A stretch of DNA of 57,563 nucleotides from Candidatus Bathycorpusculum sp. (GTDB taxonomy: Archaea; Thermoproteota; Bathyarchaeia; Bathyarchaeales; Bathycorpusculaceae), in assembly GCA_009781395.1 (NCBI GenBank), contig WQYG01000003.1:1-57563 (forward strand), read 5' to 3'. How positions within the stretch are numbered: the first letter of the stretch is position 1; each line of letters starts with the position of its first letter. This document shows positions 1 to 57,563 of the stretch, in pieces. Position numbers and translations under genes: made by a program. The notes under the pieces are model-generated. The model was not told the origin of the DNA. It saw nothing but the letters and a program-made list of their open reading frames with translations, and did no database searches.

Positions 1-1179
1 ACTCTCAGACACACTAACACCAAAAGTCTGACCACCCACAACCTTCTGAGAAGCCAACACATCACCAGTACCCTGCTCCAAATAATTCACAACATACCCA
101 AGATCATTACGAGCCGTATAATAAACTTCAATGATATTTTGATTTAGATCTGGTGAAATTTGCAAGGGTAAACCAACAACACGGTCAAATTCATAACCAG
201 CGGGTAACTTGTCGGGGTAAGTAGAAATCACAGCTCCAACTGGTGCCGAACCAGAATGGCGTAAAAGAGGGTTAACAGTGCCATCACAATAATAGTTGAC
301 TGTGTAAGAAGCAGACCAACTTGCGTATAAATGTAGGTCGCCGTTAATTGCCTCATTAATATTTAATATAGTTCCAGATCCTGCTGGTGACCAACCGTTG
401 AATACACAATCACCATAGGTTGGGGTGATTGGAGGGTTGGGTTGCATGTATATTATGTAGGGATTATCCTTACGGACGTAGCCTGTGAACCTAGGACTGT
501 TAGGTTTGGTAGGTTCGTTGATAAACTGACCACCATTACCATAAAACTCTACGATATAATGTTGGTCTCTATCAATTGGGTTACCGTCTTTTAGCACTTT
601 GTTGTTGCCATTGAATTTGCCTGTAGTTCCTATGTAAAACTGACCGTCGCCTAGGTTTTCAACATTGCTATTATGGCTGATTGTTCCATCAAGATATATA
701 ACACCATAATTACGAACATCATACGGTTGTCCTCCGTCAATTTTAAACACTACACCTACATCGATGTAAAGGTATACGTTTACAGGTATGGTAATGACAC
801 GGCCTGGAACATCTTGGCCGCGAATTTCAAATGAGTCGACAATATGTATATCGACTGCATCATATGGATTATTTTCAGCGTATTTTAGGGCTTGGGAAAG
901 ACCTGGCTGAAGATTTTCTGATCGATAACGCTCTATGGTCCAATTGTTAACGTCGTTCCACTGGGTAACTTTAAACAACAACGGTTCTGCTGCTGTAGCA
1001 ACGTTGTTGCCGGTTAACATTAGAAATGGCCCTATGCTGAGCATTAGCACTAATGCTATGACAAATAGAATTCTTAAGGTGAATATTTGTTTGAATGATT
1101 TACAAGAGAGACCTTGTTTGTTTGCTTGCTTGTTTTGGACAGATTGGGCAAGGCTTCTTGTTGCTAGATTGCTAAACAT
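1..1179 (-). CDS. Large surface protein with InlB-type and MucBP-like repeats (partial, 5' part)
   Basis: The minus strand is open from an ATG at 1179 to the window edge (393 codons, no stop), so the C-terminus lies outside. After a basic start, a hydrophobic stretch near residues 33-52 looks like a signal or membrane anchor. Residues ~190-275 read like a Listeria-Bacteroides (InlB B/Flg_new) repeat, with the pattern YTV..Y..G..F...G W.......L.LYASW. Residues ~290-393 resemble a MucBP-like repeat (VNYYCDGT..PL, then VVNYLEQGTGDVLASQKVVGGQTF). These folds occur in cell-surface and adhesive proteins, so an extracellular, anchored product is inferred. The ligand is unknown. It is one of four surface-type genes in the window. 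Confidence 0.8.
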   Translation of the reverse strand, partial: MFSNLATRSLAQSVQNKQANKQGLSCKSFKQIFTLRILFVIALVLMLSIGPFLMLTGNNVATAAEPLLFKVTQWNDVNNWTIERYRSENLQPGLSQALKYAENNPYDAVDIHIVDSFEIRGQDVPGRVITIPVNVYLYIDVGVVFKIDGGQPYDVRNYGVIYLDGTISHNSNVENLGDGQFYIGTTGKFNGNNKVLKDGNPIDRDQHYIVEFYGNGGQFINEPTKPNSPRFTGYVRKDNPYIIYMQPNPPITPTYGDCVFNGWSPAGSGTILNINEAINGDLHLYASWSASYTVNYYCDGTVNPLLRHSGSAPVGAVISTYPDKLPAGYEFDRVVGLPLQISPDLNQNIIEVYYTARNDLGYVVNYLEQGTGDVLASQKVVGGQTFGVSVSES

Positions 1180-1209
1180 AATTTTCACATTTTTTTAAGT
1201 AGCAAAGGG

Positions 1210-1218
1210 CATATATAG
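1210..1218 (-). promoter_or_regulatory. TATA box of the surface protein gene
   Basis: On the minus strand CTATATATG lies about 33 bases before the ATG at 1179, which puts transcription start near 1188 with a very short leader. No strong ribosome binding site precedes the ATG. Confidence 0.5.
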
Positions 1219-1631
1219 CGCTTATTACATTCAACATATCATGTCGCCCACAGAATTATATTACCTCAATTTCCGACGCCAAATTTCATACAATACAACA
1301 CACGAACAAATATATCACCACACAAAATAATCAACAACACACAATAATTTAACCACACCACAACCAAACCCCCATACAACACCACAAACAAACACCACAA
1401 AATACTGCCGCTACATTACTAGCGCAACATCATTCACAACCCACCAAAAACCACATCAAACACGAATAGCGTAACAAAAATAATGCGCTTCACACAATAA
1501 CTAATAAAGATACACCTCAAATAAATCCAATTTATGAAAAGATGACTGTCGTTATTGAAACTGTATTAAACATCAAAATTTTGCCTGAACATTTAAGCAA
1601 ATTAATTAAAATCAAAAAAAAATAAAGTAAA
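1219..1631. other. Intergenic stretch, no gene seen
   Basis: AT-rich DNA whose plus strand is rich in A and C (runs of CAACAACAC type) between 1290 and 1470. No open frame with protein character, RNA gene or repeat was recognised. It holds the 3' end of the upstream leftward operon and the promoter of the surface gene. Confidence 0.6.
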
Positions 1632-2117
1632 TTAGACGTTGGTTTTGTTTTTTATGGCTTGGGTGTACATGTTTGAGGCTGCACCCGCAATTAGGGCGCC
1701 TATGGGGTCATTTGTTAGGGGCCCAAGTTTTTTAAGTATGCCGGGTTTTGCTTGGTCGAAGCGGACGAATTCGAACATACCTTTTGCGCCAGCGATGTAT
1801 GTTGCTATGGCTATTCCAAATAATTCATCTGCGACTAGGCCAGGTTTACCCATAAAGTATTCTATGCTTAAACCGGGGATTAGGCCTTTTTCTGCGTCTT
1901 CTTGCGCGTGGAAAGCTGCAGTTATTAAGGTTGCTATGTTTGGGTCGGAGAGGGCTGTTAAGAGTTCTTCTTCTAAAATTTTAGCGGCTTGTTGAGGGGT
2001 TTCAATGCCAGGGTGGGGTACATACATTTCAAGGGCAGTATCGATGAGATCTTGTAGAGTAATATTGTGTTGGTTAAGCCATTTTAACATCGGTAATTGT
2101 TGGTTGTTATTTGTCAT
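1632..2117 (-). CDS. cobZ: CobZ/PgpA-like phosphatase (alpha-ribazole-5-phosphate phosphatase candidate)
   Basis: The 161-residue product has the PgpA-type core: an acidic segment with ADELFGIAIATYIAG at ~95-109 and FVRFDQAKPGILKKL at ~115-131, comparable to the FD..KP signature of phosphatidylglycerophosphatase A. In archaea this family includes CobZ, which dephosphorylates alpha-ribazole 5-phosphate late in cobamide assembly. No PgpA-type transmembrane pattern is obvious. It lies 135 bases downstream of purQ on the same strand, so co-transcription is possible. A cobamide role fits the corrinoid protein and CbiZ elsewhere in the window, but a lipid phosphatase or another role is not excluded. 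Confidence 0.65.
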   Translation of the reverse strand: MTNNNQQLPMLKWLNQHNITLQDLIDTALEMYVPHPGIETPQQAAKILEEELLTALSDPNIATLITAAFHAQEDAEKGLIPGLSIEYFMGKPGLVADELFGIAIATYIAGAKGMFEFVRFDQAKPGILKKLGPLTNDPIGALIAGAASNMYTQAIKNKTNV

Positions 2118-2252
2118 AGAGTTACCTACTACTATCTGTTTTACTAAACAGTAGGTTGTTTTAAAGTTTATCAGTAACTAAGGTTTAAACTATAAATGAC
2201 TCATCGAAAAATTTAAAAAAGAATTTGGAAAACAAAAGAAAGAAAAAGTTTG

Positions 2253-3080
2253 TTATTGTTTTTGAGTTAGAATTATATTGTTTAGGATGTTTTCGAAAAT
2301 GAGTTTGCCATCACCGTAGGGGGTTGTGTGTGTTTTGGTTGTCCAGTCAGGTTCTTGCCACCAATACATTGCCCGCTCAGGGTGGGGCATTAAACCAAAT
2401 ATTGTACCTTCTTTGTTGCAGATACCGGCTATATCGTGGTATGCACCGTTAGGGTTAGCGGGGTAGGTTTGATTTGCGAAGGCGCCGTTTTCGTTGCAAT
2501 ACCGCAAGACGAGCATATCATTGTCCACTAGTTTTTGCAACAAACTTTTTTCTTTTCCCGGGGGGAAGAGGAAACAGCCTTCGCTGTGAGCTATAGGGAT
2601 TTTTAGAATTTTATCTTGGGGAATTTGGTTTGTGAATAAACAGTTTCCTTTGTTTTCATTCTTTAAGTAGACCCATTGGCATTTGAAGCCTTGGGGGTTA
2701 TTTGTGGTTAGAACTGCCTGAGGCTGTTGTTGACCAATACCCTCAAAACCAGGCAGCAGACCATATTCGATGAGGGTTTGAAAACCATTAGAGATGCCAA
2801 GGATAGGTCGATTTTCAGCTATGAACTGCTCTATTTGTTTGCCCAATTTTGCATACAGAGTTCGTGCAAAGACTACACCAGAGCGTATATGGTCACCAAA
2901 AGAGGAGCCGCCGGGAAAAACAAGCAGATTATAATCTAACAAACTGTCCTGTTTTACTAGTTCATTTACGTGTTTGATCTCTGTTTGGGCACCAAGCTCT
3001 TGAAAAGCACGTGCGGTTTCAACATCACAACTAGTTCCACCTACACGTATGATGCAAACTTTGATGTTTTTGTTTTTCAT
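2253..3080 (-). CDS. purQ: Phosphoribosylformylglycinamidine synthase subunit PurQ, with the nucleophilic Cys replaced by Ser
   Basis: PurQ is the class I glutamine amidotransferase subunit that feeds ammonia to PurL in purine synthesis. The product (275 residues) has the expected start KVCIIRVGGT, the oxyanion region VFPGGSSFGDH and the His/Glu pair in LMPHPERA. The nucleophile motif, normally GxCNGFQ, reads GISNGFQ: residue 97 is Ser (codon TCT, plus-strand 2790-2792). The ATG at 3080 is chosen over 3113 because a strong GGAGG site precedes it and it follows the purL stop directly. As written it should not hydrolyse glutamine normally. A paralog, use of free ammonia, or a base error could each explain this. 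Confidence 0.93.
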   Translation of the reverse strand: MKNKNIKVCIIRVGGTSCDVETARAFQELGAQTEIKHVNELVKQDSLLDYNLLVFPGGSSFGDHIRSGVVFARTLYAKLGKQIEQFIAENRPILGISNGFQTLIEYGLLPGFEGIGQQQPQAVLTTNNPQGFKCQWVYLKNENKGNCLFTNQIPQDKILKIPIAHSEGCFLFPPGKEKSLLQKLVDNDMLVLRYCNENGAFANQTYPANPNGAYHDIAGICNKEGTIFGLMPHPERAMYWWQEPDWTTKTHTTPYGDGKLIFENILNNIILTQKQ

Positions 3081-3082
3081 TT

Positions 3083-5464
3083 TTAAGCCTCCGCACTTAA
3101 GGTTTTCTTCCAAGCAGCACGTAGTTCTAAGAGAGGGGCATCAACTATTAGGTCATTGTTTAAACCGTGAATTTGTAATTCTTCAGTTTTTGTTGTCTCC
3201 CCAATTAGGGTACAACTATTTTTCATTAATGCCTCAAAATCATAACGGTCTTTGGGAGATACTTCAATTAAAAGACGACTATTAGATTCAGAGAACAGCA
3301 AGAAATCATTTCGCTTAATTGCCTTGTTAGATATTGCCTTTAAATCAAGAGTTAGACCAATGTTGCCTGCAAAAGCCATTTCTGCAGCCGCAACCGCTAA
3401 ACCACCGTCTGATAGATCATGACAAGATTTTACCATACCATACCCAATGGCTTTAGTTAAGTTATAGTAAGCCTTGCGTGCTTTAGAGGGCTGCACTTTG
3501 GGCACACTTACACCTATGTAACCATTGAGTTTATAGTACTCTGAACCACCTAGTTCAGGGTAGGTATTACCAAGCAGATAAAGCAGGTTTCCAGATGTTT
3601 TAAGATCCATTGAAACTGTTGAACGTATATCAGGAACAATACCTACAGCGGTAATTATCAAAGTAGGCGTAACAGGACCCATTTGAGATTCATTGTAAAG
3701 ACTGTCTTTGCCTGAAATAAAAGGTGTCCGGTATGCCTTTGCTACATCATAACAAGCTTGACACGCACGCACCAAAGAACCCAAACGTTCAGGTTTTTCA
3801 GGATTACCCCAAATAAAATTGTCAAGCAAAGCAATTCTGCGTCCACCCACAGCCAAATTATTTCGAATTGCTTCATCAATAGCTGAAGCAGCCATCCAGT
3901 AGGGATCAATTTTACCATAATTAGGATTCACACCACAAGAAACTACAAGACCCTTCCAAGAATTATCAAGAGGCTTTAAAACAGCAGCATCATTTGGACC
4001 GGCATACTTACCTTGAAAAGGTTTAAGAACAGTATTACCTCTAACTTCATGATCATAAGTTCGAACCACACTTTCCTTGCTTGCAATATTTGGCATCCCA
4101 AGCAACTGCATTAGAGTTAAAGTAAGATCTACCGGTTCCGCAAACTCGGGCTCAGTAAACATACAAGGCGCAAGAGCAGCCTGCTTTGTAGCAATAGGAA
4201 CATTAAATAAAAAACTCATATCCACATCTGCAACAAAAGAGCCTTGATAGACGATTTTTAACCGGCGCTCTTTAATTAATTGCCCAATTGCAGCCGCTTC
4301 CACTTCTTCTTGTTCAAAAACAGACAAAGCAGCTTCTAAATTTTCAGGAGGAACTATAAATAATTGACGTTCCTGAGATTCAGAAATGTAAATTTCCCAA
4401 GGAGCAAGCCCCAAATATTTTAGAGGAACCTTGGAAAGATCAACCGTTGCACCGCAAGCATAACGCTCAGCGGTTTCACCTACAGCAGAAGATAAACCAC
4501 CACCACCTAAATCAGTTATAGCCGAAGCCAACCGCTGATCACGCAGGATCATAATTGCACGCCCAAGTTTTTCTTCTGCTAAAGGATTAGAAGTCTGTAC
4601 AGCCGGATTATGAACTTCTCTAGATTTGTCAACCATTATCTCAGCAGAAGCAAAAGTGACACCATGAATACCATCACGACCAGTTCTACCACCGGCCATA
4701 ACAATATAATCACCAACTTTGGCATTTTTAAAATACTTATCCAAAGGCAAAAGACCAAAACAACCACAACACGCCACAACATTACCAATAAAAGATTCAT
4801 CAAAACAAATTGCCCCATTAACTAGGGGAACCCCAAGATTATTACCATAAAAACTAAGACCGGCAGCAACATTTCGATAAAGATATTTAGGATGCTTAAC
4901 ACCCACTAAAAGTTTATTGTAATCAAAATCTAAAGGCCCAAAACATGAAACCCCAGTACAAGCAATAGGATCAGCCCACACACCAAAAATATCACGAACC
5001 ACACCACCAATACCGTTTGCAGCACCACCAAAAGGATCTATAGCGGAGGGATGATTATGAGTTTCAACTTTTGCAGCTATACCATAACCTTTATCAAACT
5101 TTACTATACCCGCATTATCCTCAAAAACGTTAAAACACCAAGGAGCATCAATCTCCCTAGTCACCCTAGCTATATATGTTCTAAAAAGACTATCAATTTC
5201 TTTACCCTCAAACACTATTTTACCTTTAAAGGTTTTATGACAACAATGCTCAGACCAAGTTTGACTAATCGTTTGAAGCTCCACATCTGTAGGATTACGC
5301 CCTTCACTTTTAAAATAGGCTTGCACCACCTTCATTTCATCAAGACTTAAACCTAAAGCAAGCTCATTACTAACTTCAACAAGCTCAGCATCAGTAACCT
5401 TTGCCAAAGTTACTTCTAAAACATCAGATACCCCGGCACATTGCACGTAAAAATTAGAAGACAT
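3083..5464 (-). CDS. purL: Phosphoribosylformylglycinamidine synthase subunit PurL
   Basis: PurL converts FGAR to FGAM with ATP and ammonia in the fourth step of purine synthesis. The 793-residue protein is the small PurL form, which needs PurS and PurQ. Visible landmarks are WSEHCCHKT (~70), the ATP-binding VETHNHPSAIDPFGGAANGIGG region (~133-155, quoted in part), DLGGGGLSSA (~320) and CHDLSDGGLAVAAAEMAF near the C-terminus. Its ATG overlaps the purS stop as TAATG, which indicates translational coupling, and purQ follows within a few bases. Length and motifs are complete. Confidence 0.97.
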   Translation of the reverse strand: MSSNFYVQCAGVSDVLEVTLAKVTDAELVEVSNELALGLSLDEMKVVQAYFKSEGRNPTDVELQTISQTWSEHCCHKTFKGKIVFEGKEIDSLFRTYIARVTREIDAPWCFNVFEDNAGIVKFDKGYGIAAKVETHNHPSAIDPFGGAANGIGGVVRDIFGVWADPIACTGVSCFGPLDFDYNKLLVGVKHPKYLYRNVAAGLSFYGNNLGVPLVNGAICFDESFIGNVVACCGCFGLLPLDKYFKNAKVGDYIVMAGGRTGRDGIHGVTFASAEIMVDKSREVHNPAVQTSNPLAEEKLGRAIMILRDQRLASAITDLGGGGLSSAVGETAERYACGATVDLSKVPLKYLGLAPWEIYISESQERQLFIVPPENLEAALSVFEQEEVEAAAIGQLIKERRLKIVYQGSFVADVDMSFLFNVPIATKQAALAPCMFTEPEFAEPVDLTLTLMQLLGMPNIASKESVVRTYDHEVRGNTVLKPFQGKYAGPNDAAVLKPLDNSWKGLVVSCGVNPNYGKIDPYWMAASAIDEAIRNNLAVGGRRIALLDNFIWGNPEKPERLGSLVRACQACYDVAKAYRTPFISGKDSLYNESQMGPVTPTLIITAVGIVPDIRSTVSMDLKTSGNLLYLLGNTYPELGGSEYYKLNGYIGVSVPKVQPSKARKAYYNLTKAIGYGMVKSCHDLSDGGLAVAAAEMAFAGNIGLTLDLKAISNKAIKRNDFLLFSESNSRLLIEVSPKDRYDFEALMKNSCTLIGETTKTEELQIHGLNNDLIVDAPLLELRAAWKKTLSAEA

Positions 5465-5721
5465 TATTGATCCACAACTTCTACTACACTTATGGCGTAA
5501 TTATCTTTAGCAGGATTTGCAAACAAACGTTCACTCATTTCTTCAGCCTTAATTTTTGCTTCAGCCATCGAAGAAACTTGAAAAATGACCGTGTACACTT
5601 TACTTACATCCACTTTTTCAACAAAGTAACCAAGCTCTTTTAATAAGCAAACGGTGGTTTCGCCTTCAGAGTTTATATGCCCTGATTTTAGGCTTACTTC
5701 AATTTTAGCAGCGCATTTCAT
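5464..5721 (-). CDS. purS: Phosphoribosylformylglycinamidine synthase subunit PurS
   Basis: The 85-residue protein has the PurS pattern: an N-terminal beta strand (AKIEVSLKSGHINSEGETT), a central LGY.VEKVDVSKVY segment and a C-terminal DNYAISVVEV strand. PurS is the small structural subunit that bridges PurL and PurQ and helps channel ammonia. It sits between purM (57 bases upstream) and purL (1-base overlap), the expected place. The length is typical. Confidence 0.95.
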   Translation of the reverse strand: MKCAAKIEVSLKSGHINSEGETTVCLLKELGYFVEKVDVSKVYTVIFQVSSMAEAKIKAEEMSERLFANPAKDNYAISVVEVVDQ

Positions 5722-5778
5722 GAACTTTAATTAAAAATGCAGAAATTTAAACTCTTTCATAAGAGGACCACAAAAAGT

Positions 5779-6858
5779 TTAGGCCAAGATCAACTGTTTA
5801 CCATTATGAATAACTTCAACTACCTGTTTATCAGTAATTTCACCAATAACTTCAGCTACAACACCAGTGCTACCAAGAATACTCATCGCTTCATCAAAAT
5901 CAGCACTATCCACAATTACACCAAAACCCCAGCCCATGTTAAAAGTTTTAAACATCTCTTCATCTGAAAGACAAAAACCTAATTCAGCAGCAGTCTTTTG
6001 TATTAGAGCAAAAATTGGTTGCGGATGAAAATGATCAAATCTAAAACCAATACCCGGCGAGGCACGAGTAAGATTGTTAAATTTGGTATAGGCATCACCT
6101 GTAATATGAACAGCAGCTTTAACTTTTATTTTAGAAACTAACTCAAGAAGAGGTTTAACATAAATTTTTGTTGGTTCAAGAGCTTCTAAACCTACTGCAC
6201 GATCTAAACCTTCAGGTATGTCAGTTGGCTCATATTTTCCCCCCCATTGCTTGAAGAGAATTTTACGAGCAAGAGAGATACCGTTACTGTGCAGACCACT
6301 ACTAGCAAGCCCAATAATAGAATCACCAGATTTAATGTTCTCACCGGTAATTATGTCAGCCTTATTTACAACACCCACAGAAGCTATAACTAGATCAAAC
6401 CCAACATTTTGAGTTAACCCACTAATTATTTCAGCTACATCACCAATTTCACCACCAGTCACAGGACACCCAGACTCTATTGCACCTCTTACAACACCAG
6501 TTAACCAATTTTTAACTAAATCAGGATTACTTTCTTGAGCATGAATATTATCAACAACCGCAAGAGGCTTTGCACCTGAACGTATAACATCATTTACCGC
6601 CATAGCAACAGCATCGATACCTATAGTATCATATTTTTCAATTAACTGCGCAATTAAAACCTTAGTACCAACACCCTCAATGACAAGATCAAGATACTGA
6701 CCACACCCAGTAGGAAAAATATTTCCATAAGGCAACTTTAAAACAGCCCCAAAAACACTTTGCCCATAAGTCTCCTGCAAGATGCCAAGATGTTTTTTTG
6801 ATTCCACTCTCTGTTTACGATTTACACCCGCATCATCATAAGTATAAATTTTTGACAT
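5779..6858 (-). CDS. purM: Phosphoribosylformylglycinamidine cyclo-ligase (AIR synthetase)
   Basis: PurM closes the imidazole ring (FGAM to AIR, ATP-dependent), directly after the PurSLQ step. Family motifs are YDDAGVNRKQR (~6-16), GVGTKVLIA (~52-60), AMAVNDVIRSGAKPLAV (~75-91) and ASSGLHSNGISLAR (~175-188). The start at 6858 is chosen because MSKIYTYDDAGV is the usual N-terminus. The 33 codons upstream of it are low-complexity and unrelated to the family. It is the promoter-proximal gene of the leftward purM-purS-purL-purQ operon. Confidence 0.96.
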   Translation of the reverse strand: MSKIYTYDDAGVNRKQRVESKKHLGILQETYGQSVFGAVLKLPYGNIFPTGCGQYLDLVIEGVGTKVLIAQLIEKYDTIGIDAVAMAVNDVIRSGAKPLAVVDNIHAQESNPDLVKNWLTGVVRGAIESGCPVTGGEIGDVAEIISGLTQNVGFDLVIASVGVVNKADIITGENIKSGDSIIGLASSGLHSNGISLARKILFKQWGGKYEPTDIPEGLDRAVGLEALEPTKIYVKPLLELVSKIKVKAAVHITGDAYTKFNNLTRASPGIGFRFDHFHPQPIFALIQKTAAELGFCLSDEEMFKTFNMGWGFGVIVDSADFDEAMSILGSTGVVAEVIGEITDKQVVEVIHNGKQLILA

Positions 6859-7294
6859 CCGCCATTTCTCCAGATCACATAAAGAGTAACATTGATAGAG
6901 ATAACAATTTTGCTTAACAACAACCAAACCCACCCTACAACAAGACAACAGCAACAAACTACCTTAACACACACTAAAGAAACAGAAAACACAGATAACA
7001 AATAAGATAACAAATAAATAAATAAAAAAAATAAAACCAGACACATTAAACAAACACACAAACAATTTTCAAACTACAAACTCTATACAAGTGTAAACTA
7101 GCCAACAAAACATCAACTTCCAAACTAAACACCAAACTCAAACCCCAACAACTACACCAACACAAATAACTATTTAAAACAAAACATCCAAAAAAAGCCA
7201 CCACCACTTTAACTAAAAGAGAGATAAAAAAAAATAAGACAACAAAAAAAGAAAACAAAACTAAAAAATATTAAAACCAAAATAAAAAAAGCTA
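6859..7294. other. Intergenic stretch with strong A/C bias, no gene seen
   Basis: About 435 bases between metK and purM, both leftward. The plus strand is almost entirely A and C, so the transcribed strand is T/G-rich. Open frames here give only Cys/Leu/Val-rich low-complexity peptides and are not believed. It must contain the pur promoter, but I could not single out a convincing TATA box. Confidence 0.55.
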
Positions 7295-8473
7295 TTAGGC
7301 TTTTTTAGCTTCTTCTAGAGCTTTGTGCAGGATTGGAGCTTTGTCACATTTTTCCCATGGAAGATCAATGTCGTCTCGACCAAAGTGCCCAAAAGCAGCA
7401 GTCTTCTTATAGATGGGCCTTAGCAAATTGAGATGGTCAATTATTGCACGAGGACGCATATCAAAATTTTTCAACACCAAGTCAAGAATTTGAGGATCGG
7501 AAATTTTTCCAGTCCCGTAAGTGTTGACTAACACAGATATTGGTTGAGCCACACCTATAGCATAGCTAATTTGCACTTCACATTGCTCTGCTAAACCTGC
7601 AGCAACAATATTTTTGGCGATATATCGCGCCATGTAACAACCACTGCGATCAACTTTGGAGGGATCTTTTCCGCTAAAACACCCACCACCATGACTTCCA
7701 ATACCACCATAAGTATCAACAATAATTTTTCTACCAGTTAACCCAGAATCAGCTAAGGTACCCCCGATAACAAACCGACCAGTACCATTGATAACGTATT
7801 TGATGTCTTCAGATAGTAAACTTGCAGGAATAACGTGTTTAATTACTTTCTCAACTATTTGCTGCTTTAAAACAGCATCCTCAACTGAACCATTGTTTTG
7901 AGCAGCAATAACAACTGTTTTAACACTCTTGGGTTTACCGTCATCATATTGAATGGTAACTTGAGCCTTACAATCCGGACGCAAATAAGACATTTCACCA
8001 TTTTTACGCACTTCAGCTAAACGTTTAACAAGCTTATGAGACAACAAAATTGGCAAAGGCATAAGTTCTCTAGTCTCGTTGGAAGCAAAACCAAAAACCA
8101 TACCCTGATCACCTGCACCCTGCTCATGCTCGACTGATTCATCAACACCCATAGCAATATCGGGCGATTGTTCAGTTAATGAAACAAAAATACCACAAGT
8201 TTCAGCATCAAGACCATCTTTGGCATTATCAAACCCAATTTCTTTCAAAGTCTGACGAACAATTGCAGGAATGTTTACAGACGCTACCGTAGTAATTTGA
8301 CCAGTAATCATCACAGTTCCTTGCATAACAATTGTTTCACAGTCAACTCTTGCCTTAGCATCTTTTGCAAGTATTGCATCTAAAACGCTGTCAGAAACTT
8401 GATCAGCAACCTTATCCGGGTGACCCTCACCAACAGATTCAGAGGTAAACAAATATTTTCCATCTATTTTCAT
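7295..8473 (-). CDS. metK: S-adenosylmethionine synthetase, bacterial type
   Basis: MetK makes S-adenosylmethionine from methionine and ATP. The 392-residue protein is the bacterial/eukaryotic MetK and not the separate archaeal family usual in this domain. It has [20 protein letters not shown] at the N-terminus, [12 protein letters not shown] (~110-121), and [20 protein letters not shown] (~250-270). The signature usually reads GGGAFSGKD, so one Ala is Cys here. The start at 8473 is chosen because [14 protein letters not shown] is the normal N-terminus; the ORF reaches further but without similarity. A bacterial-type enzyme in an archaeal setting suggests horizontal acquisition. Confidence 0.95.
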
Positions 8474-8682
8474 CAAGAACCCTTCATCACTAGAATAAAG
8501 ATAGTAAATTAGGTATTTTCTTAAAAGCCTTTCTGAAAAACACAACCAAAAAACACTTCAAACCAATTAAACATAAAAAACTTAAACTCAAAAACAAACA
8601 ACAACAACTAAACCACAAGAAGAACATGCTTGTTAAAAATTTACATAACCTATAGCCTTTTTAATGGGTAATTTTTCAATCA

Positions 8683-8690
8683 TTATAAAA
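8683..8690 (+). promoter_or_regulatory. TATA box of the winged-helix gene
   Basis: TTATAAAA is centred about 26 bases before position 8713. That implies a nearly leaderless transcript and argues for the ATG at 8719 over the GTG at 8710. Confidence 0.5.
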
Positions 8691-8718
8691 ACTCAATTAA
8701 AGTGCAGTAGTGGAAAAT

Positions 8719-9348
8719 ATGGCTTTAACACTTAAAAAACTTATAATTTCAACAGCAGACAAAAAAGCACCTGGACCACCAACCACGTTTACATCATTTC
8801 ACATTTACTGCGCCCTAGAGTTACTTTCGCAAGAACAAACAGGAAGAAACAAACTTGCAGACAAAATAGGTGTTGGCGATGGCACCATAAGAACCATAAT
8901 AAACCGCCTAAAAACCGCAGAATTAATCTCAAACACTAAAGAAGGCTGCACACTAACACAAAAAGGACAAGAAGTATGGCAACAATTTGAACAAATTTTC
9001 CCTCAAAGAACAGAAATTCCTAAAACAGAAATAACACCTTCAGAATTCAACTATGGCTTTATAGTTAAAGGCCAAAGAGACAAAATTAAATCAGGCATTG
9101 ACCAACGTGATGCCGCAATTATTGCAGGAGCAAAACGAGCCATTGTCCTTATTGCTAACCAAGGAAGTCTACATGTAGCATCAGTAGATCAATGTATAGA
9201 CAAAGAATACACAGCAGCTACAAAAGAAATACGAAAAAAAATAAACCCCCAAAACGACAAAGACATAATAATCATTGCAGGAGCAGAAACACCACTAAAA
9301 GCCAAAACCGGAGCATTTGCCGCAGCATGGACCCTAATAGACATTTAA
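8719..9348 (+). CDS. Winged-helix DUF4443-like protein
   Basis: The N-terminal ~80 residues form a winged helix-turn-helix (TSFHIYCALELLSQEQTGRN, then LADKIGVGDGTIRTIINRLKTAELI and a wing ending LTQKGQEVW). The C-terminal ~110 residues contain an alternating hydrophobic segment, AAIIAGAKRAIVLIANQGSLHVAS, and a DIIIIAGAETPLKAKTGAFAAAW end. The two-part architecture matches archaeal DUF4443 proteins, whose function is unknown. A DNA-binding regulator that senses a ligand through the C-terminal domain is inference. It is divergent from metK and convergent with the GTPase gene. A GTG nine bases upstream is an alternative start. Confidence 0.75.
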   Translation: MALTLKKLIISTADKKAPGPPTTFTSFHIYCALELLSQEQTGRNKLADKIGVGDGTIRTIINRLKTAELISNTKEGCTLTQKGQEVWQQFEQIFPQRTEIPKTEITPSEFNYGFIVKGQRDKIKSGIDQRDAAIIAGAKRAIVLIANQGSLHVASVDQCIDKEYTAATKEIRKKINPQNDKDIIIIAGAETPLKAKTGAFAAAWTLIDI

Positions 9349-9370
9349 ACACACAAAAGAAAAAAAGAAA

Positions 9371-10132
9371 TCAAGTAGTATATTTCTCGCCACCCATAAA
9401 AATACGCTCAAGCACTGTATTAACATTAGTCATACCTTCATTAGTTTTTGAAGAAACAGGCATAAGCAAAAACTTCATCCCCAATTGATTAATAGCCTTC
9501 ATCATATTCCGACTAAAAACACGCTTTGTCCCCTCAAGCTTTTCCTCAATAGCATCCTCAAGAGCCAAAGGACTAGCAGACCAATCCGTTATCGCTTTAG
9601 CATCTTTCTTGGGAACTAAATCAGACTTTGACAAAACATGCAATTGAGACTGAAAAAAACGATTGTAAACAGCCGCAGACAAAAACATATTTGAAACATA
9701 ATTCAACGGATTAATAGAAAACACTGCATCAAAAAGATAAATCAACGCTTTAGGATCACGCGTAAGCTCATTTACAATATAAGGACCACTAGCCCGAAAA
9801 GCAAACAACTCCATCTGACCAGGCGTATCCACAAGCACCAAATCAGCATTTGTAGACTCAATATCACGAGTCAAATTCTCAACCTCATCCGCTATAAGAT
9901 CAGCCGCCATAATCAACGCACCATTTGGCCCCAAACCATACTTCTCCATCAAATTACCAACATCAACATAATTACGCACATCAACATCAGGCGAATAAGG
10001 CAACTTTAACGCACCAGGATCAAGATTAACCACAGCAACATCCTGCTTTGACATCTTTAACCACTCACTAAAAGCCGCCGTGAAAAAACTTTTTCCCGAA
10101 CCAGCAGTCCCAATAATAAAGGCAAGAGGCAT
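9371..10132 (-). CDS. GPN-loop GTPase
   Basis: The 253-residue product has the P-loop GTAGSGKS at the extreme N-terminus, the family-defining Gly-Pro-Asn insertion (YGLGPNGALI), DTPGQMELF as the switch II/G3 motif, and SKSD as the G4 motif. GPN GTPases form homodimers. Archaeal members are the ancestors of the eukaryotic GPN1-3 proteins that help assemble RNA polymerase II, but the archaeal role is not settled. The ATG at 10132 is chosen because the P-loop normally begins within a few residues of the start. Confidence 0.92.
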   Translation of the reverse strand: MPLAFIIGTAGSGKSFFTAAFSEWLKMSKQDVAVVNLDPGALKLPYSPDVDVRNYVDVGNLMEKYGLGPNGALIMAADLIADEVENLTRDIESTNADLVLVDTPGQMELFAFRASGPYIVNELTRDPKALIYLFDAVFSINPLNYVSNMFLSAAVYNRFFQSQLHVLSKSDLVPKKDAKAITDWSASPLALEDAIEEKLEGTKRVFSRNMMKAINQLGMKFLLMPVSSKTNEGMTNVNTVLERIFMGGEKYTT

Positions 10133-10302
10133 AAACACACAACACAACAAACACCACAAAAAGAAATAATAAACATTTGCCAACAACCAACAAACAATCA
10201 GACAAATCCATCAAAACAAAATACACCGTTCGGGTAACAGAGTTTCAGCATACTCAGAAGGGTAATTTAAAAATGTTGAGCATGGGCGCAGTGCCCATAG
10301 GT

Positions 10303-11662
10303 TTAACATATTGATACATCGTGTAGTTGAAGCCAAATCGAGTTAATGTTGTGTTCTTTGCCTGTGCCGTCTGTCCATTTTGCTACGTCGTAACTACCTG
10401 GCACTGTAACCGTTAACTGTCTATATTCATTACTTGATTTGACAACAATACGCAAACAAAAATACGTCTCGAAAAACTCTTCAGAGACCATTAACACGCC
10501 TGCGTCTTTTTGTTTTTGATCCCAATAAAATACAACGCCTGTACCTGCGTTATAGGCTTGTGCATTACTGGCAATCTTGACGCCGTATGCATCATCTTTG
10601 TTGGCTTCTGTCCACGGATCAGCCTCAACCAGATATATAAGTTGCTGACTTGCTGAACCAACTTTGACACCATCAATGTAATACCCAATTTCAGCTATTG
10701 TTGCATCATTATAACGTGCAGGGTTATTGTTACCTGTTGCAGTAAAAGTAAAATACATAGTTTCACCACCACTAAGTACAAAGCTTTCTGCAGACGTAAT
10801 GCTAATACTTACATCAGTAGACGGCACACCATCACTGACATAGGTAATTGAGTCTACACGTGTTTCACAGAAATAATCAACCAAAGCCTCTGGCGGCAGT
10901 ATTACTGCATCTCTAAGTCCTGTTTGAAGTCCCATCGGAGTAGTCCATAAATGTTCAGTAGTTCCTAACCTTGAAGGAAAATCAGCAAATACTGGAGAGC
11001 TCCCGTGTGTCATTAAGACTGCTTGGATATTGTTTTCCTCGGAAAGTGAACATGCACCATCTATGGTTACGGGATATCCCCCAATTGTTGTTTCTGAGCG
11101 AAGTTTAGTTGGGTTATCGGTGATAAGAACAACAACATGCTGTGAGTCTTCTCGCCACGCAGTTTCAGCTATAACAGTCATATAAGCCATAAGGGAATCT
11201 TCAGGAGCATCACCACCACCTGTAACAGACAGTCTCGTAAGAGCGGTTTGCACGGTTGAAAGTTCATAGTCTCCAAGTGAAAGTTCAATACCAAACCAAG
11301 GGCGGTCAAAATCTCTATCTCCAAAAAAAGCTGCCACCAAAATAGATATCCACCGCACCAGCATCCATAAGATCGGCGGTAAATTGGCTTAATGTTGCAG
11401 CCACAGTGGATCGTACACCAGCCATAGAACCTGTTGTATCTACAACATACATGATATCCATTTTAGGCATCACAGGCAAGTTACTGAAAGATACGTCCCA
11501 CTTCATAACTTCTCCTCGAGATAGCGTATATCCATGAAACGGAGCCTGAATCAACACTGATTTATAAGTTGCCGCAGAGGCATTGGGTAAAATCGCTAAA
11601 AAGGGCGTTACAACCAACACCATTGCCAAAACAAATGAAAGACACATTTTGTTTTTTTTCAT
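10303..11662 (-). pseudogene. Secreted von Willebrand A-domain surface protein, frameshifted
   Basis: Two overlapping frames together form one protein. The first (11662 to 11315) has a signal peptide ending near ASAATY, then a vWA start with the MIDAS-like DTTGSM and ATLSQFTADLMDAGAVDIYFG. The second (entering near 11330, ending 10303) continues with FFGDRDFDRPWFG, TGGGDAPEDSLMAYMT and VVVLITDNP, which are later vWA elements, followed by ~220 residues of beta-rich sequence. The break falls in a run of seven A on the plus strand (11323-11329); one base fewer restores the frame. A sequencing error, phase variation, programmed slippage or true decay are all possible. The joined product would be about 450 residues. 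Confidence 0.8.
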
Positions 11663-11691
11663 AATTACATCCTTATAGCCAAATAAATTAC

Positions 11692-11701
11692 AGTATATGT
11701 A
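11692..11701 (-). promoter_or_regulatory. TATA box of the vWA protein gene
   Basis: ACATATACTG on the minus strand lies about 35 bases before the ATG at 11662. An AAGGATG ribosome-binding-like sequence lies between the two. Confidence 0.4.
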
Positions 11702-11818
11702 TTTTTCCCAGAAAAAACCTCAACAACAGACATACAAACAAAAATACTAAAACAAGTCACAACAACAATTAAGAGCCAATGCTAAGAAAACACACAACAC
11801 GTCATGCTAAACATGACC

Positions 11819-12034
11819 CTATTTTTTACTTAAATACCATTTAAGATATTCTTTACGGCGATTCTCCCTTAACTCATCCTCAGTCTCATCACTAGGCCTA
11901 TTCCGATCACGCAACTCATCAAGCTCCTGCCCAGTAACAGACAAACCACAACTTTTACAAACATACAACTTTGTTACAGCAACATAATGCATCTCGCCGC
12001 CACATTCAGGACAATACGTCATATTCTTCACCAC
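11819..12034 (-). CDS. Small zinc-ribbon protein
   Basis: A 71-residue protein with two CxxC knuckles (CPECGGEM at ~8-15, CKSCGLSV at ~26-33), which form a rubredoxin-like zinc ribbon. A highly charged helical tail (ELRDRNRPSDETEDELRENR region) ends in KWYLSKK. Regular knuckle spacing and a full open frame support a real gene despite its size. MTYCPECG four residues in is an alternative start. It could bind nucleic acid or be part of a larger complex; no specific function is evident. Confidence 0.7.
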   Translation of the reverse strand: MVKNMTYCPECGGEMHYVAVTKLYVCKSCGLSVTGQELDELRDRNRPSDETEDELRENRRKEYLKWYLSKK

Positions 12035-12203
12035 AAAAACCTTCTAAACAACAACCAATATTTAACCTTCGCTACAAAAACCAAAAACAACCCTAAAACA
12101 AACAAACCAAACTTCTAAAAACATCCATTCACTAAACGTGAGCACTCTTAATTAATTAAAAAAATTGGTTGCATGGAAAACCATGCTAAGGGTTGTTTAA
12201 CAT

Positions 12204-13496
12204 CTATCTTGATGCCATGATAGTACTTGCTAAGGGTATGCGTGAGGGACAGACATATGAGCAGGTTCCGCAGCCAATGCAATCTTTGTTCCAAAGTTTT
12301 TCTACTTTTTCCATGTCTGGCTTCATGATTGCATCGTAAATCAGAATTGGATGTAGTTTAACTGGGCAAGCGCTGATACATTTTGAACAGTGGATACATG
12401 CGGTTTGTTTTTGTTCTTTCTTATAGTTGCTTTCAGAGAATGGAATGATGCTTGAGCTTCGTTTAGTTACAGGTGCTTCAGTTGTTGGAATTGCATGGCC
12501 CATCATGACGCCGCCAACGACAACTTGTCTTACATCGTTCATGTCAATGTTGTTTTGGCTAAAAATGTCGCTTATTGGAGTGCCAATTTTTACTAGCAAG
12601 TTTTTAGGTTGTGCGATTTCACCGTTGAATGCAACTACTCTGCTTATGAGGGGTTCGCCTTCAAATACTGCATTTGCAATTGCGTTGATTGTTGCAACGT
12701 TTTGAACAATACAGCCCATTTCGTATGAACGTTTAGTTGGGGGTGTTTCATACCCAAAGAGTGCTTTTTGTAAAACACTTGCATCGCCTTGTTGATATTT
12801 GAAGTGCCCTGCAACTACTGTTGTGTCTGGCTCATTACCGAAAACTTCGTTAAGCTTAGGTATGGCTTCTGCTTTAGATACTTTAGTTGCGATTGTTACT
12901 TTTGGGTTTCCCAAAATCTTTTTGATTACGTTCACACCGCGCAGTAGATTTGCAGTTTTCTCAATCAATAAACGTTCGTCAGCTGTGTCGTAGGGTTCAC
13001 CTTCAGTTGCATTTACAACCAAATTTTTGATTGGAAATTCTGCAGGTGGTGCTAGTTTGATGTGTGTTGGAAAACCTGCGCCACCAAGACCGATGATGCC
13101 TGCTTCATGAATTATGTTAAGCAGATCAGCAGGTTTGGTTTTCTGTAGTTCAGATTCAGAGATTGGAGAAAGAGTATTGTCTTTTGTTTTTTTACCGTCA
13201 TTTTCGATGTAAATTGCTTCGGTGAATGTTTCTAGACAGTGGTTGTAGATGTTGCCGATTTTGACAATTTTACCCGAGATAGGACTGTGTACGGGGGAGC
13301 TTATGCGTTCTTTTGAGTCAGCAATTTTTTGACCTATGGCTACGGAGTCGTCAACAGCGACAAGGGGAGCAAGAGGCTTCCCCGAGTGCTGATTTAGTAT
13401 GACTATTGCAGTTTTAGGGTCTGGAAAGATTTCAATAGGGGTTATGCGTGCTTGATCTTTGACTTCTTTTATATGTTCATATGGCATTTTGTTCAT
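12204..13496 (-). CDS. rnfC: RnfC-like electron transport subunit
   Basis: RnfC is the peripheral NADH/flavin- and Fe-S-binding subunit of the Rnf ion-translocating ferredoxin:NAD oxidoreductase. The 430-residue product has an N-terminal barrel-sandwich region (HSPISGKIVKIG), the NuoF-like glycine-rich GLGGAGFPTHIKL (~138-150) and EGEPYDTADERLL. Two 4Fe-4S motifs follow, CIHCSKCISACP (~366-377) and CIGCGTCSYVCP (~405-416). Its ATG overlaps the rnfD stop as ATGA, so the two are coupled. The order D then C differs from the common rnfCDGEAB, and no other rnf gene is nearby. Confidence 0.9.
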   Translation of the reverse strand: MNKMPYEHIKEVKDQARITPIEIFPDPKTAIVILNQHSGKPLAPLVAVDDSVAIGQKIADSKERISSPVHSPISGKIVKIGNIYNHCLETFTEAIYIENDGKKTKDNTLSPISESELQKTKPADLLNIIHEAGIIGLGGAGFPTHIKLAPPAEFPIKNLVVNATEGEPYDTADERLLIEKTANLLRGVNVIKKILGNPKVTIATKVSKAEAIPKLNEVFGNEPDTTVVAGHFKYQQGDASVLQKALFGYETPPTKRSYEMGCIVQNVATINAIANAVFEGEPLISRVVAFNGEIAQPKNLLVKIGTPISDIFSQNNIDMNDVRQVVVGGVMMGHAIPTTEAPVTKRSSSIIPFSESNYKKEQKQTACIHCSKCISACPVKLHPILIYDAIMKPDMEKVEKLWNKDCIGCGTCSYVCPSRIPLASTIMASR

Positions 13497-14653
13497 CTCC
13501 CAAATGGTTTATGGATTCCTATACGGTCTAAGAACGGTACAGTCAAGTTCATTATTAGTAATGCAAGTAGTGCGCCACCAAAGAAATTCATGTAAACCTG
13601 AATAAGCACTGTTAGTACACCTAAACCGACACCAAAGATTATTTGTCCAGTTCGTGTATACGGAGTTGTAGCAGGATCAGTAGCCATAAAGAATCCTAAG
13701 AAGATTGAGCTTCCAATAAACAACTCAAAGATTAAACGGGTCATTGGATCTCCACCGTAAATACCAGTCATAATCAGAGACATTATAGCAACGCTACCAA
13801 AGTATGTGGCAGTAATCTTCCATTTGAAATAATTGCGTAGCAGTAAAATCAATGCAACACCGACAATTATAACAGCAACACTAGATGCACCACCAGGCCA
13901 GCCGTGGAATTTAGTTAAAAGCATCAAAGATTCAGCACTAGGATGATTCATAATTCCAGGATTGCCATAGCAACCTTGCAGATACATCCCAAACATTTCT
14001 TTATCAACAACTCCTGCGAGTTGAGGCATGCTTAAACCACCGTCAGCGTATGGTGCCCAGTGTTCTTTTATAAGAAATGTTGAGAAGAGAAATGGCAACA
14101 GTACTATGAATTTTGCAGCAGCAGCAGGGTTTAGGTATTTGCGTCCAGTCATGCCTTGAAGTTTCTTAAAACCAACAAGACCTATAAATGAAGTTAAAGC
14201 TATGAAAATAAAGCAACCCGGAGCACTTAATACGTGAAGGGGCATTACTTCTACAGCTCTTGCCATACCTGGAAGACCAAGTGAGTAACAAAGAGTTACA
14301 ATCAAACCGAAAACGGCTGCAGACATTGTGTTTACTTCACTATCAGCAGCAGCTTTTCCGATTGCAAAGTCACTCAATACAGCTACTCCAACAGCAATCA
14401 AAGCATTCACCAGAAGAATCGCACCGAGAGGCATTGCAATAAAACCAGTTATCCCAGCTTCAGCAAAAGTATTCATTTGATCTGCAGTGGGGGTCATAAC
14501 TGGCCACCATATAACAGCGGTGATGATTGTGATAATCATCAATGCAGCGAAAGTGTAGGTCATTACGCGAGTTTTTGACATTGTACCATTAATTTGTGGG
14601 GGTGGTGAAACAACCAAATCTTTAGGTTTTTCAACAGAGGATTGATTAGTCAT
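13493..14653 (-). CDS. rnfD: RnfD-like membrane subunit
   Basis: A 386-residue polytopic protein of the RnfD/NqrB family, with about nine or ten hydrophobic segments. The conserved late motif reads GSSIFLGFFMATDPATTPYTRTGQIIFGVG. Bacterial RnfD carries FMN covalently on the Thr of an (S/T)GAT-like motif. The equivalent loop appears to be WPGGASSVAV here, so Ser replaces Thr; whether FMN is attached is open. The start at 14653 follows a GAGG site, and the longer ORF would add a hydrophobic extension unlike the family. It is the first gene of a two-gene operon with rnfC. Confidence 0.88.
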   Translation of the reverse strand: MTNQSSVEKPKDLVVSPPPQINGTMSKTRVMTYTFAALMIITIITAVIWWPVMTPTADQMNTFAEAGITGFIAMPLGAILLVNALIAVGVAVLSDFAIGKAAADSEVNTMSAAVFGLIVTLCYSLGLPGMARAVEVMPLHVLSAPGCFIFIALTSFIGLVGFKKLQGMTGRKYLNPAAAAKFIVLLPFLFSTFLIKEHWAPYADGGLSMPQLAGVVDKEMFGMYLQGCYGNPGIMNHPSAESLMLLTKFHGWPGGASSVAVIIVGVALILLLRNYFKWKITATYFGSVAIMSLIMTGIYGGDPMTRLIFELFIGSSIFLGFFMATDPATTPYTRTGQIIFGVGLGVLTVLIQVYMNFFGGALLALLIMNLTVPFLDRIGIHKPFGR

Positions 14654-14964
14654 ATAGTAACCTCTTATAATAAAGGACAGATTAGCCCCACTAAATATTA
14701 CTCTTTCGGAAAACAAAAAAATTAAAAAAATTTTAACACCCATTTCACCTAAACTTTAAAAATCACAAAAAACAAACGCACTCAACTCTAAAAACAACAA
14801 AAGCCAAATTAACAATAACACCCCATTTTCACTAATTTTTCCCAAAAAACACCTAAAAAGCGATAAAAAATTAGCTTCAATAAAAACTGGTCTAAAGCAA
14901 CTAAACAAAGTTTACACACATTTACAGGAAATTTTATATCCATAAAGTTTGATGTTAATACTTT
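14654..14964. other. Divergent promoter region
   Basis: About 310 bases between the leftward rnfDC operon and the rightward radical SAM gene. An AATATTTA element near 14692-14699 could be the rnfD TATA box, and the TATA box of the radical SAM gene is at 14932-14939. The rest is A/C-biased on the plus strand with no recognised gene. Confidence 0.5.
14932..14939 (+). promoter_or_regulatory. TATA box indicating leaderless transcription
   Basis: TTTTATAT is centred 29 bases before the GTG at 14965, so transcription should begin at or within about three bases of the start codon. No ribosome binding site precedes this GTG. Confidence 0.55.
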
Positions 14965-16071
14965 GTGATTCAATTGGCTCAAAACAGACCACCCTTGTAC
15001 ATGGTAACTTGGAGATGTACAAGGCGATGTGTAGGCAGCTGTGTTTACTGCAGTTATGTACCCAAATTTGCCAAAGATGATGAGGTAAACACTGAAACTG
15101 GCAAAAAAATTGTTGACGAAATGTACAACTTTGGCGCTAAATGGTTCGGCATAAGTGGAGGAGAACCACTAGTACGCGAAGACATTTTTGAAATTATTGA
15201 ACATGCCAAAAAAACATATGGTATGGAAGTAAGTTTAATCACTAGCGGATTTGCCTTTGACCAAAAACGTTTAGACCTGCTAACAAAATATGAAGTCCAC
15301 ACGGCCGTAAGTATCGATGGCGACAAAACCACAAACGACATGGTTAGAGGACAAGGCAGCTATGACAAAGCCACCTATGCCATGCAAAAACTCGGAGAAA
15401 ACGGTTTACTTGACTGCATCGTCACAACTATGAACAAATACAACATAAACGTACTTGAACACACTTGCCAATTAGCAACTGAATATGGCGGCAAAATGGT
15501 TGTTTATCACAACCTGGTACCAGTTGGAAGAGCAAGCGACAACATGGTAGACTTAGCACCAACCCCTGAACAATACGAAACAGCACTTAACCAACTCTAC
15601 GATTATGAAGTAAAATATAACCGCAACAAGAAAAACAACAACTTCCGCGTCAATGTCTACTCACCATTCTATGCAAGAATCGTAAAACAACGAAACCCGA
15701 CAAAATTCTGGGACTGGTTCACTAACGAATTTCTAGGCAAATGCACAATCGGAGGAGACTATATCGGTGTAACAGAAAACGGCGACTACAGACCATGTGG
15801 CTTCCATGAAGGCTACCGCTTAGCCAATGTTGCAAATAAGAGTCTAAAAACAGCCTGGGAAGAATTACAAACTAACCCCTTACATCTTAAACTAAGAGAT
15901 AAAAGCCAAATTAAAGGCAAATGCGGAATCTGTGAATACCGAGAAATCTGTGGCGGATGCAGAACGCGCGCTGAGTTTTACACAGGAGACCTATTTGAAA
16001 CTGACCCCGCATGTGCATACATACCGCAAGTCATGCGCGAAAACCCAGAACTCTTCCAAAAAAAACAATAA
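14965..16071 (+). CDS. Radical SAM/SPASM-domain protein
   Basis: A 368-residue protein with the radical SAM cluster motif C22-xxx-C26-xx-C29 (CVGSCVYC), the GGEP motif (ISGGEPLVRED) and a C-terminal SPASM-type set of cysteines (CTIGGDY, RPCGF, CGICEYREICGGCR, DPAC) for auxiliary Fe-S clusters. Such proteins modify peptides or make cofactors; haem-pathway enzymes AhbC/AhbD and peptide maturases are relatives. No precursor peptide gene is apparent beside it, so the substrate is unknown. The GTG start is supported by the TATA spacing and by the lack of an in-frame ATG nearby. Confidence 0.88.
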   Translation: MIQLAQNRPPLYMVTWRCTRRCVGSCVYCSYVPKFAKDDEVNTETGKKIVDEMYNFGAKWFGISGGEPLVREDIFEIIEHAKKTYGMEVSLITSGFAFDQKRLDLLTKYEVHTAVSIDGDKTTNDMVRGQGSYDKATYAMQKLGENGLLDCIVTTMNKYNINVLEHTCQLATEYGGKMVVYHNLVPVGRASDNMVDLAPTPEQYETALNQLYDYEVKYNRNKKNNNFRVNVYSPFYARIVKQRNPTKFWDWFTNEFLGKCTIGGDYIGVTENGDYRPCGFHEGYRLANVANKSLKTAWEELQTNPLHLKLRDKSQIKGKCGICEYREICGGCRTRAEFYTGDLFETDPACAYIPQVMRENPELFQKKQ

Positions 16072-16082
16072 CCCAACAACAC

Positions 16083-16105
16083 TTTTTCTTTATTTTTCAT
16101 TTTTC
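16083..16105 (+). terminator. T-rich terminator of the radical SAM gene
   Basis: Three T runs (TTTTTCTTTATTTTTC type) lie just after the stop, as in archaeal intrinsic termination. Confidence 0.45.
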
Positions 16106-16119
16106 CAAAAATTAAGTTC

Positions 16120-18420
16120 TTAACGGTTTACTCTAAAGACAGCATAACGGTCGTTTGAGTAAACCAGATCCAAGATGCCACACCGGATAAGATTAGGATC
16201 TAATTTGTTTTTATCGTAGATGATAAAACCAATATTGTTTTCTTCAATAAAGTTGATGTAATCTCTACTGGTAATAGTAAAATAGGTTGTAGGTTGCATA
16301 GTAAACATTTCTTTGATTTGAGAGGGCGACACAGGTTGAGGGTAACTCTCTTCAGAGAAGAGCAGGGTTTGGTAAGAGAAAGCTACATGTTCACCAGTGT
16401 TAATTTGTTCGAATTTGTAGATAAGACGGATTGCATCGATTTGCATATTATCTAAAGCGCCTATGTTTCCCCAATCAGGTAAATTATGGAATTTCATAGC
16501 GTAATAGACTTGGTTTTGTTCATCACGTATTGCTATGTAATCATCTGTTAGGCTGTTTTTAGAGAATTCAGTTACAGCCCAATATTTATCATAGCTGTCT
16601 GTGGGTTTAGCCCAAGGATTTTCCCAGTTCAGAACATCAGGTAGATATGCTTTGTCAAAATTGAGAGAAACAAAAGTAGACATATACAAAGTAATGTTGC
16701 TTACAGAGGTATTAACAGGAGCGATGTCCCAAGAGACTTGAGTAGCATAAGAAGAGGAAGTAACTAATTGTGATTGAGTCATCAAAATATCATCATTAGC
16801 ATAGATAATTGTCAAATTATGCGCTGTTTGACCATTACCACTACTACTGCGATCCAATGTGTAATAACGCCCCATTTGACTTAGAGGTACCATTTTATGC
16901 ACCTCACCAACATCGTAGGAAACATAATCACCACCTATTGAACAGAAAGTTCCAATACGCCAAACATCATTGATAGAAACAGAGTATTCACTTACAAGAT
17001 CCCCCTTAGCTGCATACGCACGAAGAAGAGACAAAGGAGTCTCTATCTCATATGACAAAGCTAAAACTGACTCAGAAACTACATTTCGCTCAACCGCTGG
17101 ATTAATTTCTACTATTACATCCTTTTCACAAAAAGCACTAAACCAAAAACCCGGTGCCTCAGTAACAACCACAGATACCGACTCAGGATAATTAGCTTTA
17201 AGCCACCGACCAACCTGTAACGACTGAGAATCAGAGGTTGCAAAAAGAGGAATACTATCATTAAGCCGACTACTTAACACATCTCCACGAATCACAAATA
17301 CACAACAACACAAAACAATTACACCCACAACAACTGTCCTAACATAAACCCGTTTTATACGTGCCTTATTCAGCCTGTAGTAATTTAGGGATTTCTCAAT
17401 AGCAAAAAACAGAAACACTGCAGCAAAAATCACCAAAGGAGGCATCACATAGTAAATAAACCATTGAAAAGGCAAATACAAACCAAAAAGATACGATTTT
17501 GCCAAAACCAACGGGATAAGAAAACTGAAAAACAAAGTAAGGTTACCTACATGTTTTTTTTCAAGCCACAACTTATAAGTAGCCACAAACAAACCGGCAA
17601 CGCCCAAAATTAACACAAACCCAAAATTTGACAAAAAAGCAGTCAAAGATGTTTGCGGAATCTGATACGCCATAGCTTTCTGGGCAAAAAATATGTGTTC
17701 AATTATATCACCCAAATAAGGCAGCATTGCTCTAATATAATAAAGGAAAAAAGAAACCCCACCCCCAACAAGTATGAAAAGCAAAGCTTTGACACCTTTA
17801 CCTCTAGACTTAATTATTAAAAACAGCATAACAGGCACCAAAATCAAAGCAGCCACAAACAAAGTAAGCTGATGAGACAAAACCAACGCAAACGCAAACA
17901 CACCCACAACCATCATATAACTTTTATGCTCAACCGAGAGAGGCAAATACAAAAACAAAAGCAACATAAACGCAATACCCAAAACAGTAGTATAACCACC
18001 CCACATATTTAATTCAAACATTGGAAAACACAACAACAACAAACTTGCCGCAACCATGCCAATTTTTTTATCAAAAAACCGTTTGCCGATAAGATACATA
18101 CTAAAAAACATCAACCAATTAACCACTATAGCAGACACTTTAACGAGCAGTAGAAAATGTTCAATATTTGTTGCGCCAGTAAGAGAGATTAAAAAAGCCA
18201 ACAAAATCTGATACAAAGGAGGCGTCCAACCCAAATTATCCAAAGAAATCTGCCCAGTACTTAGAAACTCTTGCGCACGCCCAAAATGAACAGAACCATC
18301 ATTTCCAATAACAGCCCCACCTATAGAGAGAAGACCGTAGAAAACTACTAGGACAACTATAGAAAAAACTGTTAAAAACACAAGTTCCGACAGTTTGTCT
18401 TTTGAGAGCTTTAGTATCAA
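16120..18420 (-). CDS. Large GT-C-like membrane protein
   Basis: A 766-residue protein with about 12 transmembrane segments in the first ~400 residues and a ~350-residue soluble, probably extracytoplasmic C-terminal domain. The first external loop carries NDGSVHFGRAQEF, an acidic/His pattern like the first-loop catalytic motif of GT-C glycosyltransferases that use polyprenyl-linked sugars. It starts 27 bases after the next upstream gene, which has the same architecture, so the two form an operon. A role in surface glycosylation or surface polymer assembly is inferred; the substrate cannot be told. Confidence 0.7.
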   Translation of the reverse strand: MILKLSKDKLSELVFLTVFSIVVLVVFYGLLSIGGAVIGNDGSVHFGRAQEFLSTGQISLDNLGWTPPLYQILLAFLISLTGATNIEHFLLLVKVSAIVVNWLMFFSMYLIGKRFFDKKIGMVAASLLLLCFPMFELNMWGGYTTVLGIAFMLLLFLYLPLSVEHKSYMMVVGVFAFALVLSHQLTLFVAALILVPVMLFLIIKSRGKGVKALLFILVGGGVSFFLYYIRAMLPYLGDIIEHIFFAQKAMAYQIPQTSLTAFLSNFGFVLILGVAGLFVATYKLWLEKKHVGNLTLFFSFLIPLVLAKSYLFGLYLPFQWFIYYVMPPLVIFAAVFLFFAIEKSLNYYRLNKARIKRVYVRTVVVGVIVLCCCVFVIRGDVLSSRLNDSIPLFATSDSQSLQVGRWLKANYPESVSVVVTEAPGFWFSAFCEKDVIVEINPAVERNVVSESVLALSYEIETPLSLLRAYAAKGDLVSEYSVSINDVWRIGTFCSIGGDYVSYDVGEVHKMVPLSQMGRYYTLDRSSSGNGQTAHNLTIIYANDDILMTQSQLVTSSSYATQVSWDIAPVNTSVSNITLYMSTFVSLNFDKAYLPDVLNWENPWAKPTDSYDKYWAVTEFSKNSLTDDYIAIRDEQNQVYYAMKFHNLPDWGNIGALDNMQIDAIRLIYKFEQINTGEHVAFSYQTLLFSEESYPQPVSPSQIKEMFTMQPTTYFTITSRDYINFIEENNIGFIIYDKNKLDPNLIRCGILDLVYSNDRYAVFRVNR

Positions 18421-18446
18421 ACGAAGAGTCCCCCTTTATGCTGTTG

Positions 18447-20819
18447 CTATCTTACTTCAAATATAGCAACCTCAGGGTTAATAAATACAAGGTTAAACAA
18501 GGGGTCATTTGCAAACTTTAACTTCATAGCACCATTTAAATCAGCTTCACAGAAACGCGTGACAGCAATGTAGTCTATGTTATTGACTTTTAATTCAGCC
18601 TGATAGTTAAAGGGTATTGGGAGAGGTAAATCAGCACGTTTTTCGGGTTCCAAATTAACGTCAATTTGTTTGTCAAAGAAAGCATTAAGGAGAGTTTTAT
18701 CATTATTATCGTATAGAGCCTGATTGTTAGTAGCAGAATAAGTTGTTAAGGACAGCTGGATTTCTGCTTGTTTTTTACCTTCTAAATTATAGTCAAGACG
18801 AACTTCAGTAAAAGATAAAGTATACGATTTGGAACTAATGTAAGGAAGGTTTTTGTTAAAAACTATTTGACCAAAAACTTTCACACTTTTAGCTAAGAAC
18901 CCAAGCGAGTTAGACCTTTCAGAGCCCACAGGCAAGGCGTTAACTTCCAAAGTAGATTGTAACCAAGATAAAGAAACATTTTCTACAGAAGTTTCAAGCA
19001 CGGTTGTTATGTTGACAAATTTAGAACCTGAATATACTGTTGTTAACTGGGTACAGGTAAAATATTCATTACCTCTAGTTATAGAAACGGTTATGTATTG
19101 AGTTGTATTTTCCATGTGCATATCTATAACAGGCAATTTATCTAACGTTATTGACTGCGGAACACCATTTACATCATACAAAATTTTTGTTTGGTTACTG
19201 TTAAAGTTAAAGAACGGGTAAGGTGAATAGGTCCAGTTTAAGCAGGCAAAAATTTGAGGATTATGCCTTGCCATATATCCACCGTCTTCTCTTACCTGAA
19301 TACCAAGAGTTTCATCAGAAAGTTTGAATGAACTTTCAAATAAATAATCGGTATCAAGCAGGTTAGTTGCCACTTGAGCAATGTGAAATTCACGAGAAAG
19401 AGAAAGAAATTGAGGGTCAACCGCACTCCAGGTAGGTCTTTGGGCAAATCCTGCAAACCACCAACCATAATATGCCTCAGTAACAAACGTTGCATTTGCA
19501 GGTGTGTTAACTTTAGCCCATTCCATAGCCTGATAGAGAGGGCTATTCATTTCTTGATAAAACGTCTGATGCGCAAAACCTTCAGAGGGATACAAAAATA
19601 TAGGTATAAACATAAAACAAATCAGCAAGAAGCTTAGGAGAAAACCTATGTACATATTAGGTTTTGTTAGGTTTTTACCTATGTTATTTGAAAGATTGGC
19701 TAAACGTTTGTGGGTTACCTGTCCTGCGTCTTTAAGGGTGTTGTTTAATTGGCCTGTTGATGTCCGATATGTAGCTATCAGACCAGCAAAAAATCCAGAG
19801 CCATGGTCAATGAAGAGGCCTATTAGGATAATAAGAGGAAACACTGCAAAATATAAAAATCGATGAAAGTCAGTGTATAATCCAACAAGGTAACCCTGTG
19901 TAAATATTGTAGGAATCAGTATCCATAACACTAACAGAACTGTGGGAACCGTAAAGTAACGTTTACAATATTTTTTAGATAAGAAAAAATAAAGACCTAC
20001 AACTGCAAAAAGAGGCAAAATTATTTCTAGAGGCAAAATTCGTGTAGAAACTGTTGCTTGATTAATCTCAGCATTTGTCGTGTTAGTTAGGAATGCAGGA
20101 GCCACTTGTATCAGATAGGGCAAAACAAGTAAACCTCCAAAAATCACAGGCAACAACCAACATAGCATTTCACGACGAGTAGTTCCAATTTTTGAACCAA
20201 ACACCAAACCAAACAAAATCACCGAAAACAGTATACACACAAATACAACGCTACTTAACGAATGTGCTACAAATATAGAACCAACCAACAAAGAAGCTGA
20301 AACATAGAAAGAAAAACTTGAAAAACGATTTTTCTGAATATATAGATAAAACGTTACAGGAATCAACAAAAGAGTAACAACATTAGGAAAACCACCCCAC
20401 AACAACATCTCAACATCAAACCGCGAAACCGCCACAAGAAAAGCAACAACAACCGCTGCAGACTCCCTCCAAACCACACGCGTTATAAGATAAGAAACAA
20501 GCACCATAACAGATGAAAAAAAAGAGACCACTATAGCATGTACAAAATATTCAGGCAACCCTGTAAGAAGCATTATCTGGGCAGCAAAAAGATGATACCC
20601 TGGAAAAGTAAGGGATAAACCGCCACCCATTTGGTAATAATTGTAAAGAAAGTTAACGTTGTCGCCTTGATTGATTATTGAATGTATAACGCTGTTGTGC
20701 AAACCTATGTCAGCACCAGGAGGATAAGTTCCATGTGTCATCAACAGAAAACGGTACAAAAAAGCAAAAATAAAAGTTGCAAAAATCAATATTAAGTGCT
20801 TGTTTGTGGCTTTAATCAT
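18447..20819 (-). CDS. Large GT-C-like membrane protein, paralog of its downstream neighbour
   Basis: A 790-residue protein with many N-terminal transmembrane segments and a large soluble C-terminal part rich in beta-prone sequence. The first loop contains PPGADIGLHNSVIHSI, an Asp-x-x-x-His arrangement as in the neighbouring protein, and later QMGGGLSLTFPGYHLFAAQI. The N-terminal half resembles archaeal PTPS-related/GT-C membrane proteins. A GAGGTC ribosome binding site lies just before the ATG. The pair probably acts together in membrane-linked glycan transfer (inference). Confidence 0.7.
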   Translation of the reverse strand: MIKATNKHLILIFATFIFAFLYRFLLMTHGTYPPGADIGLHNSVIHSIINQGDNVNFLYNYYQMGGGLSLTFPGYHLFAAQIMLLTGLPEYFVHAIVVSFFSSVMVLVSYLITRVVWRESAAVVVAFLVAVSRFDVEMLLWGGFPNVVTLLLIPVTFYLYIQKNRFSSFSFYVSASLLVGSIFVAHSLSSVVFVCILFSVILFGLVFGSKIGTTRREMLCWLLPVIFGGLLVLPYLIQVAPAFLTNTTNAEINQATVSTRILPLEIILPLFAVVGLYFFLSKKYCKRYFTVPTVLLVLWILIPTIFTQGYLVGLYTDFHRFLYFAVFPLIILIGLFIDHGSGFFAGLIATYRTSTGQLNNTLKDAGQVTHKRLANLSNNIGKNLTKPNMYIGFLLSFLLICFMFIPIFLYPSEGFAHQTFYQEMNSPLYQAMEWAKVNTPANATFVTEAYYGWWFAGFAQRPTWSAVDPQFLSLSREFHIAQVATNLLDTDYLFESSFKLSDETLGIQVREDGGYMARHNPQIFACLNWTYSPYPFFNFNSNQTKILYDVNGVPQSITLDKLPVIDMHMENTTQYITVSITRGNEYFTCTQLTTVYSGSKFVNITTVLETSVENVSLSWLQSTLEVNALPVGSERSNSLGFLAKSVKVFGQIVFNKNLPYISSKSYTLSFTEVRLDYNLEGKKQAEIQLSLTTYSATNNQALYDNNDKTLLNAFFDKQIDVNLEPEKRADLPLPIPFNYQAELKVNNIDYIAVTRFCEADLNGAMKLKFANDPLFNLVFINPEVAIFEVR

Positions 20820-20863
20820 ATGTTGACCTCGCTAAACGGTACATGTCTCTTAATCGTGTAGTA

Positions 20864-20871
20864 CTATATAG
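20864..20871 (-). promoter_or_regulatory. TATA box of the GT-C operon
   Basis: CTATATAG (palindromic) lies about 48 bases upstream of the ATG at 20819, giving a leader of about 22 bases that contains GAGGTC. Confidence 0.5.
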
Positions 20872-20898
20872 AGTTAAAGTTTAAATATTAATCTCGAG

Positions 20899-20906
20899 TA
20901 TAAAAA
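20899..20906 (+). promoter_or_regulatory. TATA box of the corrinoid/mtrH operon
   Basis: TATAAAAA is about 37 bases before the ATG at 20939. A second TATAAAAC at 20915-20922 is too close to the start to serve the same ATG. AGGTG at 20929-20933 is the ribosome binding site. Confidence 0.55.
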
Positions 20907-20938
20907 GCCCAGAGTATAAAACTAAAACAGGTGTTTAT

Positions 20939-21364
20939 ATGTCCTGGCTTAAATCTATGATGGAAAAAGAACCTCCAGAACCAGAAAATCCACTAGGCAC
21001 AGTAGTAATTGGAAACATTGAACCAGATATGCATGATACAGCAAAAGAAGCAGTCCGTAAATCATTAAAACGTGCGGGATTCAAAACAATTGACGTTGGA
21101 AAAAGCGTTGCACCACAAATTTTTGTTGACAAAGCAAAAGAAAACAATGCAGACCTTATTGCACTCTCAATCAACACTGTACCAGCAAAAAACAATCTAG
21201 TGAAACTTGATGAAGCACTCAAAGCAGCAGGTCTTAAAGACAAAGTTGGCATAATCATGGGCGGCGCAGCAGTCAAAAAAGAAGATGCAGATGCATTTGG
21301 CGCATTCTTCGGCAAAAACAAAGAAGAAGCCCCAGAACTAGCTAAAAAAGCACTAAAGAAATAA
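20939..21364 (+). CDS. Stand-alone corrinoid (B12-binding) protein
   Basis: A 141-residue cobalamin-binding Rossmann domain. DMHDTA at ~30-35 is the DxHxxG motif with Ala for Gly; the His is the expected lower ligand of cobalt. FVDKAKENNADLIALSIN and KVGIIMGGAAVKK correspond to the later S-x-L and GG motifs. The helical cap domain that normally precedes the B12 domain in MtaC/MtbC-type proteins is missing. The mtrH gene follows after 20 bases, so this is probably the methyl carrier that exchanges methyl groups with the MtrH protein. The methyl donor enzyme is not encoded in the window. Confidence 0.88.
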   Translation: MSWLKSMMEKEPPEPENPLGTVVIGNIEPDMHDTAKEAVRKSLKRAGFKTIDVGKSVAPQIFVDKAKENNADLIALSINTVPAKNNLVKLDEALKAAGLKDKVGIIMGGAAVKKEDADAFGAFFGKNKEEAPELAKKALKK

Positions 21365-21384
21365 GCGTTGGCTGATGAAGCAAC

Positions 21385-22296
21385 ATGCGAAGATTCAGTT
21401 CCCCCCAAAAAATCTATGAAATCGGAAAAGTAAAGGTCGGCGGTCAACCAGGTGAGCTACCAACATTTCTAATTGGCTCTATTTTCTGGCTTGGTCAAAA
21501 GATGGTTTCCGATGCAAACAAAGGCATTTTTGACACAAAAGCTGCAGAAGACATCATTAACAGATGCCAAACACAAAGCGATATCTCAGGCGTACCTTTT
21601 GCCCTTGACATTGTCGGCACAACAGAGACAGCCTTCGAAAAATATTTCGACTTCGTTACTGTACACACTGACGCCCCACTCATGCTCGATGCTATGAGTC
21701 CAAGGACTCGTATGGCAGCAGCAAGAATCGCAAAACAAATGGGTCTACAAGAAAGATGTTTCTACAACTCAGTCTACAAAGGCGTAAAAGATGACGAATT
21801 AGCAAACCTAAAAGAAAGCGGCATCACAATGTCAATTGTCCTTGCAGATGACCCACATGACACAACCCTTGCAGGCAGAATGAATGTTGTTGAAGAAGCT
21901 TTAGCACTTGCAGAAAAAGGCGGAATTACAAAACCACTCGTTGATACATCCATGCCATCTTTTCAACCAGACATGGGAAGCTCAGTTGTAGCTTTTCCAA
22001 TGATGAAAGAAAAGTATGGTCACCCAGTAGGTACAGGCAGCGGTAACGTTGTTACAACCATGGGTTGGGTAAAAGCAAACGTTGCAAAAGAATACCGAAA
22101 AGGCACAGTCACAGCAACTAATGCAATCTTGCAAGTCATGGGTGCTAACTGGTTAATGTTTGGTCCAGCTGAACAAGCTGAATGGGTCTTCCCAGCGACC
22201 GCTGTTGTTGATACATACATTGCATCTGCAGCTGCAGACTTTGAAACACAACCAGTAGACGTTGAGAGCCACCCAATATTCAAGATGTTTGCCTAA
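21385..22296 (+). CDS. mtrH: MtrH-family methyltransferase (tetrahydromethanopterin:corrinoid)
   Basis: The 303-residue protein matches MtrH throughout: YEIGKVKVGGQPGELPTFLIGS at the start (quoted in part), HTDAPLMLDAMSPRTRMAA, and GSGNVVTTMGW near the end. MtrH moves methyl groups between a corrinoid protein and a tetrahydropterin. No other Mtr subunit is present, so this is not the sodium-pumping methanogen complex. Paired with the lone corrinoid protein, it probably channels methyl groups from methylated compounds into the C1 pathway, as proposed for methyl-using non-methanogenic archaea. That pathway assignment is inference. Confidence 0.9.
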   Translation: MRRFSSPQKIYEIGKVKVGGQPGELPTFLIGSIFWLGQKMVSDANKGIFDTKAAEDIINRCQTQSDISGVPFALDIVGTTETAFEKYFDFVTVHTDAPLMLDAMSPRTRMAAARIAKQMGLQERCFYNSVYKGVKDDELANLKESGITMSIVLADDPHDTTLAGRMNVVEEALALAEKGGITKPLVDTSMPSFQPDMGSSVVAFPMMKEKYGHPVGTGSGNVVTTMGWVKANVAKEYRKGTVTATNAILQVMGANWLMFGPAEQAEWVFPATAVVDTYIASAAADFETQPVDVESHPIFKMFA

Positions 22297-22303
22297 CATC
22301 ATC

Positions 22304-22324
22304 CTTTCTTTTATTTTTATTTTT
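22304..22324 (+). terminator. T-rich terminator after mtrH
   Basis: Successive T runs (CTTTCTTTTATTTTTATTTT) follow the mtrH stop by a few bases. Confidence 0.5.
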
Positions 22325-22368
22325 CAGAAGTAGACTTATTTTTATTTAAGTAAGTGCATTATAATACT

Positions 22369-22776
22369 ATGAAACCTCTTCATTGGCTAGAAATAGTCTT
22401 ACTATTCACAGCTCTAACTATACTTGCCATTTGCCTCATCCCACCCGAGTCAATACTTGGCTTTATACGATTCACCCTCGCCATCATTTTTGTATTCTTT
22501 ATACCAGGCAATTGTCTAGTCAACATATTGTTTAGAGAAAAAAACAAATTAGACATCATAGAAAAAATTGTATTAAGCACCGCTCTAAGCTTTGGCATAG
22601 CAGGCATCACAGGATTATTCCTTGGACTCCTAATAGAATTCTCTTTTACAACAATCACAGTCTCGCTAAGCAGCATTACAATAATTCTATCAATAACGGC
22701 ATTTATCTTAAAAAACAAAGACATAAAAAACTCAGGACAGCAAACACCATCAGCTAAAACTATAAACCAACAATAG
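22369..22776 (+). CDS. DUF1616-like membrane protein
   Basis: A 135-residue integral membrane protein with four hydrophobic helices. The pattern FIRFTLAIIFVFFIPGNCLVNILF, then LDIIEKIVLSTALSFGIAGITGLFLG, matches the start of archaeal DUF1616 proteins (PG-x-x-L, L-x-x-x-E-R/K). Many DUF1616 proteins are longer, so this is a minimal version. The ATG at 22369 is chosen over an upstream GTG (22354). The 3' end overlaps the convergent cbiZ gene by 17 bases. Function unknown; relatives often sit in surface-glycan loci. Confidence 0.65.
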   Translation: MKPLHWLEIVLLFTALTILAICLIPPESILGFIRFTLAIIFVFFIPGNCLVNILFREKNKLDIIEKIVLSTALSFGIAGITGLFLGLLIEFSFTTITVSLSSITIILSITAFILKNKDIKNSGQQTPSAKTINQQ

Positions 22777-23815
22777 AAGAATGTTGAATAATAGCATTTA
22801 CTGCCTGTTTAGTAAAAGGCGGTAAATTGACCTCTGATAAAAGAGGCACATCTTCAAGAGGATACCCACGTAGAATTAAACAACCAAACATTTTGCTCAA
22901 AGAAGTTAGGTCACCAAGTTCATTGGGAATTAAACCTTTTTTGAAATCATCATCTAATTTAGCAGCCGCCAACAAAAATACTGCAGAAACTGGATCTGAC
23001 TTCAAAATTTGCTCCAACAGGAAAACAATTGTTTTTTGATCTCCCAAAACTTGAGCTTTAGAGAGCTCAGCAGCCAAATAATCCACAGACAAATGTCGCT
23101 CTGAAAGTCGCCTATCCAACACTCGACCTTTATGTAACCCTTCCTGCTTATCTGCAGCCTCTTTAACCACTTGCCTTACAGCACTGGCTACAAGTTGTCC
23201 AACATTTGAGGCAGGTCCACCCAACTCAATTTTTTCACCTTGCCCAGTTACTGACACAGATAAACTGTCAGTTATGGTTCCAGTCGCAACATCACCACTG
23301 TATCGACTACGTATGTCATAATCAGTCATCGCAGCAGTTTTAGCTTCTGTCGCGGTTAAAAACAGACTAACAAGACAACTATCAGTTGGATTGGCATTTA
23401 AGATAATCATTATGTTAATTGTTCCATGCATATAGTGGCTGTTTTCTATAATTTCACCAGCAGATTCGCCGTGTCGCCAACCTGCGGTGGCTATTGCAGT
23501 TATAGTTATATTGCCTACTTGTCGAGTTGCTATGGAGAGGTTTGAGATCTTTGCAGCTGTAAGCATAGCAATGCAGTCAGTTGTGATTTGCAGATTTTTT
23601 TGTGCATCATAAACTAAATTTAGGGGATCGTCATGAAGGTGTTTGTCGTTATAGTCATCAGGCACAGAAACATTTAGAATAGCGTTGATTTTTTTGTAGC
23701 CACCATTGTATATACCTGAACTAATGGTAAGTAGAGGCGTATCACTGATTATTGCCACTATGTTGTCTTTGATTACTATTTTTGCAGACGATTCAGGTAC
23801 TAGATATTGCTTCAT
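22760..23815 (-). CDS. cbiZ: Adenosylcobinamide amidohydrolase CbiZ with an extra C-terminal domain
   Basis: CbiZ cleaves the aminopropanol arm of adenosylcobinamide to adenosylcobyric acid, so that archaea can salvage imported corrinoids. The first ~225 residues fit the family: ISSGIYNGGYKKINAILNVSVP, TAAKISNLSIATRQVGNITITAIATAG and GTINIMIILNANPTDSCLVSLFLTATEAKTAAM (each read in parts). The last ~110 residues form a helical domain with AAAKLDDDFKKGLIPNEL, which resembles the N-terminal half of the CobZ-like protein at 1632-2117. The ATG at 23815 is chosen over a GTG 12 bases upstream. The gene supports cobamide supply for the nearby corrinoid protein. Confidence 0.88.
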   Translation of the reverse strand: MKQYLVPESSAKIVIKDNIVAIISDTPLLTISSGIYNGGYKKINAILNVSVPDDYNDKHLHDDPLNLVYDAQKNLQITTDCIAMLTAAKISNLSIATRQVGNITITAIATAGWRHGESAGEIIENSHYMHGTINIMIILNANPTDSCLVSLFLTATEAKTAAMTDYDIRSRYSGDVATGTITDSLSVSVTGQGEKIELGGPASNVGQLVASAVRQVVKEAADKQEGLHKGRVLDRRLSERHLSVDYLAAELSKAQVLGDQKTIVFLLEQILKSDPVSAVFLLAAAKLDDDFKKGLIPNELGDLTSLSKMFGCLILRGYPLEDVPLLSEVNLPPFTKQAVNAIIQHSSIVGL

Positions 23816-24178
23816 TTTACCACACACAGCATTTGTGTTTAGGTTACCAGATTTAAAATGTTTTGCAACAACAAGATTGTTAATTTACATCTAAGAACAA
23901 TACAACATACACAACCGTTTTTAATGACTGCACTGTTTAACACATCTGTCTGATGGACAAAAATTCTTTTTGCCATTAATTTTCACCCAACCCTGCCTCA
24001 CAAAACAGATACACCACACCACTCCAAAAATAAACAGTTTATATTTTTATACAGTTACTTGTTAACATGACCAGTTTTTTAACAATTTTTTCCACACATA
24101 TTCACACTCTAACAGTTTTATCAATCATACGGATAAATTTAAATAAAAAACAAAGAAGATGGGTTGTGAGGAAAAGAC
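23816..24178. other. Divergent intergenic region
   Basis: About 360 bases between leftward cbiZ and the rightward asparagine-synthetase-like gene. An AT-rich AAATTTAAATAAA element near 24134-24148 is a possible promoter for the rightward gene, and GTGAGG before 24179 is its ribosome binding site. No RNA gene or repeat was recognised. Confidence 0.45.
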
Positions 24179-25168
24179 ATGCCCCTTGACCCAAAAGAAT
24201 ACACTCACCTCATCCCAGAAACTAAAAACATAATCAACAAGGTCATCAAAAATAATCTGGGAGATAGCATACTATTCTCTGCGGGAACAGACACTGCTAT
24301 AATTGCCTACGAAGCTATGAAATACAAACCAGACCTGCCAACGTTAACTATAGCCTTTAAACAAGGTAATCCAAAAGACGCATATTACGTTAAAAAAATG
24401 ACTGAATTTCTAAAACTCAAAAAGCAACAAACTCATATTTTTGACATAGAAGAAGCTTTAGAAAATGTGCCCAAAGTTGTTAGAGCACTAAAAACTTTTG
24501 ATCCTATGGATATAAGAAACAGCATGGCCATCTACATCGGCTTAACCCATTTAAAAAAGAAAGGATTATCCAAAATCTTTACGGGTGATGGGTTAGACGA
24601 GCTTTTCGGGTACCCGTGGCAATTCCACCTCTCAGAAGAGGAACTTTACAAAAAACAATTAGACATGTGGACAGAAATGAAATTTAGTAGCACTCCACTG
24701 TCAAAGTCTTTAGGAATTGAAGTAAAACAACCCTATCTTGACCAAGAGTTTATGGATTGGGCAAAAAAACTACCTATGAAAGTTAAAATTAACATACATA
24801 ATAACGAAAAATACAGTAAATGGTTACTACGCAAAGCCTACGAAGACAGCATACCCCAAGAAGTCGTTTGGAGACCTAAAGCTCCACTTGAGACAGGAAC
24901 AGGAACAGCAGCACTAAACACTGTTCTTGAAAAACAATACACAGATGAGGAATTTGTAGAAAAGACAAAAAATGTTCTTGAAACTGATGACGTGCAAATT
25001 CGCGATAAAGAACAATTACTCTACTACGAAGCTTTCAGAAAAATCTTTAACAAGCCATCAAAAGTTTTCTCAGACACAAATAATAACGCAAAAATGTGCC
25101 CACAATGCAAAAGCTACGTTAAAACCAGAATCCAATTCTGCAGAATATGCGGAGCTTATCCTATCTAA
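24179..25168 (+). CDS. Asparagine-synthetase-like ATP pyrophosphatase without a glutaminase domain, with a C-terminal zinc ribbon
   Basis: The 329-residue product matches the synthetase half of asparagine synthetase. It has a PP-loop variant SAGTDTAI (~35-42; normally SGGxDS), TGDGLDELFGYPWQF (~138-152), KQPYLDQEF, and KWLLRKAYEDSIPQEVVWRPK followed by a Gly/Thr-rich loop. The N-terminal Cys2 glutaminase domain is absent. The last ~25 residues form a zinc ribbon (CPQCKSYVK...FCRICGAYPI). It probably adenylates a carboxyl group and transfers an amine from ammonia or a carrier. The substrate is unknown and need not be aspartate. Confidence 0.82.
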   Translation: MPLDPKEYTHLIPETKNIINKVIKNNLGDSILFSAGTDTAIIAYEAMKYKPDLPTLTIAFKQGNPKDAYYVKKMTEFLKLKKQQTHIFDIEEALENVPKVVRALKTFDPMDIRNSMAIYIGLTHLKKKGLSKIFTGDGLDELFGYPWQFHLSEEELYKKQLDMWTEMKFSSTPLSKSLGIEVKQPYLDQEFMDWAKKLPMKVKINIHNNEKYSKWLLRKAYEDSIPQEVVWRPKAPLETGTGTAALNTVLEKQYTDEEFVEKTKNVLETDDVQIRDKEQLLYYEAFRKIFNKPSKVFSDTNNNAKMCPQCKSYVKTRIQFCRICGAYPI

Positions 25169-25335
25169 TTTCTCATTTTAAAACAGACAATTCCAGAAAT
25201 AAAAAAAGAAAAATAAACCAACGAAAACAACACCTCATAAAAACCAAACAATATTAGTAAAGCATGATTGTTTTTAGGAAAGACTTAATTCCTCAAAGGA
25301 TAAATTGTGAATTAATCTAACAGGAGAAAAACGTA

Positions 25336-26385
25336 GTGGCAAATCTGTCTCAGCTAAAGTTTGCAATGGCAACATCAATCTTTTTTTCAGTTTTCATATT
25401 TGGGTTTTTCATGTTTGTAATAGTTCACATATTAGACCTTGATGTGTTAATGGGGCTTTTCATTGCGTTTGGCGGCTCAGCTCTGTTTATTTTACTCCAG
25501 TTTGCAATTGGTCCAGCAATAGTATCTATGACAACAAAGTTGAAATATGTTAAACCAGGTGAGTCCCCATGGCTTGAAGAAACCGTGAAAGAACTTGCAA
25601 CCAAAAGCGGTTTGCCCATGCCTAAACTTGCAATTGTACCCAACAATACACCTAATGCCTTTACTTTTGGCAGAACCGCACGCAGTGCTACTCTAGCCGT
25701 ACATGAAGGCTTATTACGTCAACTTAATCAAAGTGAAATACGTGGCGTAATAGCCCATGAGCTTGGTCATATAAAACACAAAGACTACGTTATAATGACG
25801 ATACTTTCTGCGTTACCATTGATTGCATACATGATTGCACAAAGCGCTTTGTACGCGAGTATATTTTCAAGTAGAGGCAGAGGAAGAAACAAAAATGACA
25901 ATAGCGGCATAATTCTAATAGCCATAGGAGTTGGAGCATTTCTTGTGTATATTATAACCTTCTTAATTGTTATGCGACTTAGCAGATTGCGAGAACATTT
26001 CGCAGACGCCTTCGCAGCATATGTCACCAATTCACCCCACGACTTAGAAAGCGCTCTAGCCAAAATTACCTACGGCTTGTCAATTTCTCCAAAACCAGCT
26101 GAAGGTGCAAGAGCATTCTACATTGGAGACCCCGCAACTGCAAAACAGGAGATTAAACGTGTAATGGAAAACAAGAACAAGTATGACCTTGACAAAGACG
26201 GCGTACTTGATGAGCGGGAACTCCAATTGGCAATGGAAAAAGAAGCCCATGACACATGGACACAATTAAACGGCATGTTTGCAACACACCCACCGACATT
26301 CAAACGTATACTGTTACTAAAAGAAATTGAGAAAGAAATGGATACAGGCAAATACGCTAACGACAAAATGTACAACCACGTCTAA
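25336..26385 (+). CDS. htpX: HtpX-family membrane metalloprotease with an EF-hand loop
   Basis: M48 zinc protease of 349 residues. Two transmembrane helices at the N-terminus, HELGH at 141-145, two more helices (~150-172, ~190-215) and the third zinc ligand in REHFAD (219-224) fit HtpX, which degrades misfolded membrane proteins. Unusually, residues 284-295 read DLDKDGVLDERE, a textbook EF-hand calcium loop with Asp at 1, 3, 5, 9 and Glu at 12, placed in the cytosolic C-terminal domain before ATHPPTFKRI. The start is GTG with GGAG upstream. Confidence 0.93.
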   Translation: MANLSQLKFAMATSIFFSVFIFGFFMFVIVHILDLDVLMGLFIAFGGSALFILLQFAIGPAIVSMTTKLKYVKPGESPWLEETVKELATKSGLPMPKLAIVPNNTPNAFTFGRTARSATLAVHEGLLRQLNQSEIRGVIAHELGHIKHKDYVIMTILSALPLIAYMIAQSALYASIFSSRGRGRNKNDNSGIILIAIGVGAFLVYIITFLIVMRLSRLREHFADAFAAYVTNSPHDLESALAKITYGLSISPKPAEGARAFYIGDPATAKQEIKRVMENKNKYDLDKDGVLDERELQLAMEKEAHDTWTQLNGMFATHPPTFKRILLLKEIEKEMDTGKYANDKMYNHV

Positions 26386-26468
26386 AAACCCACCACCTTT
26401 AAAAAAATCAATTCATCATTAAAGATATAGGCAGTTACAGCTATATGACATGTTAAGGGTTATATTAT

Positions 26469-27326
26469 ATGAATGTTAAGCCTAATATTGGTTCGCGTAG
26501 TTTACGCCGTAAAACGCTCATACGTGTTTCTTTGATACTTACGGTAGTGGTGTTGGTTTCTTCTTTGTTTGTTTATAGGTCTTGGGTAGCAGACAAAGAT
26601 GGTTTTATACGTGTTAAAACTGCAAATGAGCTCAGAGACGCTATCAATAATGCAGAAGTTGGTGTACAGGTCAATATTGCTCTTACTAAAGACATTTCTC
26701 TTGGACCAGCACTTAGTATCCCTGCAGGCGCAGACATCACGTTAACAAGTGTTGGAGGAGATGGCTTTTTCAGATTGATTGGGCTAAATGGTCAAAATGT
26801 TATTACTGTGGAAAAGGGCGGATTGTTAACACTCGATGGCATTATTGTAACTCATGAGACAGGCTCTACGGGTGGTGGTGTAGTTGTTGAAAATGGTGGC
26901 ACACTTATCATGGTTGATGGAGAGATTACTGGTAACACAGCCACCTGGGGCAGTGTTGGTAGTGGTGCAGGTGGTGGTGTACACATTAAGGGTAGTGGTG
27001 TTTTTGAATTGATGGGGGGAGTGATTTTGGGGAACACAGCATACAGTGGTGGGGGCATATACAATGAGGGTACTTTCAAAATGTCAAGCGGGTTGATTTC
27101 GGACAATGCCGTCACTATATTTCATGGTAACAATGGTTTTGGAGGTGGAGTGTACAACTGCAGGGGGACTTTTACTATGTCTGGGGGCGAAATTTCTAAC
27201 AATAAAGCCGACAGTTTTGGTGGTGGGCTGTACAACTATTGTGGAACGTTCGATAGATCATCTGGGGGCGAAATTTTAGGCAATACAGCTGAGTTTGGTA
27301 ATGACATCTATCAACTAACCGAATAA
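26469..27326 (+). CDS. Adhesin-like surface protein with parallel-beta-helix repeats
   Basis: A 285-residue protein with a membrane-anchor-like hydrophobic segment at ~20-40. A domain starting ELRDAINNAEVGVQVNIAL follows, then degenerate ~25-residue repeats of the type GGG(I/V)YN.GTF.MSGG.ISNN.A, as in polymorphic outer-membrane/adhesin-like beta helices. No C-terminal anchor is visible, so it may be held by the N-terminal helix. Its N-terminal ~130 residues are clearly related to the extracellular part of the antiporter fusion at 47315-49426, with 20-base identical DNA stretches. An extracellular binding role is inferred. Confidence 0.78.
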   Translation: MNVKPNIGSRSLRRKTLIRVSLILTVVVLVSSLFVYRSWVADKDGFIRVKTANELRDAINNAEVGVQVNIALTKDISLGPALSIPAGADITLTSVGGDGFFRLIGLNGQNVITVEKGGLLTLDGIIVTHETGSTGGGVVVENGGTLIMVDGEITGNTATWGSVGSGAGGGVHIKGSGVFELMGGVILGNTAYSGGGIYNEGTFKMSSGLISDNAVTIFHGNNGFGGGVYNCRGTFTMSGGEISNNKADSFGGGLYNYCGTFDRSSGGEILGNTAEFGNDIYQLTE

Positions 27327-27427
27327 AATGACCACATCCACAGTACAAGTTTGTATACAAAAATCGCTACAGCAATGTAACATAGTTTTTCAATCAATTG
27401 CCATTTAAAAAAAGAAGATGTTGTTAG

Positions 27428-27763
27428 TTACTTTAGTTTGTTAAAGAAACAGCTGTATGAGCCAGTGTGACATGCGTTGTCTTTTTGCTCAACAATGTAT
27501 AGTAGAGTGTCATAGTCGCAATCTGTTGAAACTTCAACGATTTTCTGTGTATGACCGCTGGTTTCGCCTTTAACCCATATTTCGTTGCGAGAACGGCTCC
27601 AGTATGTTGCTTTGCCAGTTTGCAGGGTTAATTCTAAGGCTTCTTTATTTGCATATGCAAGCATTAAAACGGTTTTAGTGTTTACGTCTTGAACTACAAC
27701 GGGAATTAACCCATCGCCTTTAGCAAAGTCAAGTTTTGTAAGCAACAGATCATGTGAGGTCAT
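27428..27763 (-). CDS. hisI: Phosphoribosyl-AMP cyclohydrolase
   Basis: HisI opens the purine ring of PR-AMP in histidine synthesis. The 111-residue protein has [19 protein letters not shown] (~54-72), [11 protein letters not shown] with the zinc/magnesium ligands and [10 protein letters not shown] at the C-terminus. It contains no HisE pyrophosphohydrolase domain. It is the last gene of the leftward his operon, and its ATG overlaps the hisF stop as ATGA. Confidence 0.96.
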
Positions 27764-28563
27764 TGTCTTATGGCCACTCCTGCTTTACATAGATAATCCT
27801 TCACGACAGGTACAGGATATTTATTGTAGTGAAAAACTGAAGCAGCCAATGCTGCATCGGCCTTGCCAGTAGTTAAAACGTCAACAAAGTGTTGAGGTAC
27901 CCCTGCACCACCACTTGCGATTACGGGAACATGTACATGCTCAGAGATAGCTCGAGTAAGTTCAATGTCAAATCCACTTTCAGTACCATCTTTATCCATG
28001 GAAGTTACCAAAAATTCACCTGCCCCCAACTTTTCTGCCTGAAGCGCCCATGCGACAGCATCTATACCAGTAGATTTTCTACCACCATAAGTGGTAACTT
28101 CAAACCACACAGACCCTTCATCTGTTTGAACAGTAACTTTACCTTCAGTTGGAGATAAATTACGTTTAGCATCAATGGCAACAACTATACATTGCTGCCC
28201 AAAAACGTCGGCCAACTCGGTAATTATTTCAGGTTTTTCTACAGCGGCAGTGTTAACTGAAATTTTGTCAGCACCACTACATAAGACGTTTCGGGCATCG
28301 GTCACATTACGAATCCCACCACCTACAGTGAAAGGAATATTGATTGTTTTAGCTACACCTTCCACATAATGCCGCAGTATATCGCGTTTTTCATGAGAAG
28401 CCGTTATATCCAAAAATACAAGCTCATCTGCGCCTTCATCACTGTAGCGTTTTGCCAGTTCAACTGGATCACCTGCACGTTTAAGTTGTAGAAAATTAAC
28501 ACCTTTAACTACTTTTCCGTGGTCAACATCCAAACAAGGAATAATACGTTTTGTAAGAGGCAT
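27760..28563 (-). CDS. hisF: Imidazole glycerol phosphate synthase cyclase subunit
   Basis: HisF is the (beta/alpha)8 cyclase that works with HisH to make IGP and [24 protein letters not shown] at the N-terminus carries the first catalytic Asp. VVAIDAKRN (~130) carries the second, and [13 protein letters not shown] and [12 protein letters not shown] are phosphate-binding loops. The length (267) is slightly above the usual ~253. It lies three bases after hisA and is coupled to hisI. Confidence 0.97.
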
Positions 28564-28566
28564 AAT

Positions 28567-29289
28567 TTATACTCCCATTTTTTGTATTGCGTGTTTTAAT
28601 GTAAATCGACCTTCATAAAGGGCTTTACCAATCACTGCACCATCCACCCCAATTCTTTTAAGACCTACAAGATCATCTATGCTAGATATACCACCTGCCG
28701 CCAAAATTTTAGCACCTGAATACTTAACAGCCTCAGCAAGAGTCTCAAAATCTGGACCACTAAGCAAACCATCACGAGCAATAGAGGTAACTAAAAAACA
28801 CTGCACACCCAACCCAGTAAATTTATCAAACGCATCCTGCAAAGTCATGCTAGTAACTGTACGCCAACCATCAATCATCACCCAACCATCCTTGTGGTCA
28901 AGTGCAACAATAACAGAGTCCTGACCAAAATTATCTTGTAAACGGGTTATAACAGAGAAGTCTTTAAACGCCAATGAACCAAGCATGACTTGAGTAATAC
29001 CTGTGGCAAAAAGCTTCTCAGCAATTTCAAAACTACGTATACCACCTCCAACTTGAATGGGCAAGTTAATATTTTTAGCAATCTCTGCTATAACTGGATG
29101 ATTATTACCCTGACCAAATGCAGCATCAAGATCAATTATGTGAAGTTTACCTGCGCCTTCATCACACCAACGTTTTGCAGCTTTTACGGGTCCACCAAAT
29201 TGTTCATAAACTTTGACAGTCTTAGCTTCGCCCTGCGACAAACGCACAATTTTACTATTCATCAAATCTATAGCTGGAATTAACTGCAT
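28567..29289 (-). CDS. hisA: ProFAR isomerase HisA
   Basis: HisA isomerises ProFAR to PRFAR. The 240-residue barrel has MQLIPAIDLMNSKIVRLSQG at the start, GGGIRSFEIAE (~78-88), VALDHKDGWVMIDGW (~127-141) and AAGGISSIDDL near the end. The position between hisH and hisF is the standard order. Confidence 0.96.
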   Translation of the reverse strand: MQLIPAIDLMNSKIVRLSQGEAKTVKVYEQFGGPVKAAKRWCDEGAGKLHIIDLDAAFGQGNNHPVIAEIAKNINLPIQVGGGIRSFEIAEKLFATGITQVMLGSLAFKDFSVITRLQDNFGQDSVIVALDHKDGWVMIDGWRTVTSMTLQDAFDKFTGLGVQCFLVTSIARDGLLSGPDFETLAEAVKYSGAKILAAGGISSIDDLVGLKRIGVDGAVIGKALYEGRFTLKHAIQKMGV

Positions 29290-29295
29290 ACTTGT

Positions 29296-29901
29296 CTACC
29301 TCATTACTATTTTAGCAAAGTTTTGCAAAATCTGCAAACCTACATTACCCGATTTTTCTGGATGAAACTGAAGGCCATACACATTCTTATCAACCACTGC
29401 AGAAGTAAAAGTTGTACCATAAGTGGTTTTAGTACACACAACACTTCCATCAATCGGCACGGGATAAAGAGAATGCACAAAATACACATATGCACCACCA
29501 TCTATACCGTCAAAAAGCTCACAAGACTTAACCAAATTAAGGGTGTTCCAACCCATATGGGGAATTTTCAAGTCACCCTGCAAACGTACGACCTTACCTT
29601 TAAAGAAAGCTAAACCCTCACCAAAACCTTCCGCACTTTCTTCGAAGAACAATTGCAGACCAAGACATATACCCAACAATGGCACACCTTCGACAACTTT
29701 GTTTTGGATAGCTTCTTTAACACATTCAAGTTTTTTTGCAGCAGGCGTAAAACTACCTACACCAGGAAGGACAAGGGCATCAGCTTGTGCTAAATCTTGC
29801 CCCGAAACACCTATAGAAACACCAAACCCAACCTGTTCTAGAGCACATTTAAGACCTAGTAAATTACCTACGCCGTAGTCAAAAATTACGGCTTTTGCCA
29901 T
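29296..29901 (-). CDS. hisH: Imidazole glycerol phosphate synthase glutaminase subunit
   Basis: HisH hydrolyses glutamine for HisF. The triad is visible: Cys in LLGICLGLQLFF (~78-89), then His and Glu in YGLQFHPEKSG near the C-terminus. The N-terminus AVIFDYGVGNLLGLKCAL is typical. The ATG at 29901 is used because it overlaps the hisB stop as TGATG. The intact Cys here contrasts with the Ser in PurQ. Confidence 0.96.
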   Translation of the reverse strand: MAKAVIFDYGVGNLLGLKCALEQVGFGVSIGVSGQDLAQADALVLPGVGSFTPAAKKLECVKEAIQNKVVEGVPLLGICLGLQLFFEESAEGFGEGLAFFKGKVVRLQGDLKIPHMGWNTLNLVKSCELFDGIDGGAYVYFVHSLYPVPIDGSVVCTKTTYGTTFTSAVVDKNVYGLQFHPEKSGNVGLQILQNFAKIVMR

Positions 29902-30476
29902 CAAATAACCCCTTTAGAGCTAGGTATACCTTTACGACGAGAATCAACAGCAACCGCTTGCCGCAACGACAAGGCCAAAGCTTTAGTTGCGGCCTCTACT
30001 TTGTGGTGATCATTGCTGCCATACATCACAAACATGTGTACATTAGCTTGCAAAGAGTTAGTTAGGGACTCGTAGAAGTGATTGATATCTTCTGTTTGCA
30101 TCTCTTCTACTTTTCTACCCCTAAATTTAAGATCAATCTTGGAATAAGAACGTTTAATCAAGTCAACGGCAACAAATGCTATTGAGCAATCCATGGGGGT
30201 AATCGCGCTGCCAAACCGCGTTATACCTGCACGGGTACCTAAGGCTTTGTTTAGAGCTTCACCTAAACCAATGGCTAAGTCTTCTATACAGTGGTGTACT
30301 AGGTCGCCTTTGACACTTACATCAATATCAATTAAGCTATGTGTGGCAAGGCTTGTTAACATATGATCAAGAAAAGGCACACCAGAGTTAATGTCTGCTC
30401 TGCCTTCACCATCAAGGTTAACTTTTACTTTTACTTCAGTTTCTTTAGTTTTCCGATAAACTTCTTCAACACGCAC
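29901..30476 (-). CDS. hisB: Imidazoleglycerol-phosphate dehydratase
   Basis: HisB dehydrates IGP to imidazole acetol phosphate. The 191-residue monofunctional enzyme has GVPFLDHML (~33-41), HHCIEDLAIGLGEAL (~66-80) and the C-terminal HHKVEAATKALALSLRQA. These motifs hold the manganese-binding His and Glu residues. No histidinol-phosphatase domain is fused to it. Confidence 0.96.
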   Translation of the reverse strand: MRVEEVYRKTKETEVKVKVNLDGEGRADINSGVPFLDHMLTSLATHSLIDIDVSVKGDLVHHCIEDLAIGLGEALNKALGTRAGITRFGSAITPMDCSIAFVAVDLIKRSYSKIDLKFRGRKVEEMQTEDINHFYESLTNSLQANVHMFVMYGSNDHHKVEAATKALALSLRQAVAVDSRRKGIPSSKGVI

Positions 30477-30479
30477 AGT

Positions 30480-31598
30480 TTATTCCTCATTTATCTGTTT
30501 TAATGACTCAACTAGTTTAGCATTAAATTCGGGCAAACCAACAGTTACACGGAAACAGTTTTCATACTGCAATAGCTTACCCCATTTTTTAAGCATAACA
30601 CCACATTTGAGCAGTTTCTCATACACTATGTCCACGTGCAATTTTGTGTTCATGAGCACAAAATCAGCTTGTGAATCAAACGCTTGTATACCTTCTATTT
30701 GGTTTAATGTCTTTATGAGTTTTTCCCGTTCAGATTTCAGTGCTGTAACAGCTGTTTGCATGATGTCTATGTTTTCGAGCATTTTAACGCCCATACGGAT
30801 GGTAAATCCGCTTACGGGGTATGGTAAGGGTGATTTCTTTGTTAGAATCTCTGTGAGTTCAGGGTTGGCAATTGCATATCCAAGGCGTAGCATAGCAAGT
30901 CCGAAGGCTTTGGAGAAAGTTCGCAGAATAATCATGTTTGGAAATTCGTGAATGCGGGGTACAAACGAGTAATCAGCAAATTCGCTGTACGCCTCGTCTA
31001 GGATAATAATACCAGGGAAAGCTTTGGCTAAGGTTTCGATGTCGGCAGGTTTCATTTGATTGCTGGTTGGATTATTAGGGGAACACAAGTAGAGCAGTCG
31101 GGTTTTTTCTGAGAAAGTTTCAAGCATTGACAATACATCAAGCTGAAAATCGCTTTTGAGAGGTACTGTAACATATTTACCACCTTGTCGTTTCACACAT
31201 AATTGAGGAATTACAAAAGAGGGGGTAAATGAAACAGCAGTATCATCTTTTTTTATGAATAGACGTATAATGCGGTCAAGCAGCTCGTCACCTGCGTTAC
31301 CTATAGTGATGTAGTTCTGAGGAACCTGCAGGTATTCTGCCAATTTTTTGATCAAATTTGGCACTTCATTTTCGGGGTACAGTCGCAAGTCAATCTCGTC
31401 AGCGATCTGCTTGAGTAGGGGGATTTGGCGACTTCGGTCAACAAAGAGGTTCTCGTTAAAGTTTAACTTTACAATTTTGGAAATATCAACACCTAATTGC
31501 TGTGCTAATCCTTCGGGGGTAATACCTGCTGAGTAACAGTCAAGGGTTTGTAGTTCCAATTTTTTTTGATCTAACCATTTGTGATATGATACGCTCAT
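30480..31598 (-). CDS. hisC: Histidinol-phosphate aminotransferase
   Basis: A PLP-dependent class I/II aminotransferase of 372 residues. It has LNFNENLF near the N-terminus, YLCSPNNPTSNQ, ILDEAYSEFADYS, and the PLP lysine in LRTFSKAFGLAMLRLGYA. It converts imidazole acetol phosphate to histidinol phosphate. The ATG overlaps the hisD stop (TAATG). Placement between hisD and hisB supports the specificity. Confidence 0.95.
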   Translation of the reverse strand: MSVSYHKWLDQKKLELQTLDCYSAGITPEGLAQQLGVDISKIVKLNFNENLFVDRSRQIPLLKQIADEIDLRLYPENEVPNLIKKLAEYLQVPQNYITIGNAGDELLDRIIRLFIKKDDTAVSFTPSFVIPQLCVKRQGGKYVTVPLKSDFQLDVLSMLETFSEKTRLLYLCSPNNPTSNQMKPADIETLAKAFPGIIILDEAYSEFADYSFVPRIHEFPNMIILRTFSKAFGLAMLRLGYAIANPELTEILTKKSPLPYPVSGFTIRMGVKMLENIDIMQTAVTALKSEREKLIKTLNQIEGIQAFDSQADFVLMNTKLHVDIVYEKLLKCGVMLKKWGKLLQYENCFRVTVGLPEFNAKLVESLKQINEE

Positions 31599-32908
31599 TA
31601 TTGAAACCTCGCGTTTATCGCTTTGTAGTGATTAGGCAGGTTTTCTGTGTCCGTGAGTATTTTGACTTTGCTTTTGACTTTCTCTAGACCCGTTTTAGAA
31701 CACTCTACAATACTAACACGACGCGAAAAGTCAAATACCCCTAACGCTGAAAAAGATTGTGCAAACGTTCCTGTCGGCAAGACATGATTAGTTCCACTTG
31801 CGTAGTCACTAAGGGGCACTGGACTGTAAGGACCAAGAAGAATTAGACCAGCAATTAATTTCTCAGAGAGGTCCTTAGCGTCTTTAGTTATAACTTCCAA
31901 GTGTTCAGGAGCAAACTGATTAGACAGCTCCACCATTTCTTCAATACTATCACAGGTGATTATGAAACCATATTTTTTCAGTGATAGAGAAATTTTTTCA
32001 CTTCGTTCAGTTGAAGAAGCAATCTCGACCAAATTCTGCTGAACCCGCTCTGCTATTTGTTTAGAAGTTGTAATTAAACCAGCAACGCTGTCAGTTCCAT
32101 GCTCAGCCTGTGAAACCATATCAAACGCAATTAACCGTGGGTCAGCAGTTTCATCAGCTAAAATCAGCACTTCACTTGGACCAGCAGGCATATCAATAGC
32201 AACATCTGTTGACACCAAAACTTTTGCTACAGTTACATATTTACTTCCAGGCCCAACGATTTTACGAACCTTCTTTATAGTCTGTGTACCGTAGGCTAAA
32301 GCTGCAATAGCTTGGGCACCACCTACCTTGTAAACTTCAGTTACACCACATATATCTGAGGCAACAAGAACCAATGCATTCACATTACCCTCTGCATCCG
32401 AAGGCGAACACACAACTATACGCTTCACACCAGCAATTTTAGCTGGAACAACAGTCATAACAACTGTACTTGGATAAGCAGCTTGCCCACCTGGAACATA
32501 ACAACCTACACTTTCCAGAGGATACAAAACAGTTTTTATTGCGACACCATCAATGTCCATTTGATTTTCTGTTTGTAGCTGTCGTTTCTGATAAGTTTCA
32601 ACCCGTTGTTTCATGAACAGTAAAGCGTCTATTTGTTGCTGTGTTACCTTACTATAGGCAGCCTTGATTTCCTCTGCGGAGGCTCTTAAAGTTTGAGGAG
32701 TTAGTTTTGCTTTATCAAACTTTTCTGCAAACTCAATAAGTGCCTTATCGCCATCTTTACACACTTGACTGATTATGGTTTTAACAGTTTCCTCCAGACT
32801 TTCAGCAGCTTTTTGGTCAGCTTGTTGTGGTTTAAACCAGTCTAAAGGCAGTGTTTGATTTGTCCACTGTTTAACTATTCTTGTTTGCACGAGTATTCGT
32901 TTCTCCAC
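31598..32908 (-). CDS. hisD: Histidinol dehydrogenase
   Basis: HisD oxidises histidinol twice to histidine. Motifs are VPGGQAAYPSTVVMTVVPA, VGPGSKYV, PAGPSEVLILADE, the zinc/catalytic region QFAPEHLEV, and SDYASGTNHVLPT. The 436-residue length is normal. The start is a GTG at 32908, which overlaps hisG by 34 bases; another in-frame GTG six codons later would give a shorter overlap. Confidence 0.95.
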   Translation of the reverse strand: MEKRILVQTRIVKQWTNQTLPLDWFKPQQADQKAAESLEETVKTIISQVCKDGDKALIEFAEKFDKAKLTPQTLRASAEEIKAAYSKVTQQQIDALLFMKQRVETYQKRQLQTENQMDIDGVAIKTVLYPLESVGCYVPGGQAAYPSTVVMTVVPAKIAGVKRIVVCSPSDAEGNVNALVLVASDICGVTEVYKVGGAQAIAALAYGTQTIKKVRKIVGPGSKYVTVAKVLVSTDVAIDMPAGPSEVLILADETADPRLIAFDMVSQAEHGTDSVAGLITTSKQIAERVQQNLVEIASSTERSEKISLSLKKYGFIITCDSIEEMVELSNQFAPEHLEVITKDAKDLSEKLIAGLILLGPYSPVPLSDYASGTNHVLPTGTFAQSFSALGVFDFSRRVSIVECSKTGLEKVKSKVKILTDTENLPNHYKAINARFQ

Positions 32909-33867
32909 GCTATCTCATCTAACGCTAGCACTTGTCGAGGCTCATACACGACCAAGCCTTGAGCGATTCTGCGGATTTTTGGCAAGAGCTCGATTAGACT
33001 ATCCTTTTCGATAACGGTATTTACACTAACCCAAGTATCATCTGCTAGAGGCGAAATCGTAGGATTTCTCAGAGCAGGTAGTTCAGTTAACAAAGTTTGC
33101 AAGTTTTCTTTCTTTACGTTAACAAATATGTGTATACGCTTTTGACCATCTACAACACCTTTAAGCAATGCAACAACATCATATATTTTTTCGCGTTTCT
33201 CAGGATCTTCGAGAGCTTTCTTGTTGGCAATCAGGGTAGCTGTTGATTGTAATACGGTATCGATTATTTTGAGATTGTTTGCTTCGATTGTTGTTCCTGT
33301 TTCAGTTACATCCATGATACAGTCCGAGTTTTCAGGTGGTTTAGCCTCAGTTGCACCAAAAGAGAGAAATATTTTTACTTTAGGGTTATCACCTTTTTTC
33401 CACCAAGGGGTAACTAATAAGGGGTCTTGGTCGCCAAAACGTTTCTTATAGTTTGGTTGTGCTTTAAGGTATTCTGAGGCGATGTTTAGGTATTCAGTAC
33501 TGACGCGGAAGTTTTTGCCTTGACTCCAAATATACTCCATATACTCGTTCATGTCTTTCTGTGGGACATCTTTGGGAACAGCTATGACAAGACGGATTTT
33601 TCCGTATTCTAAATTTTGAAGAGTTTCAACATCGGCACGATTTTCTTTTACCCAGTCTTCGCCAGTGATGCCTATATCTTGTAAGCCTTCGCTTACAAAC
33701 ACAGGAATTTCTTGTGGTCTTAAAACTTTAATTTCTATTTGGGGGTCATTAAATGTTGGTCGATATGTACGGTCCATTGCACCAAGTTTGTATCCTGATT
33801 TTGCAAAAAAATCGGAGGTAGCTTTTTGTAGAGAACCTTTCGGGATGGCAAATTTTATTTTATCCAT
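32875..33867 (-). CDS. hisG: ATP phosphoribosyltransferase, long form
   Basis: HisG commits PRPP and ATP to histidine synthesis. The 330-residue product begins KIKFAIPKGSLQKATSDFF and has EIPVFVSEGLQDIGITGEDWV. It ends with an ACT/PII-like regulatory domain (RIHIFVNVKKENLQTLLTEL onward), so it is the long, HisZ-independent form with histidine feedback. The ATG at 33867 is preceded by AGGTGA and matches family N-termini; the ORF extends 21 codons further without similarity. First gene of hisGDCBHAFI. Confidence 0.95.
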   Translation of the reverse strand: MDKIKFAIPKGSLQKATSDFFAKSGYKLGAMDRTYRPTFNDPQIEIKVLRPQEIPVFVSEGLQDIGITGEDWVKENRADVETLQNLEYGKIRLVIAVPKDVPQKDMNEYMEYIWSQGKNFRVSTEYLNIASEYLKAQPNYKKRFGDQDPLLVTPWWKKGDNPKVKIFLSFGATEAKPPENSDCIMDVTETGTTIEANNLKIIDTVLQSTATLIANKKALEDPEKREKIYDVVALLKGVVDGQKRIHIFVNVKKENLQTLLTELPALRNPTISPLADDTWVSVNTVIEKDSLIELLPKIRRIAQGLVVYEPRQVLALDEIAWRNEYSCKQE

Positions 33868-34134
33868 AAATTTTTCACCTAAATTTTTGAGAGTACATTG
33901 AGAGTTTGATTTATTAGGGACAAAACGCATCTAAGAAAAGTTGTGCCTAATTCTAAATAACAAAACAGTAACGTACTTACGCTATAGTTTGCACGCTTAA
34001 GCTGAATGAAGGCAATCGCCTTGTATGAACACAATCCCTCATCATCATGTACCACTGAAGTCACCATAGGGTTTCTTGAATATAAACCTGTTTCCAAAAT
34101 ATTTAACTATTCAAAAGACAAAAGTCACAACTAC

Positions 34135-34707
34135 TTAAACAGAAGGTTTTATTTCAAAAACAAGCGGCGACATTAAAGTTTTAGTTTCCACTTTTACACC
34201 AAATAAACCCTCTATTAGACCTTCCCAAATCAAAGGTTCATTAAGAAAGGGAGTCTTAAGTAATAGATATTTGTCTTTTAAACAAAAAAAGCCAAATCCT
34301 TGCGCACACAACCTTTCGAACACAGCGTTCCAATTTTCCTGTTTAAAAGCATCAACACCAATGGTTGCATCCATAGAAACTTTGAGGATGTCACCCATTT
34401 TTTTACCAGTATCATACCATTTTTCTTTTGGTGTGTTTTGGATTAAGAGGTTAATCAGTTCTATGTTTACGAAGGCAACTCGGCTTATTCCAAAGTAATA
34501 TTCTCCAGGAAAGTTCCAATCATAGATCATAAGGTTGCGATAAATATCAAGCATCTTGGAAATCAATGATTTAATACCAAGCTCTTTACCGTCCTTAATC
34601 AGTTCATCAATAAAAGTACGTTCAGCTTTTTCTAGAATAAGTGTTGTTCTTTTTGCTTCATCAGATAATTGATCTATGCGGTTTTTGCTTGACTGCATAC
34701 TATTCAT
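34135..34707 (-). CDS. Conserved-looking hypothetical protein
   Basis: Not recognised. The 190-residue product begins with a charged helical, possibly coiled-coil stretch (residues 5-50). A mixed domain follows with W-Y-D-T-GKKMGDILKVSMDA (~95-112) and a C-terminal GFGFFCLKDKYLLLKTPFLNE, then GLIEGLFGVKVETKTLMSPLVFEI. That last part looks like a compact beta/alpha ligand-binding fold. No transmembrane segment. It lies upstream of the his operon on the same strand, with 267 bases between them, so it is probably a separate unit. An internal ATG three codons in is an alternative start. Confidence 0.6.
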   Translation of the reverse strand: MNSMQSSKNRIDQLSDEAKRTTLILEKAERTFIDELIKDGKELGIKSLISKMLDIYRNLMIYDWNFPGEYYFGISRVAFVNIELINLLIQNTPKEKWYDTGKKMGDILKVSMDATIGVDAFKQENWNAVFERLCAQGFGFFCLKDKYLLLKTPFLNEPLIWEGLIEGLFGVKVETKTLMSPLVFEIKPSV

Positions 34708-34976
34708 TGTCTAAACCATAGCCATATACTTTGCGGTTATTTTTGAAGCAGAAAAATAAGCCTATGATCAATACAACTTAGAATACTTAATAAAACACAG
34801 CACTCCTTAACAGATGCCGATGAAGAATCTAAAAAGCTGATCTGATGATGCACCCTAGGGTATCTGAGGCAAAACTCGTGCTTTTTCAAACAACATAACA
34901 GAAATAGAAGTGTCACAATAATAAACAAAACAAATAGAAAACAGAAGTTAATAACGAGATAGGTTATCAGAAAAAA

Positions 34977-35645
34977 TTATTGTTCTAATATAATGTCTTC
35001 TTTTAGACCCTCTTTTACCTCTTTTCCTAAAACCTTCATCAGGAATTTAAAAACTAGAAAACCAGCTTCATGATCAGCCTTAAACCCTAACGTGGTACCC
35101 AACAAACAGACTCCGTCAAAGTTACGTTCTTTAGCAAGTGCCAAAATTAGACCTGTACCGCCAACTATTCGGCCTTTGCTGTAAATGACAGCCCCTTTCT
35201 CCATAAAATCTGCAGCGAGTCTATTTGAGGTTGCTGCAACAAAAATTTCCGTTTTATCTTCGGTTATTGGAACACCACCTAAAGTTACGACGAATTTACA
35301 GCCTATGGATTCAGCGAAATTTAAAACTTCTTCACAAGCGGTATAATGGGCAACCACATCATCAATTGGAGGTTGGATTTCGCTACTCATGATGACGAGA
35401 TTATTTTTCTCCATTGGAGCATAATAGAAGTCATATTTTGGAAGATATGCAATACCCTTGGATGTGATTGAAATGTAATCAGGAAAAGTTGGTGAATAAA
35501 GTTCTGCAAAGTGTTTTGCGTCGAAAAATTTTATCAGTAAATGCGCAGCTATTCTGCCAACGTTTCCAAATCCTGAAAGCCCCTGAACAAGGATTGGGTT
35601 CTCAAGTGGAGGGTTTGAAAGCACATGTAAGTATGGTTTATCCAT
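34977..35645 (-). CDS. PAC2-family protein
   Basis: The 222-residue protein fits the PAC2 (proteasome assembly chaperone 2) superfamily: PILVQGLSGFGNVGRIAAHLL at the N-terminus (read in parts), a central CKFVVTLGGVPI, and a C-terminal GLILALAKERNFDGVCLLGTT. In archaea the family includes PbaA/PbaB-like proteasome assembly factors and other proteins of uncertain role. It is a single gene upstream of the initiator tRNA, transcribed the other way. Confidence 0.82.
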   Translation of the reverse strand: MDKPYLHVLSNPPLENPILVQGLSGFGNVGRIAAHLLIKFFDAKHFAELYSPTFPDYISITSKGIAYLPKYDFYYAPMEKNNLVIMSSEIQPPIDDVVAHYTACEEVLNFAESIGCKFVVTLGGVPITEDKTEIFVAATSNRLAADFMEKGAVIYSKGRIVGGTGLILALAKERNFDGVCLLGTTLGFKADHEAGFLVFKFLMKVLGKEVKEGLKEDIILEQ

Positions 35646-35768
35646 TAAGACAGCCTGATATAACTTAAAATAGGCTCACACTAAAATGCTTTTGCTGAGT
35701 ATTAGAAGAAACTATTAATACCTGACAACTAAGTTTAATAGACTGCAAAAACAGTTTTGCATCATCAA

Positions 35769-35871
35769 AGCGGGGTGGGGTAGCCAGGATCAACCCGCTG
35801 GGCTCATAACGGTGTATTGCACACTGTGAGATACCCAGAGATCGATAGTTCAAATCTATTCCCCGCTACCA
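35769..35871 (+). tRNA. Initiator tRNA-Met (CAU) with a 24-nt intron
   Basis: The acceptor stem AGCGGGG (35769-35775) pairs with CCCCGCT (35861-35867), followed by A and an encoded CCA. The D-arm GGG...CCC, the anticodon stem CTGGG/CCCAG and the T-arm GATAG-TTCAAAT-CTATT are all present. The A-U first pair and TGGGGTAGCC pattern match archaeal initiator tRNA. The anticodon CAT is at 35805-35807. A 24-nt intron at 35809-35832 follows position 37. Its CGGTGT/ACACTG helix gives the bulge-helix-bulge cut by the archaeal splicing endonuclease. Confidence 0.92.
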
Positions 35872-36110
35872 TTGACATTCACCGTATTTCTGCAAGAGAT
35901 TGTTTGTGACACATTTTGGTCATATAGGGAGCAACTCAGTTTTCCAAATAGTGTAATGATCTATTTTGCATTAAGTTTAAGCCTCTACATGCGCAAGCTA
36001 ACGTTAGCAAACTACTAAGTAGTCTGGAAATTAGTTGATTATTGGTAAGACTTTTGTTTTGTGTTTATCATCATTTATTTACTGGCAGCTCTAATTTTTA
36101 AGTTAATTAT

Positions 36111-36968
36111 GTGGCGTTTATGACAAAATACAAAGCGCTTTCAATCACTACAAAATTTTGGAAACCGAAAGAGGAGGTTTATCTATATCATATAGTTAAA
36201 GCTGTTACGGGCAAAGTTGCAGATGGGGATTTTGTTGTTGTTTCTGAAAAAGCAATTTCTACTGCACAGGGTAACATTGTAGATGAAAGCAAAAGCACAG
36301 CTAGTACTAATGCCAAGTTTCTTGCGAGTTTTTGGATGCGTATTGTTTGGGGTTACATGTTGGGAGTGATGTGTCATTTTGGACCACGTTTACTTAACCG
36401 GTTGCGATCGTATTCTTTTGAACATGGAAGTAAACATAAACAGACTGTATTAGAGAGGGCAGGTTTGGGACAGGCGTTGATGTTTGGTTCGGAAGGGGCT
36501 ATTGATGGTTCAAATTTGCCGTACTCACTGGTTAGTTTGCCTCTAAAAAATCCGCAAGACACAGCAGAACAAATTCAAAAAGAAATACAGAGATGTTTAG
36601 GTAAACGGGTTTGTGTTGTAATTGTTGACACTGACAAAACATATCGGTTGGGCAATTTTTGTTTTACGCCCCGTCCTAACCCCGTTAAAGGAATATATTC
36701 GTTTAGTCAATTTGCTTTGCTGGCGTACGTTGCTGGCAAATTTTTAAGATTTTATGAAAGTTCTACACCGCTCGCTGTTGCAGGTCAGCATCTTGATAGT
36801 GTAGCAGCATTAAAAATTGCAAATATTGCTGATAGAACACGTGGTGCTGGGTCAGGGGCAACAGTGTGGGATATGGCATCACGTTTTCATGTACAGGTTA
36901 ACGGTGTTACGTGGGACATGCTTTTTCAGATTGAACATAAACCCATAGTTATTGTCAGAAAGACATAA
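36111..36968 (+). CDS. CofE-like coenzyme F420-0:gamma-glutamyl ligase family protein
   Basis: The 285-residue product has the CofE pattern: GDFVVVSEKAISTAQGNIVDE (~40-60, quoted in part), VCVVIVDTDKTYRLGNFCF and VAGQHLDSVAALKIANIADRTRG. CofE adds glutamates to F420-0 with GTP. The central part (~75-130) differs from classic CofE, so a related amide ligase is possible. The start is GTG at 36111; an ATG three codons later is equally likely. No other F420 gene is in the window. Confidence 0.75.
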   Translation: MAFMTKYKALSITTKFWKPKEEVYLYHIVKAVTGKVADGDFVVVSEKAISTAQGNIVDESKSTASTNAKFLASFWMRIVWGYMLGVMCHFGPRLLNRLRSYSFEHGSKHKQTVLERAGLGQALMFGSEGAIDGSNLPYSLVSLPLKNPQDTAEQIQKEIQRCLGKRVCVVIVDTDKTYRLGNFCFTPRPNPVKGIYSFSQFALLAYVAGKFLRFYESSTPLAVAGQHLDSVAALKIANIADRTRGAGSGATVWDMASRFHVQVNGVTWDMLFQIEHKPIVIVRKT

Positions 36969-37082
36969 GGATACAAGATTTGCTGGATAATATAGGCTAC
37001 AGTATTGTTGGTGCTGATTGGTTTTTTTCGTAGTAAGACATAAAAATGAGCCCTAGAATTTTTAGGACAGACTGGGATTATC

Positions 37083-38585
37083 ATGGAAGAAGCAATACAA
37101 AAATTAGATGCGTTCTTTAACCCTCGTTCAGTAGCAGTAATCGGTGCAACAAAGGGGAAAGGAAAAGCAGGAGCAATTATTTTCGAAAATTTTGTCAAAA
37201 ATAAGTTACGGGGCGTCTTTAAAGGCGAACTTTACCCAATTAATCCAAAAGAAGAAGAACTTTCAGGATTCAAGTGTTATAAAACTTTAAGTGAAGTCTC
37301 AGGTGATGTGGACTTAATCGTGGTTATTGTACCATCTGGCGCAGTTGCAGGTGTTTTAGAGGAAGCTGGTAACAAGAAGACCAAGGCCGCAGTAATTATC
37401 AGTGCAGGTTTCAAAGAAGTGGGAAATCATGAACTTGAAGAACAAGTTATCGCTGTAGCCAAAAAACACGGCATACGTGTGCTTGGTCCTAACTGTCTTG
37501 GCGTATTTTATGCTAAAACAGGTGTAGACAGCGTCTTTTTACCAGAATTTAAAACTTTATCCACAGGCAAAGAAGTTATTGCTACACCACGACCAATACC
37601 GGGTAATATAGCGATGATCACACAAAGTGGCGCATTTGGTTCAGCAGCTCTTGACTATCTTGCAGGTCGTCAAATGGGTGTAAGTAAATTTGTCAGTTTT
37701 GGAAATAAATGTGATGCGTCAGAATCAGACATTTTAGAATATTTACTTGAAGATGAAGAAACACATGTTGTTCTAATCTATCTTGAAGACATCAAATCAG
37801 GCGAGAATTTTCTTAGAGTTGCAAAAAAAGTTTCACTTAAAAAACCAATTGTTATCATCAAATCAGGTAGATCAGAAGCAGGTGCACGTGCAGCCGCTTC
37901 ACACACAGGTGCAATTGCTGGGGCAGACAAGATTTATGATGCCGCCTTTGAGAAAACAGGCGTAATTCGTGCAAAAAACATGAACGAATTCTTTATCATT
38001 GGCAAAGCTTTGGTATCTATGAAGCCTGCAGTAGGTTCAAACATTGGCATTCTCACTGATGCAGGCGGTCCAGGTGTCATGTGTGTTGATGAGTGTGAAG
38101 TTGTTGGCTTAACAGTTAACAAGTTCAGCGAACCGATATTGAAAAAGTTTGAGGAGCTCAAAGAAAATGGCAGTATCCTTAAAATTGCTGCAACTAACAA
38201 CCCAGTTGACTTAACAGGCAGCGTTCTTGACGAGCAATTTGTAGTTTCAGCGGATCTCATGTTTCAAGAGCCAACAATCAGTGGCATCATCTTTTTAGGA
38301 CTTCACCACATGCCAGGATTACAAGAAAAGTACATCACTGGAGTTGCAGAAGTTGCAGCAAAATATGATAAACCAATTGTTGCATGCGACATCGGTGAAA
38401 CAGAAATGGCACTCTACACAAGAGACCACTTTGACCGCCTAGGACTGCCAGCATACTCTTCACCAGAAGACGCTGCCCACGCAATGAAAGCCTTACTCCA
38501 ATATGGTAATTTCCTACAAAAGAATGGGGCCCTAGACGCATACATCGCAGAATATAACAAAAGAAAAGCAGCAGCAAAACAGTAA
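37083..38585 (+). CDS. ADP-forming acyl/acetyl-CoA synthetase, alpha-type subunit
   Basis: The 500-residue protein contains an N-terminal CoA-binding Rossmann domain (FFNPRSVAVIGATKGKGKAG), a succinyl-CoA-synthetase-like domain (GPNCLG, MITQSGAFGSAALDYLA) and the phosphorylated histidine at residue 274 in AAASHTGAIAGAD. Such enzymes make ATP from acyl-CoA, ADP and phosphate, typically producing acetate. The ATP-grasp beta subunit is not adjacent and must be encoded elsewhere. A role in acetate formation would suit the methyltransferase genes. That link is inference. Confidence 0.9.
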   Translation: MEEAIQKLDAFFNPRSVAVIGATKGKGKAGAIIFENFVKNKLRGVFKGELYPINPKEEELSGFKCYKTLSEVSGDVDLIVVIVPSGAVAGVLEEAGNKKTKAAVIISAGFKEVGNHELEEQVIAVAKKHGIRVLGPNCLGVFYAKTGVDSVFLPEFKTLSTGKEVIATPRPIPGNIAMITQSGAFGSAALDYLAGRQMGVSKFVSFGNKCDASESDILEYLLEDEETHVVLIYLEDIKSGENFLRVAKKVSLKKPIVIIKSGRSEAGARAAASHTGAIAGADKIYDAAFEKTGVIRAKNMNEFFIIGKALVSMKPAVGSNIGILTDAGGPGVMCVDECEVVGLTVNKFSEPILKKFEELKENGSILKIAATNNPVDLTGSVLDEQFVVSADLMFQEPTISGIIFLGLHHMPGLQEKYITGVAEVAAKYDKPIVACDIGETEMALYTRDHFDRLGLPAYSSPEDAAHAMKALLQYGNFLQKNGALDAYIAEYNKRKAAAKQ

Positions 38586-38608
38586 TCTGACAATTACTGT
38601 TCCAATCA

Positions 38609-38624
38609 TTATTTTTATTTTTTT
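38609..38624 (+). terminator. T-rich terminator after the CoA synthetase gene
   Basis: ATTATTTTTATTTTTTT follows the stop by about 25 bases, just before the convergent ribK gene. Confidence 0.45.
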
Positions 38625-38641
38625 AAAGTTATTTTCAGGTT

Positions 38642-39034
38642 TTAGGTGAGGAAAACTAAAACAGTTATTGTTGCACCATCTTTAATGTTAAATTTATCTC
38701 GTAAATTTTCAGTCGCAATAATTTCAAGTATATTTTTTGGATAATTTGGCACCTCTGGCAACACTATGTAACATGTTGTCTCAAAAATTTTTGCCTTATA
38801 CAAGTATCCAGGCAGATAACCATTTTTTGGTTTAACCAACATACCACCATTTTGCGGTGTTAAATGTATCCGCTGCTCTGTACATTCAGGGGTTAAACGT
38901 AGGTTCAAGGTACCAAAATATGGTGTAACCCCAGTGAGTTTTTGCAGTTGTTGCATAACCCAAGGTAATTCAATAAAAAATTTGCCACACCCTTGTCCCG
39001 TATAGACCATCCCAACAAATTTGATTACTTGCAA
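38642..39034 (-). CDS. ribK: CTP-dependent riboflavin kinase
   Basis: Archaeal RibK phosphorylates riboflavin to FMN with CTP. The 130-residue protein has the family pattern GMVYTGQGCGKFFIEL at the start, GVTPYFGTLNLRLTP (~35-49) and the closing NLRDKFNIKDGATITVLV. The length is typical of the stand-alone kinase, without the N-terminal helix-turn-helix found in some archaea. The next leftward gene lies 30 bases upstream, so the two may be co-transcribed. Confidence 0.9.
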   Translation of the reverse strand: MQVIKFVGMVYTGQGCGKFFIELPWVMQQLQKLTGVTPYFGTLNLRLTPECTEQRIHLTPQNGGMLVKPKNGYLPGYLYKAKIFETTCYIVLPEVPNYPKNILEIIATENLRDKFNIKDGATITVLVFLT

Positions 39035-39064
39035 AAATTCACCAAAAAAAGAATAAGAAAGTCA

Positions 39065-39433
39065 TTATATTTGTTGTTTAATCCAGCTTGCAACCCCCTT
39101 AAGAACAGGATCAGAAGAAATGTCCACCACAGGCACAATCATCTTTTCCTTAGTCTCAATTATCGGTGCAAATTTTGGCATAACTGCATAACCCAAGTAG
39201 GACCAGTAAACTTTGCGTTTTTCCAATAATTCTTTAACAACAGCTGCGGAGGATACGGAAATAGGAAAATATAAGAAAACCACTCCGTCAACCCAATACA
39301 ATCCAGCCAATTTACCTCCTGTGATAATAGAAGTAAAGCGTGCAAGCTCGTCGGGACTATTAAAATGGTTTTTTTCCATAACGACAATTTCTTGAAAAGG
39401 TTCATACGAAACAGTAACTTGGGGCTCACTCAT
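39065..39433 (-). CDS. Hypothetical protein upstream of ribK
   Basis: Not recognised. The 122-residue product from the ATG at 39433 is a mixed alpha/beta protein with alternating hydrophobic strands (LAGLYWVDGVVFLYFPI) and KEKMIVPVVDISSDPV near the C-terminus. No membrane segment, no metal motif. The longer ORF to 39514 adds a weak N-terminus. The tight spacing to ribK (30 bases) suggests one transcript. Confidence 0.6.
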   Translation of the reverse strand: MSEPQVTVSYEPFQEIVVMEKNHFNSPDELARFTSIITGGKLAGLYWVDGVVFLYFPISVSSAAVVKELLEKRKVYWSYLGYAVMPKFAPIIETKEKMIVPVVDISSDPVLKGVASWIKQQI

Positions 39434-40163
39434 GAATAACACCATATTTAATTTGTAAATAAGAATATAATGTTCCCTTTTAATTTTACCTTGGCAATAA
39501 AGCGTTGAGTGCATATTTGTATTTTTAATTGTTAACGGGAACTTTGCAGTTTACGCCATATGTTAGAGTTTTAAAGTTGTTTTTGGTTTTCTTTTACCTG
39601 TTTAATTGTGAAATTCAAATAATTGAGGCCATAGTTACGCTAATGTTGTCAAAGCCTCAAATAGCATTTAACATCTTCAAAAACTTAAAATTCAATAAAA
39701 TAACACACGATCCGAACAAAATACACCGTTTAAACGTTCACCAGTACATATCTGGCGTAACAACGGAAAGTGTATGTATTTAGCTCGCATGTTTTTATAG
39801 ACTTCAAATTAAAGTGTGTATCATAAACATGTATGCACAACCATTGTTGGATGAATAAAACCTACATGAAAATTTAAACACCATCGAAAAATAGCAAACT
39901 AAAATTATGTTTTCACCAAGAGCTGAACACATGCAAAATAGTAAACATAAGTAGATATGACAAAATAGCAAAATTTTCAAGATAGATAAATGGAAAAAAT
40001 TTTCAGAGGTAAAAACTCAAAGAGGGGAAAAACAGTCAACGACTGCTGAAAATCATTGTTTCACTATGCGTTGTCTTTGTTAGTTGATTGGTTTTTAGAA
40101 AAAGTTATTATCGTAGTAGAGCATTAAGGTTTTTAATATTATTTAATCTTGGAAGGTAGTTTG
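39434..40163. other. Intergenic stretch, no gene seen
   Basis: About 730 AT-rich bases between the hypothetical gene (leftward) and the inositol phosphate synthase gene (rightward). Short frames such as 39529-39783 have no protein character. A TTTTAATATTATTT element near 40130-40143 and GGAAGGTAG at 40151-40159 form the promoter and ribosome binding site of the rightward gene. Confidence 0.5.
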
Positions 40164-41249
40164 ATGCCTGAAATTCGTGTAGCAATTATTGGCGTGGGTA
40201 ATAGTGCCTGCGTTTTACTGCAGGGAGCTGAATATTACAAGAATGCAAAAGAGGGGGAAACAGTTCCGGGTCTTATGCATGTAAACTTTGGCGGATATCA
40301 TATAAAGGACATACGGTTTGTTGCAGCTTTTGAGGTAAATAAAGATAAAATCGGAAAAGACCTCTCTGAAGCTATATGGGTTGCACCTAATTGTTGTGAA
40401 AAATTTAGTGATGTACCCAATTTAGGTGTAAAAGTTTCACCAAGTATCATCCTTGACGGTGTTGCTCCGCACATGCGTGAAATATTCAATGTTTACGATG
40501 ATACAAATACCACTCGTGAAAGCATTGTCCAAACACTCAAAGATACAAAAACTGAAGTTCTCATTAACTATCTACCAGTAGGCAGTCATGATGCAGTACG
40601 ATTCTACGCTCAATGCGCTATAGATGCAGGATGTGCATTTATCAATTGTATGCCAGAATTCATCGGTAGCGATGTTACAAAAGAATGGCCTAAAAAATTC
40701 GAAGAAGCGGGTCTACCCATCTTGGGCGACGATATTAAAAGCCAAGTTGGCGCAACCATCCTCCACCGTAACCTCGTGCGACTTTGTCTTGACCGCGGAG
40801 TTATCGTAGATGAAACATACCAACTTAACCTAGGCGGAGACACAGACTTTCTAAACATGACAGTCGAAAACCGGCTTAAATCAAAACGCATTAGTAAAAC
40901 AGAAGCTGTGACAAGTCTAGTCCCATATGCTCTTCCCACACGCATCGGCCCCAGTGACTACGTTAGCTTTTTAGGTAACAAAAAAATTTGCTACATTAAC
41001 TTAAAAGGTCGCAAATTTGGCAACCGTCCCATCGAAATTAGCGTTAAACTTGAAGTAGAAGACGCACCCAATAGCGGCGGAGTTGTCATTGATCTTATAC
41101 GCGCAGCAAAAATTGCTCTTGACCGCAAAATATCAGGTGTCTTACTCAGCATGTCGGCATACTCGTTTAAACATCCGCCCGTTCAAGTGCCTGATAGTCA
41201 AGCACTTCAGTGGACAGAAGAATGGATAGCAGGTAAACGGGAACGCTAA
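40164..41249 (+). CDS. ino1: myo-Inositol-1-phosphate synthase
   Basis: NAD-dependent isomerisation of glucose-6-phosphate to inositol-1-phosphate, the first step toward inositol phospholipids of archaeal membranes. The 361-residue protein shows an N-terminal NAD fold (VAIIGVGNSACVLLQG), VLINYLPVGSHDAVRFYAQ, the hallmark GDDIKSQVGATILHR (~188-202), and QLNLGGDTDFLNM. The ATG at 40164 follows GGAAGG closely; the ORF extends to a TTG 15 bases upstream. Single-gene unit with a downstream T-tract. Confidence 0.93.
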   Translation: MPEIRVAIIGVGNSACVLLQGAEYYKNAKEGETVPGLMHVNFGGYHIKDIRFVAAFEVNKDKIGKDLSEAIWVAPNCCEKFSDVPNLGVKVSPSIILDGVAPHMREIFNVYDDTNTTRESIVQTLKDTKTEVLINYLPVGSHDAVRFYAQCAIDAGCAFINCMPEFIGSDVTKEWPKKFEEAGLPILGDDIKSQVGATILHRNLVRLCLDRGVIVDETYQLNLGGDTDFLNMTVENRLKSKRISKTEAVTSLVPYALPTRIGPSDYVSFLGNKKICYINLKGRKFGNRPIEISVKLEVEDAPNSGGVVIDLIRAAKIALDRKISGVLLSMSAYSFKHPPVQVPDSQALQWTEEWIAGKRER

Positions 41250-41251
41250 AC

Positions 41252-41268
41252 TTTTTTCTTATTTTTTT
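41252..41268 (+). terminator. T-rich terminator after the inositol phosphate synthase gene
   Basis: TTTTTTCTTATTTTTTT begins a few bases after the stop. Confidence 0.5.
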
Positions 41269-41344
41269 GTGAAACTTTTTAAACAGAAATACTTAGATAA
41301 TCTTTAGCTTAATTGTACTACTTAGTTAGAAGAAGGTTAGTTGC

Positions 41345-41761
41345 ATGGTTAAAGTTGAAGGATACGATGTTCCTGAAGGACTATACTATTCAAAAGATTT
41401 TTTTTGGATAAAAATTGAGGATCAAAAAGTTCGTGTTGGTATAACAGATTATGCTCAAAAAGCTCTACGTGAAATAGTGTATGCTGAACTTCCCGATGTT
41501 GAAACAGAGGTAAATCAAAATGAGCCATATGGAACGCTTGAATCTGTAAAAGCTGTGTCTGATCTTGTTGCTCCTGTAAGTGGTAAAATAGAAAAAGTTA
41601 ACGAAGAAGTGCTCTCACATCCAGAGAGTTTAAATGAAGATCCATATGGCAAAGCGTGGTTGCTTGTAATAAAACCATCTGACTTGCAAGCTGAACTTGC
41701 TAATCTCATGGATTTTGACAAAGCAGTTGAATGGCACAAAACTCAAGCTCAAGGAAAATAA
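41345..41761 (+). CDS. gcvH: Glycine cleavage H-like lipoyl carrier protein
   Basis: The 138-residue protein is a complete H protein: YYSKDFFWIKIED, VRVGITDYAQKALREIVYAELP, the lipoylated lysine in GTLESVKAVSDLVAP (~60-74), and LNEDPYGKAWLLVIKP. No P, T or L protein is adjacent. The next gene (20 bases downstream) is a flavin disulfide reductase that could act on a lipoyl or thiol partner. H-like proteins also serve in lipoate assembly and in sulfur-oxidising Hdr systems, so the pathway is open. Confidence 0.92.
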   Translation: MVKVEGYDVPEGLYYSKDFFWIKIEDQKVRVGITDYAQKALREIVYAELPDVETEVNQNEPYGTLESVKAVSDLVAPVSGKIEKVNEEVLSHPESLNEDPYGKAWLLVIKPSDLQAELANLMDFDKAVEWHKTQAQGK

Positions 41762-41780
41762 GTTTGAAGGCTGAAGAGGG

Positions 41781-43127
41781 ATGCCACGGAAAATAGTTAT
41801 AATTGGTGCAAATGCCTCTGGAGTAGAAGCTGCCTCGGCGGCACGCAAAAAGGATCGTATGGCAGAAATTACTCTGATCACCAAAGAAAAAACTGTTGGT
41901 TACTCCCGTTGTGGTTTACCCTTCGTTATAGGTGGAGTAATTTCACACTTTCGTGATCTTGTTGTGTATCCTTCGGCGTATTTTCAAATGCTTAAATTAA
42001 ATTTGCATACACAAGCAACAGCATCAAAAATTAACACCATAGAAAAAACTGTTACTTTTCAAACTTTTGAAGGGGTAACAGAGACAATCATGTATGATAG
42101 TTTAATAATTGCAACGGGAGCTGACCCATTTATGCCACCAATTAAGGGTAAAGAAAAACAGGGTATACTATGTTTGCGTAGCATTGAAGATGGAGAAAAA
42201 ATCGTTTCTATCGTCAAGGCGGGGGCTGAGTCTGCCATAATTATGGGGGCAGGCTTAATTGGGTTAGAACTTGGTGTTGCCTTAAGTGAGCAAGGATTGC
42301 AAGTTACAATTGTTGAAATGATGCCTCAGATTTTACCACAGATGTTTGATTCAGATATGGCAAAACTTGTTCAGGATCATCTTGAACAGAAGGGGATAAA
42401 AATTCTGCTAAACAAACCTGTAGAAGAAATTTTTGGGGAGGATAAAGTTTCAGCGATTAAAGCGGGTGGTGAAATTCTCGTAGCAGACATGTTCATTAGT
42501 GCCTTTGGTGTTCGGGCTAATACAAAACTTGCCATTGACTCAGGTATACCTCTTGGAGAAACACATGCAATTAAAACTAATGTTCACATGGAAACTGAGG
42601 TAAAAAATGTTTATGCTGTTGGTGACTGCGCGGAAACCACTCATTTTATTACGCATAAACCGATTTGCCCTCAACTGGGTACTGTTGCGGTTCGGCAAGG
42701 CAAAGTTGCAGGTGTAAACGCTGGCGGAGTCAACTCTCAATTTACAGGCGTTTTAGCTTCTGCAGTTACTAGACTATTTGATATTGAAGCAGGCGCCACA
42801 GGGATAAGTGAAACTGCAGCAGTAAAAAATCACATAGAAATAGTTATTGGCACAATCAATAGTAAGACTAAAGCAGATTATTATCCCTCAGCAAAACCCA
42901 TCAAAGTAAAACTCGTTGTGGAAAAAGAAACAAAACGCATAATTGGTGCGCAAATAGTTGGTGGAGAAGAAGTTACCCAACGCGTCAACGCATTATCTTT
43001 TGCAATCCAAAAACAAATGACAGCACAAGACCTAGTTGAAGCAGACACTGCATATGCGCCACCAATGAATGAAACTTGGGAACCAATGGTCTTAGCCGCA
43101 GAAATAGCTTTAATGAAACTCCGCTAA
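41781..43127 (+). CDS. CoA-disulfide-reductase/NADH-oxidase-like flavoprotein
   Basis: A 448-residue FAD/NAD(P) pyridine nucleotide-disulfide reductase. It has an N-terminal FAD fold (IVIIGANASGVEAASAAR), the single redox cysteine C44 in YSRCGLPFVIGG, ATGADPFMPPIKG, the NAD fold AIIMGAGLIGLELGVAL, VYAVGDCAET, and a dimerisation domain ending NETWEPMVLAAEIAL. One cysteine rather than CxxxxC places it with CoA disulfide reductases, NADH oxidases and related S0/polysulfide reductases, not with dihydrolipoamide dehydrogenase. Probably co-transcribed with gcvH. Confidence 0.88.
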   Translation: MPRKIVIIGANASGVEAASAARKKDRMAEITLITKEKTVGYSRCGLPFVIGGVISHFRDLVVYPSAYFQMLKLNLHTQATASKINTIEKTVTFQTFEGVTETIMYDSLIIATGADPFMPPIKGKEKQGILCLRSIEDGEKIVSIVKAGAESAIIMGAGLIGLELGVALSEQGLQVTIVEMMPQILPQMFDSDMAKLVQDHLEQKGIKILLNKPVEEIFGEDKVSAIKAGGEILVADMFISAFGVRANTKLAIDSGIPLGETHAIKTNVHMETEVKNVYAVGDCAETTHFITHKPICPQLGTVAVRQGKVAGVNAGGVNSQFTGVLASAVTRLFDIEAGATGISETAAVKNHIEIVIGTINSKTKADYYPSAKPIKVKLVVEKETKRIIGAQIVGGEEVTQRVNALSFAIQKQMTAQDLVEADTAYAPPMNETWEPMVLAAEIALMKLR

Positions 43128-43533
43128 ACCCCGCCGTCTTCACATTTTTAATGAACCTTGTTTCAAACAATCAAAGTGTCGTAAATCATCATTTTTAACT
43201 CTGACTTCCCGAATTAAGCAGCATATTTTTGGTTATGATCCTGATTTTGAGCGGTTGTTGCAATAAAAACTTTTTACAGTGCAGTATACCACCTACAATA
43301 AGCAATATTTGCACAAATCAAAATAAGACCTATTACAACCCTAATTATAAAAATAGTTAAAAAACAAGACTTATTGACAAAATATGGCACTTAATTTTGG
43401 GAATTTAAGGTTCAAACTGTCAAGGTATTTTGACATACCCGTTTCTGTTTTTACAAAATGCACCATTTTTCGAGCAGGATTGTCTTCTTGAATTATCAGT
43501 TTCGGCTGAGATATCTGAGTTGTACTATTTTTT
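43128..43533. other. Convergent intergenic region, no gene seen
   Basis: About 400 bases between the rightward flavoprotein gene and leftward pgk. AT-rich; no frame, RNA gene or repeat recognised. T-rich and A-rich tracts on the two strands may serve as terminators. Confidence 0.5.
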
Positions 43534-44790
43534 CTAAGTGTGTTTGTTTTGTTGTGAAAAGTCAGCAGGTTTTGTGTTTGTTGCTGTTTCTAATGCTGTA
43601 ACGCCTGGAAGTTTTTTGCCCATCAAAGCTTCAACTAGGGCTCCACCTGCTGTGCTGATGTAGCGGATTTTATTTGTTAGACCAAACTGGTCGATTGCGG
43701 CAATGGTATTTCCTCCACCGGCAAGGCTGAGAACGTTACTATTTGCAATGGTTTCAAAGATTGTTTTAGTGCCGTAACAAAAGTCTTTGTTTTCGTAAAC
43801 ACCAAGTGGACCACTTACAACAATTGCTTGTGCTTTTGATAGTATGTTTACATAGTTTTCAACAGTTTTTGCACCTATGTCAAAAATTGGATATGTTGAA
43901 GGTAATTGGTTTATAGGAATTTCAGTGCGGTTGCCGTCGATATTTAATGCGACATCAACAGGTAGCATTATTTTGTTGGGATGTTTTGTAAGCAGTTCTT
44001 GTATGCCGGGAATGAGGGGTAAGAGTTCTTTTTTTGCCAGAAAATCCATGGAGCCTTTTCCTAAAGTTATGCCTTTAGCAGCCATGAAAAGTTGTGAGAT
44101 TATGCCACCTAATAGAAGGTTGTCGGCTACGTTATTGTTTAGGATGTATTTGCTGATTTCTAGGCTGTCATCAGCTTTTGCGCCGCCCAAAACATAAACG
44201 CATGGATGATGAGGATTTTCTAGGGCTTTTAGCTGTTTAAGTTCACGTTCCATAATGCGTCCGGCAACGCTTGGTAGGACTGCTGTGAATCCGACTACAG
44301 ATACGTTGTCACGGTGTGCAACTGAGAAAGCGTCATTAATAAAAAGGTGTGCAAGAGGTGCAAGATTTTGCACAAGATCAGTTTTTGATTGTTGCTGGGG
44401 AGTGCCTCTTTTGGTTTCTTCAGACCATCCGCGCACGTTTTCTAAAATGAGAAATTCGCCGTCTTGTAGCTGTTTGATTTCGTTTTGGGCTTTTTCGCCA
44501 AAAAGGTCATCAACATATTTTACAGGGTGTTTGAGAATTTGTCGCAGAATTTCTGCGTGTTGTTTAAGGTCAGTGTAGTCTGGGTCACCCTTACGTCCTT
44601 GGTGGGATAAGATAACGGTTTTGGCGCCTTTTTCGGCTAATTCTTTAAGGGTGAATTGAGCGTGTGCACATATACGTATACCGTTTGTGACTTGTTTTGT
44701 TTGGGGGTTAACTTCTGAGTTAAAGTCTACGCGTACGATTACAGTTTTGTTTTTCACGTTAAAGTCGTCTAAAGTCTTAAAGTATACCAT
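43534..44790 (-). CDS. pgk: Phosphoglycerate kinase
   Basis: Pgk interconverts 1,3-bisphosphoglycerate and 3-phosphoglycerate with ADP/ATP. The 418-residue protein has the signature KTVIVRVDFNSEV (~15-27), SHQGRKGDPDY, ENVRGWSEE, and late nucleotide-binding segments (GPLGVYENKDF, LAGGGNTIAAIDQFGL, STAGGALVEAL). It lies 136 bases downstream of gap on the same strand, so the two probably form a glycolytic/gluconeogenic unit. Confidence 0.96.
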   Translation of the reverse strand: MVYFKTLDDFNVKNKTVIVRVDFNSEVNPQTKQVTNGIRICAHAQFTLKELAEKGAKTVILSHQGRKGDPDYTDLKQHAEILRQILKHPVKYVDDLFGEKAQNEIKQLQDGEFLILENVRGWSEETKRGTPQQQSKTDLVQNLAPLAHLFINDAFSVAHRDNVSVVGFTAVLPSVAGRIMERELKQLKALENPHHPCVYVLGGAKADDSLEISKYILNNNVADNLLLGGIISQLFMAAKGITLGKGSMDFLAKKELLPLIPGIQELLTKHPNKIMLPVDVALNIDGNRTEIPINQLPSTYPIFDIGAKTVENYVNILSKAQAIVVSGPLGVYENKDFCYGTKTIFETIANSNVLSLAGGGNTIAAIDQFGLTNKIRYISTAGGALVEALMGKKLPGVTALETATNTKPADFSQQNKHT

Positions 44791-44889
44791 TTTTCACGGC
44801 ACTCTTTAGGCAATTTGTGTGTAAAGAAAAAATGGCGTTATTTATGGCTTACGTCTCAATCTCAGACTCATCAATCACAGGATAACCGC

Positions 44890-44912
44890 GGGTAAAGAAA
44901 AAAGGGTTTTAT
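44890..44912 (-). terminator. Possible terminator after gap
   Basis: On the minus strand a CCCTTTTTTCTTTACC tract lies about 20 bases after the gap stop, before pgk. It could give partial termination between the two genes. Confidence 0.3.
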
Positions 44913-44926
44913 TGTTTATGTAGTTG

Positions 44927-45943
44927 TTACAAGTTTGCTTTTTTACCTACAAGCTCGATTAAATCGACCATTCGATTGCTAAAACCCCACTCGTTGTCAT
45001 ACCAAGCAAAGATTTTAATAAAATTACTTTTCTCACCAAGCACCATTGTTAATTGTGAGTCAAAAACTGCTGAGTATGTGTTGTGTAAAACATCACTAGA
45101 CACTATTGGGTCTTCAGTGTATTGTAATATACCTTTTAATGAACTGTTAGCAGCCTCTTTCATGGCTTGATTGATTTCTTCTTTTGTAACATCTCTGCTA
45201 AGGATTGCAGTTAAGTCCACAATGCTCACATCTGGTGTGGGTACACGCAGGGAGAGCCCATTCATTTTTCCAGAACAGTTTGGCAACACTAAACCGATTG
45301 CTTTTGCAGCTCCAGTGCTTGTTGGTATAATGTTGGATGCGCCAGCACGGGCTCTGCGAGGGTCGTTATGTACTAGGTCTTGTATGCGTTGGTCGTTTGT
45401 GTAACTGTGACATGTGGTCATGAGGGCTTTTTCAAGACCGAAATTATCTGCGAGAACTTTGCTTATGGGTGCCAAACAGTTGGTTGTACAACTGGCGTTA
45501 CTAAGGATATTGTGTTTTTCGTTATCGTAATCGGCATCATTAACACCGAGTACAAAAGTTGCATCAGGATTTTCAGCTGGTGCAGATATGAGAACTTTTT
45601 TAGCACCCGCTTGAAGATGTTTTGATGCCCCTGCGCGGTTAGTGAATAAACCAGTTGACTCTACAGCTAAATATACATTCAAGTCGTTCCATGGGAGTTG
45701 GGCGGGGTCTTTTTGCGCTAAAACGCTTAATCGTTTATTATTAACAATTAGATCGTTACCATCTACTTCAACTGTTCCAGAGAATCTCCCATGTACAGAA
45801 TCATATTTAAGAAGATTCGCATTGGTTTTCGCATCAGCAAGATCGTTAATAGCTACAAAATCGATGTTAGCATTACGTTCAAGAGCTGCACGATACAAAA
45901 GTCTGCCAATTCTCCCAAACCCATTAATTCCAACTTTAATCAT
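44927..45943 (-). CDS. gap: Glyceraldehyde-3-phosphate dehydrogenase, bacterial class I type
   Basis: The 338-residue enzyme is a bacterial/eukaryotic GapA, not the archaeal class II form usual in this domain. It has [21 protein letters not shown], the active-site [12 protein letters not shown] (~150-161), [13 protein letters not shown] with the catalytic His, [22 protein letters not shown] and a C-terminal [12 protein letters not shown]. The Asn-Asp after the second strand (VAINDLAD) suggests NAD use. Together with bacterial-type metK, it points to acquired bacterial genes. Confidence 0.96.
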
Positions 45944-45984
45944 AACTTATTGCAAAAATGTAATTCAGCTATTAAATGATTTCT

Positions 45985-45996
45985 ACTATAAAATAC
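45985..45996 (-). promoter_or_regulatory. TATA box of the gap(-pgk) unit
   Basis: On the minus strand GTATTTTATAG lies about 48 bases upstream of the gap ATG, giving a leader of roughly 20-25 bases. Confidence 0.5.
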
Positions 45997-46316
45997 GCAA
46001 GTAACCAAGCCTACAAAACAAGAAGAACAACACACTTTTCTAAGATAATGAACCCATTTGTCACTACAATATTCTGCATGTTGACGTTTAGTAATGTTTT
46101 CAACCCTGAAACTCAATTTTTATGGCAAGTCATCGTGAAATTTTACCACTAAAGTAAACTCTTCTGAAAAACCAGCGCGATAAAACTAAAAAATCAATAA
46201 TCACATCACAACATAGAGCGTAATGTGTCCGTTTTGTAATGTTAATTCAAACAATTTTTGAAAAATAACATACAACAAACTATAGAAATTATTAGCTAAA
46301 AATAGCAATTGCAACA
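45997..46316. other. Intergenic stretch, no gene seen
   Basis: About 320 AT-rich bases between the gap promoter and the downstream end of the membrane protein gene. A 60-codon frame at 46201-46383 has no protein character. Nothing else recognised. Confidence 0.45.
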
Positions 46317-46841
46317 TTAAGGTGCCATCCAACTTAGTCTTCCAGGCATTCGACCCTCTCTTATTTGCCAATAAAGCACACAAGAAACAATAAACATAAC
46401 TACAGTAAACGCTCCAACCATAGGCAAGGTCATAAAACCCAACAAATACATCAAAAACATAAACACACTAAACAATCCTGCACACACGGTTGCACATATT
46501 ACCATCGCTTTGTATATACCATAATCTCGCTCAAGTTTGATGATAAAACTCAAAGAAAAAATATCTTTAAAACGTATAGGCCCCAAAGTATCAAGTTTTT
46601 CTATTTCTTTAATGAATTCATCCGCTCTAGTTTGCATAAGTCGCGGGTACATAACTATTACACTGATAATGGTTGATACAGTCATGATAATGAGACATAA
46701 AAGGTATTGACCCAAAACACCAACCAAAAATGCAACAACCAAAGACAGACAAAAACCACTGACCATATAGAACACGTTATTTCTAGTTTTTTTAGCTCGA
46801 TACATACCAAGAACCGCAAAAAGTGCCATGAAAACAATCAT
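46317..46841 (-). CDS. Small integral membrane protein
   Basis: Not recognised. The 174-residue product has two N-terminal transmembrane segments (residues ~1-12 and ~25-60 in two closely spaced helices), a charged cytosolic loop (MQTRADEFIKEIEKLDTLGPIRFKDIFS) and two further helices (~110-133, ~138-158). It ends in a short basic tail. The full-length frame and regular topology support a real gene. No catalytic motif is visible. Confidence 0.55.
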   Translation of the reverse strand: MIVFMALFAVLGMYRAKKTRNNVFYMVSGFCLSLVVAFLVGVLGQYLLCLIIMTVSTIISVIVMYPRLMQTRADEFIKEIEKLDTLGPIRFKDIFSLSFIIKLERDYGIYKAMVICATVCAGLFSVFMFLMYLLGFMTLPMVGAFTVVMFIVSCVLYWQIREGRMPGRLSWMAP

Positions 46842-47314
46842 AAATCCAAATACATATAGTCCAGAGATTTCCGCAGAGAGATCCAGTGTTTTTACCCCCT
46901 CATTTTTTGAATATTATCACTTGATCATATATAATTGTGTTAAATTAACCTAACAAATAGTATGACTCTTGGTTAACAGTTTGAGTTAAAACTGTACGGA
47001 ACTAATTTTTCACCCAGCAAAGGTATAAAAATGGATAAACTAAAACACAAACGTCCCAAAATTTTCCCGTAAATAGAGCGTAAATAACGCAACACTTTTT
47101 GTTTAACCAGTCGAGCGAGTTATAGAGGTATAGCGTGGTAAAAAAAATTGTTCAAAAAAAACTAAAGCTACAGCAGACATATAATGAATAAGGGGATTGT
47201 TTTTGTAGTTAGCATGTTGCACTTTAATGACTGTTGAAGATTATTGTGTAAATATGCATATATGTAAGTTTAATTACTACAAATACCACATAGGGTTCAG
47301 GCTGTGTGCTTAGT
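46842..47314. other. Divergent intergenic region
   Basis: About 470 bases between the leftward membrane protein gene and the rightward antiporter fusion. The plus strand carries GCATATATGT at 47256-47265, a TATA box that would start transcription near 47287. No gene or repeat recognised. Confidence 0.45.
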
Positions 47315-49426
47315 ATGAGCAATGAAAAGAATAATTTCAAATGCCATTTAGATAAATTTTACCGTAAGAGCACAATTTTTTCTCTTGTTTCATTAATATT
47401 CATAATACTGCTGTTTGCTTCCCCATTTGTCTCTGCAGTAAATGATGCTAATTTTGATAATGATGACTCACCGCTAGATGGCTTGTCTGGACAAAGCGGT
47501 ATTACGGTGTTTAGTAGAGGAAATTTTTCATTAGAGCCCACGGTGTTTGTTAGAGATGAAACAACACTTAGAGCTGCAATTAATAATGCAGAAGGATCCA
47601 CGGTTATTGCTCTTACAGCAGACATTTCACTTACAGGCTCAGCACTAAACATTCCAGTAAATAAAGACATCACATTATTAAGTGGTGATAGGGAGAACGG
47701 TTTTTGGAAACTTGTCGGTGCAAAGGGTCACAGCACCATTGTTGTTAACAGGGGTTCGCTGATACTTGCAGGCATTATTGTAACTCACAATAGAGGTGAC
47801 ATTGGCAGTGGAGTGATTGTTAACACTGGCGGTACACTTATCATGGTTGATGGTGAAATTTCTGGCAACAGAGCCGACAATGGTGGAGGAGTATACAACA
47901 GTGGCACATTTAATATGTCGGATAATGCCGCCATTTTTGGCAATTTTGCATCTAAAAATGGCGGAGGAGTATACAACACAGGTATTTTTAACATGGAAAA
48001 TGGAGTTATTGGTGGTTCATCCCCTGCACATACCAATACTGCAACCGACAATGGTGGAGGAGTATACAACACCAATGGCAGCATCTTTGCAATGTCGGGC
48101 AGTAGTGTGATTTCAGGCAACATCGCCAAACATGGCGATGATGTGGTTAATGAAGGCACAATATCGGGAGATTCAGTCTCATCGATCATTATTTTTGGTG
48201 TAGTTGCAGGAATTATTGTTGTAGGTTTTGCAGGAGAATATTTGATAAAGAAGGTAGGCATCCCAATTTTTATTTTCCTTATACTTGCAGGCATCATGCT
48301 AGGACCCGTTTTGAACATATTTCCTCGTGAAGGTTTACTTTCCACATTAGGGCTTTTTGCAACCTTAACTTTGTTAATGGTTCTATTCCATGCAGGATTG
48401 GGATTAAGAACTCAATCAGTTCTAGCAATTGGCGGTCGCGTGTTTATTCAAACAATAATCTATACAGTGGTCAGCATTGTTTTAATTGGATCTCTGGGCT
48501 ACTTTGTTTTAAAATGGGACTTTATACAATCATTTATTTTTGCAGGAATCATAGGTGGAGAAATTACAGCTGCAGTAATTGTACCGCTAAGTTGTTCAAT
48601 GAAACTTAAGGAGAAAACAATAGCGTTCCTAACAATGGAGTCAGCAATAAGTTCAGTTTTCTCGGTTGTTATTTTTGCAACGCTGGTTAATATTTACATG
48701 ACAGGAGAAAGCAACATAGTGGATGCTATTTCAGGCATATCAATGCAGTTTTCTGCGGGCATAGTTGTAGGTTTTGGTTTAAGCTTAGCATGGGTTTATG
48801 TACTACATCGACTCCAGAAACACAAATTCACTCACGTCTTAACAATAGGCTTTGTTTTAGCAACTTATAGCTTAACCACGTATCTTGGAGGTAACGGAAT
48901 TCTAGCTGTTTTGGTTTTTGGTATAATTTTTGGAAACTATCACATAGTTAACAAAATTCTAAAAACAAAAATAAACATAGATGGACTACAACAACAACTT
49001 AGCGTGTTCTATGAAGAGATAGCCTTCCTTCTAGAAACATTATTCTTTGTCTCCTTAGGATTAATCTTTGTAATAGACACATCATTTCTACTAGCAGGCA
49101 TAATGTTTACAGCAGTACTGCTAATAACCCGATTTGGAGCAGTAAACATTTCAACCGCAAAAAGCAGTTTATCCCAAGATAAAAAAATCATCACCCTCAT
49201 GTGTGCATTAGGACTAACACCTGCCACACTTGCCATCCTCACAGTTACATATGGAATACCTCTAGCAGACACCTTTGTAAACGTTATAACATACGTGATT
49301 GTCTTCACAAACATAGTTACAGCAGGCTTTTCAATCTATTATTTACGAAAAAAGAAACAAGCCAAAAAAGAACGCAGTGAACAAAGAGAAATAGCAAAAG
49401 AGAACGACGTAATCGTACAGGAATAA
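47315..49426 (+). CDS. Fusion of an adhesin-like repeat domain to a cation/proton antiporter
   Basis: One continuous frame of 703 residues. A signal/anchor helix (~20-42) precedes an extracellular part (~60-280) with TLRAAINNAEGSTVIALTAD and beta-helix repeats of the type NGGGVYN.G.F.MS. From ~290 onward there are about 12 transmembrane segments of the CPA (NhaP/Kef-type) exchanger family, with FLILAGIMLGPVLNIFP, LFATLTLLMVLFHAGLGL, GIIGGEITAAVIVPL and GLTPATLAILTVTYGIPLAD. The tail is highly charged. The exchanger presumably swaps Na+ or K+ for H+. The repeat half is paralogous to the protein at 26469-27326. ATG 47315 is preferred over GTG 47306. Confidence 0.87.
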   Translation: MSNEKNNFKCHLDKFYRKSTIFSLVSLIFIILLFASPFVSAVNDANFDNDDSPLDGLSGQSGITVFSRGNFSLEPTVFVRDETTLRAAINNAEGSTVIALTADISLTGSALNIPVNKDITLLSGDRENGFWKLVGAKGHSTIVVNRGSLILAGIIVTHNRGDIGSGVIVNTGGTLIMVDGEISGNRADNGGGVYNSGTFNMSDNAAIFGNFASKNGGGVYNTGIFNMENGVIGGSSPAHTNTATDNGGGVYNTNGSIFAMSGSSVISGNIAKHGDDVVNEGTISGDSVSSIIIFGVVAGIIVVGFAGEYLIKKVGIPIFIFLILAGIMLGPVLNIFPREGLLSTLGLFATLTLLMVLFHAGLGLRTQSVLAIGGRVFIQTIIYTVVSIVLIGSLGYFVLKWDFIQSFIFAGIIGGEITAAVIVPLSCSMKLKEKTIAFLTMESAISSVFSVVIFATLVNIYMTGESNIVDAISGISMQFSAGIVVGFGLSLAWVYVLHRLQKHKFTHVLTIGFVLATYSLTTYLGGNGILAVLVFGIIFGNYHIVNKILKTKINIDGLQQQLSVFYEEIAFLLETLFFVSLGLIFVIDTSFLLAGIMFTAVLLITRFGAVNISTAKSSLSQDKKIITLMCALGLTPATLAILTVTYGIPLADTFVNVITYVIVFTNIVTAGFSIYYLRKKKQAKKERSEQREIAKENDVIVQE

Positions 49427-49835
49427 TTAGAGTGACGAGTTGCTGAGATTTGAACCCCACACACAGACGGTCTATAAACTAGTTTTTATCAACTACAATA
49501 CACTATACACAAATCACATTATTTTTTCAACGCTACATTGTGGTTAAATTAGTTGAACCCTGAGTTTTTAGACAGCCTCCCCCCCCAAAGACATCTACTA
49601 CCTCTGCAGACGCCTTTAGAGATAAAAAAAAACCATGCATCCATAACCAACATACAAATTCTAAAAAGTGTACTATAGCTTTTTGCAGTAGTTCACAATT
49701 GTATACATTCATAAAAATTTAAGACCACAAACTCAACACAAAAACCAACAAACCAAACTCACCCCACAGCCTTGCATTCGAATTATGGACACATGGAAAA
49801 AGAAGCGATCCTACGGGTATTGTTGAAGACATCTT
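49427..49835. other. Non-coding stretch with a possible decayed tRNA 3' end
   Basis: At 49433-49458 the sequence TGACGAGTTGCTGAGATTTG plus ACCC resembles the complement of a tRNA acceptor/T-arm. It differs from the tRNA-Arg att sequence there mainly by G-to-A and C-to-T changes and one deleted base; the similarity stops after the T-arm. The remainder is AT-rich with a run of eight C at ~49580-49588. No gene recognised. Confidence 0.35.
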
Positions 49836-50135
49836 AAGCTGTTGTGACAAGTGTCCGATAATTTAGAGCTACAACCGTCGCACATCGTTGCAGAAAACAT
49901 AAAGTTTGTGTTTGACAAAATGGTTGAGCTTGAAATCTCTGAAAGCGTTGCTGATTTTATCGAGGGTCATGTGCCTAAACGTATTGGCGCGAAACATTAT
50001 ATGGTGCTTCGGCGTCAAGCGGATAAGTTTTATGGCAAATATGCGGAATACCTTAAAAAGTTACGTGTTAAGGTGCCAAAAAATGTGCCAGACAAAAAAG
50101 CAAGTCAGCCCGATACCGTTCAAAATCAATTTTGA
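49836..50135 (+). pseudogene. Integrase C-terminal remnant
   Basis: DNA and protein closely match the last ~95 residues of the integrase at 51029-51883 (FDKMVELE.SESVADFIEG, GAKHYMVLRRQADKFYGKYA). Relative to that copy, short deletions remove the segment holding KAIAPKYLRK, including a catalytic-box Arg, so the remnant cannot be active. The C-terminal tail differs (DKKASQPDTVQNQF). The similarity begins abruptly near 49836, with no upstream integrase sequence. Confidence 0.85.
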
Positions 50136-50220
50136 CCTTTCATGAGTTTACATGGTGATGATATATACGTACAACAATGTGTACGCGTGAACAGCGTTTA
50201 ATCTGCTTTAATATATTTCC

Positions 50221-50679
50221 CTAATTAATTGTGAACTCGGCTGAAATTGGATAGTAATCGCCATTAGTCTGGTCTGGATATAAATAAGCAAAATTTTTCA
50301 CGACACGATAATTCCCAGGGCTTAACTCACCAAGCCACCATTCCCAATGTATTTCCTCTTCTGTTATGCTACTTCTTTGTAATATGCGCATTTCCATTGT
50401 CCAACCATAATTTCCACCAAGGTCGGGCACTGGTTCCCAGTTGTTGTTAATCTTTTTTTCTACTTGATAAGGTGAGCCATAAGCGTAGTTATTTGGTACC
50501 ACGTTTTTTATTATTAAGGTAAGTCCCGTATTTGTAAGGGTGTTTTCTTTTATTTCCAAAACTATGCCATCTAAAGGGTTTTCTACAACTTTATTGTCAT
50601 CTAAGACTGTTATACACACTACGCAGGTTGTGATCGTTATGCAAACCATAAGTAATACTGTTAATACTTTTGTATTCAT
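50221..50679 (-). CDS. Secreted or anchored Ig-like (Big_14-type) protein
   Basis: A 152-residue product with an N-terminal hydrophobic helix (VLTVLLMVCITITTCVVCITVL) acting as signal or anchor. A single domain follows with the pattern NTLTNTGLTLIIKN, YAYGSPYQVEKKINNNWEPVP and LSPGNYRVVKNF. This pattern matches a bacterial Ig-like domain family found in small secreted proteins. Its place between two integrase sequences suggests it came with a mobile element. The ATG at 50679 is preferred over a GTG three codons upstream. Function unknown. Confidence 0.7.
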   Translation of the reverse strand: MNTKVLTVLLMVCITITTCVVCITVLDDNKVVENPLDGIVLEIKENTLTNTGLTLIIKNVVPNNYAYGSPYQVEKKINNNWEPVPDLGGNYGWTMEMRILQRSSITEEEIHWEWWLGELSPGNYRVVKNFAYLYPDQTNGDYYPISAEFTIN

Positions 50680-50938
50680 ATTTACCACGCTTCGACAACA
50701 TAGGCGTTATTTCTTGGCACCATTTTTATTACTCTCTAAAAATAAGATATTAAACAGGCATTTATTTCTATGTTTTAGCACAACTATTGGTCGATTAGCA
50801 AAGGAGAGTCGCGTTTAACACCATTACACCAGATTGTATGGTAAACAGAGCATAAAGCAGGCATAAAGGGAGTGCCGTAAATTAAAGTTGACATTACCTC
50901 AACGTAAGCATGTTGTTACTCCATGAGATTTCTAAAAA

Positions 50939-51883
50939 ATGTACACTTTATTTATCGACGAACCCCTAAATGTAAAAATGTTGGCGGGCCCGCTGGGATT
51001 TGAACCCAGGGCCTCCAGCTCCGCAGGCGCAGTTTACACTCCAAACGTAGAAATAAGCCTAAATTGGGCAGATTTGCGATGGGGCTTCAGGCAGTATCTA
51101 GACTCACAAAACTATAGCACCGCCTACATTACAGACATATTACGCTATCTCGACAAACATTTTAAGATAATAAATCATCCGCAAGACATCATAGGCATAT
51201 TTAGCCAAGTTAAAAAAGGCAGACGTAGTCTTTGGCTTGGCTTTCGCGTACTTTTTAATTATTTAGCCGCTCTAGGATACGACGACTTGATAATTAGCAT
51301 ACTTAGAAAATCGTTACCAAAAGCCAACTGTTTTGGTGTAGACCTAAAAGTCCCAGAAGAGCCAGAAATCATACGCTCGCTAAATGGAATCAAAAATGCT
51401 ACACCAAAATATTTAGCACTGTATAACCTTCTTACTGATTCAGGCTTACGCCTAGTTGAAGCCATTAAAGTGATAACCGAATTTAACCCCGACAAAGTGG
51501 AGCATATTAACGGGTTTTGTCGTGTTGAAGTAGGCGCGTTTAGAGGTAATAAGCAAGCTTTCTATGGATACTTTACAGAATACACTTTTGAACTGTTGTG
51601 TCAAGTGTCGGATAATACGTTTAGAGCTGCAACCGCCGCACATCGCTGCAGAAAACATAAAGCGATAGCACCTAAATATCTTCGTAAGTTTGCGTTTGAT
51701 AAGATGGTTGAACTTGAAGTGCCTGAAAGCGTGGCTGACTTTATTGAGGGTCGCGTACCTAAACGTATTGGCGCGAAACATTATATGGTGCTTCGGCGTC
51801 AAGCGGACAAGTTTTATGGTAAATATGCGGAATACCTTAAAACGTTACGTGTTAAGGTGCCAAAAAATGTGCCAGATAATTGA
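50939..51883 (+). CDS. SSV-type integrase, C-terminal part (IntC), partitioned by integration
   Basis: The element-derived part is 51029-51883 (284 residues); residues 1-15 of the open frame come from the left flank and 16-30 from the att site. It begins with a SAM-like DNA-binding region (WGFRQYLDSQNYSTAYITDIL) and continues into the tyrosine recombinase catalytic domain. Visible are the first Arg in LTDSGLRLVEA, a Lys in FRGNKQAFYG, the second-box Arg in APKYLRKF, and the closing GAKHYMVLRRQADKFYGKYA with the likely Tyr nucleophile. In the integrated state it has lost its own start. Joined to 54873-55142 it forms the full enzyme. Confidence 0.9.
   Translation: MYTLFIDEPLNVKMLAGPLGFEPRASSSAGAVYTPNVEISLNWADLRWGFRQYLDSQNYSTAYITDILRYLDKHFKIINHPQDIIGIFSQVKKGRRSLWLGFRVLFNYLAALGYDDLIISILRKSLPKANCFGVDLKVPEEPEIIRSLNGIKNATPKYLALYNLLTDSGLRLVEAIKVITEFNPDKVEHINGFCRVEVGAFRGNKQAFYGYFTEYTFELLCQVSDNTFRAATAAHRCRKHKAIAPKYLRKFAFDKMVELEVPESVADFIEGRVPKRIGAKHYMVLRRQADKFYGKYAEYLKTLRVKVPKNVPDN
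50982..51028. other. attL: 47-bp copy of the tRNA-Arg 3' half
   Basis: Identical to 55096-55142, covering the complement of CCA, acceptor 3' strand, T-arm, variable loop and most of the anticodon arm. The identity ends at 51028, where the next base differs (G here, T in the tRNA gene). Confidence 0.92.
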
Positions 51884-52053
51884 GTGGGGCTACCTGAACG
51901 TTATAAAAGTCCGTTTTAACCATCACATGTTCACAAGGTAAAAAGCGTATACGTGCTAACGTACATACGTGCCAATGCGCGACGGATTCACGGTTCAAGA
52001 TGCGCTGTTCCGTCAGCCCCGAAGCACCTTACACTCTACATTAACGTTGCTTG

Positions 52054-52944
52054 TCACTTCACAATTTTTATCGGCGCCAACTTGTCTATTTCTTGTTGCA
52101 CTACACTTAAAGCCTCATAGAATTGTCTGCCTGAGATAGAGTTCATAAAATCTTCAAGCGGGGCACTCAAAAATGGGTCATCCGTTGGTATGTCATAACC
52201 GCGTCTGCCTATGTACTTACCAACCTCTTCATAAGACATAGCTCCACATAGCATAACATATTCGCCACCTATATGCCACAATGCTACGACATAGTCAGGC
52301 TTGTTATTTTTGAACTGCGCTTTATTGACGTTCACTCTATAACCAATAAATTCTCCTGTTCGCTTGTCGCAATATTCTGTAACACTTTTCACTTCAACCG
52401 TGCCAAAGTTGGGTATGTCAAAATCTCTCGCTTGAACAAACGGAGCTGTTTTTGTTGTTCTCCAATCGCGTAGTGGTTCAGGGTAGTTATGAGGTAATGC
52501 CATGTTCTGCAAAATTAAATCAAACGTTTTCTCAGCTATTAAGCCATCTCTAACTTGTTTCAGCTTAGCAATCCGTTTTTTAGAACCAAGTGTCTTAAGC
52601 TCTGCATCGTCTCTCTCGTAGCGTGTCATGAAAATTTCGACAGAAAGTTCTATTGCCATGACTTGTGGTGATATAAAGCCGTACTTTTCAAGTATGTTTG
52701 TGTGTTGTGGGTAATTGTGTTCAAGTGTTTTGCTTTCAGTTTTGTCAGGGTTTAATGTGAAGAAAATTTGGTTTGCATCGTATTGAACAGACTTTTTCTT
52801 CGAAGCTAAGTGTTTTTTAACCTCAGTAATGTCGGCTGGTGTAGCAAGTTCTAGTCCTCTAAGTATACATGGACTTGCACTAAGTGACCGCATTGATATG
52901 CTATATGGGCATTTTCTTAAAAAGGGTTTATTCATGTTTATCAT
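52054..52944 (-). CDS. PD-(D/E)XK-like protein of the integrated element
   Basis: A 296-residue protein of unknown family. Residues ~170-190 read ARDFDIPNFGTVEVKSVTEY, an Asp followed after a strand by E-V-K, which is the PD-(D/E)XK nuclease core. Helical charged segments (RYERDDAELKTLGSKKRIAK) precede it, with ADYVVAL-like strands after it (KPDYVVALWHIGGEYVMLCG). A restriction-like or Holliday-junction/repair nuclease, or an element defence/replication function, is plausible but unproven. ATGs at 52944, 52935 and 52893 compete; the TATA spacing favours 52944. Confidence 0.65.
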   Translation of the reverse strand: MINMNKPFLRKCPYSISMRSLSASPCILRGLELATPADITEVKKHLASKKKSVQYDANQIFFTLNPDKTESKTLEHNYPQHTNILEKYGFISPQVMAIELSVEIFMTRYERDDAELKTLGSKKRIAKLKQVRDGLIAEKTFDLILQNMALPHNYPEPLRDWRTTKTAPFVQARDFDIPNFGTVEVKSVTEYCDKRTGEFIGYRVNVNKAQFKNNKPDYVVALWHIGGEYVMLCGAMSYEEVGKYIGRRGYDIPTDDPFLSAPLEDFMNSISGRQFYEALSVVQQEIDKLAPIKIVK

Positions 52945-52969
52945 CTCTGTTTCTTAAAAATTGTTTTTA

Positions 52970-52977
52970 TTTTTATA
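52970..52977 (-). promoter_or_regulatory. TATA box of the PD-(D/E)XK-like gene
   Basis: TATAAAAA on the minus strand lies about 30 bases from the ATG at 52944, giving an almost leaderless transcript. Confidence 0.45.
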
Positions 52978-53892
52978 TTGTATTTAATATGGTTATCTTC
53001 ATAAAATTTTATATTTCTAATCATATGTATCAAACTGTATTTTTATATTAAAATAGTGAACGTAAAGTTCTCGTACACTCACGCACTAAACCAAGCTAAG
53101 CAAATACTGCAACACCAGAAAAACTGTAGTCAAACGTTACATGTCATCAAACAAACGCGCTATCACACATCAACTGGTCACTGCTTCAACACAATATCAT
53201 CCAAAACCGTTCAATAAACGCAAACAGCCCAAACAATATTTGTCAGAAAAAACTTTACTACACCGCTCAACCGTCTCAAGTTGAAGAGATTTACGATGAA
53301 CTTTACATCCAACAGCAAACATATCAAACCTATTATATAGACTTATCTCATCTAATAGATTTACGAAAAACATTACTTTCAACTATAGAAAGCGCCAGTC
53401 GGTGATGTAAACTTGTCTCATCCATTGGATTTGCGATAGACTTTACGTTCAACCGTAAACATATCAACGGATAATATAGGGTTATCTTTTCACTGTGAAA
53501 CATGAACATGCGAACGTTACGTTCGAATCCGCCTATACATTAAACGCGACAGGTCGCGCGGTCACTGCGTACGTTGTATCCACACTTTACGTTGTGTTTG
53601 ATATGTGTGAGCTTATTAAGGTTTAAGGTATGAATTTTTCCAGCCGTACTAACGTCGCGTATTAAAAGCTTTGTTGATTGCTCAACCGCCTTTGACAGTT
53701 CCAAACTGTCGTCGCGTCCACAATATGATTCAGCCGCCCAAAACTTTTTAGCAACTTATCCGTTGACGCCCTGCAGAATTTAAAGCCGCGCACGCGCACA
53801 TAAACCTAACACCTGCGAAACATGGTTCGACGTGCAAGAAAAACTTTATAACAGTAAAGTGTATTAACAGTTAATATATAGAAGCGGTCAAA
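52978..53892. other. Non-coding region of the element, candidate replication/control region
   Basis: About 900 bases without a believable gene. It contains the 70-bp repeats (53288-53497), a near-palindrome CGAACGTTACGTTCG (53511-53525), and many ACGT/GTTCG motifs. A CTTTATAAC element near 53844-53852 could promote the next rightward gene. In a 4-kb element without a recognised Rep gene this is the likeliest place for an origin. That is inference. Confidence 0.45.
53288..53497. repeat. Three degenerate direct repeats with an exact 70-bp period
   Basis: Units begin at 53288, 53358 and 53428 with GATTTACGATGAACTTTAC, GATTTACGAAAAACATTAC and GATTTGCGATAGACTTTAC. Units 1 and 3 stay alike for ~58 bases (CAACxGxAAACATATCAA, then TATATAG and TTATCT). 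Units 1 and 2 also share CTTATCTCATC/CTTGTCTCATC at their ends. 70 is not a multiple of three, so they are not protein repeats. Spacers are not unique, so this is not CRISPR. Confidence 0.8.
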
Positions 53893-54297
53893 GTGCAAAA
53901 TAAAGCCATTATACTTGTAACCGTTGCAGTTTTAGCGCTCGGCGCGGGCATATTCATAGTGCAAACAGGAATTCAAAACTTCACAACACCAGAACAACCG
54001 CAATACACGCCTGAAACAACAAACCCGCCATACGCACCGACCGCACCGCCATTTGAAGCTCCGATTACATACACGTATGAATATAAAATAGGAAAATTAG
54101 ATTACGTTTCAACATTATGGGCAAAAATAGGCGACGAAAATATAAGGCTTTATGTTGACAATTATAATTTATATAAAGACTGCAATCAATTAGACGGGAA
54201 AAATGTTGTATTAACAATAACACACGCAAGTCAAGTACAACCAGACGGAATAATTCGCACATGGATATCAAGCGTTACACTCACACCAGCATCATAA
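53893..54297 (+). CDS. Small membrane-anchored protein of the element
   Basis: Not recognised. The 134-residue product has one N-terminal transmembrane helix (IILVTVAVLALGAGIFIVQ), a Pro/Thr-rich linker (~32-57) and a compact beta-rich C-terminal domain. That domain has YEYKIGKLDYVSTLWAKIGD and KNVVLTITHASQVQPDG segments, possibly OB-like. The start is GTG. Topology suggests an exposed domain on the cell surface or virion/vesicle. The stop codon is the first base of the downstream inverted repeat. Confidence 0.6.
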   Translation: MQNKAIILVTVAVLALGAGIFIVQTGIQNFTTPEQPQYTPETTNPPYAPTAPPFEAPITYTYEYKIGKLDYVSTLWAKIGDENIRLYVDNYNLYKDCNQLDGKNVVLTITHASQVQPDGIIRTWISSVTLTPAS

Positions 54298-54488
54298 ATC
54301 TAATAGAAAAGTGAACATATATGTTCACTCAGTAAAGAGTACCCACCATTTTTTAACACACACAAAACACGCAGAACCGATAAGTTTATATAGGAGAAGT
54401 TGTCAAGGTTTTATATAGGATATATAAGTTCATAATTACACGGTAGTCTTTACACAGTGAACATATATGTTCACTTTTCTATTAGATT
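54297..54488. repeat. 33-bp perfect inverted repeat containing an 18-bp palindrome
   Basis: 54297-54329 is the exact reverse complement of 54456-54488. Each arm holds the palindrome GTGAACATATATGTTCAC (54311-54328, 54457-54474). Similarity continues inward with mismatches (GTAAAGAGTACC versus GTAAAGACTACC). The 126-bp centre has TTTATATAGGA twice, 25 bp apart (54385-54395, 54410-54420), which look like promoter elements. It could be paired operators around a promoter, a hairpin RNA, an origin, or a miniature transposable element. Confidence 0.85.
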
Positions 54489-54872
54489 AGTTAAGTTTTT
54501 AGTTAAACACACGACCTAGATGTTCACGGAGCCACCCATAAAAACTTCTACCGACTGCACACATTCAAAAAATGTATACGGGTACCCAACACCACCTTTA
54601 AGACAACACCCAACACCTTCTAAGCGTCAGGATAGTCATAACTTTACAATGCTGCTTAACGGTGCCAAATTTTGCTCAGACATTCGAATGGACCAACCAC
54701 GTGATAAGTAAAAACGGATTTAACCATCCGTCTGCACAATTACACAATTTTGCGACCGTGCGAACACATGACCTAAACGTTCACATAGATGCACCGTTCA
54801 CTTTTACCAAACTTTGAACCGTGATAGGAGCGGTTAAGTATGTGCGTACATCTTATTTTTTGGTGAAATGTC
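54489..54872. other. Non-coding region with GTTCAC motifs
   Basis: About 380 bases. Two related 20-base motifs occur: CACACGACCTAGATGTTCAC (54508-54527) and CACATGACCTAAACGTTCAC (54765-54784). Another GTTCAC lies at 54796-54801. They share the half-site of the palindromes upstream, which suggests one binding protein. The 63-codon frame at 54520-54711 is not convincing. The integrase N-terminal part starts downstream. Confidence 0.45.
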
Positions 54873-55163
54873 ATGTTAAGTAAAGCTGAAATAGAATTTT
54901 TGAAGAACCCTGAAAAATTCGATGCTAATTATAGTCGTGTGTTGCGTCATCGCATTAAAGTTAAAAGTGTTAAATGTGTGGAAGGGGCAACTTTGCTTTG
55001 GGGCAATAGGCCAACCATTACGGAAAACTGTAACGCCGTTACAAAATTCAGTAACGCCAATCCAAGCTCAAATCAAGCTTTAAATGCAAAAATAGTGGCG
55101 GGCCCGCTGGGATTTGAACCCAGGGCCTCCAGCTCCGCAGGCTGGTGTCATAATCCGTGCTAG
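54873..55163 (+). CDS. SSV-type integrase, N-terminal part (IntN), partitioned by integration
   Basis: The ATG at 54873 opens MLSKAEIEFLKNPEKFDANY and SRVLRHRIKVK, a typical start for archaeal tyrosine integrases. Residues ~76-90 (AGPLGFEPRASSSAG) are the att sequence read in frame, so codon 90 ends exactly at 55142. After that the frame runs six codons into the host tRNA sequence and stops. Joined to 51029 the frame continues as AVYTPNVEISLNWAD, which restores a 374-residue integrase after excision. Confidence 0.88.
   Translation: MLSKAEIEFLKNPEKFDANYSRVLRHRIKVKSVKCVEGATLLWGNRPTITENCNAVTKFSNANPSSNQALNAKIVAGPLGFEPRASSSAGWCHNPC
55096..55142. other. attR: 47-bp att copy inside the tRNA-Arg gene
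   Basis: Identical to 50982-51028. It covers the tRNA 3' end through the anticodon loop, so the tRNA gene stays intact after integration. Confidence 0.92.
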
Positions 55164-55174
55164 ACGACAGGCCC
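55096..55174 (-). tRNA. tRNA-Arg (GCG)
   Basis: On the minus strand the acceptor strand GGGCCTG pairs with CGGGCCC, followed by discriminator G and an encoded CCA (55096-55098). The D-arm is GTC...GAC, the anticodon arm CCAGC-CTGCGGA-GCTGG (anticodon GCG at 55136-55138), the variable loop AGGCC, and the T-arm CTGGG-TTCAAAT-CCCAG. No intron. A GTTTATTTA element at 55204-55212 is a fitting TATA box. Its 3' half is the integration target. Confidence 0.92.
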
Positions 55175-55533
55175 AGAACAGGAACTACACTACAACCCAG
55201 AGCTAAATAAACCTGACTCAAACAAAAAGCAATACTTAAAAAATAATGCTCAAACAAACGCATACATACACACCACCTACAGATAAAAAAATCAGCTGCG
55301 AGTATCTACAATTGTAAGGCAGCTCATCAGAAAAAATTTCTGAAATAACAAAAAATTTTGAAGGGGATACACTAGATGATTTTCCAACGGGCAATAACAA
55401 AAAAATATAGCTCAAAAAACAAACACTACCATAGTTTGTTTTCAGGGTTTCAGATAGAGCTCTACTTCTCAAAGAAGGATCAACATAACAAGTATATCAG
55501 GCACTATACAAAAATAGAGAGAAGAAAGGATTG
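55175..55533. other. Intergenic stretch, no gene seen
   Basis: About 360 AT-rich bases between the tRNA-Arg gene and the lysS stop. Short frames on either strand lack protein character. It carries the tRNA promoter. Confidence 0.5.
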
Positions 55534-57186
55534 TTATTGTTTGTTTAGGGCTCTTTCGAGAGCTTTGGAAACGTTTTGTTGACCCATGGCTAAAACATAG
55601 GGACCTAAACGTGGACCTTGGGGGGCACCCATCAAAATTGTATAAAGAATCTTGAAAAATTCGCCTGGTTTTAAGTCATTGTTTTTAGCGGCATTAAAAA
55701 TGGTGTTTTGAATTTTGTCAGAACCATCTGCCGATGTTGCGGTTATGGCGGATAGGTTTTGAAGTAGTTCGGCTACTGCTTTTTTGGCTTCGGTACTTAG
55801 TACAACATTGGTTTCTTTGATTTCTTCAAAGTCACTTGACCAATTTTTTGTGTATTCAATACGTTTAATCAAGTCGGCATCAATTTTTTGATTTTTTTGC
55901 AGATATCCATATGTTTGTAGTTTTTCGGCAATGTAATCATTTAAACAATCTTTTGGAGCCATTTTTACAAGGAAAGCCAGTAAATTGTAGGGTACGTGAA
56001 TGCTTGGGTTTTTAGGTGGATTCATTGACCAGCAGTACTGATAAAGCCCTTTTAGGCGTGTTGTTTCTTTTTGGTTGAGCTGTTTTTTATCAAAGTAAAC
56101 GTCTTCAAGTTCATCAAGTTCATTCATGTATAAGGGGATGTCTGAAACATCTATACTGCGAGTTCCAACGAACCGTTTAAGCATCAACAATAGTAAAGAT
56201 TGGGGGGAGCCATATTGGAGCCAAACTTGGGGGGTGAATACGTTTCCAGCGGATTTGGAAATTTTTTTGCCACCCTTATCGAGAAACATTTCATATTTTG
56301 CGTGGCTTGGGGGTTCAAAAGCTAATACTTCACAGCTAATGCGGTCGTTAATACGTACAGAATCTGCGATGTCTTTGCCATAGGCTTCGAAGCGAATATC
56401 AAGAGCTCTCCACCGAGCGGCAAACTCGCTTTTCCAGGTTAATTTACCATCACCCTTTTTGATGTCCATTTCTCCTTCATAGCCACATCCAGGAATTAGT
56501 CTGCCTTTAATTTCAAGTCCAATGCATTTATAGAAAACTTTGTCAGTTTTAGAGTCAAACCTGTAGGCTCTTGTTGTGTATAGGTGACCACATTTTTCAC
56601 ATATTGCAAAGTAAGGTAAAACTTCAGTGTAGGTTTCTTGTCCTACCTCTTCTTTTACTATTTGACCAACTTTTTGAGCGTTAGTTAATAGATCACGTAT
56701 TTCTTTTAATAGTAACCCTTTTTTGTAAACTTCATTAGCAGAATAATACTTGTATTGAATCCCACATTTGTCTAATGCGTCAAGTAGTAGGCTGCTCATG
56801 TGTTTGCCATAACTTTCATGACAACCAAATGGATCAGGAATACCGGAAACGGGGTAACCAAGATATTTTTCTAAATCAGCATTTGTAAGTCCAGCGGGAA
56901 CTTTTCTTAAACCATCCTTATCGTCACAATAAGCTATAAGTTCAGAGTTGTAACCCAAATCTTTTAGGGCTAATGAGACGGCATTGGAACGTGCGGCATC
57001 CCCTAAACTGCCAATATGGGGAAAACCAGAAGCCCCTAATCCCATTTCTGTTCGAATTAAACTTACATTTCGACCCAGTTGTTTTTCACGATCAATGACT
57101 TTCTGAGCCATCATATCATACCATGTTCCATGACCAATAGTAGTACTGGTTGTTTCTTCACTCAAGTCGGCTGCCTTCTTCAACAT
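55534..57186 (-). CDS. lysS: Lysyl-tRNA synthetase, class I
   Basis: The class I LysRS charges tRNA-Lys and is found in most archaea and a few bacteria. The 550-residue enzyme has the HIGH-like GASGFPHIGSLGD (~50-62), a cysteine-rich metal-binding insertion (CEKCGHLYTT, CGYEGEMD), the KMSKS-like KKISKSAGNVF, and a helical anticodon-binding C-terminus. The ATG at 57186 is chosen because the similarity starts soon after it (TTIGHGTWYDMMAQKVI). The longer ORF adds an unrelated Cys/Trp-rich leader. Confidence 0.96.
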   Translation of the reverse strand: MLKKAADLSEETTSTTIGHGTWYDMMAQKVIDREKQLGRNVSLIRTEMGLGASGFPHIGSLGDAARSNAVSLALKDLGYNSELIAYCDDKDGLRKVPAGLTNADLEKYLGYPVSGIPDPFGCHESYGKHMSSLLLDALDKCGIQYKYYSANEVYKKGLLLKEIRDLLTNAQKVGQIVKEEVGQETYTEVLPYFAICEKCGHLYTTRAYRFDSKTDKVFYKCIGLEIKGRLIPGCGYEGEMDIKKGDGKLTWKSEFAARWRALDIRFEAYGKDIADSVRINDRISCEVLAFEPPSHAKYEMFLDKGGKKISKSAGNVFTPQVWLQYGSPQSLLLLMLKRFVGTRSIDVSDIPLYMNELDELEDVYFDKKQLNQKETTRLKGLYQYCWSMNPPKNPSIHVPYNLLAFLVKMAPKDCLNDYIAEKLQTYGYLQKNQKIDADLIKRIEYTKNWSSDFEEIKETNVVLSTEAKKAVAELLQNLSAITATSADGSDKIQNTIFNAAKNNDLKPGEFFKILYTILMGAPQGPRLGPYVLAMGQQNVSKALERALNKQ

Positions 57187-57563
57187 AGCTGCACAGTAGT
57201 TATAAAAAAATGTTTTATTCCATTTCCACAGACAAAGACATACATTTGAAAAGAGATTCACCCACAAGCCATCTTATGACAGTTAAAAGCAAACAAGTTA
57301 TAACCACAAAACTGTTCACTCAAAAACTTACCGTGGCTACTTCAAAATATCGCCGTTATAGCAACATTACAACAAACATCGCATAAAGGGGTTGAGGGTT
57401 GTAATGTGGAAAGAAAACACTATAATTTGAAATACTAACGATATAGCAACTTGATTTTACATTGATAGTTTATATATCTCGGTTGTGTAGGTCTCTTCAG
57501 GCAGTTGTTTGATGTGAGGGCAACAGACGATAAAACAAGAGAAAACATTATCTTAGCAATGCA
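57187..57563. other. Upstream region of lysS, no further gene seen
   Basis: AT-rich. A GGAATAAAAC element around 57213-57222 (minus strand) could be the lysS TATA box. Nothing else recognised up to the window edge. Confidence 0.4.

Follow-up and report, generated by a model that had tools for sequence, protein, structure and literature searches.

A 4,114-bp split-integrase element in a tRNA-Arg gene of a Bathyarchaeia genome, one of a series of very small elements in the genus

What kind of element occupies a tRNA gene with little more than 4 kb of DNA and with its own integrase gene lying in two pieces at opposite ends? The question is raised by a contig whose host belongs to the Bathyarchaeia, in the genus of Candidatus Bathycorpusculum, and of which we analysed a stretch of 57,563 nt, called the window here. 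A repeat search of the window returned two identical 47-bp sequences, both within a 62-nt block of 95% identity, at exactly the borders that an earlier note on this DNA had described as copies of a tRNA-Arg 3′ half (Table 1). Their 43-bp att core occurs twice in the window and not once in 100 shuffles, with three mismatches allowed. ARAGORN detects a single intact tRNA-Arg (gcg) at the right-hand border, and its position means that the 47-bp repeat spans the tRNA from the 3′ end through the anticodon loop. In an Rfam scan, this tRNA alone exceeded the threshold, and a tandem-repeat search yielded nothing of note. The predicted excised circle comprises positions 51029-55142, that is, 4,114 bp.

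Table 1. Features of the element and of the older insertion to its left, by position in the window.
Feature	Position	Strand	Basis or remark
Decayed tRNA 3′-end relic, oldest att site	49432-49457	-	Alignment with empty site L138
Remnant of older int(C), 62% protein identity	49797-50096	+	Sequence search
Big_14 (Ig-like) anchored protein, older remnant	50221-50688	-	Domain match
attL, displaced 47-bp copy of tRNA-Arg 3′ half	50982-51028	-	Identical to 55096-55142
int(C), catalytic part of split integrase, 284 codons + stop	51029-51883	+	PF16795 3.8e-33; dN/dS 0.15 vs L047
PD-(D/E)XK-like protein, 296 aa, motif D174...E184-V-K186, candidate replication-linked nuclease family	52054-52944	-	Relatives, model, context
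Three degenerate 40-nt direct repeats, 70 nt apart, in 950-nt non-coding stretch	53288-53467	+	Repeat family D2
Small membrane-anchored protein, 134 aa, family common to three elements	53893-54297	+	dN/dS ~0.35
Inverted repeat, left arm, 47 nt, containing palindrome AGTGAACATATATGTTCACT	54297-54343	+	Repeat search, fold z -13
Inverted repeat, right arm	54442-54488	+	Repeat search, fold z -13
int leader, non-coding, candidate promoter/att arm region	54535-54872	+	~80% identity to relatives at other tRNAs
int(N), first 90 codons of integrase, antisense over tRNA	54873-55142	+	Frame joining; dN/dS 0.33-0.42 vs three relatives
GTTAC-N8-GTAAC palindrome pair, 21 bp apart, inside int(N)	55017-55055	+	First half-site degenerate here
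attR, 47-bp copy within intact tRNA-Arg	55096-55142	-	Repeat search and ARAGORN
Intact tRNA-Arg (gcg), integration target	55096-55174	-	ARAGORN; Rfam RF00005 E 6e-11

When int(N), which ends after exactly 90 codons, is joined to int(C), an uninterrupted in-frame protein of 374 residues results; the integrase frame thus crosses the att site without frame loss, as had been proposed. The left fragment is also open by itself from an ATG at 50939 across the att copy (314 aa), and relatives of int(N) occur at no fewer than seven other loci. The joined integrase matches the catalytic domain PF16795 (Phage_integr_3) at 3.8e-33 and PHROG 5127 (integrase) at 5e-47. Compared with SSV, as the earlier note had advised, it finds SSV1 Int as its best match among phage records, with 33% identity over 76%, and a profile search recovers the structures of the SSV1 Int catalytic domain (3uxu, 3vcf and 4dks) at E ~1e-23. 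The active site R...KxxR...Y is kept, R231, K306-x-x-R309 and H341-Y342 aligning with SSV1 Int, and the SSV1 integration site falls at comparable int codons. A review of archaeal tyrosine recombinases (PMC8371274) terms such integrases suicidal (type I) and links them to PF16795. These matches, the att site inside int as in SSV1, the empty sites described below and the same division of int in no fewer than three further complete elements all uphold the SSV/type I mode of integration suggested earlier, and the element is almost certainly an integrated element of SSV type (type I, 'suicidal').

Relatives with an unoccupied tRNA-Arg site, which the earlier note had proposed to look for, do exist. 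Three congeners, namely G021 (a MAG of Ca. Bathycorpusculum), G002 and G010, have a tRNA-Arg(gcg) gene without an insert, and the order there runs lysS, tRNA-Arg(gcg) and then directly a Na/H exchanger gene. Together with the ARAGORN prediction, the empty sites identify the 3′ half of the tRNA gene as the target and show that the tRNA is left intact. The flank of the empty site is homologous to the window at and below ~49.46 kb (74-81% identity over 1.2 kb), and it follows from this alignment that everything from ~49.46 to 55.10 kb was acquired by insertion. Two layers make up this DNA: the young element and, on its left, an older remnant with its own decayed att site; these mobile-element remains were absent from the earlier note. 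The same Big_14 flank is found downstream of another tRNA-Arg (CCG) in the same genome, with 84% DNA identity. An assembly artefact as the source of the att repeats was rejected because the left flank naturally follows a tRNA-Arg and because sister species have the empty site. Among the contigs of the genome itself, none joins both int halves in the manner of the circular form. Contig G020:C91, in which int(N) adjoins int(C), was considered as a free circle and discarded, as its int(N) is broken and it has no terminal overlap.

A search with the integrase across the class Bathyarchaeia, with the loci then read individually, revealed a recurring plan: int(C), one or two genes mostly on the opposite strand, non-coding DNA, and int(N) over an intact tRNA gene, with a gene for a small membrane-anchored protein sometimes preceding int(N). 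A further element of this plan lies in tRNA-Glu(ctc) of the same genome; with 4,233 bp between its att cores, it was pieced together from contigs C88 and C34 via an exact 98-bp end overlap. Elsewhere, complete elements of this plan are found in tRNA-Gly (G022:C335; 3.3 kb, with the integrase and one nuclease-like gene only), in tRNA-Ser (G003:C145; 6.2 kb), in tRNA-Val (G003:C96; 5.5 kb, its int(C) being of a different type) and in tRNA-Thr (L063; ~4.7 kb, carrying a PolB fusion). Every family element has a split integrase, most often accompanied by one PD-(D/E)XK-like gene, three elements encode the small membrane-anchored protein, and the int frames rejoin in those relatives tested. Purifying selection acts on int(N), int(C) and the membrane protein (dN/dS 0.15-0.42), and the elements of this family have accordingly been functional. 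The size that the earlier note had called unusually small is correct at 4,114 bp, but the element is not isolated in this respect: its relatives measure 3.3-6.2 kb, and the smallest of the thaumarchaeal cryptic integrated elements has 2.6 kb (PMC6563490). Judged by sequence comparison, the element is one of a previously unnoticed series of very small split-integrase elements in the same genus. Its members seem to have been stripped down almost to the integrase and a single nuclease-like gene. What is unusual about the element is the extent of this reduction and the exchangeable nuclease slot.

For the 296-aa PD-(D/E)XK-like protein, Pfam, NCBIfam and PADLOC gave no family match, none of the window proteins matches a PADLOC defence family, and single-sequence searches of viral contigs, phage records and public genome contigs returned no close relatives of the nuclease. 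In an alignment of relatives, D87 and K99 of the aligned stretch are invariant, and the Lys is mostly preceded by D/E-x. A model of residues 88-296 built from eight sequences reached a pLDDT of 82.5 (an earlier model from a 4-row alignment, with pLDDT 49.5, was too poor for use), and its strands and helices follow the order expected for a PD-(D/E)XK core (alpha-beta-beta-beta-alpha-beta) around D87 and E97-V-K99. A fold search of this model against the PDB gave no significant match (best E 0.32, with HincII, PA-N and DpnI in the weak tail); in a viral library, predicted viral proteins without assigned function were matched at E 2e-6. In L078/L135, a 7.9-kb element in tRNA-Gln that also encodes an MCM-like protein, one homologue is fused C-terminally to a PriS-PriX primase; the gene for another is located between int(C) and PolB (L079/L136), and in L173 a further one stands near genes for an AAA/HTH protein and Hjc, next to an int(C)-like ORF. 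The tRNA-Glu element has a different nuclease-like cargo (270 aa, C88), and this protein shares homology with the N-terminal portion of the PolB fusion in L063 (3e-23).

Since homologues are fused to or lie beside primase, MCM-like and PolB genes, we consider replication a likelier role than restriction and lean slightly towards the view that the nuclease-like protein is replication-linked, a leftover part of a replication module. The earlier statement that the element has no capsid or replication gene is thereby only partly right: no capsid gene was found, but the PD-(D/E)XK-like gene is probably replication-associated by the context of its homologues. Within the element, we found no RCR Rep, PrimPol, MCM, PolB or similar gene, and no recognised origin or Rep protein; such genes are present in the relatives L063 and L135. 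The membrane protein consists of one N-terminal helix and a soluble domain.

Non-coding repeats had also been reported before, and the repeat search resolves them into three direct copies and a pair of inverted arms. The arms are 94% complementary, have 98 nt between them and lie just behind the membrane gene; an Rfam match to MIR869, weak and far below the cut-off, was discarded as their identity. In the tRNA-Glu element, a 38-nt inverted repeat of different sequence occupies the same place, and two other elements have none. Because the contigs of the tRNA-Glu element break there, the segment between the arms was considered as a possible invertible segment. Several elements retain the palindrome pair inside int(N) with its exact 21-bp spacing, among them one with an integrase of only 45% identity. 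These palindromes may be arm-type Int sites or an operator within coding sequence; constraint on the protein could also explain their conservation.

Taken together, we consider the locus very probably a minimal suicidal-integrase element of 4,114 bp, plasmid- or satellite-like, from a family of 3-6 kb that occupies different tRNA genes. In its circular form, attP would lie inside the int gene, at codons 75-90. Recombination of attP with the 3′ half of tRNA-Arg(GCG) would insert the element, keeping the tRNA whole, and would cut int into int(N) on the right, overlapping the tRNA, and int(C) on the left; up to this point the steps can be read from the sequence itself. Once inserted, the element would be unable to excise alone and would be remobilised only by a related intact integrase from another element, a dependence on other elements that appears reasonably probable. 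With less certainty, the PD-(D/E)XK-like protein may be the sole component kept from a replication module, performing site- or structure-specific cutting at the element origin, while the host or larger relatives would provide polymerase, primase and helicase, and the non-coding repeats and the inverted repeat may represent origin or operator sequences.

Several known systems share parts of this arrangement. SSV1 and the fuselloviruses have in common with the element the att site inside int, the int(N)/int(C) split, the tRNA 3′-half target, PF16795, 33% integrase identity and R...KxxR...Y; in contrast to them, the element has no capsid, DnaA-like or other virus gene, measures 4.1 kb instead of ~15 kb and resides in a Bathyarchaeia host. 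The pTN3 and pT26-2 plasmid families also integrate into tRNA genes by a suicidal integrase, and some of their integrated copies have lost Rep genes (PMC8371274, PMC6972569), but their core gene modules are not found in the element. Cryptic integrated elements of Thaumarchaeota similarly combine an integrase with few unknown genes, often without a recognisable replication gene, and one of them, NitEve-E3, has an SSV1-like split integrase (PMC6563490). Like them, our element has an integrase and att repeats and no virus or conjugation signature gene; unlike it, most have att sites below 26 bp. Only one of them is described as having a split integrase, and no gene in common has been shown. Makarova et al. 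(PMC4158269) linked PD-DEXK nucleases of small integrated elements with a primase of viral type and suggested that such elements are satellites. By their description, these arCOG07809 primase/arCOG09441 PD-DEXK elements resemble ours in small size, SSV-like features and a primase-associated PD-DEXK nuclease, whereas the primase/ATPase protein is missing from the Bathyarchaeia element.

The relatives, too, look plasmid-like or satellite-like. We tentatively propose that the minimal 3-6 kb Bathyarchaeia elements could be satellites of larger replicons, each with an origin, an exchangeable nuclease that marks this origin for a helper's primase/MCM or PolB, and a split integrase completed in trans. 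The same slot beside int(C) could instead be a cargo hotspot as in P4-like satellites, and the element a mobile defence mini-island that survives because its nuclease-like gene, together with the membrane protein, shields the host or keeps other elements out. This possibility arises because two related elements hold known defence families in the same position: L047 has an Mrr-type type IV restriction enzyme (PF04471 2.4e-30; PADLOC mREase_IV 7e-59) and L044 a CAP12-type TIR together with another PD-like protein. The slot is thus filled by unrelated genes, and the nuclease-like genes are solitary, which would suit type IV enzymes, as these work without a methyltransferase. However, the window protein and its closest relatives match no defence family in PADLOC, NCBIfam or Pfam, and the primase, MCM-like and PolB neighbours and fusions of the homologues point elsewhere, which leaves defence a rather doubtful reading.

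Packaging by a helper virus, with the element as a satellite or as a reduced spindle-shaped virus, would agree with the small size, with an integrase that is nearest to fuselloviruses among phage records, with nuclease relatives on larger contigs that carry HerA-like ATPases (L049, L050) and with the earlier proposal that small integrated elements with PD-DEXK nucleases are satellite viruses (PMC4158269). We nevertheless judge it unlikely, as int is the sole fusellovirus gene, PHROGs finds the integrase alone, 50982-55142 contains no ORF of the two-helix VP1/VP3 capsid type, the membrane protein has a single N-terminal helix ahead of a soluble domain, and viral contigs and phage records gave no match. 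Less probable still is a decaying, already immobile relic. The split integrase and the adjoining older relic, with its broken int(C) and decayed att, would suit such a state, but there is no difference between the att copies, open frames persist in both int parts as well as in the nuclease and membrane genes, and selection ratios stay below 0.45.

Suicidal integrases in general pose the question of how an element can endure if its insertion breaks the very gene that it needs to leave. Very small, clearly related elements, two of which share one genome, with empty sites in sister species and with old and new insertions stacked at one tRNA, provide a compact test system for in-trans help and for int(N)/int(C) exchange. 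The nuclease-like cargo suggests that archaeal mobile elements carry an undescribed family of PD-(D/E)XK-like proteins with links to primase, MCM-like and PolB genes. If the minimal elements are indeed satellites of larger replicons, both their replication and their excision would be borrowed.

Left of the 4.1-kb element at tRNA-Arg(GCG), a single 706-aa ORF combines a secreted repeat region with a Na+/H+ exchanger domain (PF00999, 1e-27), an unusual fusion. The repeats of the secreted part are of the GGGVYN type and presumably resemble the beta-helix repeats of chlamydial Pmp proteins.

Features with coordinates in the window and in related genomes
Feature	Source	Coordinates	Strand
706-aa ORF	window	47306-49426	+
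Element bounded by tRNA-Gln att copies	L135 (G081:C17)	386-8340	
994-aa fusion protein	L063 (JALHSY010000151.1)	4830-7814	

The second element of the same genome lies on two contigs, C88 and C34 (L045, L046), and the assembly breaks within its inverted-repeat region. The contig ends share an exact overlap of 98 bp; the breaks may be due to a repeat, to a segment that can invert or to a mixture of forms.

The 7.9-kb L135 element encodes an MCM-like protein as well as PriS-PriX fused to a nuclease, and a 4.7-kb split-integrase element at tRNA-Thr carries the L063 protein, which comprises a nuclease-like N-terminus, PolB (PF03175) and a C-terminal HTH. Two larger mobile contigs that encode HerA-like ATPases, L050 (G022:C337) and L049 (G014:C32), also hold the closest relatives of the window's PD-(D/E)XK-like nuclease and are possible helpers.

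In L044 (G003:C96) and L053 (G020:C91), int(N) belongs to the integrase family of the window element and int(C) to another type. After this foreign-type int(C), both loci retain a 43-residue remnant of the window-family int(C). The mixed integrases and the remnant bear the marks of exchange between int(N) and int(C) parts.
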